64,000 bases of DNA from Halalkalicoccus jeotgali B3 (GTDB lineage: Archaea; Halobacteriota; Halobacteria; Halobacteriales; Halalkalicoccaceae). Of this stretch, positions 1-64,000 are shown in pieces. How positions within the stretch are numbered: the first letter of the stretch is position 1; every line of letters begins with the position of its first letter. The stretch is taken from positions 2,185,345-2,249,344 of the forward strand of contig NC_014297.1 in NCBI RefSeq assembly GCF_000196895.1, given 5' to 3'. The notes under the pieces were generated by a model. The model searched no databases. It was not told the DNA's origin and worked only from the letters and a program-made list of their open reading frames with translations. Made by a program: the position numbers and the translations under genes.

Positions 1-255
1 TTCTTCGCCCTCGGCGTTGAACACCTTCATCTCCAGGACGAGCCCGACCAGGGCGGTGTCGGCCGCCACGTACGCCGAGTCGAACGGTTCCCCGCAGGCC
101 GGACAGCCCGTCGCCCCGACCTCGACCTCGACGTAATCGAGGTCCTGTCGGTTCAGTCGCTTCCCGGCCTCGCTGACCGCCACGCCGATCGCGTCGTCGA
201 TCGACTCGACGTCCCGGACCAGCCACGCCGCCTCCATCGCCACGAGATAATTCAT
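1..255 (-). CDS. DUF555/UPF0212 family protein (C-terminus cut by window edge)
   Basis: The gene reads leftward from ATG at 253-255 and stays open for 85 codons to the window edge, so its C-terminus is missing. The N-terminus [13 protein letters not shown] and a central zinc-knuckle-like CPAC followed by GEPFDSAYV match the archaeal DUF555 (UPF0212) family of about 110 residues. No biochemical role is established for this family. The gene is divergent from the small membrane protein at 522. Confidence 0.85.
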
Positions 256-424
256 ACCTTCCCTCTCCCCTGCGAAGGGGAGTGCGTTGCGGTTCGGCGC
301 GCACGTCACGTCGATTCTCCCGATACGTTATTCAAATCTCTCAGTTCGCTCACCAAAAACCTTTCAATTCTCCGTCACGTGTCGGGATTTCGACCGTCCC
401 GATCCGACAGAGTTCGTAAACCGA

Positions 425-448
425 ACGACTGCGCCGGGTCGCAGTCGT
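425..448. promoter_or_regulatory. Perfect 9-bp inverted repeat in divergent intergenic region
   Basis: ACGACTGCG (425-433) and CGCAGTCGT (440-448) are perfectly complementary around a 6-nt loop. The repeat lies between the divergent DUF555 gene and the small membrane protein, about 36 bp upstream of the latter's TATA-like box. It could be an operator or a transcript hairpin. Nothing else coding is seen between 256 and 521. Confidence 0.4.
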
Positions 449-483
449 CACGAATGAATCGTTATATTCAGTTTGAGCAACAA

Positions 484-490
484 GATATAT
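484..490 (+). promoter_or_regulatory. TATA-like box for small membrane protein
   Basis: GATATAT lies about 32-38 nt upstream of the ATG at 522. This is the spacing expected for a short-leader or leaderless haloarchaeal transcript. It favours the ATG at 522 over the in-frame GTG at 498, which would lie upstream of the expected transcription start. Confidence 0.5.
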
Positions 491-521
491 GTAGGACGTG
501 GTAGTCAGCGACTGGTATCGA

Positions 522-698
522 ATGATCGAACGGCTGTCCAACGTTGCCCTGTTTGCCCTGTACCAGACGACCGTCGCCCTCGGTTTGTGCCTGCTCCCGC
601 TGGCGGTGGCGATGAGACGAGTCGGCCTCACCCTCCCGGTTCATCGGCTCCTCGCCGCGGCCGAGCGAAGCTACCAGAAGCGTTCGCCCGCGGAGTGA
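522..698 (+). CDS. Small membrane protein, conserved-looking haloarchaeal type
   Basis: This 58-residue protein has one strong hydrophobic segment at about residues 8-32, followed by a basic, amphipathic tail (MRRVGLTLPVHRLL). Length and composition fit the small single-span membrane proteins common in haloarchaea. No function is known. The frame could start at GTG 498, but the TATA-like box at 484-490 supports ATG 522. It lies 48 bp upstream of psmB, which has its own TATA-like box. Confidence 0.6.
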   Translation: MIERLSNVALFALYQTTVALGLCLLPLAVAMRRVGLTLPVHRLLAAAERSYQKRSPAE

Positions 699-715
699 TC
701 GGCCGGAACGAGTGG

Positions 716-723
716 GTTTATCA
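716..723 (+). promoter_or_regulatory. TATA-like box for psmB
   Basis: GTTTATCA is centred about 27 nt upstream of the psmB ATG at 747. This gives a leaderless or near-leaderless transcript. Confidence 0.5.
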
Positions 724-746
724 GTCCGTGGGAGTAACGTCCGGTA

Positions 747-1490
747 ATGCGAACGCCCGACGACCTACAGCTTTCGGAGTCGCTCGCGTCGAGTCCCGGT
801 CAGGCCAACCCCTACGAGCCCGAACTGGGTTCCCTACCCGAGGCCGACCTCCCCGAGGGGGCCGACGCCGCCGAACTCAAAACCGGCACCACGACCGTGG
901 GCCTGCGCGCCGAGGACGGTGTCGTGCTGGCGACCGACATGCGTGCGAGTCTCGGCAACATGGTCTCGAGCAAGACGGTCCAGAAGGTCGAGGACGTCCA
1001 CCCGACGGGCGCGCTCACCATCGCCGGCTCGGTCTCGGCGGCCCAGTCGCTGATCCGGACCCTGCGAGCCGAGGTCAACCTCTATGACGCCCGCCAGGGC
1101 GAGGACATGAGCATGACCGCCCTCTCGACGCTGACGAGCAACCTCCTTCGCAGCGGCGGCTTTTTCATCGTCGTGCCTGTGCTTGGCGGCGTCGACGACG
1201 AGGGCCCCCACATCTACAGCATGGACGCGCTGGGTGGCACCACCGAGGAGACCTACGCCGTCTCGGGCTCGGGCTCGCAGTTCGCCCTTGGCGTGCTCGA
1301 ACAGCACTACGAGGAGGGCCTGAGCGTCGAGGAGGCCCGCGACGTCGCCATCCGCAGCGTCGGCAGCGCCGTCGAGCGCGACACCGCAAGCGGCAATGGC
1401 ATCAACATCGCGACCGTCACCGAGGAGGGCGTCGACATCGAGCGCTTCGAGGAGTTCGAGGGCGTCGACGGCATCTCGAACGGCCGGTAA
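747..1490 (+). CDS. psmB: Proteasome subunit beta (20S core protease)
   Basis: The 247-residue protein is the catalytic subunit of the archaeal 20S proteasome. A propeptide of 47 residues ends at Gly47, followed by TTTVGL, so Thr48 is the N-terminal nucleophile after autocleavage. Asp64 and Lys80 sit at the positions of mature Asp17 and Lys33 in the family, and the late GSGSQFALGVLE motif is typical. Haloarchaeal propeptides are of similar length. The alpha subunit is not in the window. The gene converges on the GCS2-type gene with a 6-bp gap. Confidence 0.97.
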   Translation: MRTPDDLQLSESLASSPGQANPYEPELGSLPEADLPEGADAAELKTGTTTVGLRAEDGVVLATDMRASLGNMVSSKTVQKVEDVHPTGALTIAGSVSAAQSLIRTLRAEVNLYDARQGEDMSMTALSTLTSNLLRSGGFFIVVPVLGGVDDEGPHIYSMDALGGTTEETYAVSGSGSQFALGVLEQHYEEGLSVEEARDVAIRSVGSAVERDTASGNGINIATVTEEGVDIERFEEFEGVDGISNGR

Positions 1491-1496
1491 GTCGGT

Positions 1497-3017
1497 TTAG
1501 CGGTCGTCAACCCAATCGGCGAAGCTGCCCTCCAGCAGCGTTTCTTTCTGGCGGTCGATGTACTCGCGTTGAGCGGTGTGGATCGCCGACTCGAGCGAGT
1601 CACCCTCACTGCGGAGGTCGCTGACACGCTCGTGGCGCAACTCGGCGGGCGAGTAGCCATGTCGGGCGCGGTGGCGAAGCGGCCAGAGGTAGGTTTCGAC
1701 CTCCTGATCGCTGAGCCCGCGGAGTTTCAGTCCGTCGCGGGCGTGGTCGAACAGGTCCGTAAACAGCGCCTCGCTCTCGATGGTCTCCTCGCCCCCGCCG
1801 GTGATCCACGAGAGGTCCGCCGCGAGGCCGTCGCGCATCGCACAGTAGAAGTTCTCCCGGGCGTCGGCCCAGTCGAGATCGATCACGGGGTGCTCGCGTC
1901 GGGGGAGACTCTCCAAGAGTCCGGCGAAGACCGCGAGGAAGGCCACCGAGTCCCTGACGGTCGGCTGGGAGCCGATGGGTCGGAACTCGATGCGGGCGTT
2001 GGCTGCAGAACGCGTCGCGCCGCCGAAGACCGGACGGACCCATCGCCAGTAGGTGCCGTGTTTCATGCGGAAGTGGGCGAACTCGTCGTCGAACCGATTC
2101 GAGGTCTCGACGGGCATCGGGACGATAGTGTCGTCGGCGACGACCCGGTCGACGGCCTCCTCGGTGCTCGAAAGATCGTGCGGGAAACGGACTTTCCCCG
2201 GGCTCGACTCGTTGAGGACGCTCTCGAAGACCGCGATCCGGTTCGCCATCCACGCCTCCTCGACGACCGCCTCCTCCGAATCCGCATCGTAGAGTTCCGG
2301 CGGGAAAAACGGCGAGTTCGCCCCGAGCGCGAGCAGCGGTCCGGCGATCCGCAGCGCGTAGTTGAAGTAATCGGGCAGGTCGGCGGCGTGGGCCACCTGG
2401 TAGTGGGGCTGAATCGAGGTGATGAGGCTTTCCGGCATCACCGTCGCCGAGTCGAGTGAAACGTTCGGCGCGTCGAGGTGCATTCCGGCCGTGGTGTCGC
2501 CCTCGGCGTTGGCCATAGCGTGATATCGTACGGAGTCGCTCATATTAGTCGCGATGCGAATCCCCCCGTCAGTAATGTGGTCGGTGAGGTACTCGCGGGC
2601 GCCCTCGCCCTCGGGCGGGATCGTCCACAGCCCGTCGCTGACCAACGTGATCCCCTCGGGACGCACACAGTCGAGTGCGGTCGTCAGGCGGGCTTTGATC
2701 TCGGCCTCCTGGGCGCGAAGCCCGTGGGCGTTCAGCGGCTGGGGGCTGGTCGACATCTCGGCGTTGTGCAGGCCCAGTTCCTTCTCGAAGCCGATGTACT
2801 CGAGCACCCGTCGGGGGACCCGCCGCAGCGCGCTGGTCTCGCCATCGACGGCATAGAACTCGTACTCGAAGCCGACGATCGCCTGTGGGTTGTCGAAGAC
2901 TCCCTCCGAGAGTCCCTCGATGATAACGTCCGCGTCCTCGGCCGCACGGCGCTGAAAGGTCCGCGCGTCGGTCCCGAGAGCCTCCTGTACCGCCCGGGCG
3001 AGTTCGGATTCGGTCAT
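1497..3017 (-). CDS. Glutamate-cysteine ligase family (GCS2-type) protein
   Basis: The 506-residue protein shows the GCS2 fold hallmarks: an early acidic strand GFEYEFYAVDGE (about residues 49-60), NAEMSTSP (about 85-92), the HLDAPNVS region, and a C-terminal ARIEFRPIGSQP strand. The family ligates amino acids to glutamate using ATP. In haloarchaea, gamma-glutamylcysteine is the main low-molecular-weight thiol, so a role in thiol synthesis is possible. The family also contains ligases with other substrates, so the exact reaction is open. It is transcribed divergently from the AI-2E family permease. Confidence 0.8.
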   Translation of the reverse strand: MTESELARAVQEALGTDARTFQRRAAEDADVIIEGLSEGVFDNPQAIVGFEYEFYAVDGETSALRRVPRRVLEYIGFEKELGLHNAEMSTSPQPLNAHGLRAQEAEIKARLTTALDCVRPEGITLVSDGLWTIPPEGEGAREYLTDHITDGGIRIATNMSDSVRYHAMANAEGDTTAGMHLDAPNVSLDSATVMPESLITSIQPHYQVAHAADLPDYFNYALRIAGPLLALGANSPFFPPELYDADSEEAVVEEAWMANRIAVFESVLNESSPGKVRFPHDLSSTEEAVDRVVADDTIVPMPVETSNRFDDEFAHFRMKHGTYWRWVRPVFGGATRSAANARIEFRPIGSQPTVRDSVAFLAVFAGLLESLPRREHPVIDLDWADARENFYCAMRDGLAADLSWITGGGEETIESEALFTDLFDHARDGLKLRGLSDQEVETYLWPLRHRARHGYSPAELRHERVSDLRSEGDSLESAIHTAQREYIDRQKETLLEGSFADWVDDR

Positions 3018-3157
3018 TGCTCAGCCATCCGCCGCCGACCACCTTGAAAGTAGGAGTGTTCAGTCGGATCGACACCGGGCGAGCGCAAACGGCCCGTTAG
3101 CACCTGCTTTCGAACCGACCGGTGAGTTAATGCGACGAGCAACCATCGTGAAACGAC

Positions 3158-4327
3158 ATGGAGTACGACAGAGAGGTAGGGCGACGTCTCGGCTTGGGGC
3201 TGATCGTCCTCGGATTGGTTCTCCTCGCCGCCTACGTCGTCCGGGCGTTCATCGCCGTGGTCGTCTTCGCCGTCTTTTTGTACTACTCGGTTCGCCCGAT
3301 CCATCGGTATCTCCGTCGGTTCGGACTGCCACGGCGTCTACGAGCGATGCTCGCGATCGTCCTGTTCGGGGTCCCGTTTCTGATCCTGCTGGCCTACACT
3401 GTCGCGATCGTGGTCATCGAAACTCAGCAGTTCGTCGAGGCCTACGACATCCAGAACCAAGTACTCAACAGCGGGCTCGAGCGGTTCGATCTGGCCGCGC
3501 TCGATCTCGATACCGTCCAACGGACCGTGACGACGGCGGGTACGCAGGGGTCGATTCTCGCCGTGTTCTTCAGCCTCTCGAGTGCGGCCAGCGTCGTCGG
3601 CAGCGTACTGATCCAGTCGTTGATCCTCGTCGTCTTGACGTACTATATGCTCGTCGACGGTCCACAACTGCGCGCGTGGGTCCTCGAGAACCTCGACGAT
3701 ACGGGGATCATTCGGCGCTACTTCGACGAGGTGGATCCCGAACTCTCGATGACGCTCTTTGGCAACATCGTCAACGTCTTCGTCACCGCCATCGTCGGCG
3801 TCGTCGTCTTTTTCACCTACAACGTCTTCGTCCCGGAGGCGGTCGAGGTGCCGTTTCCGAGCCTGCTCGGAGCGCTCGCCGGGATCGGGAGCCTGATCCC
3901 CGTCGTCGGGATCAAACTCGTCTACCTCCCCGTCGGGATCGGGCTCGCGGCGGCGGTCGTCGCCGCCGGCCAGACCCCCCTGTTGATCTACGTCGGGATC
4001 TTCTTCGTCGTCGCAGGGGTCTTCGTCGATTTCATCCCCGATTTCTTCATTCGCGCGCTCATCAGCGGCGAGAACACCCACACCGGGATGTTGCTGCTCA
4101 GCTACATCGTCGGTCCTGCCGTCTTCGGGTTCTACGGGCTGTTTCTCGTGCCGGTCCTCCTGATCCTCCTGACCAACGCGATGTACGTCCTCCTGCCGTA
4201 CGTCCTCTGGGGCGAGGACACGCCGGCCCAGCAGACTCGCCTCGAGGACTTCGGCGGACCCGAACGGGACTCGCCGCCGGTGGCGGACACGAGCGATACC
4301 AACGCGACGCCCGTCGTCGAGGACTGA
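3158..4327 (+). CDS. AI-2E family (UPF0118) membrane permease
   Basis: The 389-residue protein has about seven or eight hydrophobic segments, two near the N-terminus (residues 10-60), one at about 70-90 and a cluster from 150 to 355. This is the layout of the AI-2E/UPF0118 permease family. Members include exporters of autoinducer-2 and Na+/H+ antiporters, so substrate cannot be assigned. The C-terminal 40 residues are hydrophilic. A TATA-like GAGTTAATG at about 3123-3131 supports the ATG at 3158. It converges on the small zinc protein. Confidence 0.85.
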   Translation: MEYDREVGRRLGLGLIVLGLVLLAAYVVRAFIAVVVFAVFLYYSVRPIHRYLRRFGLPRRLRAMLAIVLFGVPFLILLAYTVAIVVIETQQFVEAYDIQNQVLNSGLERFDLAALDLDTVQRTVTTAGTQGSILAVFFSLSSAASVVGSVLIQSLILVVLTYYMLVDGPQLRAWVLENLDDTGIIRRYFDEVDPELSMTLFGNIVNVFVTAIVGVVVFFTYNVFVPEAVEVPFPSLLGALAGIGSLIPVVGIKLVYLPVGIGLAAAVVAAGQTPLLIYVGIFFVVAGVFVDFIPDFFIRALISGENTHTGMLLLSYIVGPAVFGFYGLFLVPVLLILLTNAMYVLLPYVLWGEDTPAQQTRLEDFGGPERDSPPVADTSDTNATPVVED

Positions 4328-4344
4328 GAGCCGGGCGCGTCACC

Positions 4345-4524
4345 TCAGTCGGTGTGATGGTGGGTGTACTGTCCTTCGACGACGAACTCGTCTTCCCCGC
4401 ACGCTCCACAGCGTGCGGGGGCCGTATAGCGGTGACCGTCGTCGACGTGCTCGACGACGCCCGCACTGATGACCAGACAGTTCGTACAGACGTAGCGCTC
4501 GGGAGTTTCGGGTGTGTGTGCCAT
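4345..4524 (-). CDS. Small zinc-knuckle protein (59 aa)
   Basis: The frame from ATG (4522-4524) to TGA (4345-4347) encodes 59 residues with two cysteine pairs, Cys13-X2-Cys16 and Cys39-X2-Cys42. This fits one treble-clef or zinc-ribbon unit. The C-terminus ends in a His-rich HHH stretch. Small two-CxxC proteins are numerous in haloarchaea and mostly uncharacterised. The coding frame has acidic haloarchaeal composition, whereas the other frames are Arg-rich. It converges on the AI-2E family gene with a 17-bp gap. The second CxxC is encoded inside a perfect inverted repeat (4395-4420). Confidence 0.75.
   Translation of the reverse strand: MAHTPETPERYVCTNCLVISAGVVEHVDDGHRYTAPARCGACGEDEFVVEGQYTHHHTD
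4395..4420. repeat. Perfect 11-bp inverted repeat inside zinc-protein gene
   Basis: CCCCGCACGCT (4395-4405) and AGCGTGCGGGG (4410-4420) are perfectly complementary around a 4-nt loop. The repeat codes for the second CxxC knuckle of the 59-residue protein. It also lies 68 nt downstream of the stop of the convergent permease gene, so it could end that transcript. Confidence 0.6.
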
Positions 4525-4609
4525 GGGTCAGGCTACGGGAGAACGGAGCTTAGGTGCTGGTGTCCACCGTCCGACAAGTACGAGTAACGAACACATGCGA
4601 GGACCGTGA

Positions 4610-5701
4610 CTACAGGACGTCCATCGCCGCGAGCCGCTCGGGGAGGTAGGTATCGGTGACGAAATCGAGCCCGCGGGAGGCAAGTGCCTGCTGTTCGGCC
4701 TTCTTTCCGATCTCCAACTGGAGTTCGATCTGTTCGGTCCAGTAGTCGGTCTGGAACCGGGGGTCCTCCAGTTCGTTCTCGAGGGCGTTGACGTCCGAGT
4801 CCGAGAGCGGATCGGTGGGAAGATCGTACTCGACGATGTCCGTGGGTTGGATGCCAATGAACTGTGCCTCGGGGGTCGCGAGGTACTCCGAGAGATGTGC
4901 GGATTTGATCGAGCCGTAGGCCACCGAGCCGTAGATCCGATAGGACCACGGGTCGCCGTCGGTAAAGACGGTCACGGGTAGGTCGAGTTCGTCGTGAAGC
5001 CGCTTCGTGATCCGGCGGGTCGCACGCGCCGGCTGGCCCTTCAGATGGACGATGATCACGTTGTATTCCTCGTCGAAGCCGTTCTCGACGAGCCGGTCGC
5101 GCATCCCGCCGGTCTCGACCGCGAGGACGAAGTCGGCGTCGTTGTCGAGGAACTCGATCGTGTCGGGGTTGTTGGGGATCTGATACCCCCCTTCACCGAC
5201 GTCCTCCTGACAGTGGATCACCCGCTCGCCGCGGCGGGTCTGCTCGCGCAGTTCGAGCGGGCCCATCAGCGTCGCGCCCGACTCCTCGGGGCGCATGTGG
5301 AAGTCCTCGCGGGTCACCGAGGAGACGATCTCGAGGTCCTCGACGAGCTGGTTGGACTCGTCCTGATCGTTGAACTGAGCCTCCTCGTTGTCCCAGCTCT
5401 CCGAGAGGTAGTACAGTTCACGCAGCGTCGAGGAGCGATCCTCGCCCAGTTGGTCGGCGAGGAAATCGATCGTGTAGATCGCCTTCAGGAGCTTGCGCGC
5501 GCCCCGCACGGAGTTCGCAGACCGGGTGCTCGTCCGGTCGCCGTAGACCCAGACCTGCGAGTCCTCGTCGTACTCGATGTTGCTCTTGGTTCGTGTCGGG
5601 ATCGACATCTCGGGGACGTCGCCGTCGGCGAACTGGTCGTAGAACTCCGCTGCGAGTTCGATCAATTGTTCGCGCGCGTCGTGTGGTGTGTCCGTGCTCA
5701 T
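4610..5701 (-). CDS. top6A: DNA topoisomerase VI subunit A
   Basis: The 363-residue catalytic subunit of the type IIB topoisomerase cuts both DNA strands through a tyrosine. The winged-helix motif [11 protein letters not shown] holds Tyr97/Tyr98, one of which is the nucleophile. The Toprim domain follows, with its glutamate in VLAVETGG and the DxD in [14 protein letters not shown]. It is the second gene of the top6B-top6A pair: its ATG overlaps the top6B stop by 4 nt, so the two subunits are probably made by coupled translation. It is a relative of eukaryotic Spo11. Confidence 0.97.
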
Positions 5702-8067
5702 CTCTCAACTGTTAGTTTCGCCGTCTCGACCCCGCTCACGTCGAGGTCGAACGTCGCCTCCTCGTCCACGCTGTACTCCAAGGTCGCCGTCTCCCCGCCC
5801 GGAACCGTCGGCGACCACTTGACGAACCACTCGCCGTCCATCTCGATCACCGTCCCCGCAGAGAGGTCGTTCGGCTCGATAGAGACGATATCGGTGATTT
5901 CGAGGTCTTCCGCGGTGTTCGAGTGGTTCTCGACCGCCAGCACCACCGAGCCGTTCTCGACGACCCGCGAGACCTGTACGTTGTTCATGATCCGGGCCAG
6001 CGCCGCGTCGATGTCGGGGGGCTCTCTGTCCGTTACCTCCGCAACCTTCGTGGCCATTTCGGGCAGGATCGTCGCGAGCACGTCCTGTTTCTTCCGGCGT
6101 TTGGCGATCGAACGCTGTTTGTTGAGGTAGGACTTGAGTTCGCGGGCGGCCTCGCGGATCGCGAGTTCGATCTCGTCCTCGATCGCGGGGACGTTCGCGA
6201 TGGCGTCCTTCGACTCGCTGGTGAAGGGGACGTTCGTCGAGGCGACGTGGACCATCACCACGGCGGGCCCGTTCGGCAGGCCCGTGTCGCCGGGCTGATC
6301 CAGTCCGTAGTTGCGCCAACCGATCGATTTGACGACGTCGGTGGTCGCACACGCCCCGCGTTGGTAGACGAGGGGGACGCGGTTCGCGAATCGCATCACG
6401 TCGATCGATCCCTCGGCGGAGATCTCGCCGCCGTAGGCGATGCCGGCCTCGACGATGAAGGGGTCCCCGCCGTGGACCTCAGCGTCCCGCGTCGCGGCGG
6501 CGTAGAACTCGGCGTCGAACTCCTTTCGGAGTCCGGCCTCGACCAGTTCGTCAGTGATCGGCGCCAGACAGTCCGTCGGCGGGGCGATGATGTCCGTCTC
6601 GCGCATCGCGTCGACCAGATCGCGAGCCGTGTTGCGGTCGTTCGCGACCTCCCTCGCGAGCGGGACGTCGTCGGGTACCGTCTTCATGACCGACCAGAAC
6701 TCGGTAACGATGTTCTCGCGGGCGGTCTCGCCCACCGCGACATCGTCGCGCTCCTGGGTCATGTCCGCCGCGCGGTCGACGTACTCCGTGAGCGCCGAGT
6801 GGGAGAGTCTGTGGCGCCCATCGTCGTCGAACTTCGCGGCGAGCCTCTGTGAGAGTGCCTCGATCGTCGCCTCGTCCTTGCGGGTGCTCGTCGCGGCGTC
6901 CACCAACCGATAGCACTCGGCTTCCCGGTCCTCGACGATCGCGCTCCACGCCGCCCCGACGGCCGTCTCCCGGGCAGTCTGGCCGAAGGTACCGTGTTCG
7001 GCGGCGATCTCGTCCGCGACCTCGGCGACGAACGCTTCGAGTTCGTGATGGGCGATTCGCTCGCGCTGGGCCACGCGCTCGGCGACCCCGGTCGCGAACG
7101 CCTCGATGGCGTCGGCGGCCTTGTTCGTCGTCGCTTCCCGGACGGCACTCTCCACCTCGTCCGGTTCCGGGAGTTCCCACGCCATCTCGCGACCGAAGTG
7201 TCGGTTCCGGAAGTTATCGAGCACTTTCCGGGCGGTCTTCTTGCCGACGCGGGTGAACTCCTCCTGGAGAAAGCCCGACAGCGTGTGCGAGTCGGTCGCC
7301 CCGAGCATCTTGATGACGGTCCCGAGTTCGACACCGTGGGGGTGCGGGCGGATCTCCTCGGTCTCGGCGGGCAGCTGGTCGGTCGCGCGCTCGGCCTTAA
7401 ACGAGTCGTTCGGCTCGTGGAGTTCGATCCGGGCGTGGGGGTTGACGACAGCGGTGTGTTTGATGTAATCGCGCAGCTGTCCCCGGGCGCGCATGTTCGC
7501 TTCCATCTCCAGCTCGATGCGTGTGCCGTGGGGCCGATCCCACGAGGTCGTCTCGGCGCTGCTGATCTCCGGTTCGTTGGTGTCCGTATCGATAATCAGT
7601 TCGAAGTACTGCGCTTCGTCCGCGCCCTGTGTTCGGGAAGTGATCTTCGCGGGCTTCCCGGAGGTGAGCTGACTGTAGAGCACCGCCGCGGAGATACCGA
7701 TCCCCTGCTGGCCCCGGGACTGCTCGCGGGCATGAAAGCGAGAGCCGTACAGCAGCTTTCCGAACACCTTGGGGATCTGCTCTCTGGTGATCCCGGGGCC
7801 GTTGTCCTCGACGACCAGCCGGTAGTAGTTTCCCACCTCCTCGATCTCGACGTAGATGTCGGGGAGGATGCCCGCTTCCTCGGTGGCGTCGAGCGCGTTG
7901 TCGACGGCTTCCTTGACAGCGGTGACGAGCCCTCGGGCCCCGCTGTCGAACCCGAGCATGTGCTTGTTCTTCTCGAAGAACTCGGCGATGGAGATCTCCC
8001 GCTGGTTCGCAGCGAGCTCGTCGGCGATCCCCGTCTCCTCGCCGAGCGTCGACTGAAGCGACGTCAT
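5698..8067 (-). CDS. top6B: DNA topoisomerase VI subunit B (GHKL ATPase)
   Basis: This 789-residue ATPase subunit drives strand passage. The GHKL motifs are present: [10 protein letters not shown] (N box, about residues 49-58), EDNGPGI (about 92-98), and the [12 protein letters not shown]-lid region (about 120-128). The H2TH and transducer domains follow, with [11 protein letters not shown] and the conserved [13 protein letters not shown] segment late in the protein. The C-terminal extension of roughly 120 residues ends in a beta-rich domain. It overlaps top6A by 4 nt. Confidence 0.97.
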
Positions 8068-8137
8068 TCGTACCCGTCTCTATCGCCGGCGAACGTAAAA
8101 CCCGTGCGGTAGCTCGGTGAAAGTGTAACTGGAGGCT

Positions 8138-8920
8138 TCAGACCGCCAACACCGTATCGACGAACAGCATGATCGAGAACCCGAAGATGAACAGCAAGGT
8201 GGCCTCGTCAGCGTAGCCGTGCCCGTGGCTCTGGGGGATCATCTCCCGGAAGATGACGGCCATCATCGTCCCCGCGGCGAACCCGGCGGCGACCGGGAAC
8301 AGTTGAGTGAACACCGCGACGAGCACGAAGCCCGCGAGAGCGGCGATCGGTTCGGGAATCCCTCCCGAGAGGGTGGTATAGAGGATCGTCCGCGCGTCAG
8401 AGAGGTCCGTACGGCTTGCGGGGACGGCCATCGCGAAGCCATCGGGGACGTTCTGGATCGCGATGGCGAGCGCGAGTGAAAACCCGACACCCTCGAGGCC
8501 GCTACCGAAGGCGATTCCCACCGCCAACCCCTCGGGGACGTTGTGCAGCGTGATCGAACCGCCGACGAGTAGGGCCCTGCGGACCGTATCTGCGTCCTCC
8601 GGTTCGATCTCGACGTCGCGCTCGCCGGTCCGCCGACCGTTGATGAGCATGTGAAAGTGCGGGATCGCACGGTTCGCGACGAGCAAGAACAGCCCGCCGA
8701 GTAAGACCCCGACGAGCACCTCGCCGAGCGATTCACCTTCCATGCCGGGAACGATCAGCGCGAAGACTGCGGCACCGAACATGATCCCCGCGGCCAGCCC
8801 GAGGGCGGCGTCATAGACGCGGTGGGAGATTGTCGACACGACGAGAATCGGCAGGGCACCCAATCCCGTCGCACAGCCGGCCAGAAGCGAGACGAGAAGG
8901 ACCGTCAGTACCGGTTCCAT
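8138..8920 (-). CDS. ZIP family divalent metal transporter
   Basis: This 260-residue membrane protein of the ZIP family moves Zn2+ or a related divalent cation, usually into the cytoplasm. It has about eight hydrophobic segments. The two signature metal-binding helices are HNVPEG (residues 126-131) and QNVPDG (156-161), and a His-containing loop (PHFHML, 87-92) lies between helices 3 and 4. Metal specificity cannot be read from sequence. A TATA-like CTTATACT on the minus strand lies about 27 nt upstream. It sits between the topoisomerase VI pair and gyrB and is divergent from gyrB. Confidence 0.9.
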   Translation of the reverse strand: MEPVLTVLLVSLLAGCATGLGALPILVVSTISHRVYDAALGLAAGIMFGAAVFALIVPGMEGESLGEVLVGVLLGGLFLLVANRAIPHFHMLINGRRTGERDVEIEPEDADTVRRALLVGGSITLHNVPEGLAVGIAFGSGLEGVGFSLALAIAIQNVPDGFAMAVPASRTDLSDARTILYTTLSGGIPEPIAALAGFVLVAVFTQLFPVAAGFAAGTMMAVIFREMIPQSHGHGYADEATLLFIFGFSIMLFVDTVLAV

Positions 8921-9048
8921 GCCCTACAGACGACGCCAATCGAGTATAAGGCCATGTGATCCAGCCGGAAGGCGCTTCTCCCCCGAGACGAAACGAGCCC
9001 GGACGTGTCAAACGCCAGTCTCCTCACGCGCGGGCGCGCGTACGGGAA

Positions 9049-11230
<2,182 letters not shown>

Positions 11231-11234
<4 letters not shown>

Positions 11235-13672
11235 GTTCTGACGTCCCGAGCCCGAATATCGACGCCGCACGGATCGACACCGTCCGAATCGAGGACGAGA
11301 TGGAACAGTCGTACATCGACTACGCGATGAGCGTCATCGCGGGCCGGGCACTGCCCGACGTCCGTGACGGCCTCAAGCCCGTCCACCGGCGCATCCTCTA
11401 TGCGATGCACGAGATGGGCGTGAGCTCGCGGTCGGCCCACCGCAAGTCCTCCTCGGTCGTCGGGGAGACGATGGGGGATTATCACCCCCACGGCGACAGC
11501 GCGATCTACGACACGCTCGTCCGGATGTCCCAGGACTTCTCGATGCGTTACCCCCTCGTCGACGGGCAGGGCAACTTCGGTTCGGTCGACGGCGACCCCG
11601 CGGCGGCCATGCGCTACACCGAGGCCCGGATGAGCCCGATCTCCGAGGAGTTGCTGACCGACATCGAGAAGGAGACGGTCGACTTCACGGCCAACTACGA
11701 CGACCGCCTCGAGGAGCCGGAGGTCCTGCCCGCGGCAATCCCGAACCTGCTCGTCAACGGTTCGTCGGGCATCGCCGTCGGGATGAGCACGAACGTCCCG
11801 CCGCACAATTTGCGAGAGGTGATCGACGCGACGATCCATCTGATCGACGATCCCGAGTGTTCGATTCCGGACCTGATGGAGCACGTCAAGGGACCGGACT
11901 TCCCGACGGGCGCGAACATCGTCGGCCGGGAGGCGATCCACTCGGCGTACACCACGGGTCGCGGGCGCCTTCGCGTGCGCGCCGAGTTCGAACGCGAGCA
12001 AGCGGACAAGCGCGAGCGGATCGTCATCACGGAACTGCCCTTCCAGCAGAACAAGTCGCGGCTGGTCGAGCGCATCGCCGAGAACGTCAACGAGGGCAAG
12101 ATAGAGGGGATCAGCGACCTGCGCGACGAGTCGGACAGGGACGGGATCCGCATCGCGATCGACCTCAAGCGCGGCGCGAACGCCGACGTCGTCGAGAACC
12201 AGCTCCTAGAGCACCATCTCGAACGGACCTTCGGCGTGATCAACCTCGCGCTGGTCGACGGCCAACCGCAGGTACTCGACCTGAAGGAGACGCTCGAACA
12301 CTACGTCGAGCACCGAAAGGACGTCGTACGCCGGCGCAGCGAGTACGACCTGGGCGAGGCCGAGGACCGCGCGCACATCCTCGAAGGGCGCCTGAAGGCG
12401 CTCGACAACGTCGACAGCGTCGTCGAGCTCATCCGCGGGGCCGAGGACCGAAACGGCGCGAAGGAGGCACTCAGCGACGAGTTCGACTTCTCGGAGGCCC
12501 AGGCCGAACACATCGTTCGGATGCAACTGGGTAGTCTCACCTCGCTCGAACGCAATGAGATCGATGAGGAGTACGACGCGCTCGTCGAAGAGATCGAGCG
12601 CCTCGAAACCATCCTCGCGAACGAGTCGGAGCTTCTCGGCGTCATCAAGGAGGAACTCCGGGAAATCCGCGAGGAGTACGGCGACGACCGGCGCACCAGC
12701 ATCATCGAGGGCGGCGACACCGTGCTTCACGAGGACCTCATCCCCGAGGAGGACTCCCTGATCCTCGTCACCGAGGACGACTACGTCAAACGGATGCCCG
12801 TCTCGGCGTTCGACCCTCAGGGTCGCGGTGGCAAGGGCATCATCGGCGCGAACCTCAAGGAGGGCGATCGCGTCTCGAAGGTGTTCCGCGCGAACACCCA
12901 CGACTACCTGCTTTGCTTTACGAACCACGGCAAGGCCTACCAGATCCGCGGGTTCGACGTTCCCGAGATGAGTCGCACCGCCAGAGGGAAGTCAGCGGTC
13001 AACATCCTCGATCTGGATCCCGACGAGGAGCTGACGGCGGTCGTCAACACCGACGACTTCGACGACGAGGAGTTCCTGACGATGGTCACGGAGAACGGCT
13101 ACGTCAAGCGCACGGAGGCAAGTGCCTTCGAGCGCGTGCGCTCGTCGGGGCTGATCGCCGCCTCGCTCGAAGAGGGTGATCGACTCGTCGACGTCACCGT
13201 CACGGACGGTTCGGCGGACCTCCTGATCGCTACGCGAAACGGGATGGCGATCCGTTTTCCCGAGAGCGAGGCCCGCGCGATGGGGCGCACAGCCAGAGGA
13301 GTCAACGGGATCAAGCTTCAGGGTGGCGACTCGGTGGTCGGCCTCGTTACGGCCGACGAGAGCCGAAGCTTGTTGACGATCACCGAGAACGGCTACGGGA
13401 AACGCACGCCGTTCAGCGAGTATCGCACCCAGTCGCGCTACGGGAAAGGGCTGATCGACATCAAGACCGGAAACCGCAACGGGCCGGTGGCCGCAGTCGA
13501 ATCCGTAAGCGAGGACGACGACCTCGTGGTGATGAGCGACGACGCCCAGATCATGCGGATCCACGCGGCCGACGTCTCACGGGTCGGACGAAACACCAAG
13601 GGCGTGATCGTCATGCGCCTCGCAGGCGACGATCGGGTCGCAAGCGTCGACGTGATCCCCGAAGTTCTCTGA
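11231..13672 (+). CDS. gyrA: DNA gyrase subunit A
   Basis: The 813-residue breakage-reunion subunit of gyrase. The N-terminal [24 protein letters not shown] region, [10 protein letters not shown] and the active-site tyrosine in [12 protein letters not shown] are all present. The C-terminal half contains beta-pinwheel repeats, including a GyrA box variant QGRGGKG that distinguishes gyrase from topoisomerase IV. The ATG is within an ATGA overlap with the open frame that spans the spacer from gyrB. It is preceded by gyrB on the same strand. Confidence 0.98.
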
Positions 13673-13691
13673 GACCGATCCCGGAGCGATG

Positions 13692-14078
13692 CTACGAAGC
13701 GTGGAGTTTCTCGACCGCTTCGAGGCTGGCCGCGACAACGTCGAGTCGGGGGCCAGGAGCGACCGTCCCGGTTTCGCGGTCGAACTCGACGACGCCGGTG
13801 TCGACGAGTTTTGGGAGATGCGAGTGATACAGCGCGATGCGTGTCGGTTCGCGGTCGGTCTCCTCGAGTGCGGCCGGCTCGAGCCCGGTTCGCATCGCCG
13901 TCACGCTCGTAACGAGCGTCTCGAAGGGGAGCGTACCCGTTTCCCGATCGAGACGGACGACCACCTGCCGGCGGTACTCGGTCGCGAGTATGTCGAACAC
14001 CCGATCGAGGGGCGCAGAGGCGGGGTGCTGATCGGGGTTCGGACCGTCTGCGTCGAGGGGGGCGCTTCGCTCCGACAT
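13692..14078 (-). CDS. Winged-helix regulator, DUF7344-like
   Basis: This 128-residue protein has a helix-turn-helix region that starts LDRVFDILATEYRRQVVVRL and continues through RIALYHSHLPKLVDTGVVEFDRETGTV. That recognition helix plus beta-wing is typical of the large haloarchaeal family annotated DUF7344. Target genes are unknown. An in-frame GTG at 14093 is an alternative start. A perfect dyad (14118-14135) lies just upstream at the promoter position, which suggests autoregulation. It converges on gyrA. Confidence 0.75.
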   Translation of the reverse strand: MSERSAPLDADGPNPDQHPASAPLDRVFDILATEYRRQVVVRLDRETGTLPFETLVTSVTAMRTGLEPAALEETDREPTRIALYHSHLPKLVDTGVVEFDRETGTVAPGPRLDVVAASLEAVEKLHAS

Positions 14079-14117
14079 TCCGTTTTGACCCACGGGTTCA
14101 CCATGGGTAAGTACCGT

Positions 14118-14135
14118 ACCATATCATTATGGTAT
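14118..14135 (-). promoter_or_regulatory. AT-rich dyad over the promoter of the winged-helix regulator
   Basis: TACCATA (14118-14124) and TATGGTA (14129-14135) are perfectly complementary around a 4-nt centre. The dyad is 40-57 nt upstream of ATG 14078 and 25-42 nt upstream of GTG 14093, so it covers the expected TATA/BRE. It is a candidate operator. Confidence 0.5.
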
Positions 14136-14242
14136 TCCTAGAAAACGACGTTGGCGGATCCGTTTCGAGACATTTGGATCGGAAAACACGAGGAATGGGG
14201 TCAGGTCGGACGCCGACTCGTGTGGAGGCGACCGTCCTCGAT

Positions 14243-14497
14243 TTATATCATGTCTTCCTTTTCGAGGCCGACCATAACGTCGTCGACGAGCGAATCGGCG
14301 TCCTCGTAGGGGAACTCCTGGTGGCCCGACAGACGGGTGGCCATCTCCATGGCGGTGAAGCTCGTCTCGCCGGCCTCGAACTTCGTTGCGGGACCGTTGG
14401 GGAGCGCGGGGACGAGGTCCATCTGGTTTTTCACGGGGTAATCCGCGCCCTCGAAGGCGTCGTGGAGCTGCGTGCGGAGTTCGTCTCTGTCTGCCAT
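14243..14497 (-). CDS. MTH865-like family protein
   Basis: This 84-residue protein begins MADRDELRTQLHDAF and contains PVKNQMDLVPALPNGPATKF, a pattern of the archaeal MTH865-like family (small EF-hand-like helical fold, function unknown). ATG 14495-14497 was chosen over upstream in-frame codons because the conserved family N-terminus starts there. It is divergent from the polyprenyl synthase. Confidence 0.8.
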   Translation of the reverse strand: MADRDELRTQLHDAFEGADYPVKNQMDLVPALPNGPATKFEAGETSFTAMEMATRLSGHQEFPYEDADSLVDDVMVGLEKEDMI

Positions 14498-14609
14498 AGC
14501 GGGTATCTGCTCGCCCGGGCGATAAAAACGTTCTGGAACAATTATACATGCCGTGGGGGTTTCGACGGCAAACTGAACCTTTTTGAGCGCGCCGGGCGAC
14601 CCCCGCGGT

Positions 14610-15674
14610 ATGCGGGACGTCCTCACCGAGTGGCGGCCGGTCGTCGACGACGCCATCGAGACGCTGCTCCCTCGCGACATCGACGAGGCCTACCTCGTCG
14701 AGTGGTTCGGGCCGGCGAGCCACCGCTACGACCCGGATGCGATCCAGCGCGCGCTGTCGGACCCGATCTGGGACCTGCTCGATCGCGGCGGCAAGCGCTG
14801 GCGGGCGGTCGTCTGTCTGCTCTTGCTCGACGGGTTCGGGGCCGACCCACGCGCGTACCTGCCCTACGCCTGCATCCCGGAGGTGCTTCACAACGGAACG
14901 ATCATCGTCGACGACGTCGAGGACGGGGCCGAGATCCGACGGGGCGAACCCGCCCTCCACCACCGCTTCGGTCCCGACATCGCACTCAACGCCGGCAATG
15001 CGATGTACTTCCTGCCCCTGAAAGTGATCGGCAAGAACCCCGCGGACCTCGATCCCGAGACTCAACTGGCGACCTACGAAATGCTCATGGACGAACTCAA
15101 CCGCACGCATCTGGGTCAGGGGATGGACATCTACTGGCACCGCAACCGCGACGCGACGGTCGCGGAGGCGGAGTACCTCGAAATGTGTGCGTGTAAGACC
15201 GGCTGTCTCGGACGGATCGTCGCCCGATTGGCCGCCATCATCACCGACCAGCCCCCCGAAGTCGAGCGCGAGGTCGCCGCCTACGCCGAGGACATGTCCA
15301 TCGCGTTCCAGATCGGCGACGACATCCTCGACGTCGAGAGCACCATCGAGGGTACCACCGAGTTCGGCAAGGCCTTTGGCAACGACATCCGCGAGGGAAA
15401 GCGCACACTGATGGTCATCCACGCCCTCTCGGCGGCCGACCCGGTAGCGGCCGATCGACTGTCGTCGATCCTCCACAAGCCCGAGAACACCCGCGAGGAG
15501 ATCACCGAGGCCATCGGGATCCTCCAGTCGACCGACAGCATCGAGTACGCCCGCGAGTGCGCACTGTCCTTTTCCCAGAGCGCCCGCGAGCACCTCCGGG
15601 ATGTGCCCCTCGACGAAGAGCGGGCCGACCAACTCGCCTCCTTTACCGAGTTCGTCATCGAGCGGGACGTCTGA
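14610..15674 (+). CDS. Polyprenyl (geranylgeranyl-type) diphosphate synthase
   Basis: This 354-residue trans-prenyltransferase condenses isopentenyl diphosphate onto an allylic diphosphate for archaeal lipid or quinone side chains. GGKRWR (60-65), the first aspartate-rich motif DDVED (101-105) and the second GDDILD (236-241) are intact. The residues just before the first motif (LHNGTIIV) influence chain length, but the product cannot be predicted with confidence. ATG 14610 is preferred to the in-frame GTG 14583 because a CTTTTTGAG TATA-like box lies about 27 nt upstream. The next gene starts 67 nt downstream, apparently with its own promoter. Confidence 0.9.
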   Translation: MRDVLTEWRPVVDDAIETLLPRDIDEAYLVEWFGPASHRYDPDAIQRALSDPIWDLLDRGGKRWRAVVCLLLLDGFGADPRAYLPYACIPEVLHNGTIIVDDVEDGAEIRRGEPALHHRFGPDIALNAGNAMYFLPLKVIGKNPADLDPETQLATYEMLMDELNRTHLGQGMDIYWHRNRDATVAEAEYLEMCACKTGCLGRIVARLAAIITDQPPEVEREVAAYAEDMSIAFQIGDDILDVESTIEGTTEFGKAFGNDIREGKRTLMVIHALSAADPVAADRLSSILHKPENTREEITEAIGILQSTDSIEYARECALSFSQSAREHLRDVPLDEERADQLASFTEFVIERDV

Positions 15675-15741
15675 CTCGGTCGGGGCCGCTCGACTCGACC
15701 CCGTAGGGAGGGTTATGTCCGTCGGAAGCGTAGGACACCGG

Positions 15742-16605
15742 ATGGCGACCGTGCGGACCGGCGATATCGAAACGTACTACGAACGACGCGGTGCCGGGCG
15801 TCCCGTGGTCTTCGTCCACGGCGCGATCCTCGATTACACCCAGTGGACGGCACAGATGGAGGCGCTTTGCGAGGACTACGACGTGATCGCCTACGACGTC
15901 CGCGGGCACGGTCGGACCGGCGGGTCGGACCGGGAACGCTACTCGGTCGACCTGTTCGCCGAGGACCTCGCCGCGCTCGTCGAGGCGCTCGATCTCGATC
16001 GCCCCGTCGTCTGCGGGCTTTCGATGGGTGGGTGTATCGCGCAGGTCTACGCCGCGCGCCATCCCGAGCGCGTGGGCGGGCTCGTGTTGGCCGATACGTT
16101 CACCCCGAAACTACTCACCCGCGGGGAGTGGATCCAGCGTTCGCTGATGTTGCGCGCGACCGTCCCGCCGGTTCGTCTCGTCGGCTACGAGCGTGTCGAG
16201 CGGGCGCTGGTGTGGCTTCACGAACGCCTCTCGAGGGGCGCGAGCGGCGACTACGGGGAGATCGAGCGCATCCGCTCGGCGGGTCCCCGAATGACGACCG
16301 GCGAGTTCGCGAAGGTGATCCGGGCGGTCGCGCGGTTCCACGAGACCCGACTGGACCTCGATTCGATCACGGCGCCGACCCTCGTGATCTACGGCGAGAA
16401 CGAACCGCCGTTCGTACGCCGGCACGTCCCGAGGCTAGAAGCGACGCTCCCGGACGCCACCGTTCGGGAGGTCCCCGGCGCGGGCCACGCCTCGAACCTC
16501 GACGATCCCGCGTTTTTCACCCGGGTGGTTCGGGAGTTTCTGGCCCGGATCGATGCCTGCGAGGCGAACAGCGATCCCGACGGGACCGAGGGCGTCTCGC
16601 CGTGA
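15742..16605 (+). CDS. Alpha/beta hydrolase
   Basis: This 287-residue alpha/beta-hydrolase has the oxyanion motif VFVHGA (24-29), the nucleophile elbow GLSMGG with Ser94, an acid in IYGENEPP and the catalytic His in GAGHASN near the C-terminus. Substrate is unknown; esterase, lactonase and haloperoxidase-like members share this pattern. The reading frame is open upstream, but ATG 15742 starts the conserved MATVRTGDIETYY N-terminus, and a GGTTAT box lies about 27 nt upstream. Confidence 0.85.
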   Translation: MATVRTGDIETYYERRGAGRPVVFVHGAILDYTQWTAQMEALCEDYDVIAYDVRGHGRTGGSDRERYSVDLFAEDLAALVEALDLDRPVVCGLSMGGCIAQVYAARHPERVGGLVLADTFTPKLLTRGEWIQRSLMLRATVPPVRLVGYERVERALVWLHERLSRGASGDYGEIERIRSAGPRMTTGEFAKVIRAVARFHETRLDLDSITAPTLVIYGENEPPFVRRHVPRLEATLPDATVREVPGAGHASNLDDPAFFTRVVREFLARIDACEANSDPDGTEGVSP

Positions 16606-16633
16606 TTTATACGTATCGCGTCGTGGGGGAGGT

Positions 16634-17692
16634 ATGGCAGTCGAACCCGACTTCGAGTACGACCTACTCGAGCGCCTGACCGAGGCCCGCGGCGTTCCGG
16701 GCTACGAGGACCGCGTACGGGCGATCGTCCGCGAGGAACTCACCCCGCACGTCGAGGATCTGCACACCGACGCGATGGGCAACGTGATCGGGACCGTCGA
16801 GGGCGAGTCGGCGTACTCGGTGGTCGTCGCCGCGCACATGGACGAGATCGGCTTCATGGTCACGCACGTCGACGAGAACGGCTTTCTCGCCGTCGACCCG
16901 CTCGGCGGGTTCGATCCCCGAGTCCTGAAAGCCCAGCGGGCGACCGTTCACACGCGCGGCGGGGACCTGCCGGGCGTCATCGGGTCGGCCCCACCCCACA
17001 CGCTGGACGAGGCCGACCGCGAGAAGACACCGAAGGTCGAGGACGTGCGCATCGATCTCGGTCTCGACGCGGAGACGGTCGAGGAGCGCGTCTCGCCGGG
17101 TGACCTCGTGACGCTGGATCAAGGGACGGAAATCGTCGGCGAACACGTCACGGGGAAGGCGGTCGATAACCGGGTGAGCGTACTGGCGCTGATCGAGGCC
17201 GCCCGGCGACTCGACTCGCCAGCAGTGACGGTTCATTTCGCCGCGACGGTCCAAGAGGAGGTCGGACTCCGGGGAGCGAACGCGCTGGGGGTCGACCTCG
17301 ATCCGGATCTGGCGATCGCGCTGGATACGACCGTCGCAAACGACGTTCCGGGCTTCGAGGAGCGCGAGTACGTCACCCGGTGTGGAGAGGGCGTCGCGAT
17401 CAAGCTGAAGGACTCGAGCGTGATCACCAGCCCGAAGGTCCACCGACGCCTCGCGGCGGTCGCCGAGACGGAGGGCATCAGCCACCAGTTCGAGGTCCTG
17501 CCGGCGGGTGGGACCGACACGGCGGGCTTTCAGACCGCGGCGGGGGCCAAACCCGTCGGCGCGCTCTCGATTCCGACCCGGTATCTCCACACCGTCACCG
17601 AGAGCGCTCATCTCAGGGACGTCGGGGCGACGATCGACCTTCTGAGCGCCTTCCTCGACGGCGAGACCGGCGAGGGTGACTACCGTCTCTGA
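16634..17692 (+). CDS. M42 family metallopeptidase (aminopeptidase)
   Basis: The 352-residue M42 enzyme belongs to the dinuclear zinc/cobalt aminopeptidases that form tetrahedral TET particles. Metal-site motifs are AAHMDEIGFM, GKAVDNRVS, VQEEVGLRGA and IALDTTVANDVPG. The C-terminal GGTDTAGFQ segment is also conserved. It probably trims peptides released by the proteasome, as inferred from the family. ATG 16634 is supported by the TATA-like TGATTTATACG about 27 nt upstream, at the end of the hydrolase gene. Confidence 0.92.
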   Translation: MAVEPDFEYDLLERLTEARGVPGYEDRVRAIVREELTPHVEDLHTDAMGNVIGTVEGESAYSVVVAAHMDEIGFMVTHVDENGFLAVDPLGGFDPRVLKAQRATVHTRGGDLPGVIGSAPPHTLDEADREKTPKVEDVRIDLGLDAETVEERVSPGDLVTLDQGTEIVGEHVTGKAVDNRVSVLALIEAARRLDSPAVTVHFAATVQEEVGLRGANALGVDLDPDLAIALDTTVANDVPGFEEREYVTRCGEGVAIKLKDSSVITSPKVHRRLAAVAETEGISHQFEVLPAGGTDTAGFQTAAGAKPVGALSIPTRYLHTVTESAHLRDVGATIDLLSAFLDGETGEGDYRL

Positions 17693-17743
17693 GCGAGGGC
17701 GAAAACCAACATATTCAGTACGGCCCGTTCCCAACCCCCGCGT

Positions 17744-18529
17744 ATGACCGAGGACCGAGACCGGAACCGGGACCTCTCGCGGCGACTGTTCATGCGCGAG
17801 ACGGTGATCGGCGGGACGGCGGCCGTCGCGGCGAGCACCAGCGCGGCCGCACAACAGGAAGGAGGCAACGAGAGTGGCGGGAACCAAAGCGAGGGCAACG
17901 AGAGCGGTGGAAACGAAAGCGGGGGCGGGAACGAAAGCGGTGGGGGCAACGAGAGCGAAGGTGGAAACGAGAGCGGGGGTGGCGGCGGTGGCGATCAGGT
18001 GCCCGCTTGGTCGAGTTTCGTGACGGACGCGAACAACTACGACGGTACCGACGACCAGCGCGGGTCGTCCGAGGTTACCGTCCAAGTCGGTGCGGGCGAC
18101 GGACTGGCGTTCGGGCCGCCGGCGGTCTGGGTCGACACCGGCACGACCGTGATCTGGGAGTGGACCGGCGAAGGGGGGAGCCACAACGTCAGCAACACCG
18201 GCGATCTGGGCTTCGAGAGCGAAACCAGCGGCGAAGCCGGGTTCACTTTCGAGTACACCTTCGAGGAGAGCGGCATCTTCGAGTACGAATGCGTTCCCCA
18301 CACCTCCCAGGGGATGCACGGCGGTGTCGCGGTCGGCGAGGAGATCGAAACGACCGCGGCCGAAAGCGAGAGCGGCGGGGCGGGTGGCTCGGAATCCACG
18401 GGCGTTACGCTGCCCGGTCCGGCGAAGTCCGCGGGCGTCGCGCTGACGGTCGCGCTCGGTTCGACGCTGGGGCTCACCTACGTCTTCATGAAGTACGGCG
18501 GCGACTACGGCGAAGAGCGGATCGAGTGA
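17744..18529 (+). CDS. Halocyanin-type blue copper protein with Tat signal
   Basis: This 261-residue exported electron carrier has a twin-arginine signal (LSRRLFM, 12-17) and a hydrophobic region ending near AAAQQ. A Gly/Asn/Glu/Ser linker (about 40-84) follows. The plastocyanin-like domain has copper ligands His in SHNVS and Cys, His and Met in YECVPHTSQGMHGG. A C-terminal membrane segment (about 227-250) anchors it outside the cell. The linker has seven N-X-S sequons. A TATA-like ACATATTC lies about 30 nt upstream, and a strong inverted repeat follows the stop. Confidence 0.92.
   Translation: MTEDRDRNRDLSRRLFMRETVIGGTAAVAASTSAAAQQEGGNESGGNQSEGNESGGNESGGGNESGGGNESEGGNESGGGGGGDQVPAWSSFVTDANNYDGTDDQRGSSEVTVQVGAGDGLAFGPPAVWVDTGTTVIWEWTGEGGSHNVSNTGDLGFESETSGEAGFTFEYTFEESGIFEYECVPHTSQGMHGGVAVGEEIETTAAESESGGAGGSESTGVTLPGPAKSAGVALTVALGSTLGLTYVFMKYGGDYGEERIE
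17864..17974 (+). repeat. In-frame NES-type repeat region of the halocyanin linker
   Basis: Imperfect 15- and 18-nt units encode GGNES/EGNES/GGGNES. The sequon asparagines are at residues 42, 47, 52, 57, 63, 69 and 75, so spacing is 5,5,5 and then 6,6,6. The repeat is coding, not a CRISPR or intergenic satellite. Confidence 0.8.
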
Positions 18530-18534
18530 GCAAA

Positions 18535-18558
18535 CGAACCGCTTACACGAGCGGTTCG
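18535..18558 (+). terminator. Terminator-like inverted repeat after halocyanin gene
   Basis: CGAACCGCT (18535-18543) and AGCGGTTCG (18550-18558) form a perfect 9-bp stem with a 6-nt loop, starting 6 nt after the halocyanin stop. It separates this gene from trkH. No long T-run follows, so it could also be an mRNA 3' stabiliser. Confidence 0.5.
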
Positions 18559-18605
18559 GCCAGTAACGGTGTGAACCGACGATCGGCCGCGGGTCGTGGT
18601 ATCCG

Positions 18606-20102
18606 ATGAGGATCAACGTCGACTGGCGCGTGAGCGCGACCCTCGTCGGCGTCGTTCTCAAGTGGCTGAGCGTGCCGCTCGCGTTCCCGCTTCTGGTCGC
18701 GGTCTACTACCGCGAGGCGCTCGCCCCGTTTCTCGTCGCGATGGCGATCTCGGTGCTCGCGGGCGAGGCGCTGGTCCGCGTGGGTCACGAGGCACGGCTG
18801 GGGCCCCGAGAGGCGTTTCTCATGGTCGCGGTGACGTGGTTCGTCGTCCCGCTCATCGGGGCGGTTCCGTTCGTCCTCGCAGGGGTAGGGTCGGTCGCCC
18901 ACCCGATAAACGCCCTCTTCGAGTCGATGAGCGGCATCACGACGACCGGCGCGACGGTCCTGGTGGACTTCGAAATCCACGCGCGCTCGATCATGATGTG
19001 GCGGCAGGTCAGCCAATGGCTCGGCGGCCTGGGTATCCTCGTGCTCGCGACGGCGATCCTCTCACAGATCGGCGTCGGTGGGGCACAGCTCATGGAGTCG
19101 GAAACCCAGACCCGCGACGTCAACAAACTCGACCCGCGGATCGCCCGGACAGCACGGCTGCTCGGCGGGCTCTACATCGGGATGACGCTCTTGCTGGTGG
19201 CGATCCTCTATTCGCTCTCGCTTGCGGGGCTGGCCCCGAACATGGGGCTGTACAACGCGATCGCCCACCCGCTGACGACCGTTTCGACGGCGGGATTCTC
19301 GCCGGAGCCCGACAGCATCATGGCCTTCTCGCCGGCCGTTCAGTGGGTCATCACGCTGTTTATGATCATCGGGGCGACGAACTTCGTGCTCATCTACTTC
19401 GCCCTGCAGGGTGACTGGCGTCGACTCGTCGACAGCGAGGAGTTTCGCTTCTACATCGCGCTGCTCGCGCTGTTGGCGGCGATCACGGCCGTGTTGCTCG
19501 CCTTCGAGAGCGACTACGCGGGCGGTGTCGAGCGGACCGTCCGCCACGCCGTATTCAATACGGTTTCGATGCTGACGACGACCGGCTACGCGAACGTCGA
19601 CTTCGATCGCTGGGAGGCGGGCGCGAAACACGTCATGTTCGTCTGTATGTTCATCGGCGGGATGGCCGGCTCGACCACCTGCTCGATCAAGACGCTGCGC
19701 TGGCTGGTCGTCCTCAAGGGGTTTCGCCGCGATCTGTTCACCTCGATCCACCCCGAGGCGATCCGTCCCGTCCGGTTGAGCGACGAGGTGATCGACGAGG
19801 AGACCGTCAGGGACATCTACGCCTTCGCCCTCGTGAACCTCCTGTTGTTCTCGGCGGCGACGATCCTCGTCGTCGTCGACGGCGCCCGGGTCGGCCTCCC
19901 GTTGAACGAGTTCGAGGCGATGGGCGCGGCCGCGGCGACCTTCCTCAACATCGGTCCTGCGTTCGGGATCGCCGGCCCCTTCGGAACCTACGAGGCGTTT
20001 CCGGCGACGACGAAACTGGCGATGATCCTCCTGATGTGGATCGGGCGTATCGAGGTGATCCCGGTGTTGGTCCTGCTTACGAAGGCCTTCTGGACCTCAT
20101 AG
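18606..20102 (+). CDS. trkH: TrkH family potassium uptake membrane subunit
   Basis: This 498-residue pore subunit has about ten hydrophobic segments arranged as repeated membrane-pore-membrane units. Selectivity-type loops are seen in SGITTTGATVL, TVSTAGFSPEPDS, MLTTTGYANVD and LNIGPAFG. The family imports K+ with a regulatory RCK partner, a key role in salt-in osmoadaptation. The gene ends 6 nt inside the 3' end of trkA, which is on the opposite strand, an unusual arrangement for partner subunits. Confidence 0.93.
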   Translation: MRINVDWRVSATLVGVVLKWLSVPLAFPLLVAVYYREALAPFLVAMAISVLAGEALVRVGHEARLGPREAFLMVAVTWFVVPLIGAVPFVLAGVGSVAHPINALFESMSGITTTGATVLVDFEIHARSIMMWRQVSQWLGGLGILVLATAILSQIGVGGAQLMESETQTRDVNKLDPRIARTARLLGGLYIGMTLLLVAILYSLSLAGLAPNMGLYNAIAHPLTTVSTAGFSPEPDSIMAFSPAVQWVITLFMIIGATNFVLIYFALQGDWRRLVDSEEFRFYIALLALLAAITAVLLAFESDYAGGVERTVRHAVFNTVSMLTTTGYANVDFDRWEAGAKHVMFVCMFIGGMAGSTTCSIKTLRWLVVLKGFRRDLFTSIHPEAIRPVRLSDEVIDEETVRDIYAFALVNLLLFSAATILVVVDGARVGLPLNEFEAMGAAAATFLNIGPAFGIAGPFGTYEAFPATTKLAMILLMWIGRIEVIPVLVLLTKAFWTS

Positions 20103-21434
20103 CACGGCGGCGGCGGCGTCGACGACATCCGTGCGCGCGAAGACGACGACGTGATCCCCGACCTCGATGCGGGTGTCGCCTCGGGGGATGAGACACTCCC
20201 CCTCGCGGGTGATCGCGCCGATCACGACCGCATCGGGGAGCTCGGCCATCGACTCCTGGAGGGTCCGACCCGCGAGTATGCTCTCGCGGTTGATCTCGAC
20301 CTCAAGGACTTCCGCCCGGTCGTTGTGGATCAACGCGATGTTCTCGGCGCGGCCCTCGTGAGTGAAACGGGTGATCTCCTCGGCGGTGATCTCGCGGGGG
20401 TTGATCGCCGCGTCGACGCCGACCGCCTCGAAGATGTCGACGTAGTCGCCGTGTTCGACGACCGCCACCGCACGCGAGGTGCCCAGTTGCTTCGCCAGAA
20501 GCGAGATGAGCAGGTTCGACTCGTCGTGGGTCAGCGCGCTTATGACCACGTCGGCCTCGTCGATGTGCTCCCGGGTGAGAAACTCCATGTCGGTCGCGTC
20601 GCTCTCCATCACGACGGTGTTTGGCAGCCGTTCGGCGAGGTCGCGCGCCCGGTCGTGGTCGGCCTCGATGAGCCGGGGCGAGAGACCCTGGTCCTCGAGC
20701 AGTCGGGCGACCTGAAAGCCGATCTCGCTGCCACCGACGATGACGATCTCCTCGGCGGATCCCGGGGTCTGCTCGGGCGAGAGTTCGGCTCCAAAGAGCT
20801 GGACGCTCTCGGGGCTGCCGATCACGACGACGTAGTCGCCGGCCTGAAGCACCGTCTCCCCGCGGGTGATCTCGACGGTCTCGCCGCGCAACAGACCCAC
20901 GAAGGTGAGCGAGTCGAAGCGATCCGCCTCCGCGACGGTCTGGCCGGTCACGGAACTGTCCTCGGGAATCTCGAACTCGGCCATCTGGATCGACCCGCCA
21001 GCGAAGGGGTCGGCGTCGCGCGCGGCGGGCAGGCCGACGATGGTGACGATCGCCTGGGCCGACAGCAGGTCCGTACAGACCATGAAGTCCACGCCGAAGG
21101 CCCGGTTCGAGCGGTGCCACGTATCCAACAGGTCGGGTTTCTTCACCCGGGCGATGGTGAAGACCTCGCCCCCGATCTTCGCGGCGTTGCAGGCGACGAT
21201 GTTCGTCTCGTCGTTGTCGGTACTCGCGATGAGCATATCCGCCCGGTCGATCCCCGCCTCCTCGAGGGTCGGCATCGAGGTGCCGTCGCCCTGAATGGCC
21301 AGCACGTCGATCGAGTAGGTCAGGTCGTCGACGCGGTCGCCGTCGATGTCGACGACGACGACCTCGTGGTCGTCCGCGAGGCCGGCCGCGATCGAGGAGC
21401 CGACCTCGCCGGCACCGATGATGATTACGCGCAC
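20097..21434 (-). CDS. trkA: Trk potassium uptake regulatory subunit TrkA
   Basis: The 445-residue cytoplasmic gating subunit is a tandem of two RCK units. Each begins with a Rossmann nucleotide-binding motif: GAGEVGSSIA near residue 7 and VGGSEIGFQVA in the second half. Each ends with an RCK-C domain, the second containing AGRTLQESMAELPDAVVIGAI. It binds NAD(H) or ATP/ADP and controls TrkH. It converges on trkH with a 6-nt overlap of the stop regions. The SRPBCC gene lies 60 bp upstream on the same strand. Confidence 0.93.
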   Translation of the reverse strand: MRVIIIGAGEVGSSIAAGLADDHEVVVVDIDGDRVDDLTYSIDVLAIQGDGTSMPTLEEAGIDRADMLIASTDNDETNIVACNAAKIGGEVFTIARVKKPDLLDTWHRSNRAFGVDFMVCTDLLSAQAIVTIVGLPAARDADPFAGGSIQMAEFEIPEDSSVTGQTVAEADRFDSLTFVGLLRGETVEITRGETVLQAGDYVVVIGSPESVQLFGAELSPEQTPGSAEEIVIVGGSEIGFQVARLLEDQGLSPRLIEADHDRARDLAERLPNTVVMESDATDMEFLTREHIDEADVVISALTHDESNLLISLLAKQLGTSRAVAVVEHGDYVDIFEAVGVDAAINPREITAEEITRFTHEGRAENIALIHNDRAEVLEVEINRESILAGRTLQESMAELPDAVVIGAITREGECLIPRGDTRIEVGDHVVVFARTDVVDAAAAVL

Positions 21435-21494
21435 GAGATCACCGCTACTGTCATTGCTCGCCGGTTTGGGGCCGGCAGGTATGGGTATTTCCCT

Positions 21495-22025
21495 TCAGAC
21501 GGAGTCGGGCGTCCGGTGGACCTCCAGATCCACCTCGCGGGGTTCGCCCTCGAGGTCGGCGACGATCCGCTCGACGATGCGTTCGGCCTCCTCCTCGATC
21601 TTGGGCTTGACCTTCTCGATCACCCACCCAAGCGAGACGAACGTCGGGAGATCGAGCGCGCTCGAACTGGCCGAATCCGGGTCGAACCCGACGTGGAGGT
21701 AGACCCGCGAGGCGGTCCCCTCGCCGTCCGGGGCCTCCTCGGGGACCTCCTCGACACGCCAGTGCCCGCGGGCGTGGATGTCCTTGACCAGTCGCCAGTC
21801 GATCCGTTGGGGCGGGTTCACCTCCGTGACCTCCGAGCGCGCAGTGTAGGAGAGTTTCCACCACTCCAGTTGGAGATCGTACTCGGTGCCGGGCGAGCCG
21901 TCGCCGTGCTGGCGGACCTCGGTGAGGTACTTCGAGTAGTTCGCGTACCGGGGAAAATCGATGAGGAACTCGTAGACCTCCGCTGGCGGCAGATAGACGA
22001 CCGTGCTCAGTTCGACTTCGTCCAC
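21495..22025 (-). CDS. SRPBCC family protein (START-like)
   Basis: This 176-residue protein begins MDEVELSTVVYLPPAEVYEFLIDFPRYA, the start of the polyketide cyclase/START-like SRPBCC fold. It ends with a long amphipathic helix (EEEAERIVERIVADL), which closes the hydrophobic pocket in this family. The ligand is unknown. It is divergent from the flavoprotein gene at 22133 and upstream of trkA on the same strand. Confidence 0.8.
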   Translation of the reverse strand: MDEVELSTVVYLPPAEVYEFLIDFPRYANYSKYLTEVRQHGDGSPGTEYDLQLEWWKLSYTARSEVTEVNPPQRIDWRLVKDIHARGHWRVEEVPEEAPDGEGTASRVYLHVGFDPDSASSSALDLPTFVSLGWVIEKVKPKIEEEAERIVERIVADLEGEPREVDLEVHRTPDSV

Positions 22026-22132
22026 ACCCCCTGTTGGGATGATCCCGCCCTAAGTGTTCGGCTTCTCGGATCGGTGACCGACCCCTCCGGAACGATGGAC
22101 ACCCTTACGAGCAAACGCCGTCGAGTGCGGGC

Positions 22133-22879
22133 ATGGAGACAACCGGGCAGACGGACGCGGACGTACTGATCGTCGGCGGCGGGGTCGCCGGGCTCACGGC
22201 GGGGACCTTCACCGCGCGGGCGGGACTGGAGACGGTGGTCCTCACCGCGGGCGAGTCGATCCTGCGGCGCAACGCCCACCTGGAGAACTATCCCGGATTC
22301 CCCGCGGGCGTCGACTCGCGGCTGTTCGTCGACATGACGCGCACACAGGCCGAGCGCGCCGGCTGTGAGATCCACGAGAGGGAGGTCACGCAGGTCACGC
22401 ACGCCGAGGACGGCGGGGGCTTCGAGGTCGCGACCGCCGGGGGCGCGCTCTTCGAAGCCGATCGGGTGATCGCCGCCTCGTGGTCGGATTCGAGCTACCT
22501 CGAAGCCCTCGACGTCGACCTCGATCGTCGCGGGAGCAAACAGTACGTCGAAACCGACGAGGGCCGCACCGCAGTCGAGGGCCTCTACGCCGCCGGCCGG
22601 ATCGCCCGTCGGTACCACCAGGCCGTGATCGCGGCGGGCCACGGCGCGGAGGTCGCCCTGACGCTGATTCACGACTCCGAGGTGCATTTCTACAACGACT
22701 GGGTCGTCCCCGAGGGCTACTTCACCGACCGCGGCCGGGAGGTCCCGCCGGGCTGTGAGGAGATCGACGCGGAAGAACGCGAGCGCCGGGCGGAGGAGAG
22801 CCGCGAGACCATGCGCGAGTGGTTCGCCGAGCCCCATGACGGGGAGCCGACGCCCCATCCGAGCCTCGCCGAGGAGTGA
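22133..22879 (+). CDS. Thioredoxin-reductase-like FAD protein without redox CxxC
   Basis: The 248-residue protein has an N-terminal FAD-binding GGGVAG (15-20), an NYPGFP segment near residue 62 and the C-terminal FAD motif GLYAAGRI. Bacterial thioredoxin reductases have about 310-320 residues. Here the central NADPH domain is missing, including its GxGxxA motif, and no CxxC pair is present. The last 50 residues are acidic and Arg/Glu-rich. The reading frame is intact, so this looks like a reduced family rather than a broken gene. Function is unknown. Confidence 0.75.
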   Translation: METTGQTDADVLIVGGGVAGLTAGTFTARAGLETVVLTAGESILRRNAHLENYPGFPAGVDSRLFVDMTRTQAERAGCEIHEREVTQVTHAEDGGGFEVATAGGALFEADRVIAASWSDSSYLEALDVDLDRRGSKQYVETDEGRTAVEGLYAAGRIARRYHQAVIAAGHGAEVALTLIHDSEVHFYNDWVVPEGYFTDRGREVPPGCEEIDAEERERRAEESRETMREWFAEPHDGEPTPHPSLAEE

Positions 22880-22881
22880 TC

Positions 22882-24039
22882 TCAGGGGAGCGTCTCACAG
22901 ACCACGCCGTCGTTGTCGGCGTCGAGACGATGGGGATCGCTCGTGTCCTCGTCGTAGACTCCTTGGGCTTCCTCTTGGGTGTCGAAATCAGAACAGTCGA
23001 GGTCGCCGGTATCGCCAGTGGGCGGGCTCTCGGTCCCACCTCCGTCGTCCGCGGGCGGTTCCTCGGTGGATCCCTCGAAGCCCCACAGGCCGACACCCTC
23101 GCTCCGGGCCTCGGCTTCGGCGTTCTCGTACTCGGGTCGCTCGGAGAACTGCGAGTCGTACATCCGGGCCAGTCCCTCGTCGATCAGCGCGCGGTTGAAC
23201 GACTCCCCGTCCATGTAGACGTAAACGAGGAGTCGGCCGTAAGAGCCACGCCGGTCGGCCTCGGGATCGATCGCGATGCGGAATTCCTCCCCGTCGAGTT
23301 CCTCGGTAGCGTACGCCGTCGCCCGGTCGCCCCAGTCGGCGAGCCAGTCCGCCCCGTCCGTGTTGTCGGGGATCCCCTCGAACTCCTCGGGATCGCTCTG
23401 ACCGTAGGTTTCGGGGGTGTCGACTCCGAGCAGCCGGACGGTGTCGGTCTCGCCGTTCGGGAAGGTGACCTCCATCGTATCGCCGTCGATCACCCGATCG
23501 ATCGTGACGGTCCACTCGGTGCCGTCGGCCGGCCCGCGTGCGGACGCCGACCCGTCGGTCTCGTCGGCGGTCCCGTCCTCGGAACTCACCGAGTCGGCGC
23601 TGTCGTCCTCGGCGTCGGCGTCCGAGGACCCGCCCGCCGAGTCAGTCGGCTCGTTCGACGGGTCGCTACCCGCATCGTCCTCCTCGGCCGACGCGTCTAC
23701 CCCGTTCGAGTCGTTCCCGTCGCTGGTGCTGTCGCCGTCGTTCCCGTCGGATCCCTCAGACTCGCCGGACGTATCGGGGGGTGACTCGCCCGAATCCGAG
23801 GGCTCCGAATCGCCCGATTGGTCCGGCGAGTCAGTGCTCCCACCGGAGTCCGTTGTATCGTCGCTGGTCCCATCCTCGCCGCTCTCGACGTCGGTTTCCG
23901 GGGAATCGCCACCCTCGCTCTCGACCGGGTCGCCGTCGCCGGACCCGGGGTCGTCGGTTCCGACGCCGGCACAGCCGGCGAGCGCGACGAGGAAACAGAG
24001 GAGGGCGATGCCGCAGAGTCGACGCGAACGTCCGCTCAT
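22882..24039 (-). CDS. Secreted nuclease lipoprotein (SNase domain plus Excalibur)
   Basis: The 385-residue protein has a signal peptide with lipobox LAGC (Cys23), so it is probably lipid-anchored outside the cell. A disordered Ser/Asp/Glu/Gly linker covers about residues 24-170. The staphylococcal nuclease-like domain follows, with [19 protein letters not shown] and [10 protein letters not shown]. The C-terminus has an Excalibur calcium-binding signature (DLDCSDF and [10 protein letters not shown]). ATG 24039 is chosen over 24060 because an AT-rich TATA-like stretch lies about 25 nt upstream. It converges on the flavoprotein with a 2-bp gap. Confidence 0.87.
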
Positions 24040-24167
24040 GCTCGTACCTCGTCGATCCATTATGTATGTGTTCGGACTGGTGCGGTTTGACTAGATGATT
24101 CGGCCGTCGAGGCGCGAGGGCTCCGGAGCGACTACGTTTAACCCCCCGGATCGAGAAGGGTGGGTAG

Positions 24168-25379
24168 ATGCTCTCGGGAGTGAACGTCGCGCTCGGAATC
24201 ACGGGGTCGATCGCCGCGGTCAAGACGGTCGAAATCGCCCACGAACTGCGCCGGCGCGGTGCGAACGTCAGGGGGGTGATGAGCCCGAGCGCGCGGGGGA
24301 TCGTCCACCCCTGGAGCGTCGCGTTCGCCACCGACAACGAGGTCGTCACGGAGATCACGGGGCGGGTCGAACACGTCGACCTCTGTGGCCGGGAGGGGTG
24401 GGCCGACGTGCTGTTGATCGCGCCCGCGACGGCCAACACCGTCGGCAAGATCGCGAGCGCGATCGACGACACGCCCGTCACGACGTGTGCGACGACCGCG
24501 CTGGGCGCGGACCTGCCGGTCGTGATCGCCCCCGCGATGCACGAGCCGATGTACGACCACCCCGGCGTGCTCGAGGCCATCGAGCGCGTCGAGGGCTGGG
24601 GCGTCGGGTTCGTCTCCCCCCGTATCGAGGAGGGGAAAGCGAAGATCGCGACCGCCGACGCCATCGCGCTGGCGACCGCCCGCGCGGCGACACCCTCGGC
24701 GCTGTCGGGCGAGCGGATCGTCGTCACGGCGGGTGCGACCGCCGAGTCGATCGATCCGGTGCGGGTGTTGACCAACCGCTCGTCGGGCAAGACCGGGCGG
24801 GCGGTCGCGCGGGCCTGCTACGTCGCCGGCGCCGAGGTGACGCTGATCCACGCGCTCGTCGGTCCGCACCCGCTGACCGCGGGCGAGGAGGCGGATCCGG
24901 CGACCTACGCCGCGGTCGAACGCGTCGAGAGCAGCGCCGAACTCTCGGCGGCGGCTCTCGAAGCGGCCGCCGGGGCCGACGCGTACGTCTCGGTCGCGGC
25001 GATCAGCGACTACACCGTCGAACCCGAGGCCGAGAAGATCCGCTCGGGACAGGACCTCTCGCTCGACCTGCTGCCGAGCCCGAAGGTGGTCGATGCCGTC
25101 CGGGAGGAACACCCCGACTTGCCGATCGTCGGGTTCAAGACCGAGACGAGCGGCGACGACGGGGCGATGGTCGAGGCCGCCCGCGCGATCGCCGACCGGG
25201 TGGGGATGAGTTTCGTCGTCGCAAACGACGCGAGCGTGATGGGCGAAGAGGAGACCCGCACCCTGTTCGTCGACGGGGACGTCACGGAGCGCCGGGGGTC
25301 GAAAGCGGAGATCGGCGCGGCGGTCGCGGCGGAACTCGGGGTCCGCATCGCGGACGGGGTCGCCCGGGGCGAAGAATAA
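24168..25379 (+). CDS. coaBC: Bifunctional phosphopantothenoylcysteine decarboxylase / phosphopantothenate-cysteine ligase
   Basis: The 403-residue enzyme catalyses two consecutive steps of coenzyme A synthesis. The N-terminal flavoprotein CoaC half has GITGSIAAVK, the substrate segment PAMHEPMYDHP and SPRIEEGKAKIA. The CoaB half begins at about residue 180 with VVTAGATAESIDPVR, then LTNRSSGKTGRAVA and the GFKTET segment. The TATA-like CGTTTAAC at about 24134-24141 supports ATG 24168. It lies about 90 bp upstream of the Mrp operon. Confidence 0.95.
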   Translation: MLSGVNVALGITGSIAAVKTVEIAHELRRRGANVRGVMSPSARGIVHPWSVAFATDNEVVTEITGRVEHVDLCGREGWADVLLIAPATANTVGKIASAIDDTPVTTCATTALGADLPVVIAPAMHEPMYDHPGVLEAIERVEGWGVGFVSPRIEEGKAKIATADAIALATARAATPSALSGERIVVTAGATAESIDPVRVLTNRSSGKTGRAVARACYVAGAEVTLIHALVGPHPLTAGEEADPATYAAVERVESSAELSAAALEAAAGADAYVSVAAISDYTVEPEAEKIRSGQDLSLDLLPSPKVVDAVREEHPDLPIVGFKTETSGDDGAMVEAARAIADRVGMSFVVANDASVMGEEETRTLFVDGDVTERRGSKAEIGAAVAAELGVRIADGVARGEE

Positions 25380-25469
25380 CGAAATCGTTTTCCTATGAGT
25401 CGCGTTTGATTCCAGTAGTATGGGCCCCAGCTATGAGTAGGGACAACTCACCACCGGGAGGGGTCGTTC

Positions 25470-26501
25470 GTGGCGACTGAACGGGTCCTCGTGCCGGTCG
25501 AGCGGTCCGTGACGCTCAGACGGACCGTCGGCTACGCTACCGAGTCCGCCCGCGCGGCCGAGGGGAGCGTCGAGATCCACTTCGTCGCCGCGGTGACCGA
25601 CGACGAGCGGACGCCGGGTGGGCGCGAGTCGGTCGAGGCGGCCCAGTCGCTGCTGGATCGCGTTCGCGCCTGGGCCGACGAGGACCTCGGGGAGGGTTCG
25701 GTGACCGTCGAGACGGCCGTCGTCGGGGCCGATCGCTACCTGTTCGGCCCGCGCGATTACGCCGATTGCCTCGCCGAGTACGCCCGGGAAAACGACATCG
25801 ACCGCGTGCTGATCGACCCGGAGTACCGCCCCGGAGCCAGCGCGCCGATGCTTCGGCCCATCGAACACCGCCTCGCCGAACGCGGCATCGAGTTCAAGGA
25901 GGCCCCCGTCGAGCCCAAGACGCGCCGGGGACGGCTCGTCACGGCCGGCGGCGCGAGCCGGTTTTTCACGCTGTTCGCGGTGGCGTTCGGGTTCTATCTC
26001 GTCCTCGGGGACCCGACCTACTGGTTCGACCTCGCGACGGGGGCGGTCGCGGGGCTGATCGTCGCGGTCACCCTCGATCACGTGACGTTCTCGTCCCCGC
26101 CGTCGATCCGCCGGACGCCGGTTCGGGTGGCGCGATTCCTCGTCTACGTCCCGTATCTCCTCTTCGAGATCGTCAAGGCCAACGTCGCCGTCTCGCTGGT
26201 CATCCTGCGGCCGTCGATGCCGATCCAGCCCCAGATGACCCGCGTTCGGTCGGCCGTCCGGGACGGCCTCCCGCTGACGACGCTTGCAAACAGCATCACG
26301 CTCACGCCGGGGACGCTGACGGTTCGGGCGAACGACCGGAACCTCCTCGTCCACACGCTGATCACGGACGCCCGCGAGGACCTCTTCGACGGCGGGCTCG
26401 AACGCGCGGTGCGGTTCGTCTTCTACGGGCGAAACGCCGCCGGGATCGCCAGCCCCGAGGAGCGCGGCGACACCGAGATCCTCGGAGGTGAGGAGTCGTG
26501 A
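25470..26501 (+). CDS. mnhE: Mrp antiporter subunit E fused to an N-terminal UspA-like domain
   Basis: The 343-residue protein has two parts. Residues 1-150 resemble a universal stress protein (RVLVPVERSVTLRRTVGYATE), although a full ATP-binding GxxG motif is not clear. Residues 160-320 are MnhE, with hydrophobic helices and the family segments VPYLLFEIVKANVAVS and TLTPGTLTV. Bacterial MnhE is about 160 residues. The GTG start is supported by a GGAGG about 8 nt upstream. It is the first gene of the Mrp operon, and mnhF overlaps its end by 4 nt. Confidence 0.9.
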   Translation: MATERVLVPVERSVTLRRTVGYATESARAAEGSVEIHFVAAVTDDERTPGGRESVEAAQSLLDRVRAWADEDLGEGSVTVETAVVGADRYLFGPRDYADCLAEYARENDIDRVLIDPEYRPGASAPMLRPIEHRLAERGIEFKEAPVEPKTRRGRLVTAGGASRFFTLFAVAFGFYLVLGDPTYWFDLATGAVAGLIVAVTLDHVTFSSPPSIRRTPVRVARFLVYVPYLLFEIVKANVAVSLVILRPSMPIQPQMTRVRSAVRDGLPLTTLANSITLTPGTLTVRANDRNLLVHTLITDAREDLFDGGLERAVRFVFYGRNAAGIASPEERGDTEILGGEES

Positions 26502-26773
26502 GCCTTCTTTCTGACGTCTTCATATGGGGAGCCGTCGCGTTCGTCGTGCTCGCGATCGCGATGCTCTATCGTGCGGTCAAGGGGCCGACGATGCAGGACC
26601 GGGTCCTCGCGGTCAACGTTCTGGGGACCAACACCGTGGTGATCCTCGCGTTGCTCGCGGTCGGGCTCGACGAGTCGTGGTTCCTCGACATCGCGCTGGT
26701 GTACGCGCTGCTCAACTTCCTGATGTCGATCGCCATCTCGAAGTTCACCGTCGAACGCGGGGGGATCATATGA
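26498..26773 (+). CDS. mnhF: Mrp antiporter subunit F
   Basis: This 91-residue protein has three membrane segments and the MnhF-type core LYRAVKGPTMQDRVLAVNVLGTN. It starts at GTG 26498, which overlaps the mnhE stop (GTGA), with a GGAGGTGAGG-type ribosome binding site upstream. It is a small structural subunit of the Na+/H+ antiporter. Confidence 0.92.
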   Translation: MSLLSDVFIWGAVAFVVLAIAMLYRAVKGPTMQDRVLAVNVLGTNTVVILALLAVGLDESWFLDIALVYALLNFLMSIAISKFTVERGGII

Positions 26774-27084
26774 TCGAGACCCTTCGGGTGGCGCTGATCG
26801 TCGCGCTCGTCGTCGGCGGCGTCTTCTTCACGCTCGTCTCGACGGTGGGCGTGCTTCGCCTGCCGGACGTCTACGCGCGGGCCCACACCGCCTCCCAGAC
26901 CGACACGTTGGGGGCCGGACTGGCGCTCGCGGGGGTCGCGCTCGGACTGGGCTGGCGCGCGGAGACGGTCTTTACCGTCCTGCTGTTGGTCTTCATCTTC
27001 ATTACGAACCCGACGGCGGCCCACGCCATCGCGCGGGCGGCCTACGAGTCGGGGGTCGAACCCTGGCGGGAGGACGAGCCATGA
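26770..27084 (+). CDS. mnhG: Mrp antiporter subunit G
   Basis: This 104-residue MnhG has three membrane segments and the family signature VGVLRLPDVYARAHTASQTDTLGA. The ATG overlaps the mnhF stop (ATGA at 26770-26773), and its own stop overlaps the next gene in the same way. The reading frame is open upstream, but ATG 26770 is the real start by overlap and homology. Confidence 0.93.
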   Translation: MIETLRVALIVALVVGGVFFTLVSTVGVLRLPDVYARAHTASQTDTLGAGLALAGVALGLGWRAETVFTVLLLVFIFITNPTAAHAIARAAYESGVEPWREDEP

Positions 27085-27623
27085 TCACGCCCATCGTTGC
27101 GACGCTGCTCGTGTTCGTGCTGGTGACGGCACTAGCGACGGCGCTGTTCCGGGACGTGCTCTCGGCGATCATCGTCTTTGCGGCCTACAGTCTGGGGATG
27201 GCGCTGGTCTACACCTACCTGCTCGCGCCCGACGTGGCGCTGACGGAGGCGGCCATCGGCGCGGGCGTGACGACGATCCTCCTGCTGTTGACGATCGCCA
27301 AAACGGTGCGCCCACCGACGGACGCGCTGTTCGAGTCGATCCACGTCCCCGGTGCGATCACGATGGGGGCGTTCGCGCTCGTTTTGGGGGCGGCGGTCCT
27401 GCCCGCGATGCCCGCGATCGGCGCCGAGAGCGCGCCCGTCTGGTCGAACCCCGAGGTGACCCAGTACTACCTCGAAAACACCTACGCCGAGACCGGCGTC
27501 CAGAACACCGTCGCGGCGGTGCTGGCCGCCTACCGGGGGTTCGACACCTTCGGTGAGGCGGTCGTCGTCTTCGGGGCCGCCGTTGCCGTGTTGCTCGTCC
27601 TCGATCGGGAGGTGTTCGCATGA
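27081..27623 (+). CDS. DUF4040 (MbhD/MrpA C-terminal-like) antiporter subunit
   Basis: The 180-residue protein has about five membrane segments. The N-terminal 100 residues match DUF4040 (the MbhD-like part of MrpA/MrpB), with APDVALTEAAIGAG and TTILLLLTIAKTVR. The C-terminal part with NTVAAVLAAYRGFDTFGE resembles MbhE. In bacteria these segments are the C-terminus of the large MrpA; here they are a separate protein. ATGA overlap with mnhG. Confidence 0.85.
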   Translation: MITPIVATLLVFVLVTALATALFRDVLSAIIVFAAYSLGMALVYTYLLAPDVALTEAAIGAGVTTILLLLTIAKTVRPPTDALFESIHVPGAITMGAFALVLGAAVLPAMPAIGAESAPVWSNPEVTQYYLENTYAETGVQNTVAAVLAAYRGFDTFGEAVVVFGAAVAVLLVLDREVFA

Positions 27624-27703
27624 ACGAACTCACAAACGTCGTCCACACCTCGTTGGGCCTCGTTGGCGCTTGCGAGAGCGGCGACTGGGGGTGGTCGCCG
27701 TGA
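27620..27703 (+). other. 27-codon open frame bridging DUF4040 gene and mnhB
   Basis: ATG 27620 overlaps the upstream stop (ATGA), and its own TGA (27701-27703) overlaps the mnhB GTG start (GTGA). The peptide is hydrophobic to neutral and matches no family that I recognise. It fills the only gap in an otherwise overlapped operon, so translation may pass through it to mnhB. Expression is unproven. Confidence 0.35.
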
Positions 27704-28215
27704 GCGCGGACGGTCTGAACGACGATTCGTACGTCGAGAGTCAGGTAATCATGACGACCGTAAAAGTCGTCGCGCCGTTCGTCCTGACCTACGGCCTCTT
27801 CATCACGTTCCACGGGGCCGACGCGCCCGGCGGGGGCTTTCAGGGCGGGGCGATCATCGGGACGGTGATCCTCATGATCGCCTTCGCATTCGGGATCGAA
27901 CCCACCCGCGAGTGGCTCAGCAACGCCGCGGTCGTCGGGTTGATCGCCGGTGGCGTCCTCGCGTTCGGGACGATCGGACTCGTGTCGATGGCCCGGGGTG
28001 GGGCCTTCCTCCAGTACGACCTGCTGCCGATCCACCACCCCGTCCGGTACGGCATCGAGAGCGTCGAGATCCTCGGGATCGCCGCGATCGTCTCGGGCAC
28101 CGTGATCGGGCTGTTTTTCGTCACGGCCGCGGGCTTTACCGCCGAGACCCTCGCGCGACCCGAGCGCTCGCAGGCGGACCGACCGCGCGGGCCCGAGACG
28201 GGGGGTGAGGAGTGA
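27700..28215 (+). CDS. mnhB: Mrp antiporter subunit B
   Basis: This 171-residue MnhB has four membrane segments and the family motifs FITFHGADAPGGGFQGGAI and PIHHPVRYGIE. GTG 27700 is the likely start: it gives the short acidic N-terminus VSADGLNDDSYVESQVIM seen in the family. The open frame extends upstream but only with Arg-rich sequence. MnhC follows with a 1-nt overlap. Confidence 0.9.
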   Translation: MSADGLNDDSYVESQVIMTTVKVVAPFVLTYGLFITFHGADAPGGGFQGGAIIGTVILMIAFAFGIEPTREWLSNAAVVGLIAGGVLAFGTIGLVSMARGGAFLQYDLLPIHHPVRYGIESVEILGIAAIVSGTVIGLFFVTAAGFTAETLARPERSQADRPRGPETGGEE

Positions 28216-28586
28216 TGCTCGAACTGCTCGCCACCCGCTATGCCTACGTCGTGTTCATCGTCCTGCTGTCGGTGGGGCTGTACATGGTAATCGCGAGTCA
28301 GAACCTCGTCAAGAAGGTCATCGGGGTCAACCTCTTTCAGACCGCGATCTTCCTGTTTTTCGTCGCCGCGGCCTACATCGAGGGCGGCTCCGCGCCGGTG
28401 GTGCCCAAGGACCCGGCGGGCCCGACCGCGGTACTGGTCAGCCCGCTGCCCCACGTGATCGTCCTGACGGCCATCGTCGTCGGGATCGCACTCACAGCGG
28501 TGGGGCTCGCGCTGATCATCCGGATCTACACCGAGTACGGCACGCTCCGCGAGGACGTCCTCCGGGAGGTGCGTGCGGATGATTGA
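28215..28586 (+). CDS. mnhC: Mrp antiporter subunit C (NuoK-like)
   Basis: This 123-residue homologue of complex I NuoK has three membrane segments and the family core LVKKVIGVNLFQTAIFLFFV, followed by LPHVIVLTAIVVGIALTAVGLAL. ATG 28215 overlaps the mnhB stop by 1 nt; GTG 28212 is also in frame. The next gene overlaps its end by 8 nt. Confidence 0.93.
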   Translation: MLELLATRYAYVVFIVLLSVGLYMVIASQNLVKKVIGVNLFQTAIFLFFVAAAYIEGGSAPVVPKDPAGPTAVLVSPLPHVIVLTAIVVGIALTAVGLALIIRIYTEYGTLREDVLREVRADD

Positions 28587-30105
28587 ACAGCTCCCCGTCC
28601 TGTTGATCGTCACCCCGATCCTCGCGGCGACCCTCTCGTTGCTGCTCGGGGTTCGCTACGGTCGGGCGGGCTGGTCGATCGCCGCGCTGACGACGACGGC
28701 ACTGTTCGGACTCGCGGTGTGGCTCGCTACCAGCGTGTTCTCGGGCGGGACGATCGTCTACGAGGTCGGGAACTTCCCCCGGCCCATCGGGATCGAACTC
28801 GTCGCCGACCGGCTCTCGGCGCTCGTGGTCGTGCTCGTGGCCGGCGTCTCGGCGGGCGTACTCGCGTACACCCGCCGGGGCGGCCCGCGAGGTACCAGCT
28901 TCTACAGCGCCTACCTCCTGTTGGTGGGCGGGTTGCTCGGGCTCTCGCTGACGGGCGACGTCTTCAACATGTTCGTCTTCCTCGAGATCACGGGACTGAC
29001 GACCTACGCGTTGATCGCGAAGGGCGAGTCGGGCGAGTCGGCGGTCGCCGCGCTCAAGTACCTGATCATCGGCACGGTCGGGGCTTCGCTGTACCTGATC
29101 GGCGTGGGCTTTCTGTTCCTCGCGACGGGCACCCTGAACATGGTCGATCTGGCGGCGTCGATCCCCGCCGCCGAGGGCGGGTACGCGAACCCGCTGGTGC
29201 TTGCGGCCTTCGCGTTCGTCTTCGTCGGCTTCGCGATCAAGATCGCGCTGTTTCCCCTTCACACCTGGCAGCCCGACGCCTACCAGCGCGCGCCCGACGG
29301 CGTGACGGCGCTGATATCGGCGCTGGTCTCGACGGTGTCGGCCTACGCGCTGTTCCGGGTGATCTACTCGGTGTTCACGATCGAGTTTCTCGTGGCGACC
29401 CCCCACGTCACCGAGGTTATCGTCGCGTTCGGATCGGTGAGCGTGCTCGCGGGGACCGCCCTCGCGGTGATCCAAACCGAGATCAAACGCACTCTCGCGT
29501 ACTCGTCGGTCTCGCAGTTCGGCCTCGTGGTGCTCGCCTACGGACTGGCCAACGAGACGGCGCTTCTGGGTGGACTCGTCCACCTGCTTGGCCACGCGAT
29601 CATGAAGGGGGGGCTGTTTCTGGCCTTCGGCGTCGTCGCGGCCAAAACTGGCGCCCGGACCGTCGACGAGTACGCCGGTTTGGCACGTCGCGCACCGTTC
29701 GCGGCGGGCACGTTCGCGGTGCTCGGCCTCGCGCTGGTCGGCGTCCCGCCCTCGATCGGCTTCGTCGGCAAGTGGTACATCGCCGTCGGGGCGGTCGAGG
29801 CGGGGATCTGGCCCGTCGCGGTCGTGGTCTTCCTGAGCACGATGTTGACGCTCGCGTACGTCGCGCGGCTGATCGAGAAGATGTACTTCACGCCGCCCAC
29901 AGGGGACGTCCACGCCGCCGAGCGCGCGGTCGCGGCCGACGGTGGCGCGGAGAACGACGCCGAGGCCACCACCCGGAACCCGGTCTCGGCGGGGATGCTC
30001 GGCGCTGCGGTGTTCGCGGCGCTTCTCGTCGTGGCGCTCGGTTTCTCGGGAAGCGTCTTCGACTCGCTGCTCGGTCCGTTCGTCAAGGTGGTTCTCAATG
30101 GTTGA
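28579..30105 (+). CDS. Mrp antiporter subunit D, first copy
   Basis: This 508-residue proton-translocating subunit is homologous to complex I NuoL/M/N and has about 14 membrane segments. Typical motifs are LTGDVFNMFVFLEITGLTTYAL, IKIALFPLHTWQPDAYQRAP with the conserved lysine and histidine, and the AYSSVSQFG segment. It starts at ATG 28579 within the end of mnhC. It is the first of three D-like subunits in the operon. Confidence 0.92.
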   Translation: MIEQLPVLLIVTPILAATLSLLLGVRYGRAGWSIAALTTTALFGLAVWLATSVFSGGTIVYEVGNFPRPIGIELVADRLSALVVVLVAGVSAGVLAYTRRGGPRGTSFYSAYLLLVGGLLGLSLTGDVFNMFVFLEITGLTTYALIAKGESGESAVAALKYLIIGTVGASLYLIGVGFLFLATGTLNMVDLAASIPAAEGGYANPLVLAAFAFVFVGFAIKIALFPLHTWQPDAYQRAPDGVTALISALVSTVSAYALFRVIYSVFTIEFLVATPHVTEVIVAFGSVSVLAGTALAVIQTEIKRTLAYSSVSQFGLVVLAYGLANETALLGGLVHLLGHAIMKGGLFLAFGVVAAKTGARTVDEYAGLARRAPFAAGTFAVLGLALVGVPPSIGFVGKWYIAVGAVEAGIWPVAVVVFLSTMLTLAYVARLIEKMYFTPPTGDVHAAERAVAADGGAENDAEATTRNPVSAGMLGAAVFAALLVVALGFSGSVFDSLLGPFVKVVLNG

Positions 30106-31876
30106 CGTAGCTAGCATCAGACCGCTCGCGGCCGTCCTCGTCTCGTTTCTCGCGGCGGGGGCGATCGTCGCGTCGTATCGCCATCCCAACATCCGAGATA
30201 GCTGGTCGGTTCTGGCCGCGCTAGCGAAGTTCGGGATCGTCGCGAGCATGCTACCGGGCGTGCTCTCGGGGACGGTCTACGTCTGGAGTTTCGGTACCTT
30301 CCTCCCCGGCGTGGAGTTCGCCCTGCGTGCGGACCCGCTCGGGCTGTTTTTCGCCCTGCTGGCCTCGTTCCTGTGGATCTTCACGGCGTTTTACGCGACG
30401 GGCTACATGCGCGGGCTCGACGAACCCAATCAGACGCGCTTTTTCGCCGCGTTCGCGGTGAGCCTCTCGACGGCCGTCGGCATCGCCTTCGCACAGAACC
30501 TCGTGACGATCTTCGTCTTCTACGAGCTGTTGTCGGTCGCGACCTACCCCCTCGTCGCCCACGACGAGGACGCGGAGGCCCGCATCGCCGGCCGGAAGTA
30601 CCTCGCTTACACCTTCTTCGGCGGCGGCGTGTTCGTGCTCGCGGGCACGGTGCTGGTCTTTCAGATGGCCGGCACCGTCGATTTCGTCGCGGGCGGGATC
30701 CCGGCGCTCGCACAAGCGGCCGGCACCGACCCGTGGTTCGCCCGCCTCGCGTTCGGCCTCCTGGTGACGGGATTCGGCGTGAAGGCCGCGCTGATGCCGA
30801 TCCACTCGTGGCTCGCGGACGCGATGGTTGCGCCGACGCCGGTTTCGGGGCTGTTGCACGCGGTGGCGGTCGTCAAGTCGGGCGCCTTCGGCATCTCGCG
30901 GGTGGTCCTCGACGTCTACGGGCCCGACCTCGCTGCGGACCTCGGGGTGCACATCCCGCTTGCGATCGTCGCGGCCTTTACCCTGACTGCGGCCTCGATC
31001 ATCGCGCTGCGCAAGGACCACCTCAAACGCCGGCTCGCGTACTCGACGACCGCCCAGCTCTCGTATATCGTGCTGGGACTGTCGATGCTGCACCCGTATG
31101 CGATCCTCGGCGGACTCTTTCACATCCCCGCCCACGCGTTCTGTAAGCTCACGCTGTTTTTCTGTGCGGGATCGATCCACGTCGAGACCCACACCGACTA
31201 CATCAGCGAGATGGCCGGGATCGGCAAGCGGATGCCCTTCACGATGGCCGCCTTCACGGTCGGCGCGGCCGGTATGGCCGGCATTCCCCTCGTCGCGGGC
31301 TTCGTCAGCAAGTACTACATGCTAATCGGGGGGTTGGGCGCCGGCGGTATCGGCGTCATCGGGGCCGAGGGCGCGACGATGAGCCCGCTGCTGGGGACGA
31401 TATTCTCGGGATCGTTGATCCTCAGCGGTCTCTTGAACATCGCCTATTTCTGGCCGATCGTCTACACGGCCTACTTCGAGAGCGAGAACCGTCACGACGC
31501 AAAACCCCTCGTTGAGTTCCCGATGGGCGGGAAACCCGAGTCCTACGGCGTTAGCGTGGGACGGCTCACGGACGGGGGCAAGCGGATCGAGGACCCCGAA
31601 CACGAAGACGGCTACGCGGTCGACCAGTTCCCGAGCGATCACACGGACGACCCGGGCTACGAACCCGACGATCACGACGACCACCACGGCGGCGGGCCGC
31701 CCGACGAGGGCTGGGAGCGCCGAACCCCGTGGACCGAGAGCACGTGGCTCATGCTCGCCCCCATCGGCGTCATCGCGACCGGCGCGATCGTTCTGGGGGT
31801 CGTTCCCGCGCAGGCGGTGTTCTTCGATCTGGCCGGCTACATCGTCGAGACCGTGACGGGGGTGGTCGTCCCATGA
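30098..31876 (+). CDS. Mrp antiporter subunit D, second copy
   Basis: This 592-residue NuoL/M/N homologue carries QNLVTIFVFYELLSVATYPLV, VKAALMPIHSWLADAMVAPTPVS and LAYSTTAQLSYI. An unusual hydrophilic, His- and Asp-rich loop (about residues 480-550, ending DDHDDHHGGG) precedes the last membrane segment. The open frame begins earlier, but ATG 30098, which overlaps the previous gene by 8 nt, gives the hydrophobic N-terminus. Confidence 0.92.
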   Translation: MVDVASIRPLAAVLVSFLAAGAIVASYRHPNIRDSWSVLAALAKFGIVASMLPGVLSGTVYVWSFGTFLPGVEFALRADPLGLFFALLASFLWIFTAFYATGYMRGLDEPNQTRFFAAFAVSLSTAVGIAFAQNLVTIFVFYELLSVATYPLVAHDEDAEARIAGRKYLAYTFFGGGVFVLAGTVLVFQMAGTVDFVAGGIPALAQAAGTDPWFARLAFGLLVTGFGVKAALMPIHSWLADAMVAPTPVSGLLHAVAVVKSGAFGISRVVLDVYGPDLAADLGVHIPLAIVAAFTLTAASIIALRKDHLKRRLAYSTTAQLSYIVLGLSMLHPYAILGGLFHIPAHAFCKLTLFFCAGSIHVETHTDYISEMAGIGKRMPFTMAAFTVGAAGMAGIPLVAGFVSKYYMLIGGLGAGGIGVIGAEGATMSPLLGTIFSGSLILSGLLNIAYFWPIVYTAYFESENRHDAKPLVEFPMGGKPESYGVSVGRLTDGGKRIEDPEHEDGYAVDQFPSDHTDDPGYEPDDHDDHHGGGPPDEGWERRTPWTESTWLMLAPIGVIATGAIVLGVVPAQAVFFDLAGYIVETVTGVVVP

Positions 31877-33726
31877 CCCCGGTCGACCTGCTCGCGAGCG
31901 TCCCTCCGGCGCTCGTGGTCCTGTTCGCCGCGTTGCTCGTCACCCTCTTCCCACGGACGGCGGGGTATGCGGTGAGCGCGCTCGCGACGATCTACGTCTT
32001 CGTCGTCTCGTTGGTCGTCCCACCGGGCGAGTACCTCCCGGTGGTCTTTCTGGGCTTCGACGCCCAGTTACTCCTCGTCGACGACTTCTCGCGACTGCTG
32101 GGACTGGGCTTTGGCTTCCTCGGGACCGCCGCGGTGGCCTACGCCGCCTCCAGCGGCCTGCCGAAGTCGTCGATGGCGCTGGTGATGTCCTACGTCGCCT
32201 CGGTGGCGGGCGTGATCTTCGCCGGCGACTGGCTCACGATACTGTTCTTCTGGGAGCTGATGGCCGTTACGAGCACACTGGTCGTCTGGGTCTACGGCGG
32301 CGACGCCGTCCGGGCGGGCTTTCGCTACGCCATCGCCCACGGTACCGGCGGTGTACTGCTCATTTGGGCGGTCGCCTGGCACTACGTCGAGACCGGCAGC
32401 CTCGCACTCGAAGGCGGCATCGCCCCCGGCGCACCCGCGCTGCTCGCGGCGCTCGGGGTCGGTATCAACTGTGCCTTCATCGGACTGCACACCTGGCTGC
32501 CCGATACCTATCCGCGCCCGCACATCGCAGCGTCGGTGTTCCTCTCGGTGTTTACCACGAAGAGCTCCGCGTACGTCCTCTATCAGGCGTTCCCCGACGG
32601 CCATCTCTATCTCGCCTACATGGGCGGACTGATGGCCGTCTACGGCGCGACCTTCGCGCTGCTCCAACACGACATGCGCGCGCTGTTGTCCTACCACATC
32701 CAGGCCCAGCTTGGCTACATCGTCGCCGGGATCGGGATCGGCAGCGCCATCGGGGTCGCCGGCGCGATGGCCCACCTGTTCAACAACATCCTCTTCAAGG
32801 CGCTTCTGTTCATGGCCGTCGGCGTCATCATTTATCGTACCGGCGAGGAGGACCTCTACGAACTGGGTGGACTGTGGCGCGAGATGCCCCTGACGGCGCT
32901 TGGCTACCTGTTCGGGGCGCTCTCGATCACGGCGATCCCGGGCTTTAACGGCTTCATCAGCAAGGGGATGATCCTCGACGCCGCCGATCCCCATTACTAC
33001 GGCGCGCCCGAGTACGAGGCGCTGTACTGGCTGCTCATGGCCGGAGCGGTCGGCACCCTCCTGTCGTTCATCAAACTGGGCTACTACGCCTTCCTCCACG
33101 GCCCGGCGACGACCGACGTAAAGGACGCCAAACCCGGTCAGACGGTGGGGATGCTCTCGGTCGGCGTCGTCTGTCTCGGGGTCGGGGTCTTCTGGCCCAC
33201 GTTCATCGACCTGCTGCCGTTCTCGGCCGAGCTCGACCTGCATCCCTACAGCCCGGGACACCTGACCGACTCGGCGGTGCTGGTGGCCATCGCAGTGGTC
33301 GGCTTCGCGGTCATTAGAAAACCCCTCTCGGCGCTCGGGCACGTCCACGACGTCGACCGCGTGTTGAACCCGCTGGTCTTCTACACCGGTCGGGTGAGCG
33401 TGCTCGCGGTCACCGAGACGTTCGCCGCGGTCGACCGGGCCGTCGTCGCGGTCGTTCGGCGGTGTTACTGGCTCGCCAATCACCCCGTTCTCGCGGTGGG
33501 GCGGGTCACCCGACGGCTCCCGACGTGGCTCGTCGGCGATCACAGCCCCGCCAACGGGGGCTCGCGGGCGTCCTCGGATCGCCGGTTCGACGGCGGCACG
33601 GGCGTCGCGGGGACGAACGCTGACAGCGAGTCCGCGCGACTCTACCTCCGGACGACTATCGGCGGGACGATCATGCTGATCGTCCTCGCGCTCACGATCG
33701 TGCTGCTCGTGCTGGTCTTCCTCTAA
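31873..33726 (+). CDS. Mrp antiporter subunit D, third copy
   Basis: This 617-residue NuoL/M/N homologue is the last gene of the operon. It contains AGDWLTILFFWELMAVTSTLVVW, FIGLHTWLPDTYPRPH, FNNILFKALLFMAVGVI and a C-terminal cytoplasmic-looking stretch before one final membrane helix (about 590-615). ATG 31873 overlaps the previous stop (ATGA). Three D-like proteins plus DUF4040 appear to stand in for the single large MrpA of bacteria. The 177 bp after the stop hold only small inverted repeats (CGCTA/TAGCG near 33845-33857) and the promoter of the next gene. Confidence 0.92.
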   Translation: MTPVDLLASVPPALVVLFAALLVTLFPRTAGYAVSALATIYVFVVSLVVPPGEYLPVVFLGFDAQLLLVDDFSRLLGLGFGFLGTAAVAYAASSGLPKSSMALVMSYVASVAGVIFAGDWLTILFFWELMAVTSTLVVWVYGGDAVRAGFRYAIAHGTGGVLLIWAVAWHYVETGSLALEGGIAPGAPALLAALGVGINCAFIGLHTWLPDTYPRPHIAASVFLSVFTTKSSAYVLYQAFPDGHLYLAYMGGLMAVYGATFALLQHDMRALLSYHIQAQLGYIVAGIGIGSAIGVAGAMAHLFNNILFKALLFMAVGVIIYRTGEEDLYELGGLWREMPLTALGYLFGALSITAIPGFNGFISKGMILDAADPHYYGAPEYEALYWLLMAGAVGTLLSFIKLGYYAFLHGPATTDVKDAKPGQTVGMLSVGVVCLGVGVFWPTFIDLLPFSAELDLHPYSPGHLTDSAVLVAIAVVGFAVIRKPLSALGHVHDVDRVLNPLVFYTGRVSVLAVTETFAAVDRAVVAVVRRCYWLANHPVLAVGRVTRRLPTWLVGDHSPANGGSRASSDRRFDGGTGVAGTNADSESARLYLRTTIGGTIMLIVLALTIVLLVLVFL

Positions 33727-33903
33727 GCACGTGTTTCCACCTCGGATACCCTCGCGCTGTCGCCCTGCGGGTCACTCGGTGAAACCCTGTACGAAAAAGA
33801 CGGTACGGCGAGCCGCGCCGGCCCCCACCAGGGGCTGGTACCGCTACCGTAGCGCTGGCCGCTTCCCCGCGCTTTATTCTCCATCGGTTCGACGGTCGGT
33901 TCG

Positions 33904-34290
33904 ATGCCAGCCGAGCCACCACGGGAGGGCGACACCTATACTCACGAGCGTACGTTCACCCCCGAGGACGTCCGGCGATTCGGGGAGATCTCGGGCGACA
34001 CCCAGTCGATTCACACCGACCCCGACGAGGAGGGGCGACTGATCGTCCAAGGCCTGCTGACGGCGACCATCCCCACGAAGGTCGGCGGGGAGCAGGAGTT
34101 CATCGCCCGGACCATGGAGTACGACTTCCGGCGGCCGGTCTACACGGGCGAGACCATCACCTGCGAGTGGACGACCGAGACCGTCACCGAACGCGAGGAC
34201 CGGTACGAGGCCAGCGGGAGCGCCGTCTGCCGGAACGAGGAGGGGACGGTCGTGATGTCGGGGTATTTCGAGGGGATCGTTCGGAAGTAG
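33904..34290 (+). CDS. MaoC-like hotdog-fold dehydratase
   Basis: The 128-residue protein has the hotdog hydratase layout: FGEISGDTQSIHTDPDEEGRLIVQGLL contains the catalytic Asp/His pair (DTQSIHTD), followed by a strand FRRPVYTGETITCEW. Family members hydrate enoyl-CoA or related thioesters. Substrate is unknown. A TATA-like CTTTATTC near 33880 supports ATG 33904. The following gene has its own promoter. Confidence 0.85.
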   Translation: MPAEPPREGDTYTHERTFTPEDVRRFGEISGDTQSIHTDPDEEGRLIVQGLLTATIPTKVGGEQEFIARTMEYDFRRPVYTGETITCEWTTETVTEREDRYEASGSAVCRNEEGTVVMSGYFEGIVRK

Positions 34291-34338
34291 GACACGGGCG
34301 GATCGGCAGGTTTTACTGGCGGATCGAGTAGATACGGC

Positions 34339-34908
34339 ATGGATCAGTTGCGCCGGTCGCTGCAGGACGCGCCCATCATCGAGAAGGACGGCTATCACTA
34401 CTTCGTCCACCCCATCAGCGACGGTGTGCCGATGCTCGAACCCAGTCTGCTTCGTGAGATCGTCATCAAGATCATCCGCAAGGCGAGCCTCGAGAACGTC
34501 GATAAGATCGTCACGCCCGCGGCAATGGGCATCCACATCTCGACTGCGGTCTCGCTGATGACGGACATCCCGCTCGTGGTCATCCGAAAGCGCCAGTACG
34601 GTCTGGAGGGGGAGGTCGCGCTCTTCCAGGAGACGGGCTACTCGGAGAACCAGATGTACATCAACGACGTCGAGGCCGGCGACCGCGTACTGGTGCTCGA
34701 CGACGTCCTCAGTACGGGCGGCACCCTGAAAGCGATCACCGAGGCGCTCGGCGACATCGGTGCGGAGGTCGAGGACGTCGTCGCGGTGATCAAGAAGGTC
34801 GGCGGCGAGAACAAAATCGACGCCTCGCCGTACGCGGTCAAGACCCTGATCAACGTCGACGTCGTCGATGGGGAGGTCGTCATCGTCGACGAACGGGGCG
34901 ACGGCTGA
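34339..34908 (+). CDS. hpt: Hypoxanthine/guanine phosphoribosyltransferase-like protein
   Basis: This 189-residue type I phosphoribosyltransferase carries the PRPP-binding signature [16 protein letters not shown] (about residues 120-135) and the flexible-loop region [20 protein letters not shown]. It matches the archaeal HGPRTase-like family of the same length, which salvages purine bases. Adenine specificity cannot be excluded. A TATA-like GGTTTTACT lies about 27 nt upstream of ATG 34339. A strong inverted repeat lies 44 nt after the stop. Confidence 0.85.
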
Positions 34909-34952
34909 CCGACCCGACGGGATCGCCACCCAGTGGGTGGGTTCGCGAAGTT

Positions 34953-34976
34953 CCTCGTGGTGTGAGTGCCACGAGG
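34953..34976 (+). terminator. Inverted repeat after hpt
   Basis: CCTCGTGG (34953-34960) and CCACGAGG (34969-34976) form a perfect 8-bp stem with an 8-nt loop. It lies between hpt and an AT-rich stretch and probably marks the end of the hpt transcript. Confidence 0.4.
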
Positions 34977-34984
34977 TGCGCGAC

Positions 34985-35176
34985 CGACCCGATAATGAAC
35001 TATCAATGATGTAGTTAACGGCATGTATTTCTTTTCGGAAGATTTGTGACGATATGCCCTACTATTTGCCGATTTCCATACGTACACTATATTAAACTCA
35101 AGTATCGTGTAAATACGAAGCTTACATACCACAGGAATCGGTACATATATATGTATACGATCGACACAAAAAAAGT
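34985..35176 (+). promoter_or_regulatory. AT-rich promoter region of the peptide ABC transporter
   Basis: These 190 bp are strikingly AT-rich compared with the flanking genes. They end in the perfect 14-bp palindrome TACATATATATGTA (35143-35156), centred about 27 nt upstream of the ATG at 35177, so it also serves as the TATA box. A leaderless transcript is expected. The palindrome could additionally be a repressor site. No gene is seen here. Confidence 0.5.
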
Positions 35177-37135
35177 ATGCCAGAAGGTCACAATAATCTC
35201 ATGGATGATATCAACCGGCGCCGGCTCCTACAGGGGATGGGGGCGGCCGGCGTCACGGGCGTTGCCGGCTGTCTCGGCGGCGACAACGATGACGAGGAGG
35301 ATTCAAGTGGTCCGGAGGTCAGCGACCGCGAGGAGGTCGATTTCGCCGATCTACAGGAAGGTGGGACGCTTCGGGGTGCGGTCGGCGCGAACGTCGCCTC
35401 CTTCGATCCGCCTTACAGTACGGACACAACCTCGACGCAGGCTCAGAACTTCGTTTTCGAGACCCTGATCACGAACGACCGGGAGGGCAACTACTACCCG
35501 TGGCTCGCGGAAAGCTACGAGCTGGTCGAGACCCAGGACATCGACCGGACCGCCTACGCCGACTACATGACGAGCGTGAGCACGGACGAGGAGGGCGTCT
35601 TCGAAACCGACGAGCAGGTGATCATGCAACACCCCGAGGACGATCCCCTAGAGAGCGACGGGGTCCGCGTCATCACGCCCGAACAGGCCTCGGCGGCCGT
35701 CGACGACGGCACCTTCGGGATGCAGTATCGCTACCGGCTCCGCGAGGGGGTCCAGTTTCACAACGGCGAGGAGCTGACCGCCGAGAACGTCACTGCCAGC
35801 GTCGAGCGCTACGAGAACTCCGACGTTTCGGCCCAGACGTTCGACTCGCTGTTGCACGCCCGCGCAATCGACGAGTACACGGTCGATCTGTTCGCACAGG
35901 TCCCCGACGCCGAGGCCGAAGGACAGCTTCCGGGGATCTACATATTCACGACCGAACAGGCCGGCCTCGAGGACGGGGCGATCGATCCCCGCCAGGGTAA
36001 CGAACCCATCGGGACCGGTCCCTACCAGTTCGAGGACTTCTCGGACGAACAGTACTACGAGCTCTCGAAGTTCAACGAATACTGGGTCGAGGCCATGGGC
36101 GTCGATTCGATCGACTGGTTCGACGGCCCCGAGGAGTTCCCCGACGGCCCGCTCGTCGACGCCATCGAGATGGAGATCGTCCCCGACGCCGCGAACCGGG
36201 CGGCCGCGCTCCGGAACGACGAGATCGACATCACGACCGGACTGGCGACCGACACCCTCGACGAGTTCAATTCGGACGACGGCTTTACCGTTACCGGCAT
36301 CGAGACCGGCGGGTACGAGTACATCCAGTACCCGGTCAACGTCGAGCCGTGGGGCGACCAGCGCCTGCGAACGGCTGTCAACCACCTCGTCCCCCGCGAG
36401 AACATCGTCCAGAACGTCCTCAATGGGTGGGCGCGCCCGGCCTGGACGCCCATCCCCGAACTCGCAGAGGAGTCGGGCACGACCGACCCCGAGGCCCTCG
36501 AAGAGGAACTCCGCCCCGCAAACGAGTACGACACCGAACGCGCCGGGGAGCTTCTCGACGAGGTCGGCGAGGACCTCGGGCTTGAGTACCCCCTCGAAGT
36601 CACTCTCGAAACCAATGCGGACAACCCCGACCGCGTGCAGATGGTCGAGTTGATCGCCGAGTCGATGGCCCAGACGGAGTACTTCGAGACTTCGGTCGAG
36701 ACCTACGAGTGGAACGCCTACATCGCGCGGGTGCTCGATCCCGAGTACCCCGACGGGGGAATCATCCCGTGTATCGGGCTCTCGGGGACGTTCAACCCCG
36801 GCAGTTTCTGCGATGCGCTCCACGGCACCGCGAACATCGGGCAGTGTTGTAACCTGACGGGGATCAGCGACCCCGAGTTCGACCGACTGGTCGACGCCGC
36901 ACGCTTCGACATCGCGGTCGTCGAGGACGAACAGCTTCGGGCCGAGCGCTACGACGAGATCTGGCGGCTGCTGGCCGATCAACGCTACAGTTCGCTCACC
37001 CACTTCGACCTGATGACGGCCGTGAGCAACACCGACATCACCGGCTTTGGCATCTACCCCTTCGACGAGGGGATCTACAGCTTCGCGCTGTACAACCCGA
37101 CCGAAAGCCAGGCGATGTGGCTCGAACGCGAGTGA
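35177..37135 (+). CDS. Peptide ABC transporter substrate-binding lipoprotein
   Basis: The 652-residue extracellular receptor belongs to SBP family 5. The twin-arginine signal NRRRLLQG and lipobox VAGC lie within the first 34 residues. Family segments include LREGVQFHNGEELTAENV and IGTGPYQFEDF. It delivers peptides or related solutes to the two permeases downstream. The N-terminus could start at in-frame ATG 35201, but the TATA position favours 35177. A chain of micro-ORFs covers most of the 89-bp gap to dppB. Confidence 0.92.
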   Translation: MPEGHNNLMDDINRRRLLQGMGAAGVTGVAGCLGGDNDDEEDSSGPEVSDREEVDFADLQEGGTLRGAVGANVASFDPPYSTDTTSTQAQNFVFETLITNDREGNYYPWLAESYELVETQDIDRTAYADYMTSVSTDEEGVFETDEQVIMQHPEDDPLESDGVRVITPEQASAAVDDGTFGMQYRYRLREGVQFHNGEELTAENVTASVERYENSDVSAQTFDSLLHARAIDEYTVDLFAQVPDAEAEGQLPGIYIFTTEQAGLEDGAIDPRQGNEPIGTGPYQFEDFSDEQYYELSKFNEYWVEAMGVDSIDWFDGPEEFPDGPLVDAIEMEIVPDAANRAAALRNDEIDITTGLATDTLDEFNSDDGFTVTGIETGGYEYIQYPVNVEPWGDQRLRTAVNHLVPRENIVQNVLNGWARPAWTPIPELAEESGTTDPEALEEELRPANEYDTERAGELLDEVGEDLGLEYPLEVTLETNADNPDRVQMVELIAESMAQTEYFETSVETYEWNAYIARVLDPEYPDGGIIPCIGLSGTFNPGSFCDALHGTANIGQCCNLTGISDPEFDRLVDAARFDIAVVEDEQLRAERYDEIWRLLADQRYSSLTHFDLMTAVSNTDITGFGIYPFDEGIYSFALYNPTESQAMWLERE

Positions 37136-37151
37136 TCGCGCCGCCGAACCG

Positions 37152-37228
37152 ATGAGTAGCGGCCGTCCCGACCAGTACAGCTACGACGACCGACTCCCAA
37201 CGAACGACCAACGATGACCGCGACATGA
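37152..37228 (+). other. Chain of two micro-ORFs leading into the permease gene
   Basis: ATG 37152 opens a 21-codon frame ending TGA 37215-37217. That stop overlaps ATG 37214 of a 4-codon frame, whose TGA (37226-37228) overlaps the permease ATG at 37225. Both junctions are ATGA. The 21-residue peptide has an acidic, Tyr-containing composition, unlike the usual Arg-rich shadow frames. It may keep ribosomes moving from the receptor gene to the permease. Confidence 0.35.
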
Positions 37229-38181
37229 GTTTACGACGCTTCATACTGAATCGAGTGCTGTCGATCATCCCGATCCTCTTCGGCGTGTCGGTGATCACCT
37301 TCGGGCTGGTGCACCTCACACCGGGCGATCCCATCAGCCAGATGGTCGCGCTGAACCCCGACGTAACGGCGAGCCAGGAGGCCCAGTTGCGCGCGCGATA
37401 CGGGCTCGACGGCCCGGTCTGGCAGCAGTACCTGACGTGGATGGGCAACGTCCTGACGGCCGATTTCGGCACCGTCATCAGAACCAACCGCGAGGTTTCC
37501 GCGATCGTTCTCTCGCGGCTGCCCGAGACGATCGCGCTTGGCCTGTTCGGGTGGGCCTTCGCGCTGATCATCGCGATCCCGACCGGGATCTACGCGGCGG
37601 TCAACAAAGACGAGTTCGGCGACACCGTCAGTCGCTTTCTGGCGCTGTCGGGCATCTCGATCCCGAACTTCTGGCTCGGGTTGATGCTCATTCTCGTCGG
37701 CGCGCTCTGGCTGGGCTGGTGGCCGGTGCTTGCACCCTCCCGATTGTCGCTGTACCACCCCCAGATGCTGTGGTACCTCATCCTGCCCGGCCTGACGATC
37801 GGCACCGCTTCTGCGGCCTCGATCATGCGGGTGATGCGCACCTCGATGACCGAGGAGATGAACAAGGAGTACGTCACCGCCGCCCGCGCGAAGGGGCTGC
37901 CCGAGCGACAGGTCGTGCTCAAACACGTCCTGCGGAACTCGCTGATCTCGGTGGTGACGCTGGCGGCGACGCTGACGGCGGGGATCGTCGCCGGGTCGGT
38001 CGTCGTCGAGACCGTCTTCAACTGGCCCGGATTGGGTCGGGAGTTCATCCAGGCGATCACCACCCGGGAGGTGAACCTCATCATGGCGATCACGCTGTTT
38101 ACGGGCGTGTTCATCATCCTGGCGAACCTGCTTGCGGACATCCTCTATGCGGTGCTCGATCCGCGGATCAGATACGATTAA
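37225..38181 (+). CDS. dppB: Peptide ABC transporter permease (DppB-like)
   Basis: This 318-residue inner-membrane permease has six hydrophobic segments. The first is close to the N-terminus (RFILNRVLSIIPILFGVSVI), and the ATPase-contact EAA loop EYVTAARAKGLPERQVVLKHVLRNS is at about 215-240. The N-terminal STPGD-like motif appears as LTPGDPI. It pairs with the following DppC-like permease, whose gene begins 3 nt after the stop. Confidence 0.93.
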   Translation: MSLRRFILNRVLSIIPILFGVSVITFGLVHLTPGDPISQMVALNPDVTASQEAQLRARYGLDGPVWQQYLTWMGNVLTADFGTVIRTNREVSAIVLSRLPETIALGLFGWAFALIIAIPTGIYAAVNKDEFGDTVSRFLALSGISIPNFWLGLMLILVGALWLGWWPVLAPSRLSLYHPQMLWYLILPGLTIGTASAASIMRVMRTSMTEEMNKEYVTAARAKGLPERQVVLKHVLRNSLISVVTLAATLTAGIVAGSVVVETVFNWPGLGREFIQAITTREVNLIMAITLFTGVFIILANLLADILYAVLDPRIRYD

Positions 38182-38184
38182 ACC

Positions 38185-39219
38185 ATGTCTACAGAACGAG
38201 GCCGAATTCGGATCACCGGGTTCGACGCGGAACGTGTCGAAGAGCGCGACCGTCTCTCGGAGTGGGAGACGGAGAGCGAGACGGGCACACGGAGTCGGTG
38301 GCGCCGGGGACTGGACCGATTTACACACAATCGATCGGCGATGCTCGGCGTCGCGGTCGTCGTCGCGATGTCGTTGCTGGCGATCTTCTCGCGGCCGATT
38401 ACCGTCGGCGGTGTGCTCGTCCAGCCGATCTCGCTTGCGCCACACGCACCGACCGACATCCTATATCTGCAGGACCCTTCGGTCGGGGTCTACGACCCGC
38501 CGTCGCTTGCCTACCCCATGGGGATCGACGGCTCGGGCCGCGACCTGTTCTCGCGGGTGCTGTACGGCGGGCGCTTTAGCATCTCGATCGGGTTCATCGT
38601 GGTCGCGCTCACCGCCGGTTTCGGCGCGGTCTACGGGGCCGTATCGGGCTACTACGGCGGCTGGATCGACGAGATCATGATGCGGGTCGTCGACACCATC
38701 TTCGCGTTCCCCGGCCTGATCCTGGCGCTGATCATCGTCGCCATCCTCGGCGGGGGCTACTGGCAACTCGTCCTCGCGTTTACCCTTTTCGGGTGGGCGG
38801 GCTACGGGCGACTGGTTCGCGGGGAGGTGCTCTCGATCAAGGAAAACGAGTACGTGCTGGCGGCCAAGGCCCTCGGGGCGAAAGACCGATCGGTGATCTT
38901 CAGACACATCATCCCGAACGCGATGCCGCCGTTGCTCGTGTTGGCTTCGCTCAACATCGGCACCGTCGTCATCGGGGTCGCGGCGCTTGGCTTTCTCGGA
39001 CTGGGGATGCCGCCGGGCACCGCCGAATGGGGGACGATGCTGGACGCGACCCGCGCGACGCTGATTCAGGGACCGGGCGGGGCGATCCCGTGGTGGGCGA
39101 CGGTCTATCCGGGGCTCGCGATCTTCTTGTTCGTGATGTCGATGAACATGATCGGGGACGGCATCAACGACGCGCTCGACGCCCAGCAAACCGGCGTCGG
39201 ACGCGGGGGTGAGGAGTGA
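38185..39219 (+). CDS. dppC: Peptide ABC transporter permease (DppC-like)
   Basis: This 344-residue permease has a long hydrophilic N-terminus (about 50 residues), then a first membrane helix and the OppC_N-type segment. The signature GIDGSGRDLFSRVLYGGRFS precedes the transport domain, and the EAA loop is EYVLAAKALGAKDRSVIFRHIIPNA. Its stop overlaps the ATG of the next ATPase gene by 1 nt. Confidence 0.93.
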   Translation: MSTERGRIRITGFDAERVEERDRLSEWETESETGTRSRWRRGLDRFTHNRSAMLGVAVVVAMSLLAIFSRPITVGGVLVQPISLAPHAPTDILYLQDPSVGVYDPPSLAYPMGIDGSGRDLFSRVLYGGRFSISIGFIVVALTAGFGAVYGAVSGYYGGWIDEIMMRVVDTIFAFPGLILALIIVAILGGGYWQLVLAFTLFGWAGYGRLVRGEVLSIKENEYVLAAKALGAKDRSVIFRHIIPNAMPPLLVLASLNIGTVVIGVAALGFLGLGMPPGTAEWGTMLDATRATLIQGPGGAIPWWATVYPGLAIFLFVMSMNMIGDGINDALDAQQTGVGRGGEE

Positions 39220-40295
39220 TGGCGCTGCTCGAAGTCGAGGACCTGACCGTCGAGTTCTACACCGAGGAGGGGGTCGTCACCGCCGTCGAGGACCTCTCCT
39301 ACCGGATCGAGCGCGGCGAGAAGTTCGGCGTCGTCGGCGAATCGGGGGCCGGAAAGAGCGTCACCGCTCTCTCGTTGATGCGCCTCATCGAGAGCCCAGG
39401 GCGGATCGCTAGCGGCGAGATCCGCTTCAAGGGCGAGGACATCCTCGAACTGAGCGAACGGGAGGTCAGGGACCTGCGTGGCAACGAAGTGGCGATGGTC
39501 TTTCAGGACGCCCAGACCGCGCTCAATCCCGTCTACACCGTCGGCGAACAGATCGCAGAGGCGATCCGCCACCACCTCGACTACGACGACCGGGAGGCAC
39601 GCGAGCGAACCGTCCAACTGTTGGACGAGGTCGGCATCCCGGAAGCCGAGACGCGGTATTCGGATTACCCACACGAGTTCTCCGGCGGGATGCAACAGCG
39701 CGCGGTCATCGCGATGGCGCTGTCGTGCGAGCCCGACCTGTTGGTCTGTGACGAACCCACGACCGCACTCGACGTGACCATCGAGGCCCAGATCCTCGAT
39801 CTGATCGAGGAACTCGCCGACGAGTTCGACGTCGCGGTCCAGCTCATCACGCACGATCTGGGCGTCATAGCGAAGGTCTGTAACCGCGTGATGGTGATGT
39901 ACGCGGGCAAGCCCGTCGAGAAGGCGCCCGTCGAGGAGCTGTACTACGATCCCAAGCACCCCTACACCGTCGGGCTGATGAGTTCGATCCCGCGGGTCGG
40001 CGACGAGCGAGACCGTCTCCGGACGATCCCGGGGACGATGCCCGATCTCGTCGAACTGCCACCCGGCTGTAGCTTTCATCCCCGGTGTCCGTACGCCGAG
40101 GAGGTCTGTACCCTCGAGGAGCCACCGTTGCTCGACCCCGAGACGGGCGCGGCAGCGATCGAAACGACCGCCCACTCGGCGGCCTGTCTCGAATGGGCCG
40201 GCAAACTGGAGGCGGGGCTCGACTACGAGGTCGAAATACGGGACGACGAGGACACGCACCGAAACCCGGCCCGCGCGGAGGGAAGCGATGACTGA
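39219..40295 (+). CDS. dppD: Peptide ABC transporter ATPase (DppD-like)
   Basis: This 358-residue ATPase has Walker A GESGAGKS (40-47), the Q-loop FQDAQTALNP, the signature FSGGMQQR (154-161) and Walker B LLVCDEP. The C-terminal oligopeptide-transport domain has four cysteines at 284, 290, 297 and 323. In a characterised bacterial DppD the equivalent residues bind an Fe-S cluster. The ATPase pairs with the next gene, and the two overlap by 8 nt. GTG 39216 is also in frame. Confidence 0.93.
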   Translation: MALLEVEDLTVEFYTEEGVVTAVEDLSYRIERGEKFGVVGESGAGKSVTALSLMRLIESPGRIASGEIRFKGEDILELSEREVRDLRGNEVAMVFQDAQTALNPVYTVGEQIAEAIRHHLDYDDREARERTVQLLDEVGIPEAETRYSDYPHEFSGGMQQRAVIAMALSCEPDLLVCDEPTTALDVTIEAQILDLIEELADEFDVAVQLITHDLGVIAKVCNRVMVMYAGKPVEKAPVEELYYDPKHPYTVGLMSSIPRVGDERDRLRTIPGTMPDLVELPPGCSFHPRCPYAEEVCTLEEPPLLDPETGAAAIETTAHSAACLEWAGKLEAGLDYEVEIRDDEDTHRNPARAEGSDD

Positions 40296-41628
40296 GCGGG
40301 CCGAGGAGCCGATCCTCCGGATCGAGGGACTACAGAAGTACTACGAGACCAGCGGGGGCTTTCTCGATACCCTGCTCGGACGCGGCGGGACGGTAAAGGC
40401 CGTCGACGGGATCGACCTCGAACTGTACGAGGGCGAAACCCTCGGGATCGTCGGCGAGAGCGGCTGTGGGAAGACCACGCTCGGACGGTCCCTGCTACGG
40501 TTGATCGAACCGACGGACGGGTCGGTCTACTACCGAGGCGAGGAGGTCACCGATATCTCGAACACGAAGCTACGGGAGCTGAGAACGGACCTCCAGTACA
40601 TCTTTCAGGACCCGTTTTCGAGTCTGAACCCCAGACTGACCGTCGGCGACATCATCGGCGAGCCGCTCGACATCCACGGGATCGCCTCCGGCGAAGATCG
40701 TACCGAGCGGATCTACGACCTCCTCGACACGGTGGGGTTGAACCCGAGTCACGCCAACCGCTACCCCCACGAGTTTTCGGGCGGCCAGCGCCAGCGCATC
40801 GGCATCGCCCGCGCGCTCGCGGTCGACCCGGAGGTGATCGTCTGTGACGAGCCGGTCAGCGCGCTCGACGTCTCGGTACAGGCCCAGATCCTCAACCTGC
40901 TCGAGGACCTCCAGACGGAGTTGGGCCTCTCGTACGTCTTTATCGCCCACGATCTGAGCGTCGTCGAACACATCTCCGATCGGGTCGCGGTGATGTATCT
41001 GGGCGAGGTCGCCGAGACCGGACCGACCGAGGCGGTGTTCTCGCCGCCCCATCACCCCTACACGGAGGCGTTGCTCTCTGCGATCCCCGAACCGGATCCC
41101 CGCTGGGAGGGCGAACAGGTCATTCTCTCGGGGACGGTGCCCTCACCGATCGATCCGCCCTCGGGCTGTCGGTTTCACACGCGCTGCCCGCGCGTCATCC
41201 CGCCCGATGAGTACGACCTCCCGGGCGGCGAGTGGCGCTCGCTGCTCGATTTCAAACTGCGAGTCGGGGGCGCCGACGGCCTCGAAGCGCTCACCGCGGC
41301 GAACGACGACGGCGAGGACCCTTCGGAAGTCCCGCGATCGGTCCTCGACGAGCGGATCAGGGCCGAGTTCGACCTCCCGACGCGACTCTCCGATCCGAGA
41401 GCCGAGGAGGTGCTTTCGGAGGCGATCGAGGCGCTCCACGCCGGCGACCTCGAGGGGGCCAGCGAACGCCTCGAATCGACGTTCGTCTCGCCGTGCGAGC
41501 GCGACGAGCCGGCGCTGACCCGAACAGGCGAGGACCACCGGATCGCGTGTCACCGCTACGACGGGCGCTACGACGCCGGGCGACCCGAGTCGTTCGCGGC
41601 GGGAACGGACGCCTCCGCGGACGACTGA
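40288..41628 (+). CDS. dppF: Peptide ABC transporter ATPase (DppF-like) with C-terminal insertion
   Basis: This 446-residue ATPase has Walker A GESGCGKT (56-63), signature FSGGQRQR (163-170) and Walker B VIVCDEP. It is about 100 residues longer than usual. The oligopeptide-transport C-terminal domain begins normally with Cys294 and Cys300 (GCRFHTRCP). It is then interrupted by residues 301-402, and its second half [10 protein letters not shown]...ACHRY (Cys403, Cys421) follows. The insertion is partly helical and acidic. It is the last gene of the operon. Confidence 0.92.
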
Positions 41629-41677
41629 GCGCCGACCCGACCCAACGCTTTAGTCAGCCGGTCGCGTGCCGGCGACA

Positions 41678-42211
41678 ATGCGGCGTATCTATGAGTCCGA
41701 TGCCCTCCAGCGCGACGAGGGTGGGTTCACCCCGTCCGAGCGCCGGCACACCGACCCACAGGCGATGCGGTCGGTCGACGGGACCGCGCTGAGCCGACTG
41801 CTCGTCCCCGACTGGCTTCGCCACCGCGCGATCTCGATCACGGTGGCGACGCCCCGGACCGAGTACGCCCGGGGCGAGGCCGTTCCCTTCCGGGTGACGA
41901 TGCGAAACACGATGCCGTTCCCGATCACCCTCCGGACGCGGTCGCCGCGGGTCTGGACGTGGAGCGTCGACGGGGCGAGGGACGCCACGCGGGTTTCGGT
42001 TCGCGATCCGCCCGCCGAATCGGGGGAGTTTCGCTTCGCCCGCGGCGAGCGAAAGCGCTTCGAGAAACGCTGGGAGCAGGCGTTTCGCGTTTCGAAGACC
42101 GAGTGGGAACGGGCCGATCCCGGGGAGGTCACGATCGGTGCGGGACTCAACGTCGAACACGCGACGGCGAAGGGGCTGTACGACGAGGTGACGGTTCGTC
42201 TCACCGAGTGA
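41678..42211 (+). CDS. Conserved hypothetical protein, beta-sandwich type
   Basis: I do not recognise a named family for this 177-residue protein. Residues 50-110 (TVATPRTEYARGEAVPFRVTMRNTM... RTRSPRVWTWSVDG) alternate like an immunoglobulin-like or BsuPI-type beta-sandwich. The C-terminal part, with EVTIGAGLNVEHATAKGLYDEVTVRL, has further strands. It has no signal peptide or membrane segment. The TATA-like CGCTTTAGT near 41646 supports ATG 41678 as a leaderless start. It converges on the zinc-knuckle membrane protein with a 9-bp gap. Confidence 0.65.
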   Translation: MRRIYESDALQRDEGGFTPSERRHTDPQAMRSVDGTALSRLLVPDWLRHRAISITVATPRTEYARGEAVPFRVTMRNTMPFPITLRTRSPRVWTWSVDGARDATRVSVRDPPAESGEFRFARGERKRFEKRWEQAFRVSKTEWERADPGEVTIGAGLNVEHATAKGLYDEVTVRLTE

Positions 42212-42220
42212 GACGGCCGG

Positions 42221-43075
42221 TCAGGGCCGAACGCCCCTCCCAGATACCGGCGTGGCCTGCTCGGGGGAGAACTCCAAAAGCGGGCCACACGCCTCACAGC
42301 CGAGCGCGAGCACCTCGTGGGTCCGACAGCAGGACTCGACGGTCCCCTCGCTCAGGACGATCTCGCCCGAACACCGCGGGCACGTCGGGTGAAACGACCG
42401 CAGCGAGCGGAGGATCCCCAGGCGCTGGTCGAGTGGAACCCGTTCCCAGCGACCCGTCAGATCGCACAACGCGCCGTCGGCGAGGGCGTCGGCCACCAGC
42501 GCGGCCTCGGAGGGCCACTTGCGGACCCGCCGGTCGGTCTCGACGGCGGGGTACTCCCGGTCGAGGACCGCCACCGCACCGGGATCGACGTCGAGCAGGC
42601 GCGCGATCGCGTCACGGTCGGTCGGATCCCCGTGGTCGGGCCGCTGGCGCTCGATCAGCCGGGAGAACCCCTCGGTCAGCCGGAGGTCGTCCCCGCGTTC
42701 GTCCGGTTCGATCGCCCCCGCACGGAGGAGGAACCGTTCGGGGTCGACGGCTTCTCGGTCGCGGCGACCGTCGCCCTCGGCCGTCCGGTCGTCGGGCCGT
42801 CGCTCTTCGATCGGATGGGTGTCGAAGCGGGCGAGGACGCACTCGGGCAGGTAGCGCTCCGTGAGGCGGGGCGTGCCGGGGACGAGGTAGCCACGGAGCG
42901 AGATCGAGAGCACCGAAGCGAGGAGCGTGACGGCGGCAAGGGGCACCGAGACGAGCGCCACCACCGCGCTCGCGAGGAGTGCGATGGCAGCGTTGAGAAC
43001 GGTACACGGAACACAGCGGTTTCGTCCGGTGTGCGCCGGCTGTCGCACTCGGTCGAGAAACGACGGGTCGGTCAT
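42221..43075 (-). CDS. Conserved membrane protein with two cysteine-pair clusters
   Basis: This 284-residue protein begins MTDPSFLDRVRQPAHTG, then NRCVPCTVLN (a CxxC at about 21-24), followed by two adjacent hydrophobic segments (about 25-65). The soluble C-terminal part ends in a zinc-ribbon-like region: CPRC, a CC pair and CEAC. I do not recognise a named function. ATG 43075 was chosen over the longer open frame because upstream sequence is Arg-rich and lacks conservation features. It is divergent from the PfpI-like gene. Confidence 0.65.
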   Translation of the reverse strand: MTDPSFLDRVRQPAHTGRNRCVPCTVLNAAIALLASAVVALVSVPLAAVTLLASVLSISLRGYLVPGTPRLTERYLPECVLARFDTHPIEERRPDDRTAEGDGRRDREAVDPERFLLRAGAIEPDERGDDLRLTEGFSRLIERQRPDHGDPTDRDAIARLLDVDPGAVAVLDREYPAVETDRRVRKWPSEAALVADALADGALCDLTGRWERVPLDQRLGILRSLRSFHPTCPRCSGEIVLSEGTVESCCRTHEVLALGCEACGPLLEFSPEQATPVSGRGVRP

Positions 43076-43167
43076 GTCCCAACCAGGAGACTGGCGCTCA
43101 AAACGATGGCGTCGAAAAGCCCGTCGGTCGTCACGTAGTTTATCGGGCTTGGTCCCCAAATCCGGGC

Positions 43168-43857
43168 ATGGCACGCGCACTGTTCGTCGTCAGCGAGGAG
43201 GGCTATTGGGGAGAGGAGTGTATCGAGCCGTTGACGACGCTGTCGGACGCCGGCGTCGAGATCACGGTCGCGACCCCGAGCGGGTCGCCGCCGGTGATCG
43301 ACGAGACCTCGCTGGACCCCGAGACGGTCGGCGAGGACACCGCCGAGTGGGTCCGAGAAGTCCACGAGACCGACGAGCGACTGAACGACCCCGAAGCGCT
43401 CGCGGCCGTCGAGGCCGCCGGGTTCGACGCCGTCGTCTTCCCCGGCGGACACGGCACCGTCTGGGACGTCAATCAGGACCGCGACGCCCGTCGGATCCTC
43501 GCCGAAACCGTCGAAGCCGGCCGAAAGGCACTCGTGGTCTGTCACGCGGTGGGCATCCTCGCCTTTACGCGCGAATCGGACGGGTCGTTCCTCGTCGAGG
43601 ACCGGGACGTCACCGGCTTCCCCAACGAATGGGAAGCGGATACCGTCGAGGAACACGACGTCATGCCCGATGGCCGGAAACTCCCCTACTGGGTCGAAGA
43701 GGAAGTGGTCGCGGCCGGCGGGAACTGGAACGCCGAACTCGACGCCGACACGAGCGTCACCGTCGACGGCGACCTGCTGACCGCCCGCGGCCCCGACTCG
43801 TCCGCCGAGGCCGCCCGAACCCTGCTCGGGGAACTGGGAATCGAACGCCCGGCCTGA
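43168..43857 (+). CDS. DJ-1/PfpI family protein
   Basis: This 229-residue member of the class I glutamine amidotransferase-like superfamily has the nucleophile elbow VVCHAVGI with Cys125-His126 and an acidic residue near GEECIE (16-17). This layout matches Hsp31/glyoxalase-III-type members rather than true amidotransferases. It may handle glyoxal, methylglyoxal or protein repair. A methylglyoxal synthase lies 1 kb away on the same strand. The TATA-like AGTTTATC lies about 27 nt upstream. Confidence 0.88.
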   Translation: MARALFVVSEEGYWGEECIEPLTTLSDAGVEITVATPSGSPPVIDETSLDPETVGEDTAEWVREVHETDERLNDPEALAAVEAAGFDAVVFPGGHGTVWDVNQDRDARRILAETVEAGRKALVVCHAVGILAFTRESDGSFLVEDRDVTGFPNEWEADTVEEHDVMPDGRKLPYWVEEEVVAAGGNWNAELDADTSVTVDGDLLTARGPDSSAEAARTLLGELGIERPA

Positions 43858-43945
43858 GCCGGCGAGTCCCGAGCCTCCTGTCAGAACCGCAGTACAGGAT
43901 CGAGCAAGCGTCTAGTTCATGATCTTCCGTGACGTACTCCTTGTT

Positions 43946-44347
43946 ATGGCAATCGACATGAAAGCGGTGGTGTACGGCTTCATCGTGAGCCTGCTCATCG
44001 GGTTGATCGGGGGAGCGGTAGTTCCGGGCACGGGCATGACGGTACCGGTCATGGGCTGGGGGCTCGCGGGTATCGTCGCCGGTCTGGTCGCCGGCTACGT
44101 CGCCGGCGGAACCGTGGGTAACGGGGCGGTTCACGGCGGCCTGGCGACAGTCATCGGCGCGCTGGTCCTGCTGGTCGCGGTCGCGTTCGTCGAGACCCTC
44201 TTCGGGGGGCTAGTCCCGGCGTTCGGCCTGCTGACCGTCGGCGTGACGCTGCTGGTGATCTATGCGATCCCGGGCGCGATCGGCGGGGCCATCGGCTCGT
44301 GGAGCAAGAACCGCCGGGCCACGCGCCAGGCCCGTCCGGCGGCCTGA
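43946..44347 (+). CDS. DUF5518 family membrane protein
   Basis: This 133-residue protein has four hydrophobic, Gly-rich segments (VVYGFIVSLLIGLIGGAV, GWGLAGIVAGLVAGYVAGG and two more) and ends in a basic tail, RRATRQARPAA. The pattern fits the haloarchaeal DUF5518 family, of unknown function. ATG 43946 is preferred to in-frame upstream codons because it begins just before the first membrane segment. Confidence 0.75.
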   Translation: MAIDMKAVVYGFIVSLLIGLIGGAVVPGTGMTVPVMGWGLAGIVAGLVAGYVAGGTVGNGAVHGGLATVIGALVLLVAVAFVETLFGGLVPAFGLLTVGVTLLVIYAIPGAIGGAIGSWSKNRRATRQARPAA

Positions 44348-44425
44348 TACCGCGAACCGAGCGCAACTACGGCGTGATCGCCACGACGAACGGTTTTTCA
44401 AGGAATGTAGGATGGCAAGCCGTCG

Positions 44426-44432
44426 GTTTATT
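44426..44432 (+). promoter_or_regulatory. TATA-like box for the 33-residue membrane peptide
   Basis: GTTTATT is about 27 nt upstream of ATG 44456, consistent with a leaderless transcript. Confidence 0.5.
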
Positions 44433-44455
44433 CTCGCCCAGTCCCCACTCGCCCC

Positions 44456-44557
44456 ATGGACAAAGACGAGCGGGGTAAGGTCGTCTTCGCGCTCATCGCG
44501 GTTCTGGTAGTGCTAGTCTTCGGGTACGTCGTGCTTCGAGCCGTGATGGGCGCGTAG
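44456..44557 (+). CDS. 33-residue single-span membrane peptide
   Basis: ATG 44456 to TAG 44555-44557 encodes 33 residues: a charged head (MDKDERGK), one membrane helix of about 20 residues (VVFALIAVLVVLVFGYVVL) and a short RAVMGA tail. A well-placed TATA-like box and the clean charged/hydrophobic/charged layout support a real gene. No function is known. Such peptides are often missed by automated annotation. Confidence 0.65.
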   Translation: MDKDERGKVVFALIAVLVVLVFGYVVLRAVMGA

Positions 44558-44688
44558 CCCCCGAGTCGAGGCTTCCGGTTGGTGCGTTGGATTCGGAAAA
44601 CGTAGCGAAAGGGCGATTCGAACCCACTCGTTTCGTTCACAGTCGCTCACCCCCTGTTTCGGATCGACTACGTGCTCTACTTGTGGCG

Positions 44689-44729
44689 CTCGTGACGCTC
44701 GTCGCTTCGCTCCTCGGTATCGTCACGAG
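44689..44729 (-). terminator. Inverted repeat directly downstream of the initiator tRNA
   Basis: CTCGTGACG (44689-44697) and CGTCACGAG (44721-44729) are perfectly complementary with a 23-nt loop. In the direction of tRNA transcription the repeat begins 7 nt after the tRNA 3' end. It may be a terminator or a processing signal. Confidence 0.45.
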
Positions 44730-44735
44730 AAAGCA

Positions 44736-44810
44736 TAGCGGGAGGTAGATTTGAACTACCGATCTGCGGGTTATGAGCCCGCCGGAATCTCCTGGCTATC
44801 CCATCCCGCT
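44736..44810 (-). tRNA. Initiator tRNA-Met (CAT)
   Basis: The 75-nt gene folds as a complete cloverleaf: acceptor stem AGCGGGA/TCCCGCT, D arm GATAGCCAGGAGATTC, anticodon stem-loop with CAT, and T arm GGTAGTTCAAATCTACC. The three G-C pairs next to the anticodon loop (GGGCTCATAACCC) and the A1-U72 pair mark the archaeal initiator rather than elongator Met or Ile2. CCA is not encoded. Confidence 0.96.
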
Positions 44811-44921
44811 ACCAGTTCATACCGGCGTGCCGTAGTTAAGGGTTGTGATTCAGAAATCGCACGGCGGCGACGCGATAGCCCCGGGGTAAACACCTTTGAA
44901 GCCGGCGCACGCAGGGGGTGT

Positions 44922-45284
44922 ATGACTCGACTCGCGCTGATCGCCCACGACGAAAAGAAAGCCGACTTGATCGATTTCGTCCGCGAACACGAAACGCGCC
45001 TCGGAGAGTGTTCCCTCGTCGGCACGGGGACCACGGGAAAGCGCATCACCGAGGAGACGAGCCTGACCGTCGAGCGCATGGCCTCGGGCCCGCTCGGCGG
45101 GGACATGATGATCGGTGCGGAGGTCGCAAAGGAGGCGCTGGACGGCGTGATCTTCCTTCGCGATCCGCTCCGCGCACAGCCACACGAACCCGACATCACC
45201 GCACTGCTGCGGATCTGTGACGTTCACGACACGCCGCTTGCGACGAACCTCGCAAGCGCGGCGTATCTGATCGAGGGCGTCTAA
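44922..45284 (+). CDS. mgsA: Methylglyoxal synthase
   Basis: This 120-residue enzyme converts dihydroxyacetone phosphate to methylglyoxal and phosphate. Family motifs are LIAHDEKK, GTGTTGKRI (phosphate-binding), the catalytic SGPLGGDMMIGAEV and LRDPLRAQPHEPD. The upstream open frame is an extension through the tRNA region; ATG 44922 gives the family N-terminus, with a TATA-like CACCTTTG about 30 nt upstream. It overlaps the convergent gene by 4 nt at the 3' end. Confidence 0.95.
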   Translation: MTRLALIAHDEKKADLIDFVREHETRLGECSLVGTGTTGKRITEETSLTVERMASGPLGGDMMIGAEVAKEALDGVIFLRDPLRAQPHEPDITALLRICDVHDTPLATNLASAAYLIEGV

Positions 45285-45547
45285 GCGGAGGGTTTGCCGC
45301 GCTTTTGAACGATGTCGACGGCCTCGGCGTCGATGGTCTCGACGTCGAGGAAGTGGGGGACGTAGTTTCGCTTCTCGAAGTCCATTCGTTCGTCCTCGGT
45401 GCCGATGACACACCACAGCTGGGGACGCTCGGGACCGTGCCAGTCGCCGTTTCGCGTGACCGAAAACAGCACCATCTCCCGGTCGTCGTAGTCGATGATC
45501 CCGTCCTTCCGGACGCCGGGATCCCCGTGGATGATCAGGCGTTTCAC
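45281..45547 (-). CDS. HAH_0734 family protein
   Basis: This 88-residue haloarchaeal protein starts at GTG 45545-45547 as VKRLIIHGDPGVRKDGIIDYDD. It contains WHGPERPQLWCVIGTEDERMDFEKRNY, the signature of the HAH_0734 family, of unknown function. The surrounding open frame is much longer upstream, but that part is antisense to DUF6789 and cox genes. It ends within the convergent mgsA stop. Confidence 0.82.
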   Translation of the reverse strand: MKRLIIHGDPGVRKDGIIDYDDREMVLFSVTRNGDWHGPERPQLWCVIGTEDERMDFEKRNYVPHFLDVETIDAEAVDIVQKRGKPSA

Positions 45548-45628
45548 GGCTGCGGGTTCGACGGATGGACGATTAAGCGCTTCGGATGATCGACAACGCT
45601 TTCCTTTCGACCGTGGTAGCCCCGGCAA

Positions 45629-46045
45629 ATGAATCGGTACCTGCGTGCGATCAGTGCCGGCGTCGCCGCGACGACCGTGATGATGCTCGTGTTTCTGTTC
45701 AGTCAGGTACAGACCCGCTCGCAACTCGGCGCTCCGGAGGCGATCGCCCGGTTCGTCGGGATGCCCGAGCACCACGTCGTGGGCTTCGTCGTCTTCTCCG
45801 CGATCGGGATCCTCGTCTGGCCGGTCGTCTTCGTTCTGCTCAGAGAGCGGGTCGTCGGCCGGCGCGGGCCGCGGGATCCGACCGTCCAGGGGATGGCCTT
45901 CGGCGGGATCCTCTGGATCGCCTTTCTGATCCTCGGGACGGGTGAACTGACCTGGCCGTTCGTCATCCTCTATCTGTTTTTCACCCTCACGGGGCATCTC
46001 GTCTACGGGTTCGTACTCGGATACGTCTACGAACGACTGACCTGA
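45629..46045 (+). CDS. DUF6789 family membrane protein
   Basis: This 138-residue protein has four hydrophobic segments and a repeated pattern, FVGMPEHHVVGFVVFSAIGI and GMAFGGILWIAFLILG. It fits the DUF6789 family of membrane proteins found near haem-copper oxidase genes in haloarchaea. An accessory role in oxidase assembly is inferred only from this context. It converges on coxA with a 14-bp gap. Confidence 0.72.
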   Translation: MNRYLRAISAGVAATTVMMLVFLFSQVQTRSQLGAPEAIARFVGMPEHHVVGFVVFSAIGILVWPVVFVLLRERVVGRRGPRDPTVQGMAFGGILWIAFLILGTGELTWPFVILYLFFTLTGHLVYGFVLGYVYERLT

Positions 46046-46059
46046 AGAGTCGCCTACGT

Positions 46060-47904
46060 CTACGCCTCCGTCTCGGGGGTGTCTCGGGGTTTTTCCGTCG
46101 CCTGAGCCTGTTCGAGCCGGTTTTCGAACCACTCCCACTCCTTGGTGAACTGGCCGTACTTCTTCAGTCCCCAGACGTCGGCGTCCATCACGATCCGGCC
46201 CGAGCGATAGGACTGGACCATGTTGTACAACCAGATCACCTGCCCGAACGCGATCAGTAGCGCTCCGAGCGAGGCGACGACCTGTATCGGGACGAACTCG
46301 GCGGGGTAGGTGGCAGAACGCCGTGGCAGCCCGAGCATCCCCAGTACCAGCATGCCGAACGACAACAGGTTGACCCCGATAAAGGAAAACCAGAAGTGGG
46401 CAGCCCCGAGCGTCCGATTGTACATCCGCCGACTCATCAGCGGGAACCAGTAGTAGACCGCCGCGAAGACGGCAAACGGGATGGTGCCGGTGATGATGAA
46501 GTGGAAATGACCCACGACGTAGTAGGTGCCGTGGTACAGGAGGTCGACCGGGATCGACCCGAGGAACACCCCTGTCACGCCGCCGAAGATGAGCGTCGAG
46601 ACGGCACCGATACAAAAGAGCATCGGCGCCTCCAGTCTGATATCCCCGGTCCACAGCGTGGTCGTCCAGTTGAAGACCTTCACCGCGCTCGGCACCGCGA
46701 TGGCGATGGTGATCGCCATGAACGACGCGCGGATCCGCGGGTCGATGCCCGTCGTGAACATGTGGTGGGCCCACACGCCGAAGGATAGTACCCCGATGGC
46801 CATCGTCGAGTAGACGACGAACTTATACCCGAAGAGCTTGCGGCCCGCGAACTTCGGGAGGACGAGGCTGATCAACCCGAAGGGGGGCAAGACGAGGATG
46901 TAGACCTCGGGGTGGCCGAAAAACCAAAAGAGATGCTGAAAGAGGAGGTATCCCCCGTGTTCGACGGCGAAAAACGAGGTTCCGATGTTGCGATCCAGTA
47001 GCAACATCAGCAGGGTCGCACCCAAAAGCGGGAAGGCAAAGAGGATCAGTCCGGCCTGAACGAGCAGCGTCCACGAGAAGATGTCGAGTCGCTCCCAGCC
47101 GACGTCGGGCGAGCGCTCGACGAAGACCGTCGCGATGATGTTGATCGCCCCCAGCGTGGTCCCGATCCCCGAGAGATGTAACCCCAAAAGCGCCATATCG
47201 ATCTGCGGGTTGACCGTCTGGACCGACAGGGGCGGGTAGAACGTCCAGGCCACGTCGACGGGCGAGAAGCCGAGAAACAGCGAGGCCATCGCGGGGACGA
47301 CCGGCCCGAGGACCGTCGCCATCGCGTCGCTGATGATGCCGAATCGGATCAGAACGGCAGACGGCGGCAGTACCCAGAAGGCGATGGCGTTGATCCGGGG
47401 GTAGGCCATATCGTCGGCCCCGATCAGAAGTGGGAGGAAGTAGTTCGCCAGCCCGAATAGGATCGGCGTCGCGAAGAGAAACAGCATCGTAATCGCGTGG
47501 GTAGTAAAGAGTTCGTTGTACGTCTGGATCCCGAAGACCTCCGCTTCGGGCGTCAGCAGCTCGGTCCGGGCCATCATCGCGTCGGTGCCACCCCACAGGA
47601 ACATGAACGCCCCAAAGGTGAGATAGAGGATGCCGATGTCGCGGTGGTCAACGGTCGTCAGCCAGCGGATCAGGCCGGTGGGTTTCGAGGTGTCAAAGCC
47701 GTAGCCGGTCGCAAAGCCGCCGTCAGACCGTGTACGCGAAGACGCCGAACCCTCGGCCGTGTCGTCGGTTCGCTCGCCGCCGTCGGTCACGAGGTCGCCG
47801 GCGGCGGGTGGGTCCGACGACCGGTGCAGTCGGTGGGCGAGCCCGCCACAGAGTACGAGTAGGACGACACCCAGCAGTGTCCCCCCGAGGAGTTCAGCGT
47901 ACAT
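46060..47904 (-). CDS. coxA: Haem-copper (cytochrome c/quinol) oxidase subunit I
   Basis: This 614-residue catalytic subunit has about 13 membrane segments. Haem and CuB ligands are in TTHAITMLFLF, FGHPEVYILVLP (with the Tyr cross-linked to His) and GTYYVVGHFHFIITG. The HPEVY motif indicates an A-family oxidase. The N-terminal 75 residues hold one extra membrane helix and a polar linker. ATG 47904 has a GGAGGT about 8 nt upstream. No subunit II or III gene is nearby, so the complex is split across the genome. Confidence 0.94.
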   Translation of the reverse strand: MYAELLGGTLLGVVLLVLCGGLAHRLHRSSDPPAAGDLVTDGGERTDDTAEGSASSRTRSDGGFATGYGFDTSKPTGLIRWLTTVDHRDIGILYLTFGAFMFLWGGTDAMMARTELLTPEAEVFGIQTYNELFTTHAITMLFLFATPILFGLANYFLPLLIGADDMAYPRINAIAFWVLPPSAVLIRFGIISDAMATVLGPVVPAMASLFLGFSPVDVAWTFYPPLSVQTVNPQIDMALLGLHLSGIGTTLGAINIIATVFVERSPDVGWERLDIFSWTLLVQAGLILFAFPLLGATLLMLLLDRNIGTSFFAVEHGGYLLFQHLFWFFGHPEVYILVLPPFGLISLVLPKFAGRKLFGYKFVVYSTMAIGVLSFGVWAHHMFTTGIDPRIRASFMAITIAIAVPSAVKVFNWTTTLWTGDIRLEAPMLFCIGAVSTLIFGGVTGVFLGSIPVDLLYHGTYYVVGHFHFIITGTIPFAVFAAVYYWFPLMSRRMYNRTLGAAHFWFSFIGVNLLSFGMLVLGMLGLPRRSATYPAEFVPIQVVASLGALLIAFGQVIWLYNMVQSYRSGRIVMDADVWGLKKYGQFTKEWEWFENRLEQAQATEKPRDTPETEA

Positions 47905-48058
47905 GACAGAGACCTCCCGATCCGGTTCCCGAAGCACTGACGGTCGCGATCGTCGTCGAGTCGTGTGGTTTCGGGGTTCGAATCCGGTACCGGTTCACGC
48001 TTCGGAGTCGGGCTGGTAGCCACATCAACCTTTGCAGGCGGCGTCGAGGGGCAACCAA

Positions 48059-48088
48059 ACGGGTTTTAAGCCACCACCCCCAACCCGT
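48059..48088 (+). promoter_or_regulatory. Promoter with flanking inverted repeat for the L44e operon
   Basis: A TATA-like GTTTTAAG (48063-48070) lies about 29-36 nt upstream of the rpl44e ATG. It is enclosed by ACGGGTT (48059-48065) and AACCCGT (48082-48088), a perfect 7-bp inverted repeat that could bind a regulator. The rest of 47905-48098 shows no gene. Confidence 0.45.
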
Positions 48089-48098
48089 CGACAAGGCC

Positions 48099-48377
48099 AT
48101 GGAGATTCCACGTCGATTCAACACGTACTGTCCGTACTGTAACGAACACCACGAACACGAACTGGAGAAAACGAGGACCGGGCGGCAGACCGGCATGAAG
48201 TGGATCGACCGCCAGCGCGAGCGCCAGAGCGGTATCGGCAATGACGGCAAGTTCTCGAAGGTCCCCAGCGGCGGGAAACCGACGAGCAAGACCGACTTCA
48301 AGTACCGCTGTGGCGAGTGTGGCAAAGCCCATCTGCGGGAGGGATGGCGAGCCGGTCGCGTTGACTTCCAGGAGTAA
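48099..48377 (+). CDS. rpl44e: Ribosomal protein L44e (50S)
   Basis: This 92-residue zinc-binding 50S protein has [11 protein letters not shown] near the N-terminus and CGECGKAH near the C-terminus, the two cysteine pairs of the family. The [12 protein letters not shown] segment is highly conserved. It is the first gene of a translation operon. Rps27e begins 2 nt after its stop. Confidence 0.97.
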
Positions 48378-48379
48378 GT

Positions 48380-48553
48380 ATGGCAGGAAACTTCTATTCC
48401 GTCGAGTGTCCGGACTGCGAGAACGAACAGATCGTCTTCGATAAGGCGTCCTCCGAGGTCGCGTGTGCAGTTTGTGGGCACACGCTCGCGCGACCGGCCG
48501 GCGGGAAGGCCGAGATCGACGGCGAGGTCACGGAAACCGTCGAGGCACGATAA
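48380..48553 (+). CDS. rps27e: Ribosomal protein S27e (30S)
   Basis: ATG 48380 to TAA 48551-48553 encodes 57 residues with the S27e zinc finger: [19 protein letters not shown] followed by CAVCGHTL. It is a small 30S protein. It lies between rpl44e and the aIF2-alpha gene; its stop and the next start share a base (TAATG). Confidence 0.96.
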
Positions 48554-49353
48554 TGAACTACAGCGGCTGGCCCACACCCGGCGAACTCGTCGTCGGCAAG
48601 ATCGAGGAGATCGAGGACTTCGGCGTCTTCGTCGATTTGCTCGAGTACGAGGACAAACAGGGGCTGATCCATATCTCCGAGGTTGCGTCGGGCTGGATCA
48701 AGAACGTTCGCGATCACGTCCGCGTCGGCCAGACCGTCGTCTGTAAGGTCCTCGAGGTTGATAAGGGCTCCCAGCAGATCGACCTCTCGTATAAGGACGT
48801 CAACGAACACCAGCGAAAGGACACGATCCAGCGCTGGAAGAACGACCAGAAGGCCGACAACTGGATGACGATCGCCTTCGGCGAGGACGTCGACGACGAG
48901 ACCTACACGACGGTCGCCAACGAGCTCATCGAGGTCCACGGCGGGCTCTACGAGGGGTTCGAGCAGGCCGCGATCCACGGCCCCGAGGCGCTTTCCGAGA
49001 CCGACCTCGGCGACGAGCAGGTCGATGCGATCGTCGAGACCGCCCGCGAGAACGTCTCGGTGCCCTACGTCACCGTGACGGGCTACGTCGATCTGATCTG
49101 CTCGACCGAGGCGGGCGTCGACGCCGTCAAAGAGGCCCTACAGGCCGCCGAAGGCAACGGGGAAGTGAGCGAGGAGATCGACCTCGAGGTCACCTACGTC
49201 GGCGCACCCGAATACCGGATCCGGGTCCAGGCGCCCAACTACAAGACCGCGGAGTCAGCACTCGAAGCCAGTGCCGAACGCGCGAACGCCGCGATCGGCG
49301 AGTTCGGTGGCAGCGGCGAGTTCCACCGCGAGCGACGAACCGACGACGAGTAA
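48553..49353 (+). CDS. eif2a: Translation initiation factor aIF2 subunit alpha
   Basis: This 266-residue factor is one of three subunits of aIF2, which brings Met-tRNAi to the small subunit. The N-terminal S1 domain is clear: [27 protein letters not shown], then [14 protein letters not shown] helical middle domain and a C-terminal alpha/beta domain follow. ATG 48553 overlaps the rps27e stop. It ends 2 nt before nop10. Confidence 0.97.
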
Positions 49354-49355
49354 GC

Positions 49356-49538
49356 GTGAAATCGGACATCCGAGTCTGTCGCGAGTGGCGCGAGCGCCAC
49401 GAACGCCCGGTGTACACCCTTTCGACGAGCTGTCCCGACTGTGGAGCCGAGGCGGTCAACAGCGCCCCGGCGCCCTTTTCGCCCGAGGACCGCTATGGCG
49501 AGTACCGACGCGCACTTAAGCGCCGAGAGCGCGAGTAA
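49356..49538 (+). CDS. nop10: H/ACA ribonucleoprotein protein Nop10
   Basis: This 60-residue protein starts at GTG as MKSDIRVCREW. It has a zinc-binding unit (the first Cys at residue 8 and a CPDCG knuckle) and the family segment YTLSTSCPDCG, then FSPEDRYGEYRR. It works with Cbf5 and Gar1 in guide-RNA pseudouridylation. The gene order aIF2a-nop10-PAC2 is common in archaea. PAC2 follows after 4 nt. Confidence 0.95.
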   Translation: MKSDIRVCREWRERHERPVYTLSTSCPDCGAEAVNSAPAPFSPEDRYGEYRRALKRRERE

Positions 49539-49542
49539 CCGT

Positions 49543-50295
49543 ATGAACGACGTAGAGGTCGAGGTCCTCGCAGAACCGGAACTCGACGACCCCGTCCTGG
49601 TCGAAGGACTGCCGGGCGTCGGCCACGTCGGGACGCTCGTCGCCGAACACCTGATCGAGGAGGGCGAGAGCGAACTCCTCAGACGGATCTACTCGGAGCA
49701 CCTGCCCCCGCAGGTGACCGTCTCGGAGACGGGGTTGGCCGAGCTCGTCGCCGTGGAGTGTCACCACGTCGCCATCGGGGACCGAGACCTGCTGGTCGTG
49801 ACCGGCGACCAACAGGCCGCAAGCGGCGTCGGTCACTACCGGATCGCCGAAGCAGTCCTCGATATCGCCGGGGAGGTCGGCGTCGGGAGCGTCCTGGCGC
49901 TCGGCGGGGTTCCAACGGGCGAACTCGTCGAAGAACACGCCGTTCTCGGGGCTGCATCGAGCGAGACGCTGATCGAAACGCTCGAAGACGTGGGCGTGGA
50001 GTTCCGCGAGAACGAACCCGAGGGTGGGATCGTCGGGATCAGCGGGCTGCTCGTGGGACTGGGCGGCCAGCGCGGGCTGACGGCGGCCTGCCTGATGGGC
50101 GAAACCAGCGGTTACCTCGTCGATCCCAAGAGCGCACAGGCGCTGTTGGGCGTGCTCCAGACACACCTCGATTTCGAGGTCGACCTGACCGAACTCGAAG
50201 AGCGTGCCGACGAGATGGAGGACGTCGTCGCCCGGATGCAGGAGATCGAGGACCAGAACGTCCCGACGGAGGACGACCTGCGCTACATCGGCTGA
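49543..50295 (+). CDS. Proteasome assembly chaperone (PAC2) family protein
   Basis: This 250-residue protein has the PAC2 family start DPVLVEGLPGVGHVGTLVAEHLIEE and SVLALGGVPTGEL. The C-terminus is an acidic helix, LEERADEMEDVVARMQEIE. Eukaryotic relatives help assemble the proteasome; the archaeal role is not established. The longer open frame upstream overlaps nop10, so ATG 49543 was chosen. A proteasome beta gene lies at the other end of this window. Confidence 0.88.
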   Translation: MNDVEVEVLAEPELDDPVLVEGLPGVGHVGTLVAEHLIEEGESELLRRIYSEHLPPQVTVSETGLAELVAVECHHVAIGDRDLLVVTGDQQAASGVGHYRIAEAVLDIAGEVGVGSVLALGGVPTGELVEEHAVLGAASSETLIETLEDVGVEFRENEPEGGIVGISGLLVGLGGQRGLTAACLMGETSGYLVDPKSAQALLGVLQTHLDFEVDLTELEERADEMEDVVARMQEIEDQNVPTEDDLRYIG

Positions 50296-50352
50296 CCGGG
50301 CGGTCGATCCGCTCTACGAAGCTTCTTTGCGATCGGATCCCTACCGGGTGGT

Positions 50353-50973
50353 GTGCAGTCGGAGTTCGTGTGGTTCCTCCCGTGGTGGCTCGTCGTCGGC
50401 GTCCTGGTCGGGCTCGCCATCGGACTCGTGATCGCCGGGGTGTTCGCCGTCGGCGCCCGTCTGTTTCCCGACCGACGACGCGAGCCGATCGCGAGTGGGG
50501 AACACAGGAAACACGCGGAGATCCGGCGTTACCTCCGGGCCATCGACGAACCCTTCGTCGAGAACGGCGAGATCGCGGGGGAGGTCATCGAGTTCTACCT
50601 CCCCGAGCGCGACGTGGCGATCACCTTCGACGCGCGGGCCTTTTTCCGGATCGAAGCGACCGACACCCACGGCGTGCTCGTCGAACACGAGATGCCGGGC
50701 ATCCACCTCGGGCGCCGACTCCCCTTCGAGACGCCGGCGTTGACCGCCGGGGTCGGGACCGACGAGGCCGCGATGGCCGCCTTCGCCACCCTCGGCCTAC
50801 CGACCGACGCGAACGAGGCCCAAATCAAGGCCGCCTATCGCGAGAAGGTAAAGCGCGTCCACCCGGATCAGGGCGGGGATCGCGAGTCCTTCGAGCGGGT
50901 GCGGACGGCCTACGCCACCGCCCGCAGCCACGTCGCCGACGAAGAGGAGAGCGCCGAGGCGCTCGCAACCTGA
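50353..50973 (+). CDS. Membrane-anchored J-domain protein
   Basis: This 206-residue protein starts at GTG 50353. One membrane helix (about 8-34) is followed by a soluble region of about 110 residues of unknown fold. A C-terminal J domain (about 145-200) contains YREKVKRVHPDQGG with the intact HPD motif at 170-172. It may recruit DnaK to the membrane. DnaK is not in this window. A TATA-like CTTCTTTG near 50320 suggests its own leaderless promoter. Confidence 0.85.
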   Translation: MQSEFVWFLPWWLVVGVLVGLAIGLVIAGVFAVGARLFPDRRREPIASGEHRKHAEIRRYLRAIDEPFVENGEIAGEVIEFYLPERDVAITFDARAFFRIEATDTHGVLVEHEMPGIHLGRRLPFETPALTAGVGTDEAAMAAFATLGLPTDANEAQIKAAYREKVKRVHPDQGGDRESFERVRTAYATARSHVADEEESAEALAT

Positions 50974-50998
50974 TCTCGGGCGGGAAGCCGACAGGCTC

Positions 50999-51703
50999 AT
51001 GCGTGGGGCGACGAACTCCCCGCCAGTGTTCGAGGACTGTCTGTTCCGGGACCGCGCCGCCTACTTTCCCGACGAGCGCACCCTCGTGCTCGCGGACGTC
51101 CACCTCGGTCGGGATCGGGCCTCGAACGTCGAGTTCTCGCTCGGCGAGCGCGAGGACGTCCTCTCGCGACTCGACGCGCTGCTCTCACGGTTCGACCCCC
51201 GCGAGGTCGTCGTCGCGGGCGATCTGCTCCACGGGTTCGATTCGGTCCCCCACGGGGTCGAACGGAGCCTCCGGGCGTTCGAACGGCACATCGAGGACGG
51301 GGGCGCACGCCTCGTCGTGACCCGCGGCAACCACGATCCGATGCTCGATTCGGTTCTAGAGGGGGTCGTCGCCGACTACTCGATCGGGGCCTCCCTCGCC
51401 TGTCACGGCCACGAACGGCCCGACCCCGCCGCGGGCTACGTCCACGGGCACATCCACCCCGCGATCACCATCGAGGGACGAAAGCGCCCCTGCTATCTCC
51501 GGGGTCCGGCGGCCGACGGCGGCGAGGTGCTCGTCCTGCCGGCCTTCACGCGGCTGGCCGGGGGCGTCGACGTCGCCCGCGCTGGGTCGTTTCGCTCGCC
51601 GTTGCTCGGGGAGCCTGATACCTATCGGCCGGTCGTCCTCGACGAGGACGTAGACGAGACCCTCGCGTTCCCGCCGCTGTCGGCGCTCCGATCGCATCTC
51701 TGA
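50999..51703 (+). CDS. Metallophosphoesterase (calcineurin-like)
   Basis: This 234-residue phosphoesterase has the five metal-binding blocks: ADVHLGRD, VVAGDLLHG, TRGNHDP, LACHGHE and GHIHP. It belongs to the archaeal MJ0037-like group, which has been linked to DNA repair helicases in other genomes. Substrate is unknown. It follows the J-domain gene by 25 nt. Confidence 0.88.
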   Translation: MRGATNSPPVFEDCLFRDRAAYFPDERTLVLADVHLGRDRASNVEFSLGEREDVLSRLDALLSRFDPREVVVAGDLLHGFDSVPHGVERSLRAFERHIEDGGARLVVTRGNHDPMLDSVLEGVVADYSIGASLACHGHERPDPAAGYVHGHIHPAITIEGRKRPCYLRGPAADGGEVLVLPAFTRLAGGVDVARAGSFRSPLLGEPDTYRPVVLDEDVDETLAFPPLSALRSHL

Positions 51704-51746
51704 GGAGGAGGGGCCTCGATCACGCTGGCCGCGTCTCGGGACCCGG

Positions 51747-52991
51747 TCACGCCGAATCCTCGAGGACCGCCTCGGCGGCGACCCGGCCGCTCTCGATCGC
51801 ACCCTGGATCGAGGACCACTGCGTGGACTCGCCTGCGAGATAGACCGGTCCCTCGGGGTCGCGGACGTCGGGTAGGTCCCTGTAGAAGCCCGGCGGCTGG
51901 GCGAACTGCGAGAAGGGGAGCCGGTCGGTGTGTAACAGCGAGAGCGAATCGACCGAGCGTTCGGGGAACCACGAGGCGAGCGCCTCGCGGGTACGCGCTG
52001 TGAGATCCTCGTCGGATCCGTCGGGTTCGCCGAGAAACGTCGCGCTCAGGAGCGTTTCATCCTCGGGTGCGTACTCCGGGGCGACCGCGGTGTGGGGAAC
52101 GACGTGGTTTGGCGCGTCGTCGGCGACGTTGAGTAGCAGGCGCTTCCCGCAGTCGAGGGGTTCGGAGAGCGAATACCACTGGGTGAGACAGCCCCGGGCC
52201 TCGGTCGGGATCGAGTCGACGCCCGTCAGCTCCCGGGCGCGTTTCGGATCGGTCGCGACGACGACGGCGTCGGCCGAAACTGACTCGCCACCACGCGAGA
52301 CGGTCGTCCCATCGATGGAGTCGACCTCGCTGTCGGTTTCGATCGTCGCGCCCGCCCCGCGTGCCGCGTCGGCCAGTTGCTCGGGGATCTCCCCCATCCC
52401 CGCGGCGGGGACGGCGATCCGCCCGCGCGAGAGCATCGCGAAGGTATAGGCGAAGGTGGCGGCCGAACTCGACAGCGCCCGATCGAGCGTGATCCCACCG
52501 TAGAAGGGCGCGGCGAAGTGCTCGATGAAGTCCTCGGAAAAGCCCCGTTCGAGCAGCGCCGCTCGGATGGTCTGGTCCCCGCCCGAAAAGAGCTCCTCGG
52601 GGTCGACGTTCGAGAGCCGTCGACGGAGCGCGAGCGTCCGGAGTTTATCGCCCAGCGTTACCTCCCGATTGAGCGCCGACTCGGCGAGCAAGCCGGGGTC
52701 CCGAAGCGGGTCCGAGAGCACCGAGCGCCGTCCGGGCCGGGCGAGACACGCCCCGGGCGTGAAATAGCGCAGGTCGAGCGCGTCGTAGTCGAGTTCGCGT
52801 TTTGCGGCGGGGTAGGCGGTAAAGAGGACCTGAAAGCCCCGATCGAACGTATAGCCGCCCTCGTGGCGCGAGCGCACCCGCCCGCCGACCGCGGGTTCGC
52901 GCTCGAACAGCGTTACGTCAGCCCCTTCGCGTGCGAGGTGGCGAGCACAGACCAGTCCCGCGAGCCCGCCGCCGACGACCACGACGTCCAT
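51747..52991 (-). CDS. FAD-dependent amine oxidase-like / protoporphyrinogen oxidase-like protein
   Basis: This 414-residue flavoprotein has an N-terminal Rossmann motif GGGLAGLVCARHL, then LFEREPAVGGRVRS, the amine-oxidase/desaturase GG-doublet pattern. A C-terminal FAD contact is YLAGESTQWSSIQGAIESGR. It resembles NAD(P)/FAD oxidoreductases near phytoene desaturase and protoporphyrinogen oxidase. Substrate cannot be assigned. It is divergent from threonine synthase, 87 bp apart. Confidence 0.85.
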   Translation of the reverse strand: MDVVVVGGGLAGLVCARHLAREGADVTLFEREPAVGGRVRSRHEGGYTFDRGFQVLFTAYPAAKRELDYDALDLRYFTPGACLARPGRRSVLSDPLRDPGLLAESALNREVTLGDKLRTLALRRRLSNVDPEELFSGGDQTIRAALLERGFSEDFIEHFAAPFYGGITLDRALSSSAATFAYTFAMLSRGRIAVPAAGMGEIPEQLADAARGAGATIETDSEVDSIDGTTVSRGGESVSADAVVVATDPKRARELTGVDSIPTEARGCLTQWYSLSEPLDCGKRLLLNVADDAPNHVVPHTAVAPEYAPEDETLLSATFLGEPDGSDEDLTARTREALASWFPERSVDSLSLLHTDRLPFSQFAQPPGFYRDLPDVRDPEGPVYLAGESTQWSSIQGAIESGRVAAEAVLEDSA

Positions 52992-53078
52992 GGCCGGGGG
53001 TTCGGCGGCGGGCTACTAAGTCCCTGCTACCGCCCGATCACAGAGCAAGCCCTTTGTCTCCGGCCGGCAAGCCCCGGT

Positions 53079-54275
53079 ATGGAGACGACCGCGGCGTTCG
53101 TCGGCCTCTCGTGTATCGACTGTGGCGAGCGGTTCGACCCGGACGCCAATCGCTGTCCGGCGTGTGGTGGAATCCTCGATCCCGCCTACGACTACGGGGT
53201 GATCGACCTCACGCGGGAGGAACTCGCCGAGCGCCCCTTCGACTCGATGTGGCGCTACGAGGAACTGTTGCCCTTCCCCCGCGAATCGGCGATCACGATC
53301 GAGGAGGGCGCGACGCCGCTTGTCGAGTGCGAAAAGCTCGCCGCGGAGATGGGTGTCGGCCGGGTGCTGATCAAGGACGAGGGACGGAACCCGACGGGGA
53401 GTTTCAAGGACCGCGGCCAGACGGTGGCGATGACCGCCGCCGCCCAGCAGGGCGCGAGCGACGTCGCGCTCGCCTCGGCGGGCAACGCCGGGCAGGCCGC
53501 CGCCGCCTACGCCGGCCGGGCCGACATCGACGCACACGTCTTTCTCCCCTCGCGAGCGGGCTTTACGAACAAAGCGATGGTGAACGTTCACGGCGGCGAT
53601 ATGACCGTCGTCGGCGGGCGGATCGGCGACGCGGGAGCGGCTTACGCCGACGCGATGGCCGAGGAGGGCGAGAGCGAGGGGTGGCACTCTGTCGGGACGT
53701 TCGTCACGCCCTATCGTCATGAGGGAAAGAAGACGATGGCCTACGAGACGATCGAGCAACTGGACTGGGAAGTACCCGACGCGGTCGTCTACCCGACCGG
53801 CGGCGGGGTCGGGCTCGTGGGGATGCACAAGGCCGCGACGGAACTGCGCGAACTGGGCCTGATCGACGAGCTGCCCGCGATGTACGCCGCCCAGTCGAGC
53901 GGCTGTGCACCGATCGTCGAGGCATTCGAGGCCGGCAAGGACCGCCACGAGCCCGTCGAGCATCCCGACACGATCTGTGGCGGGATCGAGATCCCCGATC
54001 CCGGCGCGAGCCCGTGGATCCTCGAGTGCCTGCGTGAATCGGGCGGCGGCGCGGTCGCGACCGACGACGAGGAGATCCTCGAAAGCGCGATCGGGGTCGC
54101 GAAAGGCGAGGGCGTCGAGATGGGTGCGACCTGCGCGGCCGCGGCAAGCGGCGCGTGGAAACTCGCCGACGAGGGCGAGTTCGGTGCCGACGACACCGTT
54201 GTCCTGCTCAACACCGCAACCTCGAACAAGGACAGCGACGTGTTGCGAAGCCACCTGATGGGAAAAGGGATCTGA
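53079..54275 (+). CDS. thrC: Threonine synthase (PLP-dependent)
   Basis: This 398-residue enzyme converts O-phosphohomoserine to threonine. An N-terminal zinc-ribbon-like unit (CIDCG and CPACGG, about 11-29) is typical of archaeal and plant forms. The PLP lysine lies in NPTGSFKDRG, and the phosphate-binding loop is ASAGNAGQAAAAYAG. TGGGVGLVG is the late cofactor motif. A small family of threonine-synthase-like lyases shares this pattern, so the activity is probable but not certain. ATG 53079 was chosen over a long upstream open frame, which is antisense to the FAD gene. Confidence 0.9.
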   Translation: METTAAFVGLSCIDCGERFDPDANRCPACGGILDPAYDYGVIDLTREELAERPFDSMWRYEELLPFPRESAITIEEGATPLVECEKLAAEMGVGRVLIKDEGRNPTGSFKDRGQTVAMTAAAQQGASDVALASAGNAGQAAAAYAGRADIDAHVFLPSRAGFTNKAMVNVHGGDMTVVGGRIGDAGAAYADAMAEEGESEGWHSVGTFVTPYRHEGKKTMAYETIEQLDWEVPDAVVYPTGGGVGLVGMHKAATELRELGLIDELPAMYAAQSSGCAPIVEAFEAGKDRHEPVEHPDTICGGIEIPDPGASPWILECLRESGGGAVATDDEEILESAIGVAKGEGVEMGATCAAAASGAWKLADEGEFGADDTVVLLNTATSNKDSDVLRSHLMGKGI

Positions 54276-54314
54276 ATTACGGGAGTCGGTATCGTATCGC
54301 GATTAGCTGGAACA

Positions 54315-54429
54315 GATATATGCTTTAGCCTCGTCTAACGCGAGTCGATCGATGGCCCTCCGAACGATCGCTCGGTTCGAACACCACACGGACTCGGAGT
54401 CGAGACCCCAACGCGGGGAAAAAGCGTGA
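54315..54429 (+). promoter_or_regulatory. Promoter and 25-codon leader ORF of the GDT1-like gene
   Basis: A TATA-like GATATATG (54315-54322) precedes ATG 54352. That ATG opens a 25-codon frame whose TGA (54427-54429) overlaps the GTG start of the GDT1-like gene (GTGA). The leader peptide has no recognised family. If translated, it could couple or attenuate translation of the transporter. Confidence 0.4.
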
Positions 54430-55121
54430 GCGGCTGGGTCGAGGTTGCGGCAGTCGCGTTCGTCACCCAGTTGGCCGTGTTGCCCGGCGAGAAGGTCCAG
54501 TTCATCATCGCCGGCCTCTCGACGCGCTACAGCCCGTGGACCGTCGTCGGCGCCGCCGGGCTGGCGTTTGCGGGCTGGACGGCCCTCGAGATCCTCTTCG
54601 GTCGGGCACTGCAGACAGTTCTCTCCCCGACGGCGCTGACCGCGCTGACCGGCGGGTTGTTCCTCCTGTTCGCGGCGTTGCTCTACCGGTCGATGCCCGC
54701 GGCCGACGGGGAACGAACCGACGGGGGGCATACGATACTCACACCGGACCTCGACGCGCCGACCGTGTTCGGGCACGACCTCTCGGACTCCTTCGGCGGG
54801 TTCGTCCCGATCTTCCTGCTGATGGCGAGCGGCGAGTTCGGCGATAAGACCCAGCTCGTCACGATCGGGCTGGCGGCCGAGTACGGCGCGACGAGCGCCA
54901 TCTGGGTCGGCGAGATGCTTGCGATCATCCCGGTGAGCCTCGCCAACGCCTTCTTCTTCCACAAGTTCTCCCGCCGCATCGACCTCCGAAAGGCCCACCT
55001 GCTGGGGGCGGTCCTGTTTGCCCTCTTCGCGCTCGACTCGTTCCTCTCGGTCCTGACGGGCGTCTCCGTCTGGGAGGCGGTCGTGGGGACCGTCTCGACC
55101 CTCGTCGGGAGCGTTCTCTGA
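54426..55121 (+). CDS. TMEM165/GDT1 family cation transporter
   Basis: This 231-residue membrane protein belongs to UPF0016, whose members move Mn2+ or Ca2+ out of the cytosol, often against H+. The two-repeat layout is present. The second repeat has the canonical acidic motif EFGDKTQ (137-143), while the first has LPGEKVQ (19-25) with the Asp replaced. GTG 54426 is the best start; it overlaps the leader ORF stop. Confidence 0.85.
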   Translation: MSGWVEVAAVAFVTQLAVLPGEKVQFIIAGLSTRYSPWTVVGAAGLAFAGWTALEILFGRALQTVLSPTALTALTGGLFLLFAALLYRSMPAADGERTDGGHTILTPDLDAPTVFGHDLSDSFGGFVPIFLLMASGEFGDKTQLVTIGLAAEYGATSAIWVGEMLAIIPVSLANAFFFHKFSRRIDLRKAHLLGAVLFALFALDSFLSVLTGVSVWEAVVGTVSTLVGSVL

Positions 55122-55162
55122 GGGTACGGTGGAGTTTTGTCGATTCGCCCGAAACGGCCGGC

Positions 55163-55810
55163 GTGACCGGCACTCTCGGCGCGATACTGGCCGGCATCCT
55201 GCTCGGACTCTCGCTTGCGGCCCCGCCGGGGCCGATGAACGCGATCATCGCCGAGGAGAGCGTCCTCCGGGGATGGGATGCGGGCTTCCGGGCGGGACTG
55301 GGTGCGATGAGTGCCGACGCCTGCTTTTTCGTCGTCGCGCTCGCGGGCGTCACCGCCGTGATACGGGAGGCCGAGGCGGTGCGCGCGGGGATGATGGCGG
55401 TCGGCGGGTTGCTCATGCTCTACTTCGCGCTCGACGCCGCGAAAAGCACGGGCGAGTCGGTCGTCGGTACGGATCGGGACCCGAACTCGACGGGGTTTCG
55501 CCGGACGTTCGCACTCGCGTTGACCAACCCCTATCAGGTCCTCTGGTGGCTCACCGTCGGTGTGACGCTGCTCGATCCGGGCACGCTTGCGGTTCCGGTT
55601 CTCGACGAGGTGCACGTCGCGACCGGGAGCGCGGCCATCGTCGTCGGTTTCTTCGTGGGGATCGGACTGTGGATTACGGCGTTCCCGCTGGTGCTCACGC
55701 GGGCGGACCGACGGATCGACGGGTTCACACCGGCGATAGCCGCGACGAGCGCACTCGTTCTGGCCGGGTTCGGGCTGCTCTTCCTGTATCGGGCGCTTTT
55801 CTTACTCTAG
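55163..55810 (+). CDS. LysE family exporter
   Basis: This 215-residue protein has six hydrophobic segments and the LysE-type N-terminus, GILLGLSLAAPPGPMNAIIAEESVLRG. Family members export amino acids such as lysine, arginine or threonine. Substrate is unknown. It starts at GTG 55163, about 27 nt after a TATA-like GAGTTTTG. Its 3' end overlaps the convergent HD-domain gene by 9 nt. Confidence 0.88.
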   Translation: MTGTLGAILAGILLGLSLAAPPGPMNAIIAEESVLRGWDAGFRAGLGAMSADACFFVVALAGVTAVIREAEAVRAGMMAVGGLLMLYFALDAAKSTGESVVGTDRDPNSTGFRRTFALALTNPYQVLWWLTVGVTLLDPGTLAVPVLDEVHVATGSAAIVVGFFVGIGLWITAFPLVLTRADRRIDGFTPAIAATSALVLAGFGLLFLYRALFLL

Positions 55811-56494
55811 GGAGTCGGGATCGCACTCCATTTCGGGGACCTCCATCTCGAGCCACTCGCGAAACCACCGCACGCGCTTGAGACGCTCGTGGGCGATGCT
55901 ACCGCCGGTATCGCTCTCGATACGCTCGCAGGCGTCCGCCCCACGCTCGTAGACCCGCTCGACCATCGTCGCGGCGTCCATGTGGGTGCGTGCCTCATAG
56001 CCCATCCGCAGTATCATGAGGACTGTCCCGTTCGCGCCGACCTTATCGAGCAGATCGGCCTCGAGGAGACACTGACTTTCGAGCGAGAGGTCCGCCAGAT
56101 CGCCCGAATGCGTGTGGGCTGTGATCGCCCGGCAGACCCGGTCGATGAACGAACTGGGGAAAGACCCCCGGGAGGACAGATACTCGCGGGCGACGCGGGC
56201 GCCCTCCTCGGCGTGGATCTCCTGGTCGGCGTCGAGTTTGGCGACATCGTGAAAGAGCGCGGCGACCCGGACGACGTCGACATCGGCACCCTCCTCTCGG
56301 GCGATCGTCTCGGCGATCGAGAGGACGTTCAGCGTGTGGTTGAACCGGTACTCCGCGGAGTGCCACGGATACCAGCGCATTCGTCCGCCCTCGTCTTCGT
56401 TTTTCACACTCGCGTCGAGATACTCGTAGACAAAGCGCTTCATCGACTCGAAATCCGCCTCCGAGACGGGCGTCTCTTTTATTTCAACGCCCAT
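55802..56494 (-). CDS. HD domain phosphohydrolase
   Basis: This 230-residue protein carries the HD metal-binding motifs: His in RFNHTLNVLSIAE (about 52), the HD pair in ALFHDVAKLD, and later His and Asp residues in AHTHSGD and LLEADLLDKVG. Family members hydrolyse nucleotides or signalling nucleotides. Substrate is unknown. Its last 9 nt overlap the end of the LysE-like gene. Confidence 0.85.
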   Translation of the reverse strand: MGVEIKETPVSEADFESMKRFVYEYLDASVKNEDEGGRMRWYPWHSAEYRFNHTLNVLSIAETIAREEGADVDVVRVAALFHDVAKLDADQEIHAEEGARVAREYLSSRGSFPSSFIDRVCRAITAHTHSGDLADLSLESQCLLEADLLDKVGANGTVLMILRMGYEARTHMDAATMVERVYERGADACERIESDTGGSIAHERLKRVRWFREWLEMEVPEMECDPDSLE

Positions 56495-56645
56495 AGAAAC
56501 ACCTCGAAAGGACCGTGCGATCGTTCATTGTTATCTACAAAAACGCGTGTTTTACTCTTTAGCGTTACGACGGCCATGGGAGCGCTCGGGAGGTCACGCG
56601 AGCGACGACACGAGCGTTTATTCCCGACCGACCAGTACCGACGTC

Positions 56646-57413
56646 ATGACCGATCCGCTGTACCTCGGCGATCCGACGGTTCGGGAGTTCGAAGCGCGCG
56701 TCGAGCGCGTCATCGACGACGGCGACGCGGCGCGGGTCGTCCTCGACGCCACCCATTTCTACCCCGAGGGCGGCGGCCAACCCGCCGATCGCGGGGCGCT
56801 CTCGGGAAGCGAGAACTGGCCCGTCCGCGACGTCCGAAAGACCGACGAGATCTACCACACCGTCGAGGGCGAGGGCCCAACAGTCGGCGAGCGCGTGGTC
56901 GGGGAGATCGACCGAGAGCACCGGGCCGCACATATGCAGTATCACACCGCTCAGCACCTGCTGTCGGCGGTCCTCCTCGAGGAGTACGACGCACCTACGA
57001 CCGGCAATCAGCTCTACGCCGACCACGCCCGCCTCGATTGTGCGTACGAGCGCTTTACCGACGAGGATCTCGACGCGCTCGAAACCCGAATGAACGAACT
57101 GGTCGGGGCGGCCATGGACGTGCGGTGGTACACGCTCGGTCGCGAACGTGCGCAGACGGAACTCGACCCCGAACGCACCCGTCTCGACCTCCTGCCCGAG
57201 AGCATCACCGAGATTCGGATCGTCGAGATCGGCGACGGGATCGGTTCGACCCCGAACGGGGAGCCGAGCGGCCCGTCGACGGTCTTTGATCGAGTGGCGT
57301 GTGCGGGAACGCACGTCTCGAACACCGCGGAAATCGGGCGCGTTGAGGTAACGGGCCGTCGGACGCAGGGTTCGGACGAGGAGCGCGTCGAATTCGTCCT
57401 CGTAGACGAATAG
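56646..57413 (+). CDS. alaX: Alanyl-tRNA editing protein AlaX
   Basis: This 255-residue protein hydrolyses Ser- or Gly-tRNA(Ala). The N-terminal Gly-rich segment HFYPEGGGQPADRG is present. The zinc site has HTAQH (His100, His104) and CAGTH (Cys219, His223). Length fits the medium AlaX-M type. The upstream open frame is Arg-rich, so ATG 56646 was chosen. Confidence 0.92.
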   Translation: MTDPLYLGDPTVREFEARVERVIDDGDAARVVLDATHFYPEGGGQPADRGALSGSENWPVRDVRKTDEIYHTVEGEGPTVGERVVGEIDREHRAAHMQYHTAQHLLSAVLLEEYDAPTTGNQLYADHARLDCAYERFTDEDLDALETRMNELVGAAMDVRWYTLGRERAQTELDPERTRLDLLPESITEIRIVEIGDGIGSTPNGEPSGPSTVFDRVACAGTHVSNTAEIGRVEVTGRRTQGSDEERVEFVLVDE

Positions 57414-57443
57414 GTTATCCTTCCGGACCACCGACTACGCGTC

Positions 57444-58196
57444 GTGCGCGTAGAGAACTGTTTCATCGCCGCAGACGGCGTGGGCGAGCGAACCGAGCGG
57501 AAACTCTGGGAGGCCGGCCTCACTGATTGGGACGCGTTCTCGGCGGCGGGGACGATGCCCGTCGGAGACGCCCGCAGCGACGCCATCGAGTCGTTCATCG
57601 ACGAGGCACGGGACGAACTCGACCGACGAAACGCCGCCTTCTTCGCCGAGCGGCTCCCCTCGGCGAGCCACTGGCGTTTCTACGAGAACTTCCGACCCGA
57701 CGCCTGTTTCTTCGACATCGAGACGACCGGCCTCAGCAAGGACCGCGATCGGGTAACGACCGCGAGTTTCCATCGCGGCGGCGAGACCGAGACGCTGGTG
57801 GCGGGCGAGGACCTCACCGGCGGGGCGATCGAGCGCGAACTCGACTCGGCGGACCTGCTCGTCAGCTTCAACGGCGCGCGCTTCGACGTGCCCTTCCTCG
57901 AGACCGCCTTCGACCTCTCGATCGAGACGCCCCACCTCGATCTGATGTATCCCTGCCGGAAGGCGGGGCTGACGGGCGGGCTGAAGGCGGTCGAGCGCGA
58001 GTTGGGGATCGAGCGCGAGGAAGACGGCGTCGACGGCCGCGAGGCGGTCAGATTGTGGCACGCCTACGAGCGCGGCGACGAGGCCGCCCTCGAGAAGTTG
58101 ATCAGGTACAACCGCGACGACACCCGCAACCTCGCGACCCTCGCCGATCGGGTCGCCTCCCGGCTCGACGGGGACGTCTTCGGGGCATTTCGGTGA
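57444..58196 (+). CDS. RNase H-like (PolB-type 3'-5') exonuclease
   Basis: This 250-residue protein has a DnaQ/PolB-type exonuclease fold. CFFDIETTG holds Asp91 and Glu93, LVSFNGARFDVPF holds the second acidic motif, and YNRDDTRNL the third. It matches the YprB-like ribonuclease H-like group. The N-terminal 80 residues contain a helix-hairpin-helix-like segment, GVGERTERKLWEAG. GTG 57444 is about 27 nt after a TATA-like GGTTATCC. The substrate is unknown. Confidence 0.87.
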   Translation: MRVENCFIAADGVGERTERKLWEAGLTDWDAFSAAGTMPVGDARSDAIESFIDEARDELDRRNAAFFAERLPSASHWRFYENFRPDACFFDIETTGLSKDRDRVTTASFHRGGETETLVAGEDLTGGAIERELDSADLLVSFNGARFDVPFLETAFDLSIETPHLDLMYPCRKAGLTGGLKAVERELGIEREEDGVDGREAVRLWHAYERGDEAALEKLIRYNRDDTRNLATLADRVASRLDGDVFGAFR

Positions 58197-58449
58197 CGGA
58201 CCGCCCGTTCTGTCGCCGGGTCGAATGGGGAGATAGAGAGACGGTCGAAGCGACGCCGGCCTCGTTAGCGACCGCATAACTCACCCGAACCCACCGCCAA
58301 CGTCAAGAGAGACCCCGAAGACGCTCGCATCGATGGATCCGATTGATGGCCGCTTGGAGGAACACCCCCGCTTCGATCCGGCCGAAGGAGGGGATAATCT
58401 GTCATATAGGGGACTAGTAACGATATAGGTGACGTGACTCCTATCATAC
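58197..58449. other. 253-bp intergenic region with two short open frames
   Basis: No confident gene is present. GTG 58193 (overlapping the exonuclease stop as GTGA) opens a 28-codon frame to TAA 58279. ATG 58333 opens a 31-codon frame to TAG 58428. Both peptides are more acidic than the shadow frames. The region ends with an AT-rich stretch (58395-58443) that holds the promoter of the deacetylase gene. Confidence 0.4.
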
Positions 58450-59784
58450 ATGAACGGGAGTCAAAAGCCCTTGACCAAGCGGGCCTTCCTGTCGACGGTC
58501 GGTGCGGCGTGTCTCACAGGCTGTCTCGGGGCTGGCGAAACGCGGTCGGATCCGAACGAAACCACGAACGAAGGAAACCGGACCGACGGAAACGAGACGG
58601 ACCCCGAGTCACAACCGGAGTCCGAACCCGAACCGGAGCCCGAATCCGAGGAACCCACCCTGTTTCTCGACGGCGATCCCCGCGAGGAGTTCTGGGATCG
58701 CGGGGAGTGTTGGCAGGACTGTGAGTCCACGGACGAGTGGGACCTGCTCTCGGGGTCGCTCGAAACGTCGACGGAGCACGTCTATCGTGACTCTCGGTCG
58801 GTCCGCTTGACGAGTGCCGACGACGGCGAGAGCGCCGTCCGGATCCCACTCGAAGGATACGACCTCACCGAAACGTCGTTCTCGCTCGCGATGTACATCG
58901 AGTCGCCCGGCGATCACTACTCGCCGTCGTTCGACGTCAACGCTCCGGAGTGCGACCGAGAGCTTCACTTCCGGACCCGACACAAGATCGACGAACCGGG
59001 CTGGATCCGCTACGATCTGGGGATCAACCATACGTCAAGCCTCGAATCCACAGAGGAGGCCTATATGACGATCTCGTGGGCCGGCGAGGACGTCGAGTGG
59101 TACCTCGACGACATCCGAGCGGTGCCCGTCACCGAGGAACCCCGCCTGTTCGTTCAGTTCGACGATTCCCTGCGTTCGACCCACGACACCGCGTTCCCGA
59201 TCATGCGCGAGTACGACATCCCGGCGACGGTCTTTACGATCACCGGGCGGATCGGTAACACAGGGAGTCTCACTCTCGATCAGATGACCGAGATGCAGGA
59301 GGCGGGCTGGGAGTTCGCGAGCCATACTCACACCCACCAACGGACCGGCGAACTCCCCCTCGACGAACAGCGAGCCGAACTCGAGGAGGCAAAGCGATGG
59401 CTACTCGAACACGGGTTCGGGGAGTCGGCCTCGCTGCTCGCCTATCCCTTCGGTTCGTTTACCACCGACACGATGGACATCGCCGCCGACTACTACGACT
59501 TCGCGACCCACGGTCAGCGCGGTGCGACGAACCGAACAATCAACTCCCCGCTGTCGGTCAATCGCCATCCCGGCGACGACGCCGGACGGTCGATGGAACT
59601 GATCGACATCCTCCTCGACGAACGCCTGCCGACCGACACGCTCGTGCTGTACTACCACGACGTCGTCGAGAACCACGAGACCTACATCGACCCGACGGGG
59701 TTCGCGGCGACGATGGCCTACATCGACGCCCAGGACGTCGATTGCCGTCTGACGACCGAACTCCGCGACTACCAGTTCGACTGA
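58450..59784 (+). CDS. Polysaccharide deacetylase-domain lipoprotein
   Basis: This 444-residue exported protein has a KRAFLSTVG signal region, lipobox LTGC (Cys25) and a Pro/Glu-rich linker to about residue 70, with N-glycosylation sequons at 36, 43 and 48. A beta-sandwich of about 150 residues follows. The NodB-like deacetylase domain begins at about 232: FDDS (237-240) replaces the common FDDG, and HTHTH (292-296) is the metal-binding motif. It probably acts on surface polysaccharide. Confidence 0.85.
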   Translation: MNGSQKPLTKRAFLSTVGAACLTGCLGAGETRSDPNETTNEGNRTDGNETDPESQPESEPEPEPESEEPTLFLDGDPREEFWDRGECWQDCESTDEWDLLSGSLETSTEHVYRDSRSVRLTSADDGESAVRIPLEGYDLTETSFSLAMYIESPGDHYSPSFDVNAPECDRELHFRTRHKIDEPGWIRYDLGINHTSSLESTEEAYMTISWAGEDVEWYLDDIRAVPVTEEPRLFVQFDDSLRSTHDTAFPIMREYDIPATVFTITGRIGNTGSLTLDQMTEMQEAGWEFASHTHTHQRTGELPLDEQRAELEEAKRWLLEHGFGESASLLAYPFGSFTTDTMDIAADYYDFATHGQRGATNRTINSPLSVNRHPGDDAGRSMELIDILLDERLPTDTLVLYYHDVVENHETYIDPTGFAATMAYIDAQDVDCRLTTELRDYQFD

Positions 59785-59826
59785 CCATCGTAAAAATCGC
59801 GACCTACCGGGTCGCTCGCCACAGGA

Positions 59827-59899
59827 TAGTCCCGGGCGGATTCGAACCGCCGTCAATGGCTCCAAAGGCCATTATGATTGGCCACTACACCACGGGACT
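59827..59899 (-). tRNA. tRNA-Gln (TTG)
   Basis: The 73-nt gene forms a cloverleaf: acceptor AGTCCCG/CGGGACT, D arm GTAGTGGCCAATC, anticodon loop CTTTGGA with TTG, and T arm GGCGGTTCGAATCCGCC. CCA is not encoded. A TATA-like stretch lies about 20-25 nt upstream (59917-59925 on this strand). Confidence 0.95.
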
Positions 59900-59936
59900 G
59901 CGCGCACGCTTTCGTTCGTTTAGTTCCCTGAGGATC

Positions 59937-59954
59937 GCAGTTCTTTGGAACTGC
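59937..59954. repeat. Small inverted repeat between tRNA-Gln and the DtxR-like gene
   Basis: GCAGTTC (59937-59943) and GAACTGC (59948-59954) pair around TTTG. The 163-bp spacer also has two copies of CACCACGGGAC, one inside the tRNA 5' end. It may be the terminator of the suf/DtxR transcript, which runs towards it. Confidence 0.35.
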
Positions 59955-60062
59955 TCACCACCACGGGACATCGTCGGTAGTCCGTGTATACCGCATCGCA
60001 GCGGGACATCACGGGACACCTCGCCGTACCTTCCCTCGGCGAGCACTTGAACGCTTCGAGAG

Positions 60063-60497
60063 TCAATCCGCCGGTTCCTCGAGACAAAACTCGAGATACT
60101 CACAGGCGTCGCTCTCGGGATCGAAACAATCGGGACAGTCCGACCGGCGGTCGATGATCGTATCCAATCGATCCCCGACGGTTTCGTCGATGACGCTCTC
60201 GAGTTCGCGGGCCTCCGTGCGGAACTCCTCGACCTCGAGGACGTTCGCGAGGAACCGTTCGATGATGCAGTAGGTCTGGAGTGCGTTTCGTGCCCGGACG
60301 ATCCCCTCGTCGGTCAACGAGGCCCCCTTGTACTTTTCGTGGTCGACCAGGCCCCGGTCGGCGAGTTTGCCGATCATCTCGTTGACGCTCGCGGGACTGA
60401 CCTCCAGCCGATCGGCGAGCGCACCGGTCGCGGCCGGCCCGTTCTCCGCACGCTGTACGACGTAGATCGCTTTGAGATACTGATCGGCCGTGTTCAC
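60063..60497 (-). CDS. DtxR/MntR family metal-dependent regulator
   Basis: This 144-residue repressor starts at GTG 60495-60497 as VNTADQYLKAIYVVQ. The winged-helix region has TGALADRLEVSPASVNEMIGKL and the wing GLVDHEKYKGASLT. The dimerisation and metal-binding helix RFLANVLEVEEF follows. The C-terminus has five cysteines in all (Cys77, 121, 124, 132, 138), including CPDC. Its operon neighbours are suf genes and a ferritin-like gene, so iron sensing is likely but not shown. Confidence 0.88.
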   Translation of the reverse strand: MNTADQYLKAIYVVQRAENGPAATGALADRLEVSPASVNEMIGKLADRGLVDHEKYKGASLTDEGIVRARNALQTYCIIERFLANVLEVEEFRTEARELESVIDETVGDRLDTIIDRRSDCPDCFDPESDACEYLEFCLEEPAD

Positions 60498-60610
60498 GGC
60501 GACCACCTCGTGCGATCGCTGTGAGCAACGAACAGCGTTGTGAGTGTGTTCATGCGAGCCACCTCCGGTGGCCGACCGACAGCGACCAGCGATGTTGTCT
60601 GTGGGTTCAT
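60494..60610 (-). other. 38-codon open frame bridging the ferritin-like and DtxR-like genes
   Basis: ATG 60608-60610 overlaps the ferritin-like stop (ATGA), and its TGA (60494-60496) overlaps the regulator's GTG (GTGA). The frame exactly spans the 109-bp gap. The peptide matches no family I recognise. A second inverted repeat, GCCACC/GGTGGC (60558-60572), lies inside it. Confidence 0.35.
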
Positions 60611-61107
60611 TCGCGTTCCTCCATGATCTCGGTGACCTCCCGAACGCCCTCCTCTTCCTCGGCTCGAATCCCCCGAAGCGTGTCCAGGAGGTCCTCGCGC
60701 TCGACCCCGAACTCCGCGTCGCTTCCCTCGATCGCCCCGATGAGGTCGTCATAGAACTTGTAGGCGGTCTCCTCGCTGTGGAGTTGGTCGTAGAGGATAC
60801 CGTCGAAATCGTCGGGTTTGGTCTGGCCGTACTGGCCGTCGACCAGCGCCTCGATCTCCTCGAAAGCGACGCTCTCGGCGTCGAGATCCGCAATCAGTTC
60901 TTCGAGTCGTTTCCGGTGATCGGCCGATTCCTCGGCGGCGTGTTCGAGCAGATCCTCGATATCGTCGTCGAGTTCGGTCCGCTCGTCTGCCGACAACGAC
61001 TGGTGGTGGTGATAGGCGCGGGCCTCGACGACCTCCTCGAGGACGATCCCGATCTGGAGCAACCGTGCGAGCTGGCGGTCCGAGCCGACCCGGGTCGCGA
61101 GACTCAC
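60607..61107 (-). CDS. Ferritin-like/rubrerythrin-type domain protein
   Basis: This 166-residue helical protein has spaced Glu/His residues typical of a di-iron four-helix bundle: EEVVEARAYHHH, EHAAEESADHRKRLEEL and HSEETAYKFYDDL. The binding site is inferred, not proven. It lies between sufD and the DtxR-like regulator on the same strand, which fits iron storage, detoxification or delivery. GTG 61107 is overlapped by a 15-codon micro-ORF stop. Confidence 0.78.
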   Translation of the reverse strand: MSLATRVGSDRQLARLLQIGIVLEEVVEARAYHHHQSLSADERTELDDDIEDLLEHAAEESADHRKRLEELIADLDAESVAFEEIEALVDGQYGQTKPDDFDGILYDQLHSEETAYKFYDDLIGAIEGSDAEFGVEREDLLDTLRGIRAEEEEGVREVTEIMEERE

Positions 61108-61157
61108 GGCACCTCACCACGCGGTTCCAAAACGATACGGCCGATGGACATATCCCC

Positions 61158-62372
61158 CTATCGGAGCCGCTCTTTGATACGTCCTTCGAGGTCCTCACGC
61201 AGCTCGTCGACTTCGATCTCGTCGAGAACGGGCACGAAAAAGCCCTCGACGAGCATGTTCCTCGCCGACTGGGGGTCGACACCGCGCGAGATCATGTAGA
61301 ACAGGTCTTCCTTGTCGACCTGTCCGACGGTCGCCGAGTGGCTCGCCTCGGTGTCGTGGTTGTTGATGATGAGCTTCGGGGAGGCGTCGGCCTCGCTCTC
61401 GTCGCTCAACATGAGCGTGTTCTCACGCTGGTAGGAGTTGGTGTCCCAGGCCTCGCTGCCGACGTCCTGGACACCCTCGTAGACCGAGCGCGAGCGATCG
61501 TCGAGCACGCCGCGGGTCACGAGGTCGGCGGTGGTGTGCTCCGCACGATGCCACACACGCGAGTTGATGTCGAAGTGCTGGTCGTCGTGGCCGAAGAAGG
61601 CCCCGACGATCTTCGTCTCCGATCCCTCGCCCGAAAGCGTGGTCTCGACGCCCGACTTCGTCAGCCGCGAGCCGAGGTTGCCCTCGATCCAGCTGATCGT
61701 CGAGTACTGGTCGGTGACGCCGTGCTTGAGCGTGTAGTTGTACGTCTCCTCGTCGAGGTCCTGCAGGCTGCCGTACTGGACGTGGCTGTTTTCGCCCGCC
61801 GCGATCTCGACGATGCCGCTGTAGTAGCGACCCTCCTCGCTCTCGACCGACTCGCCGGTCGACTGGCGCTCCAGAATGGTGACCGAACTCGACTGCTCGG
61901 TCACGACGAGCGTGTAGTTGAACAGCGACCCGGAGTTCATCGTCGTCCGGATCGTCACGTCCTCGGCGTCGACGTTGCGCGGGACGTAAACCACCGTCCC
62001 CGTGGTGAACAGGGCAGTCGACAGCGCCGTCAGGTAGTTCTCCTCCGGGTCGATGATCGAGCCGAAGTGCTCGCGAACGAGGTCCTCGTGCTCGCGTGCG
62101 GCCTCCGCAAAGGGCAGTACCTCGACGTCATCGGGACCGACTTGGTCCTTCTCCTCGGCCGCGTCGAGGGGATCGACCAGCGCCTCGAAGTCGAGGTCTT
62201 CGAGGTTCGTCCATCGCCGCCCCGGCGTCTGGATGACGCTGGGGAGCTCAAGCGAGTCGAGCGCCTCCAGCGCCTCCAACCGAGCGTCGAGGAGCCACTC
62301 GGGCTCGTCGAGCTTCTCGGAGATCTTCTCTACCGTTTCCTCCGAGATGTCCGCGTGCTGGATGGCGCTCAT
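61158..62372 (-). CDS. sufD: Fe-S cluster assembly protein SufD
   Basis: This 404-residue protein is the SufD partner of the SufBC2D scaffold. It has the SufB/D beta-helix with conserved segments SSVTILERQST and FFGHDDQHFDINSRVWH, and the C-terminal KEDLFYMISRGVDPQSARNMLVEGF. The ATG lies within 4 nt of the sufB stop, so translation is coupled. The cysteine usual in SufB scaffolding sites is not evident here. Confidence 0.95.
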   Translation of the reverse strand: MSAIQHADISEETVEKISEKLDEPEWLLDARLEALEALDSLELPSVIQTPGRRWTNLEDLDFEALVDPLDAAEEKDQVGPDDVEVLPFAEAAREHEDLVREHFGSIIDPEENYLTALSTALFTTGTVVYVPRNVDAEDVTIRTTMNSGSLFNYTLVVTEQSSSVTILERQSTGESVESEEGRYYSGIVEIAAGENSHVQYGSLQDLDEETYNYTLKHGVTDQYSTISWIEGNLGSRLTKSGVETTLSGEGSETKIVGAFFGHDDQHFDINSRVWHRAEHTTADLVTRGVLDDRSRSVYEGVQDVGSEAWDTNSYQRENTLMLSDESEADASPKLIINNHDTEASHSATVGQVDKEDLFYMISRGVDPQSARNMLVEGFFVPVLDEIEVDELREDLEGRIKERLR

Positions 62373-63787
62373 CCGAGCGATCCCTCCATTTCGAGTTCGA
62401 TCAGACGATTCAGTTCGACGGCGTACTCGATCGGGAGTTCCTCGGTGATGGGCTCGATGAAGCCGCTGACGATCATCTGTTTCGCGTCGTCGTCGTCCAG
62501 CCCCCGCGACTGGAGGTAGAAGACGTCCTCGTCCCCGATCTTCCCCACCGTCGCCTCGTGAGCCACGTCGACCTTCGACTCGTTGATCTCCATGTACGGC
62601 ATCGTGTCCGAGACGGACTCGTTGTCGAACATCAACGCGTCACACTCCACGCTCGTCGACGAATCGTGCGCCCCGTCGGCGATGTGGACCAACCCTCTAT
62701 AATTGGTCCGGCCACCGTCTTTCGAGATCGATTTCGATTCGATCGTGGAGTTGGTGTTGGGCGCGTTGTGATAGACCTTCGCCCCAGTGTCGATGTCCTG
62801 GCCCTCGCCCGCAAACGCAATCGAGATGTGGTTCGCGCTCGCCCCGCGACCCTTGAGAATGGTGCAGGGATAGAGCATCGTGGCTTTCGAGCCCATCGAG
62901 CCCGAGACCCACTCCATCCGGCCGCCCTTCTCGGCGAGCGCGCGTTTCGTATTGAGGTTGAAGGTGTTTTTCGACCAGTTCTGCACGGTGCTGTATTGGA
63001 CGTGGGCGTCCTCGCCGACGAACACTTCCACCCCCCCGGAGTGCAGGTTGTGCGTGCCGTATTTCGGCGCGCTACAGCCTTCGATGTAGTGGACTTCGCT
63101 GCCCTTTTCGGCGACGATGAGGGTGTGTTCGAACTGGCCCATCCCCTCCGAGTTCATGCGGAAGTAGGCCTGAACGGGCATTTCGACGGTGACGTCCTCG
63201 GGAACGTAGACGAAGCTCCCGCCGGACCAGACCGCACCGTGGAGGGCGGCGAACTTGTTGTCGCTTGGGGGAACGCAGCGGGTCATGAAGTACTCCTTCA
63301 CGATGTCGGGGTGTTCCTGGACGGCCTCGTCCATGTTCATGAAGACGACGCCCTTCTCCTCCCACTGTTCTTGCATGTTCTGGTAGACGACCTCGCTTTC
63401 GTACTGGGCGCCCACCCCGGAGAGCGATTCGCGCTCGGCCTCGGGGATGCCGAGTTTCTCGAAGGTATCCTTGATGTCTTCGGGGACGTCCTCCCAGGAG
63501 TCGACGCTCCCGCGGGCTTCGACGTCGGGGCGGATGTAGGGGATGATCTCCTCGACGTCGAGCTGGGTGAGGTCGGGCTGGCCGGGCCAGTCGGTGGGAA
63601 GGGGCATGTTCTGGTAGTGTTCGAGCGCTCTAAGGCGGCGATCGAGCATCCAGTCGGGTTCGTCCTTGTCCTCGCTGATGAGGCGAACGACCTCTTCGGT
63701 CAGGCCCTTCTCCGAGCGGAACGCCGAGCGCTCCTCGTTGCGGTGATCGAAGCGCTCCTGGTTCTTGGTGAGTTCTTCTGAGCTCAT
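62369..63787 (-). CDS. sufB: Fe-S cluster assembly protein SufB
   Basis: This 472-residue scaffold protein has the SufB N-terminal region, the segment ARGSVDSWEDVPEDIKDTFEKLGIPEAER and KGSEVHYIEGCSAPKYGTHNLHSGGVEVF, which holds the conserved cysteine. The C-terminal SRGLDDDDAKQMIVSGFIEPI motif is typical. It lies between sufC (upstream, 34-bp gap) and sufD. Confidence 0.97.
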   Translation of the reverse strand: MSSEELTKNQERFDHRNEERSAFRSEKGLTEEVVRLISEDKDEPDWMLDRRLRALEHYQNMPLPTDWPGQPDLTQLDVEEIIPYIRPDVEARGSVDSWEDVPEDIKDTFEKLGIPEAERESLSGVGAQYESEVVYQNMQEQWEEKGVVFMNMDEAVQEHPDIVKEYFMTRCVPPSDNKFAALHGAVWSGGSFVYVPEDVTVEMPVQAYFRMNSEGMGQFEHTLIVAEKGSEVHYIEGCSAPKYGTHNLHSGGVEVFVGEDAHVQYSTVQNWSKNTFNLNTKRALAEKGGRMEWVSGSMGSKATMLYPCTILKGRGASANHISIAFAGEGQDIDTGAKVYHNAPNTNSTIESKSISKDGGRTNYRGLVHIADGAHDSSTSVECDALMFDNESVSDTMPYMEINESKVDVAHEATVGKIGDEDVFYLQSRGLDDDDAKQMIVSGFIEPITEELPIEYAVELNRLIELEMEGSLG

Positions 63788-63821
63788 TGGTTGATATGTA
63801 TGGTAGTAGTCGTCGCGCGGT

Positions 63822-64000
63822 TCAGGCCGTCTGGTAGACTTCCTCGCGGACCCAGTCGTAACCCTTGTCCTCGAGCTTCTTCGCGAGCTCCGCGTCGCCG
63901 CTCATGGCGATCTCGCCGTCGAGCATGATGTGGACGCGATCAGGCTCGACGTAGTCGAGGATCCGCTGGTAGTGGGTGATCTGGAGGATCCCGGTGCCCT
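63822..64000 (-). CDS. sufC: Fe-S cluster assembly ATPase SufC (N-terminus cut by window edge)
   Basis: Only the last 59 codons are present. The fragment has [23 protein letters not shown] and ends [19 protein letters not shown], which are typical of the SufC C-terminus after the H-loop. It is the first suf gene in the operon direction. Walker motifs lie beyond the window. Confidence 0.95.

Follow-up and report, generated by a model that had tools for sequence, protein, structure and literature searches.

A stop-start linked mini-ORF recurs above chance between the receptor and first permease genes of haloarchaeal peptide-transporter operons

Background

How do ribosomes reach the first permease gene of a peptide-transporter operon when it starts well downstream of the receptor gene? 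We address this question for the dpp operon of Halalkalicoccus jeotgali B3, contained in a 64,000-nt stretch of DNA (the window) that sits on a 2.81-Mb contig of the 3.70-Mb genome. The original prediction for this locus had pointed to two nested stop-start overlaps leading from the receptor gene to the permease gene, and had suggested that they may tune the receptor:permease ratio.

Results

Layout of the operon and of the dppA-dppB spacer

The operon consists of the following genes.

35177-37135, + strand: dppA-like receptor gene (solute-binding lipoprotein; PF00496, E 1.3e-59; ORF table)
37225-38181, + strand: dppB-like permease gene (PF00528, E 7e-41; PF19300)
38185-39219, + strand: dppC, operon member downstream of dppB
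39219-40295, + strand: dppD, operon member downstream of dppC
40288-41628, + strand: dppF, last gene of the operon, downstream of dppD

The dppA-like ORF ends with a TGA at 37135, and the 89 nt between dppA and dppB are the only long gap in the operon, the later junctions being tight (3, -1 and -8 nt for dppB-dppC, dppC-dppD and dppD-dppF, respectively). The dppB gene of the window shows 97% identity to dppB of Halalkalicoccus paucihalophilus. For dppA there are two candidate ATG starts 24 nt apart (35177 and 35201), the start may be 35201, and the upstream region contains an AT-rich stretch, TATATATGTATA. The spacer and its borders contain the following elements.

37132-37137, + strand: GTGATC over the dppA stop, 14 nt before 37152; within 37100-37230 no match to the anti-Shine-Dalgarno complement is longer
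37152-37217, + strand: 21-codon ORF (ATG at 37152, stop at 37215-37217) with the peptide MSSGRPDQYSYDDRLPTNDQR
37214-37217, + strand: ATGA overlap of the 21-codon stop and the 4-codon start
37214-37228, + strand: 4-codon mini-ORF of 15 nt, MTAT (ATG at 37214, stop at 37226-37228)
37225-37228, + strand: ATGA overlap of the 4-codon stop and the dppB start

The two nested overlaps claimed in the original prediction are thus exact in the sequence. Their distances are those of termination-reinitiation pairs, which overlap or are separated by at most about 20 nt: both links are 4-nt overlaps, and 16 nt lie between the dppA stop and the ATG at 37152. Apart from the sub-strings of GTGATC itself, no anti-Shine-Dalgarno match of at least 5 bases occurs in 37100-37230, and no Shine-Dalgarno (SD) 5-mer, an element that is helpful but not essential in reinitiation pairs, is present at -22 to -4 of dppB in the window. 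The spacer RNA has no structure above that of shuffled sequences (z 1.13; an equal or better fold in 174 of 200 shuffles).

Chance odds for the window spacer

The arrangement might be accidental, in that short frames in GC-rich spacers can end on the ATGA of MS- starts, and any excess of such frames among relatives would then come from shared ancestry and an imperfect shuffle null. For the window spacer taken by itself, a frame ending as ATGA on dppB appeared in 2650 of 20,000 dinucleotide-preserving shuffles of the 89 nt (13%). The nested chain appeared in 36 of 20,000 shuffles and in 37 of 20,000 on repeat, and with its first ATG at most 20 nt from the dppA stop in 15 of 20,000; the chain odds of about 0.2% are not a p-value, because the spot was picked from the whole window.

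The linking frame across haloarchaeal dppA-dppB spacers

We collected dppB orthologues from the named genomes and from 90 of the 392 genomes of the order, excluding L086-L090 (one partial, four bacterial), and picked the upstream gene of each spacer by coding score. The 144 loci gave 103 distinct spacers after two without a usable start (L149 and L158) had been set aside, and 101 spacers after two without a usable upstream gene (L083 and L185) had also been removed, with gaps ranging from -4 to 114 nt. A linking frame, defined as a frame ending as ATGA on dppB, is present in 29 of the 48 spacers that have a gap of at least 45 nt and start dppB with ATGA, while 6.87 are expected from dinucleotide shuffles, a 4.2-fold excess; when the gap is at least 20 nt, the count is 32 of 76 versus 8.3 expected. 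The stop-start link into dppB, as predicted for the window, is therefore recurrent above chance in haloarchaeal orthologues. The excess persists when the 48 spacers are thinned to less than 0.60 alike (13.1 of 25.9 versus 4.0 expected) or to less than 0.55 alike (10.6 of 21.6 versus 3.4; median tail p 1e-4, worst 0.006). An earlier, lax clustering of the spacers had given p 0.014, and the subsequent thinning gave smaller values.

When the 48 spacers are sorted by the frame of their ATGs, enrichment is found in the linking frame only: 1, 29 and 11 spacers have an ATG in the dppB frame (frame 0), the linking frame (frame 1) and the third frame (frame 2), versus 10.0, 9.7 and 9.8 expected, respectively. 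Since the third-frame count is near expectation, the shuffle null looks sound there, which speaks against an accidental origin, and the dppB-frame ATGs are depleted, as alternative starts would be. In the representative sets, the contrast of linking and third frames by itself (13 versus 6) reaches no more than p 0.08.

Sorted by gap, the ATGA link is found in 0 of 22 spacers at 19 nt or less (including four -4 overlaps), 3 of 29 at 20-44 nt (1.5 expected), 11 of 26 at 45-69 nt (2.85 expected) and 18 of 24 at 70-120 nt (3.84 expected), and it is present in under half of the dppA-dppB spacers (34 of 78 at gaps of at least 20 nt). A 4-codon frame at -11 occurs in Halalkalicoccus, Natronococcus, Halobiforma and SHRA6, an 18-codon frame at -53 in eight distinct Halorubrum-type spacers, and the other linking frames are mostly of 5-13 codons. 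Nested chains were seen in 3 of 76 spacers versus 0.2 expected, namely, in the window, in L008 via a different first ATG, and in L049.

All three closest Halalkalicoccus retain the 4-codon frame, which reads MTAT in the window and MTVL and MTVI in its two closest relatives. Across the compared neighbour spacers, retention of the linking frame was seen in 30 of 61 comparisons, where 3-mer identity alone predicts 26, so that maintenance at single sites is weak. Moreover, the peptide positions of linking frames vary without codon bias, a pattern that would fit a relay of ribosomes but would equally fit neutral DNA. An alignment of the three closest Halalkalicoccus genomes also revealed the following block, which is 100% identical among them, whereas four-fold sites in the flanking dppA and dppB are 78-80% identical.

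37168-37194, + strand: 27-nt identical block

Two other origins of the spacer were considered and set aside. A remnant of an ancestral overlap with dppA is not favoured, because link-bearing gaps fall in all three residues modulo 3. A dispersed repeat was rejected, as in a DNA search the whole spacer was matched only in G000 (H. jeotgali), G002 and G004, the remaining matches being mostly to the dppB start or short patches.

Control regions and other permease families

For controls we used 56 stretches of the H. jeotgali genome (1.16 Mb), with gene starts predicted in this analysis. Mini-ORFs were found in 15 of 146 codirectional spacers of 45-120 nt versus 9.0 expected. In divergent upstream regions, where no operon is possible, mini-ORFs ending at -4 to +4 of predicted starts were seen in 33 of 285 cases versus 23.9 expected. 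Control regions thus exceed the same null by a general 1.4-1.7-fold, part of which probably reflects inaccuracies of the null or of start prediction. Upstream of dppA, examined in 36 of the dppA-dppB loci, frames stopping on the start or at most 15 nt from it show no excess (6 versus 8.7 expected).

We also analysed two further permease families, family 2 (query P0002) and family 3 (query P0001), each comprising the automatically returned loci, a few extras, and 20 and 40 regions, respectively, that were chosen for spread with their spacers unseen; one of the 70 loci of family 3 (L327) was dropped. The stop window of -4 to +4 was selected once family 2 had been viewed, and family 3 was analysed with it already fixed. 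Mini-ORFs ending within it were found at 14 of 47 permease starts in family 2 (3.19 expected) and at 10 of 47 in family 3 (3.37 expected), in agreement with the dppAB family (family 1). With expectations multiplied by 1.4 and the strictest thinning, the p values are 0.00093, 0.00022 and 0.071 for families 1, 2 and 3, respectively, so that family 3 is supportive but weak; its ATGs are mostly in frame 0 and not in the ATGA-linking frame. Over the three families, an SD 5-mer precedes the permease in 18 of 60 cases with a link versus 14 of 130 without one (p 0.0014, relatedness ignored).

Two observations concern individual loci of these families. In L333, L334, L337, L340 and L342 (family 3), the mini-ORFs stop 0-4 nt ahead of the permease, and their ends contain SD-like GGAGGTG or GGTGATC. 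In L282 (G231:C47, family 2), whose upstream gene reads like a solute-binding protein, three short frames are chained by ATGA, TAATG and ATGA into the permease start, a depth of chaining that was reached in 162 of 20,000 shuffles of this spacer.

Weighing these results, we regard an accidental origin as unlikely, but as deserving serious consideration. The 13% odds in the window, the excess in control regions, the absence of codon bias and the loss of the 21-codon start in both closest species (see below) are all compatible with it, whereas the 4.2-fold excess that survives thinning, its restriction to the linking frame, its absence upstream of dppA and the agreement of two other families argue against it.

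Promoter or separate 5' end for dppB

A second possibility is that dppB is entered via a 5' end of its own, arising from an internal promoter or from cleavage of the mRNA in the spacer, the small frames being bystanders or simply the first codons met. The original prediction had named a promoter belonging to the permease as the finding that would speak against it. We scored the window spacer with a TATA matrix built from 284 divergent upstream regions, in which an AT peak is clearly visible at -30 to -25, and no TATA box was recognisable in it. The best TATA-like 6-mer there is the following.

37180-37185, + strand: GCTACG, TATA matrix score 1.16

This score is below that of 95% of the 284 divergent regions and of 84% of random operon 60-mers, making a promoter within the window spacer unlikely, and on this point the original prediction stands. 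Among the 23 link-bearing spacers of at least 60 nt, moreover, the best TATA-like site lies at -34 to -24 in 13%, versus 64% of divergent regions. There is also no AT peak 24-36 nt before the linking ATGs; thus, as far as a sequence test goes, the small ORF has neither the TATA-like box in the spacer nor the AT peak of leaderless initiation. A scan of the spacer for bacterial-type promoters and terminators found none, bacterial models being uninformative for an archaeon.

Five relatives (L010, L011, L038, L039 and L110) carry TTTACA or TTTATA 41-44 nt before dppB (scores 5.5-8.5), at about the place of GCTACG. These hexamers are absent in the window and in its two closest relatives, which have GCTACG there, and an internal promoter has apparently been lost in these three. 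In addition, Halobacterium salinarum is reported to have a transcript processing site between its dppA2 and dppB2 (PMC8303175), and, assuming orthology, cleavage of the message in the dppA-dppB spacer is possible. Both observations lend something to entry at a separate 5' end; with the low TATA-like scores of the window and of the link-bearing spacers set against them, we consider this explanation rather improbable.

The 21-codon frame

The original prediction had described the 21-codon peptide as acidic and Tyr-rich. With 4 acidic, 3 basic and 2 Tyr residues, it is ordinary: values at least as extreme arise in shuffled open frames with p = 0.14 for acidic residues, 0.10 for Tyr, 0.29 for few basic residues and 0.14 for acidic minus basic. 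The peptide matches no Pfam family. Among the three closest Halalkalicoccus species, the ATG at 37152 is present in H. jeotgali only, having been replaced by GTA in both closest species (L008, H. paucihalophilus, identical in sequence to L037, and L009, the locus of G004), so that the peptide is not conserved. In L009, a 5-nt insertion destroys the first overlap and the frame runs on into dppB, while in L008 the first ATGA link is re-established by a 5-codon frame that opens with another ATG. The 21-codon ORF thus has neither the conserved start and frame nor the purifying selection of a small-protein gene, and the spacer has neither the conserved peptide nor the RNA structure of a regulatory leader. 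The notion of the peptide as a selected product is not supported, and the ORF is probably not a gene. That a regulatory leader peptide or small protein gene sits between dppA and dppB, for which the open frame and its weakly coding-like codon use (score 2.1) could be cited, is very improbable in view of these results and of the Halorubrum 18-codon linking frame, which varies about equally by codon position (10/11/8) and has 2 synonymous-only versus 13 amino-acid-changing codons.

Discussion

A proposed termination-reinitiation relay into dppB

The reading that we prefer, with a probability of roughly 0.5, is that the mini-ORF of the spacer feeds ribosomes to dppB by termination-reinitiation in a sequence-indifferent manner. 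On terminating at the end of the 4-codon frame, ribosomes would already have the dppB start at hand within the ATGA overlap and would reinitiate on it, only the position of the stop mattering and the peptide being irrelevant. In H. jeotgali, the 21-codon frame could, at partial efficiency, carry the relay further back in the direction of dppA, and permease would then be made at a fraction of the receptor level. Translation of the frames, reinitiation, the site at which ribosomes first load and any effect on the ratio are what we infer from the arrangement; the last link is probably functional, and the longer peptide probably is not.

Published distances bear on both ends of such a relay. For coupling of gene pairs in E. 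coli, 15 nt from the end of the upstream gene are enough (PMC10666635), and by analogy a 15-nt mini-ORF ending on the dppB start would fit the rules of reinitiation. Reinitiation in Haloferax volcanii had almost vanished in all three pairs once the gap reached 22-23 nt, and in one pair a 13-nt gap already cost 60% of it and a 22-nt gap the whole (PMC10666635); a relay from dppA over 16 nt would therefore be partial at best. In the relatives the linking frame mostly starts 25-83 nt past the dppA stop, which by these distances is too far for a relay from dppA in most of them. The SD motif of Haloferax is reported to have no role in de novo initiation and often to aid reinitiation (PMC6728339).

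Relation to known systems

The arrangement most resembles the coupled small ORFs of mycobacteria, unannotated short frames that end as RTGA on the next start, a linkage which is over-represented there and which, in the example described, is kept while the peptide is not (PMC4633059). The same features are found here: the 4-codon stop forms ATGA with the dppB start, linking frames are over-represented across loci, and linkage is kept without peptide conservation, both in the three Halalkalicoccus and in the Halorubrum 18-codon frame, although retention above the neutral level is weak. In contrast to the mycobacterial example, which is at a leaderless transcript start, the frame here lies inside an archaeal operon, between receptor and permease genes, with no recognisable promoter. 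Ribosome delivery by a short ORF through an AUGA coupling has been demonstrated with reporters for uPPE2-PPE2 of M. tuberculosis, which differs in its B12 riboswitch control, its location at the transcript 5' end and its longer uORF (PMC11260477).

Among haloarchaea, the overlapping gene pairs of H. volcanii share with the present case the ATGA overlap and a strict dependence on distance, but those are annotated pairs, whereas here a 4-codon non-gene takes the place of the upstream gene and the real one is 89 nt away (PMC6728339, PMC10666635). Short frames ahead of full genes are also known from the long 5'-UTRs of H. volcanii, where 3 of 16 uORFs precede ABC transport genes, one of them dppA15; however, these have 15-31 codons in leaders of 150-250 nt, and stop-start linkage is not described in the section that covers them (PMC4983044). 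Delivery of ribosomes by a short upstream ORF is one of the roles proposed for coupling in a review (PMC12548453), and the bicistronic design named there likewise uses a short first cistron to load the second, but is engineered and bacterial. Our literature search, by title and the start of the abstract and with few subscription journals, returned no work on archaeal receptor-permease mini-ORFs.

Implications

We tentatively suggest, with more doubt than for the relay in the window, that haloarchaeal peptide-transporter operons commonly use hidden mini-cistrons, often of 4-18 codons and without a conserved peptide, as relays from the receptor to the first permease gene, replacing a direct overlap where spacers are long. 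Some of them would be chained two or three deep, as in the window, L008, L049 and L282, and they would set the permease below the receptor while being invisible to annotation. How ribosomes are supplied to an operon gene 50-95 nt downstream is a real question, to which sequence-indifferent mini-ORFs would, if the suggestion is true, be an answer. They would also offer a simple route to abundant receptor with little permease, and a class of links would be missing from the numbers of coupled gene pairs counted in archaea.
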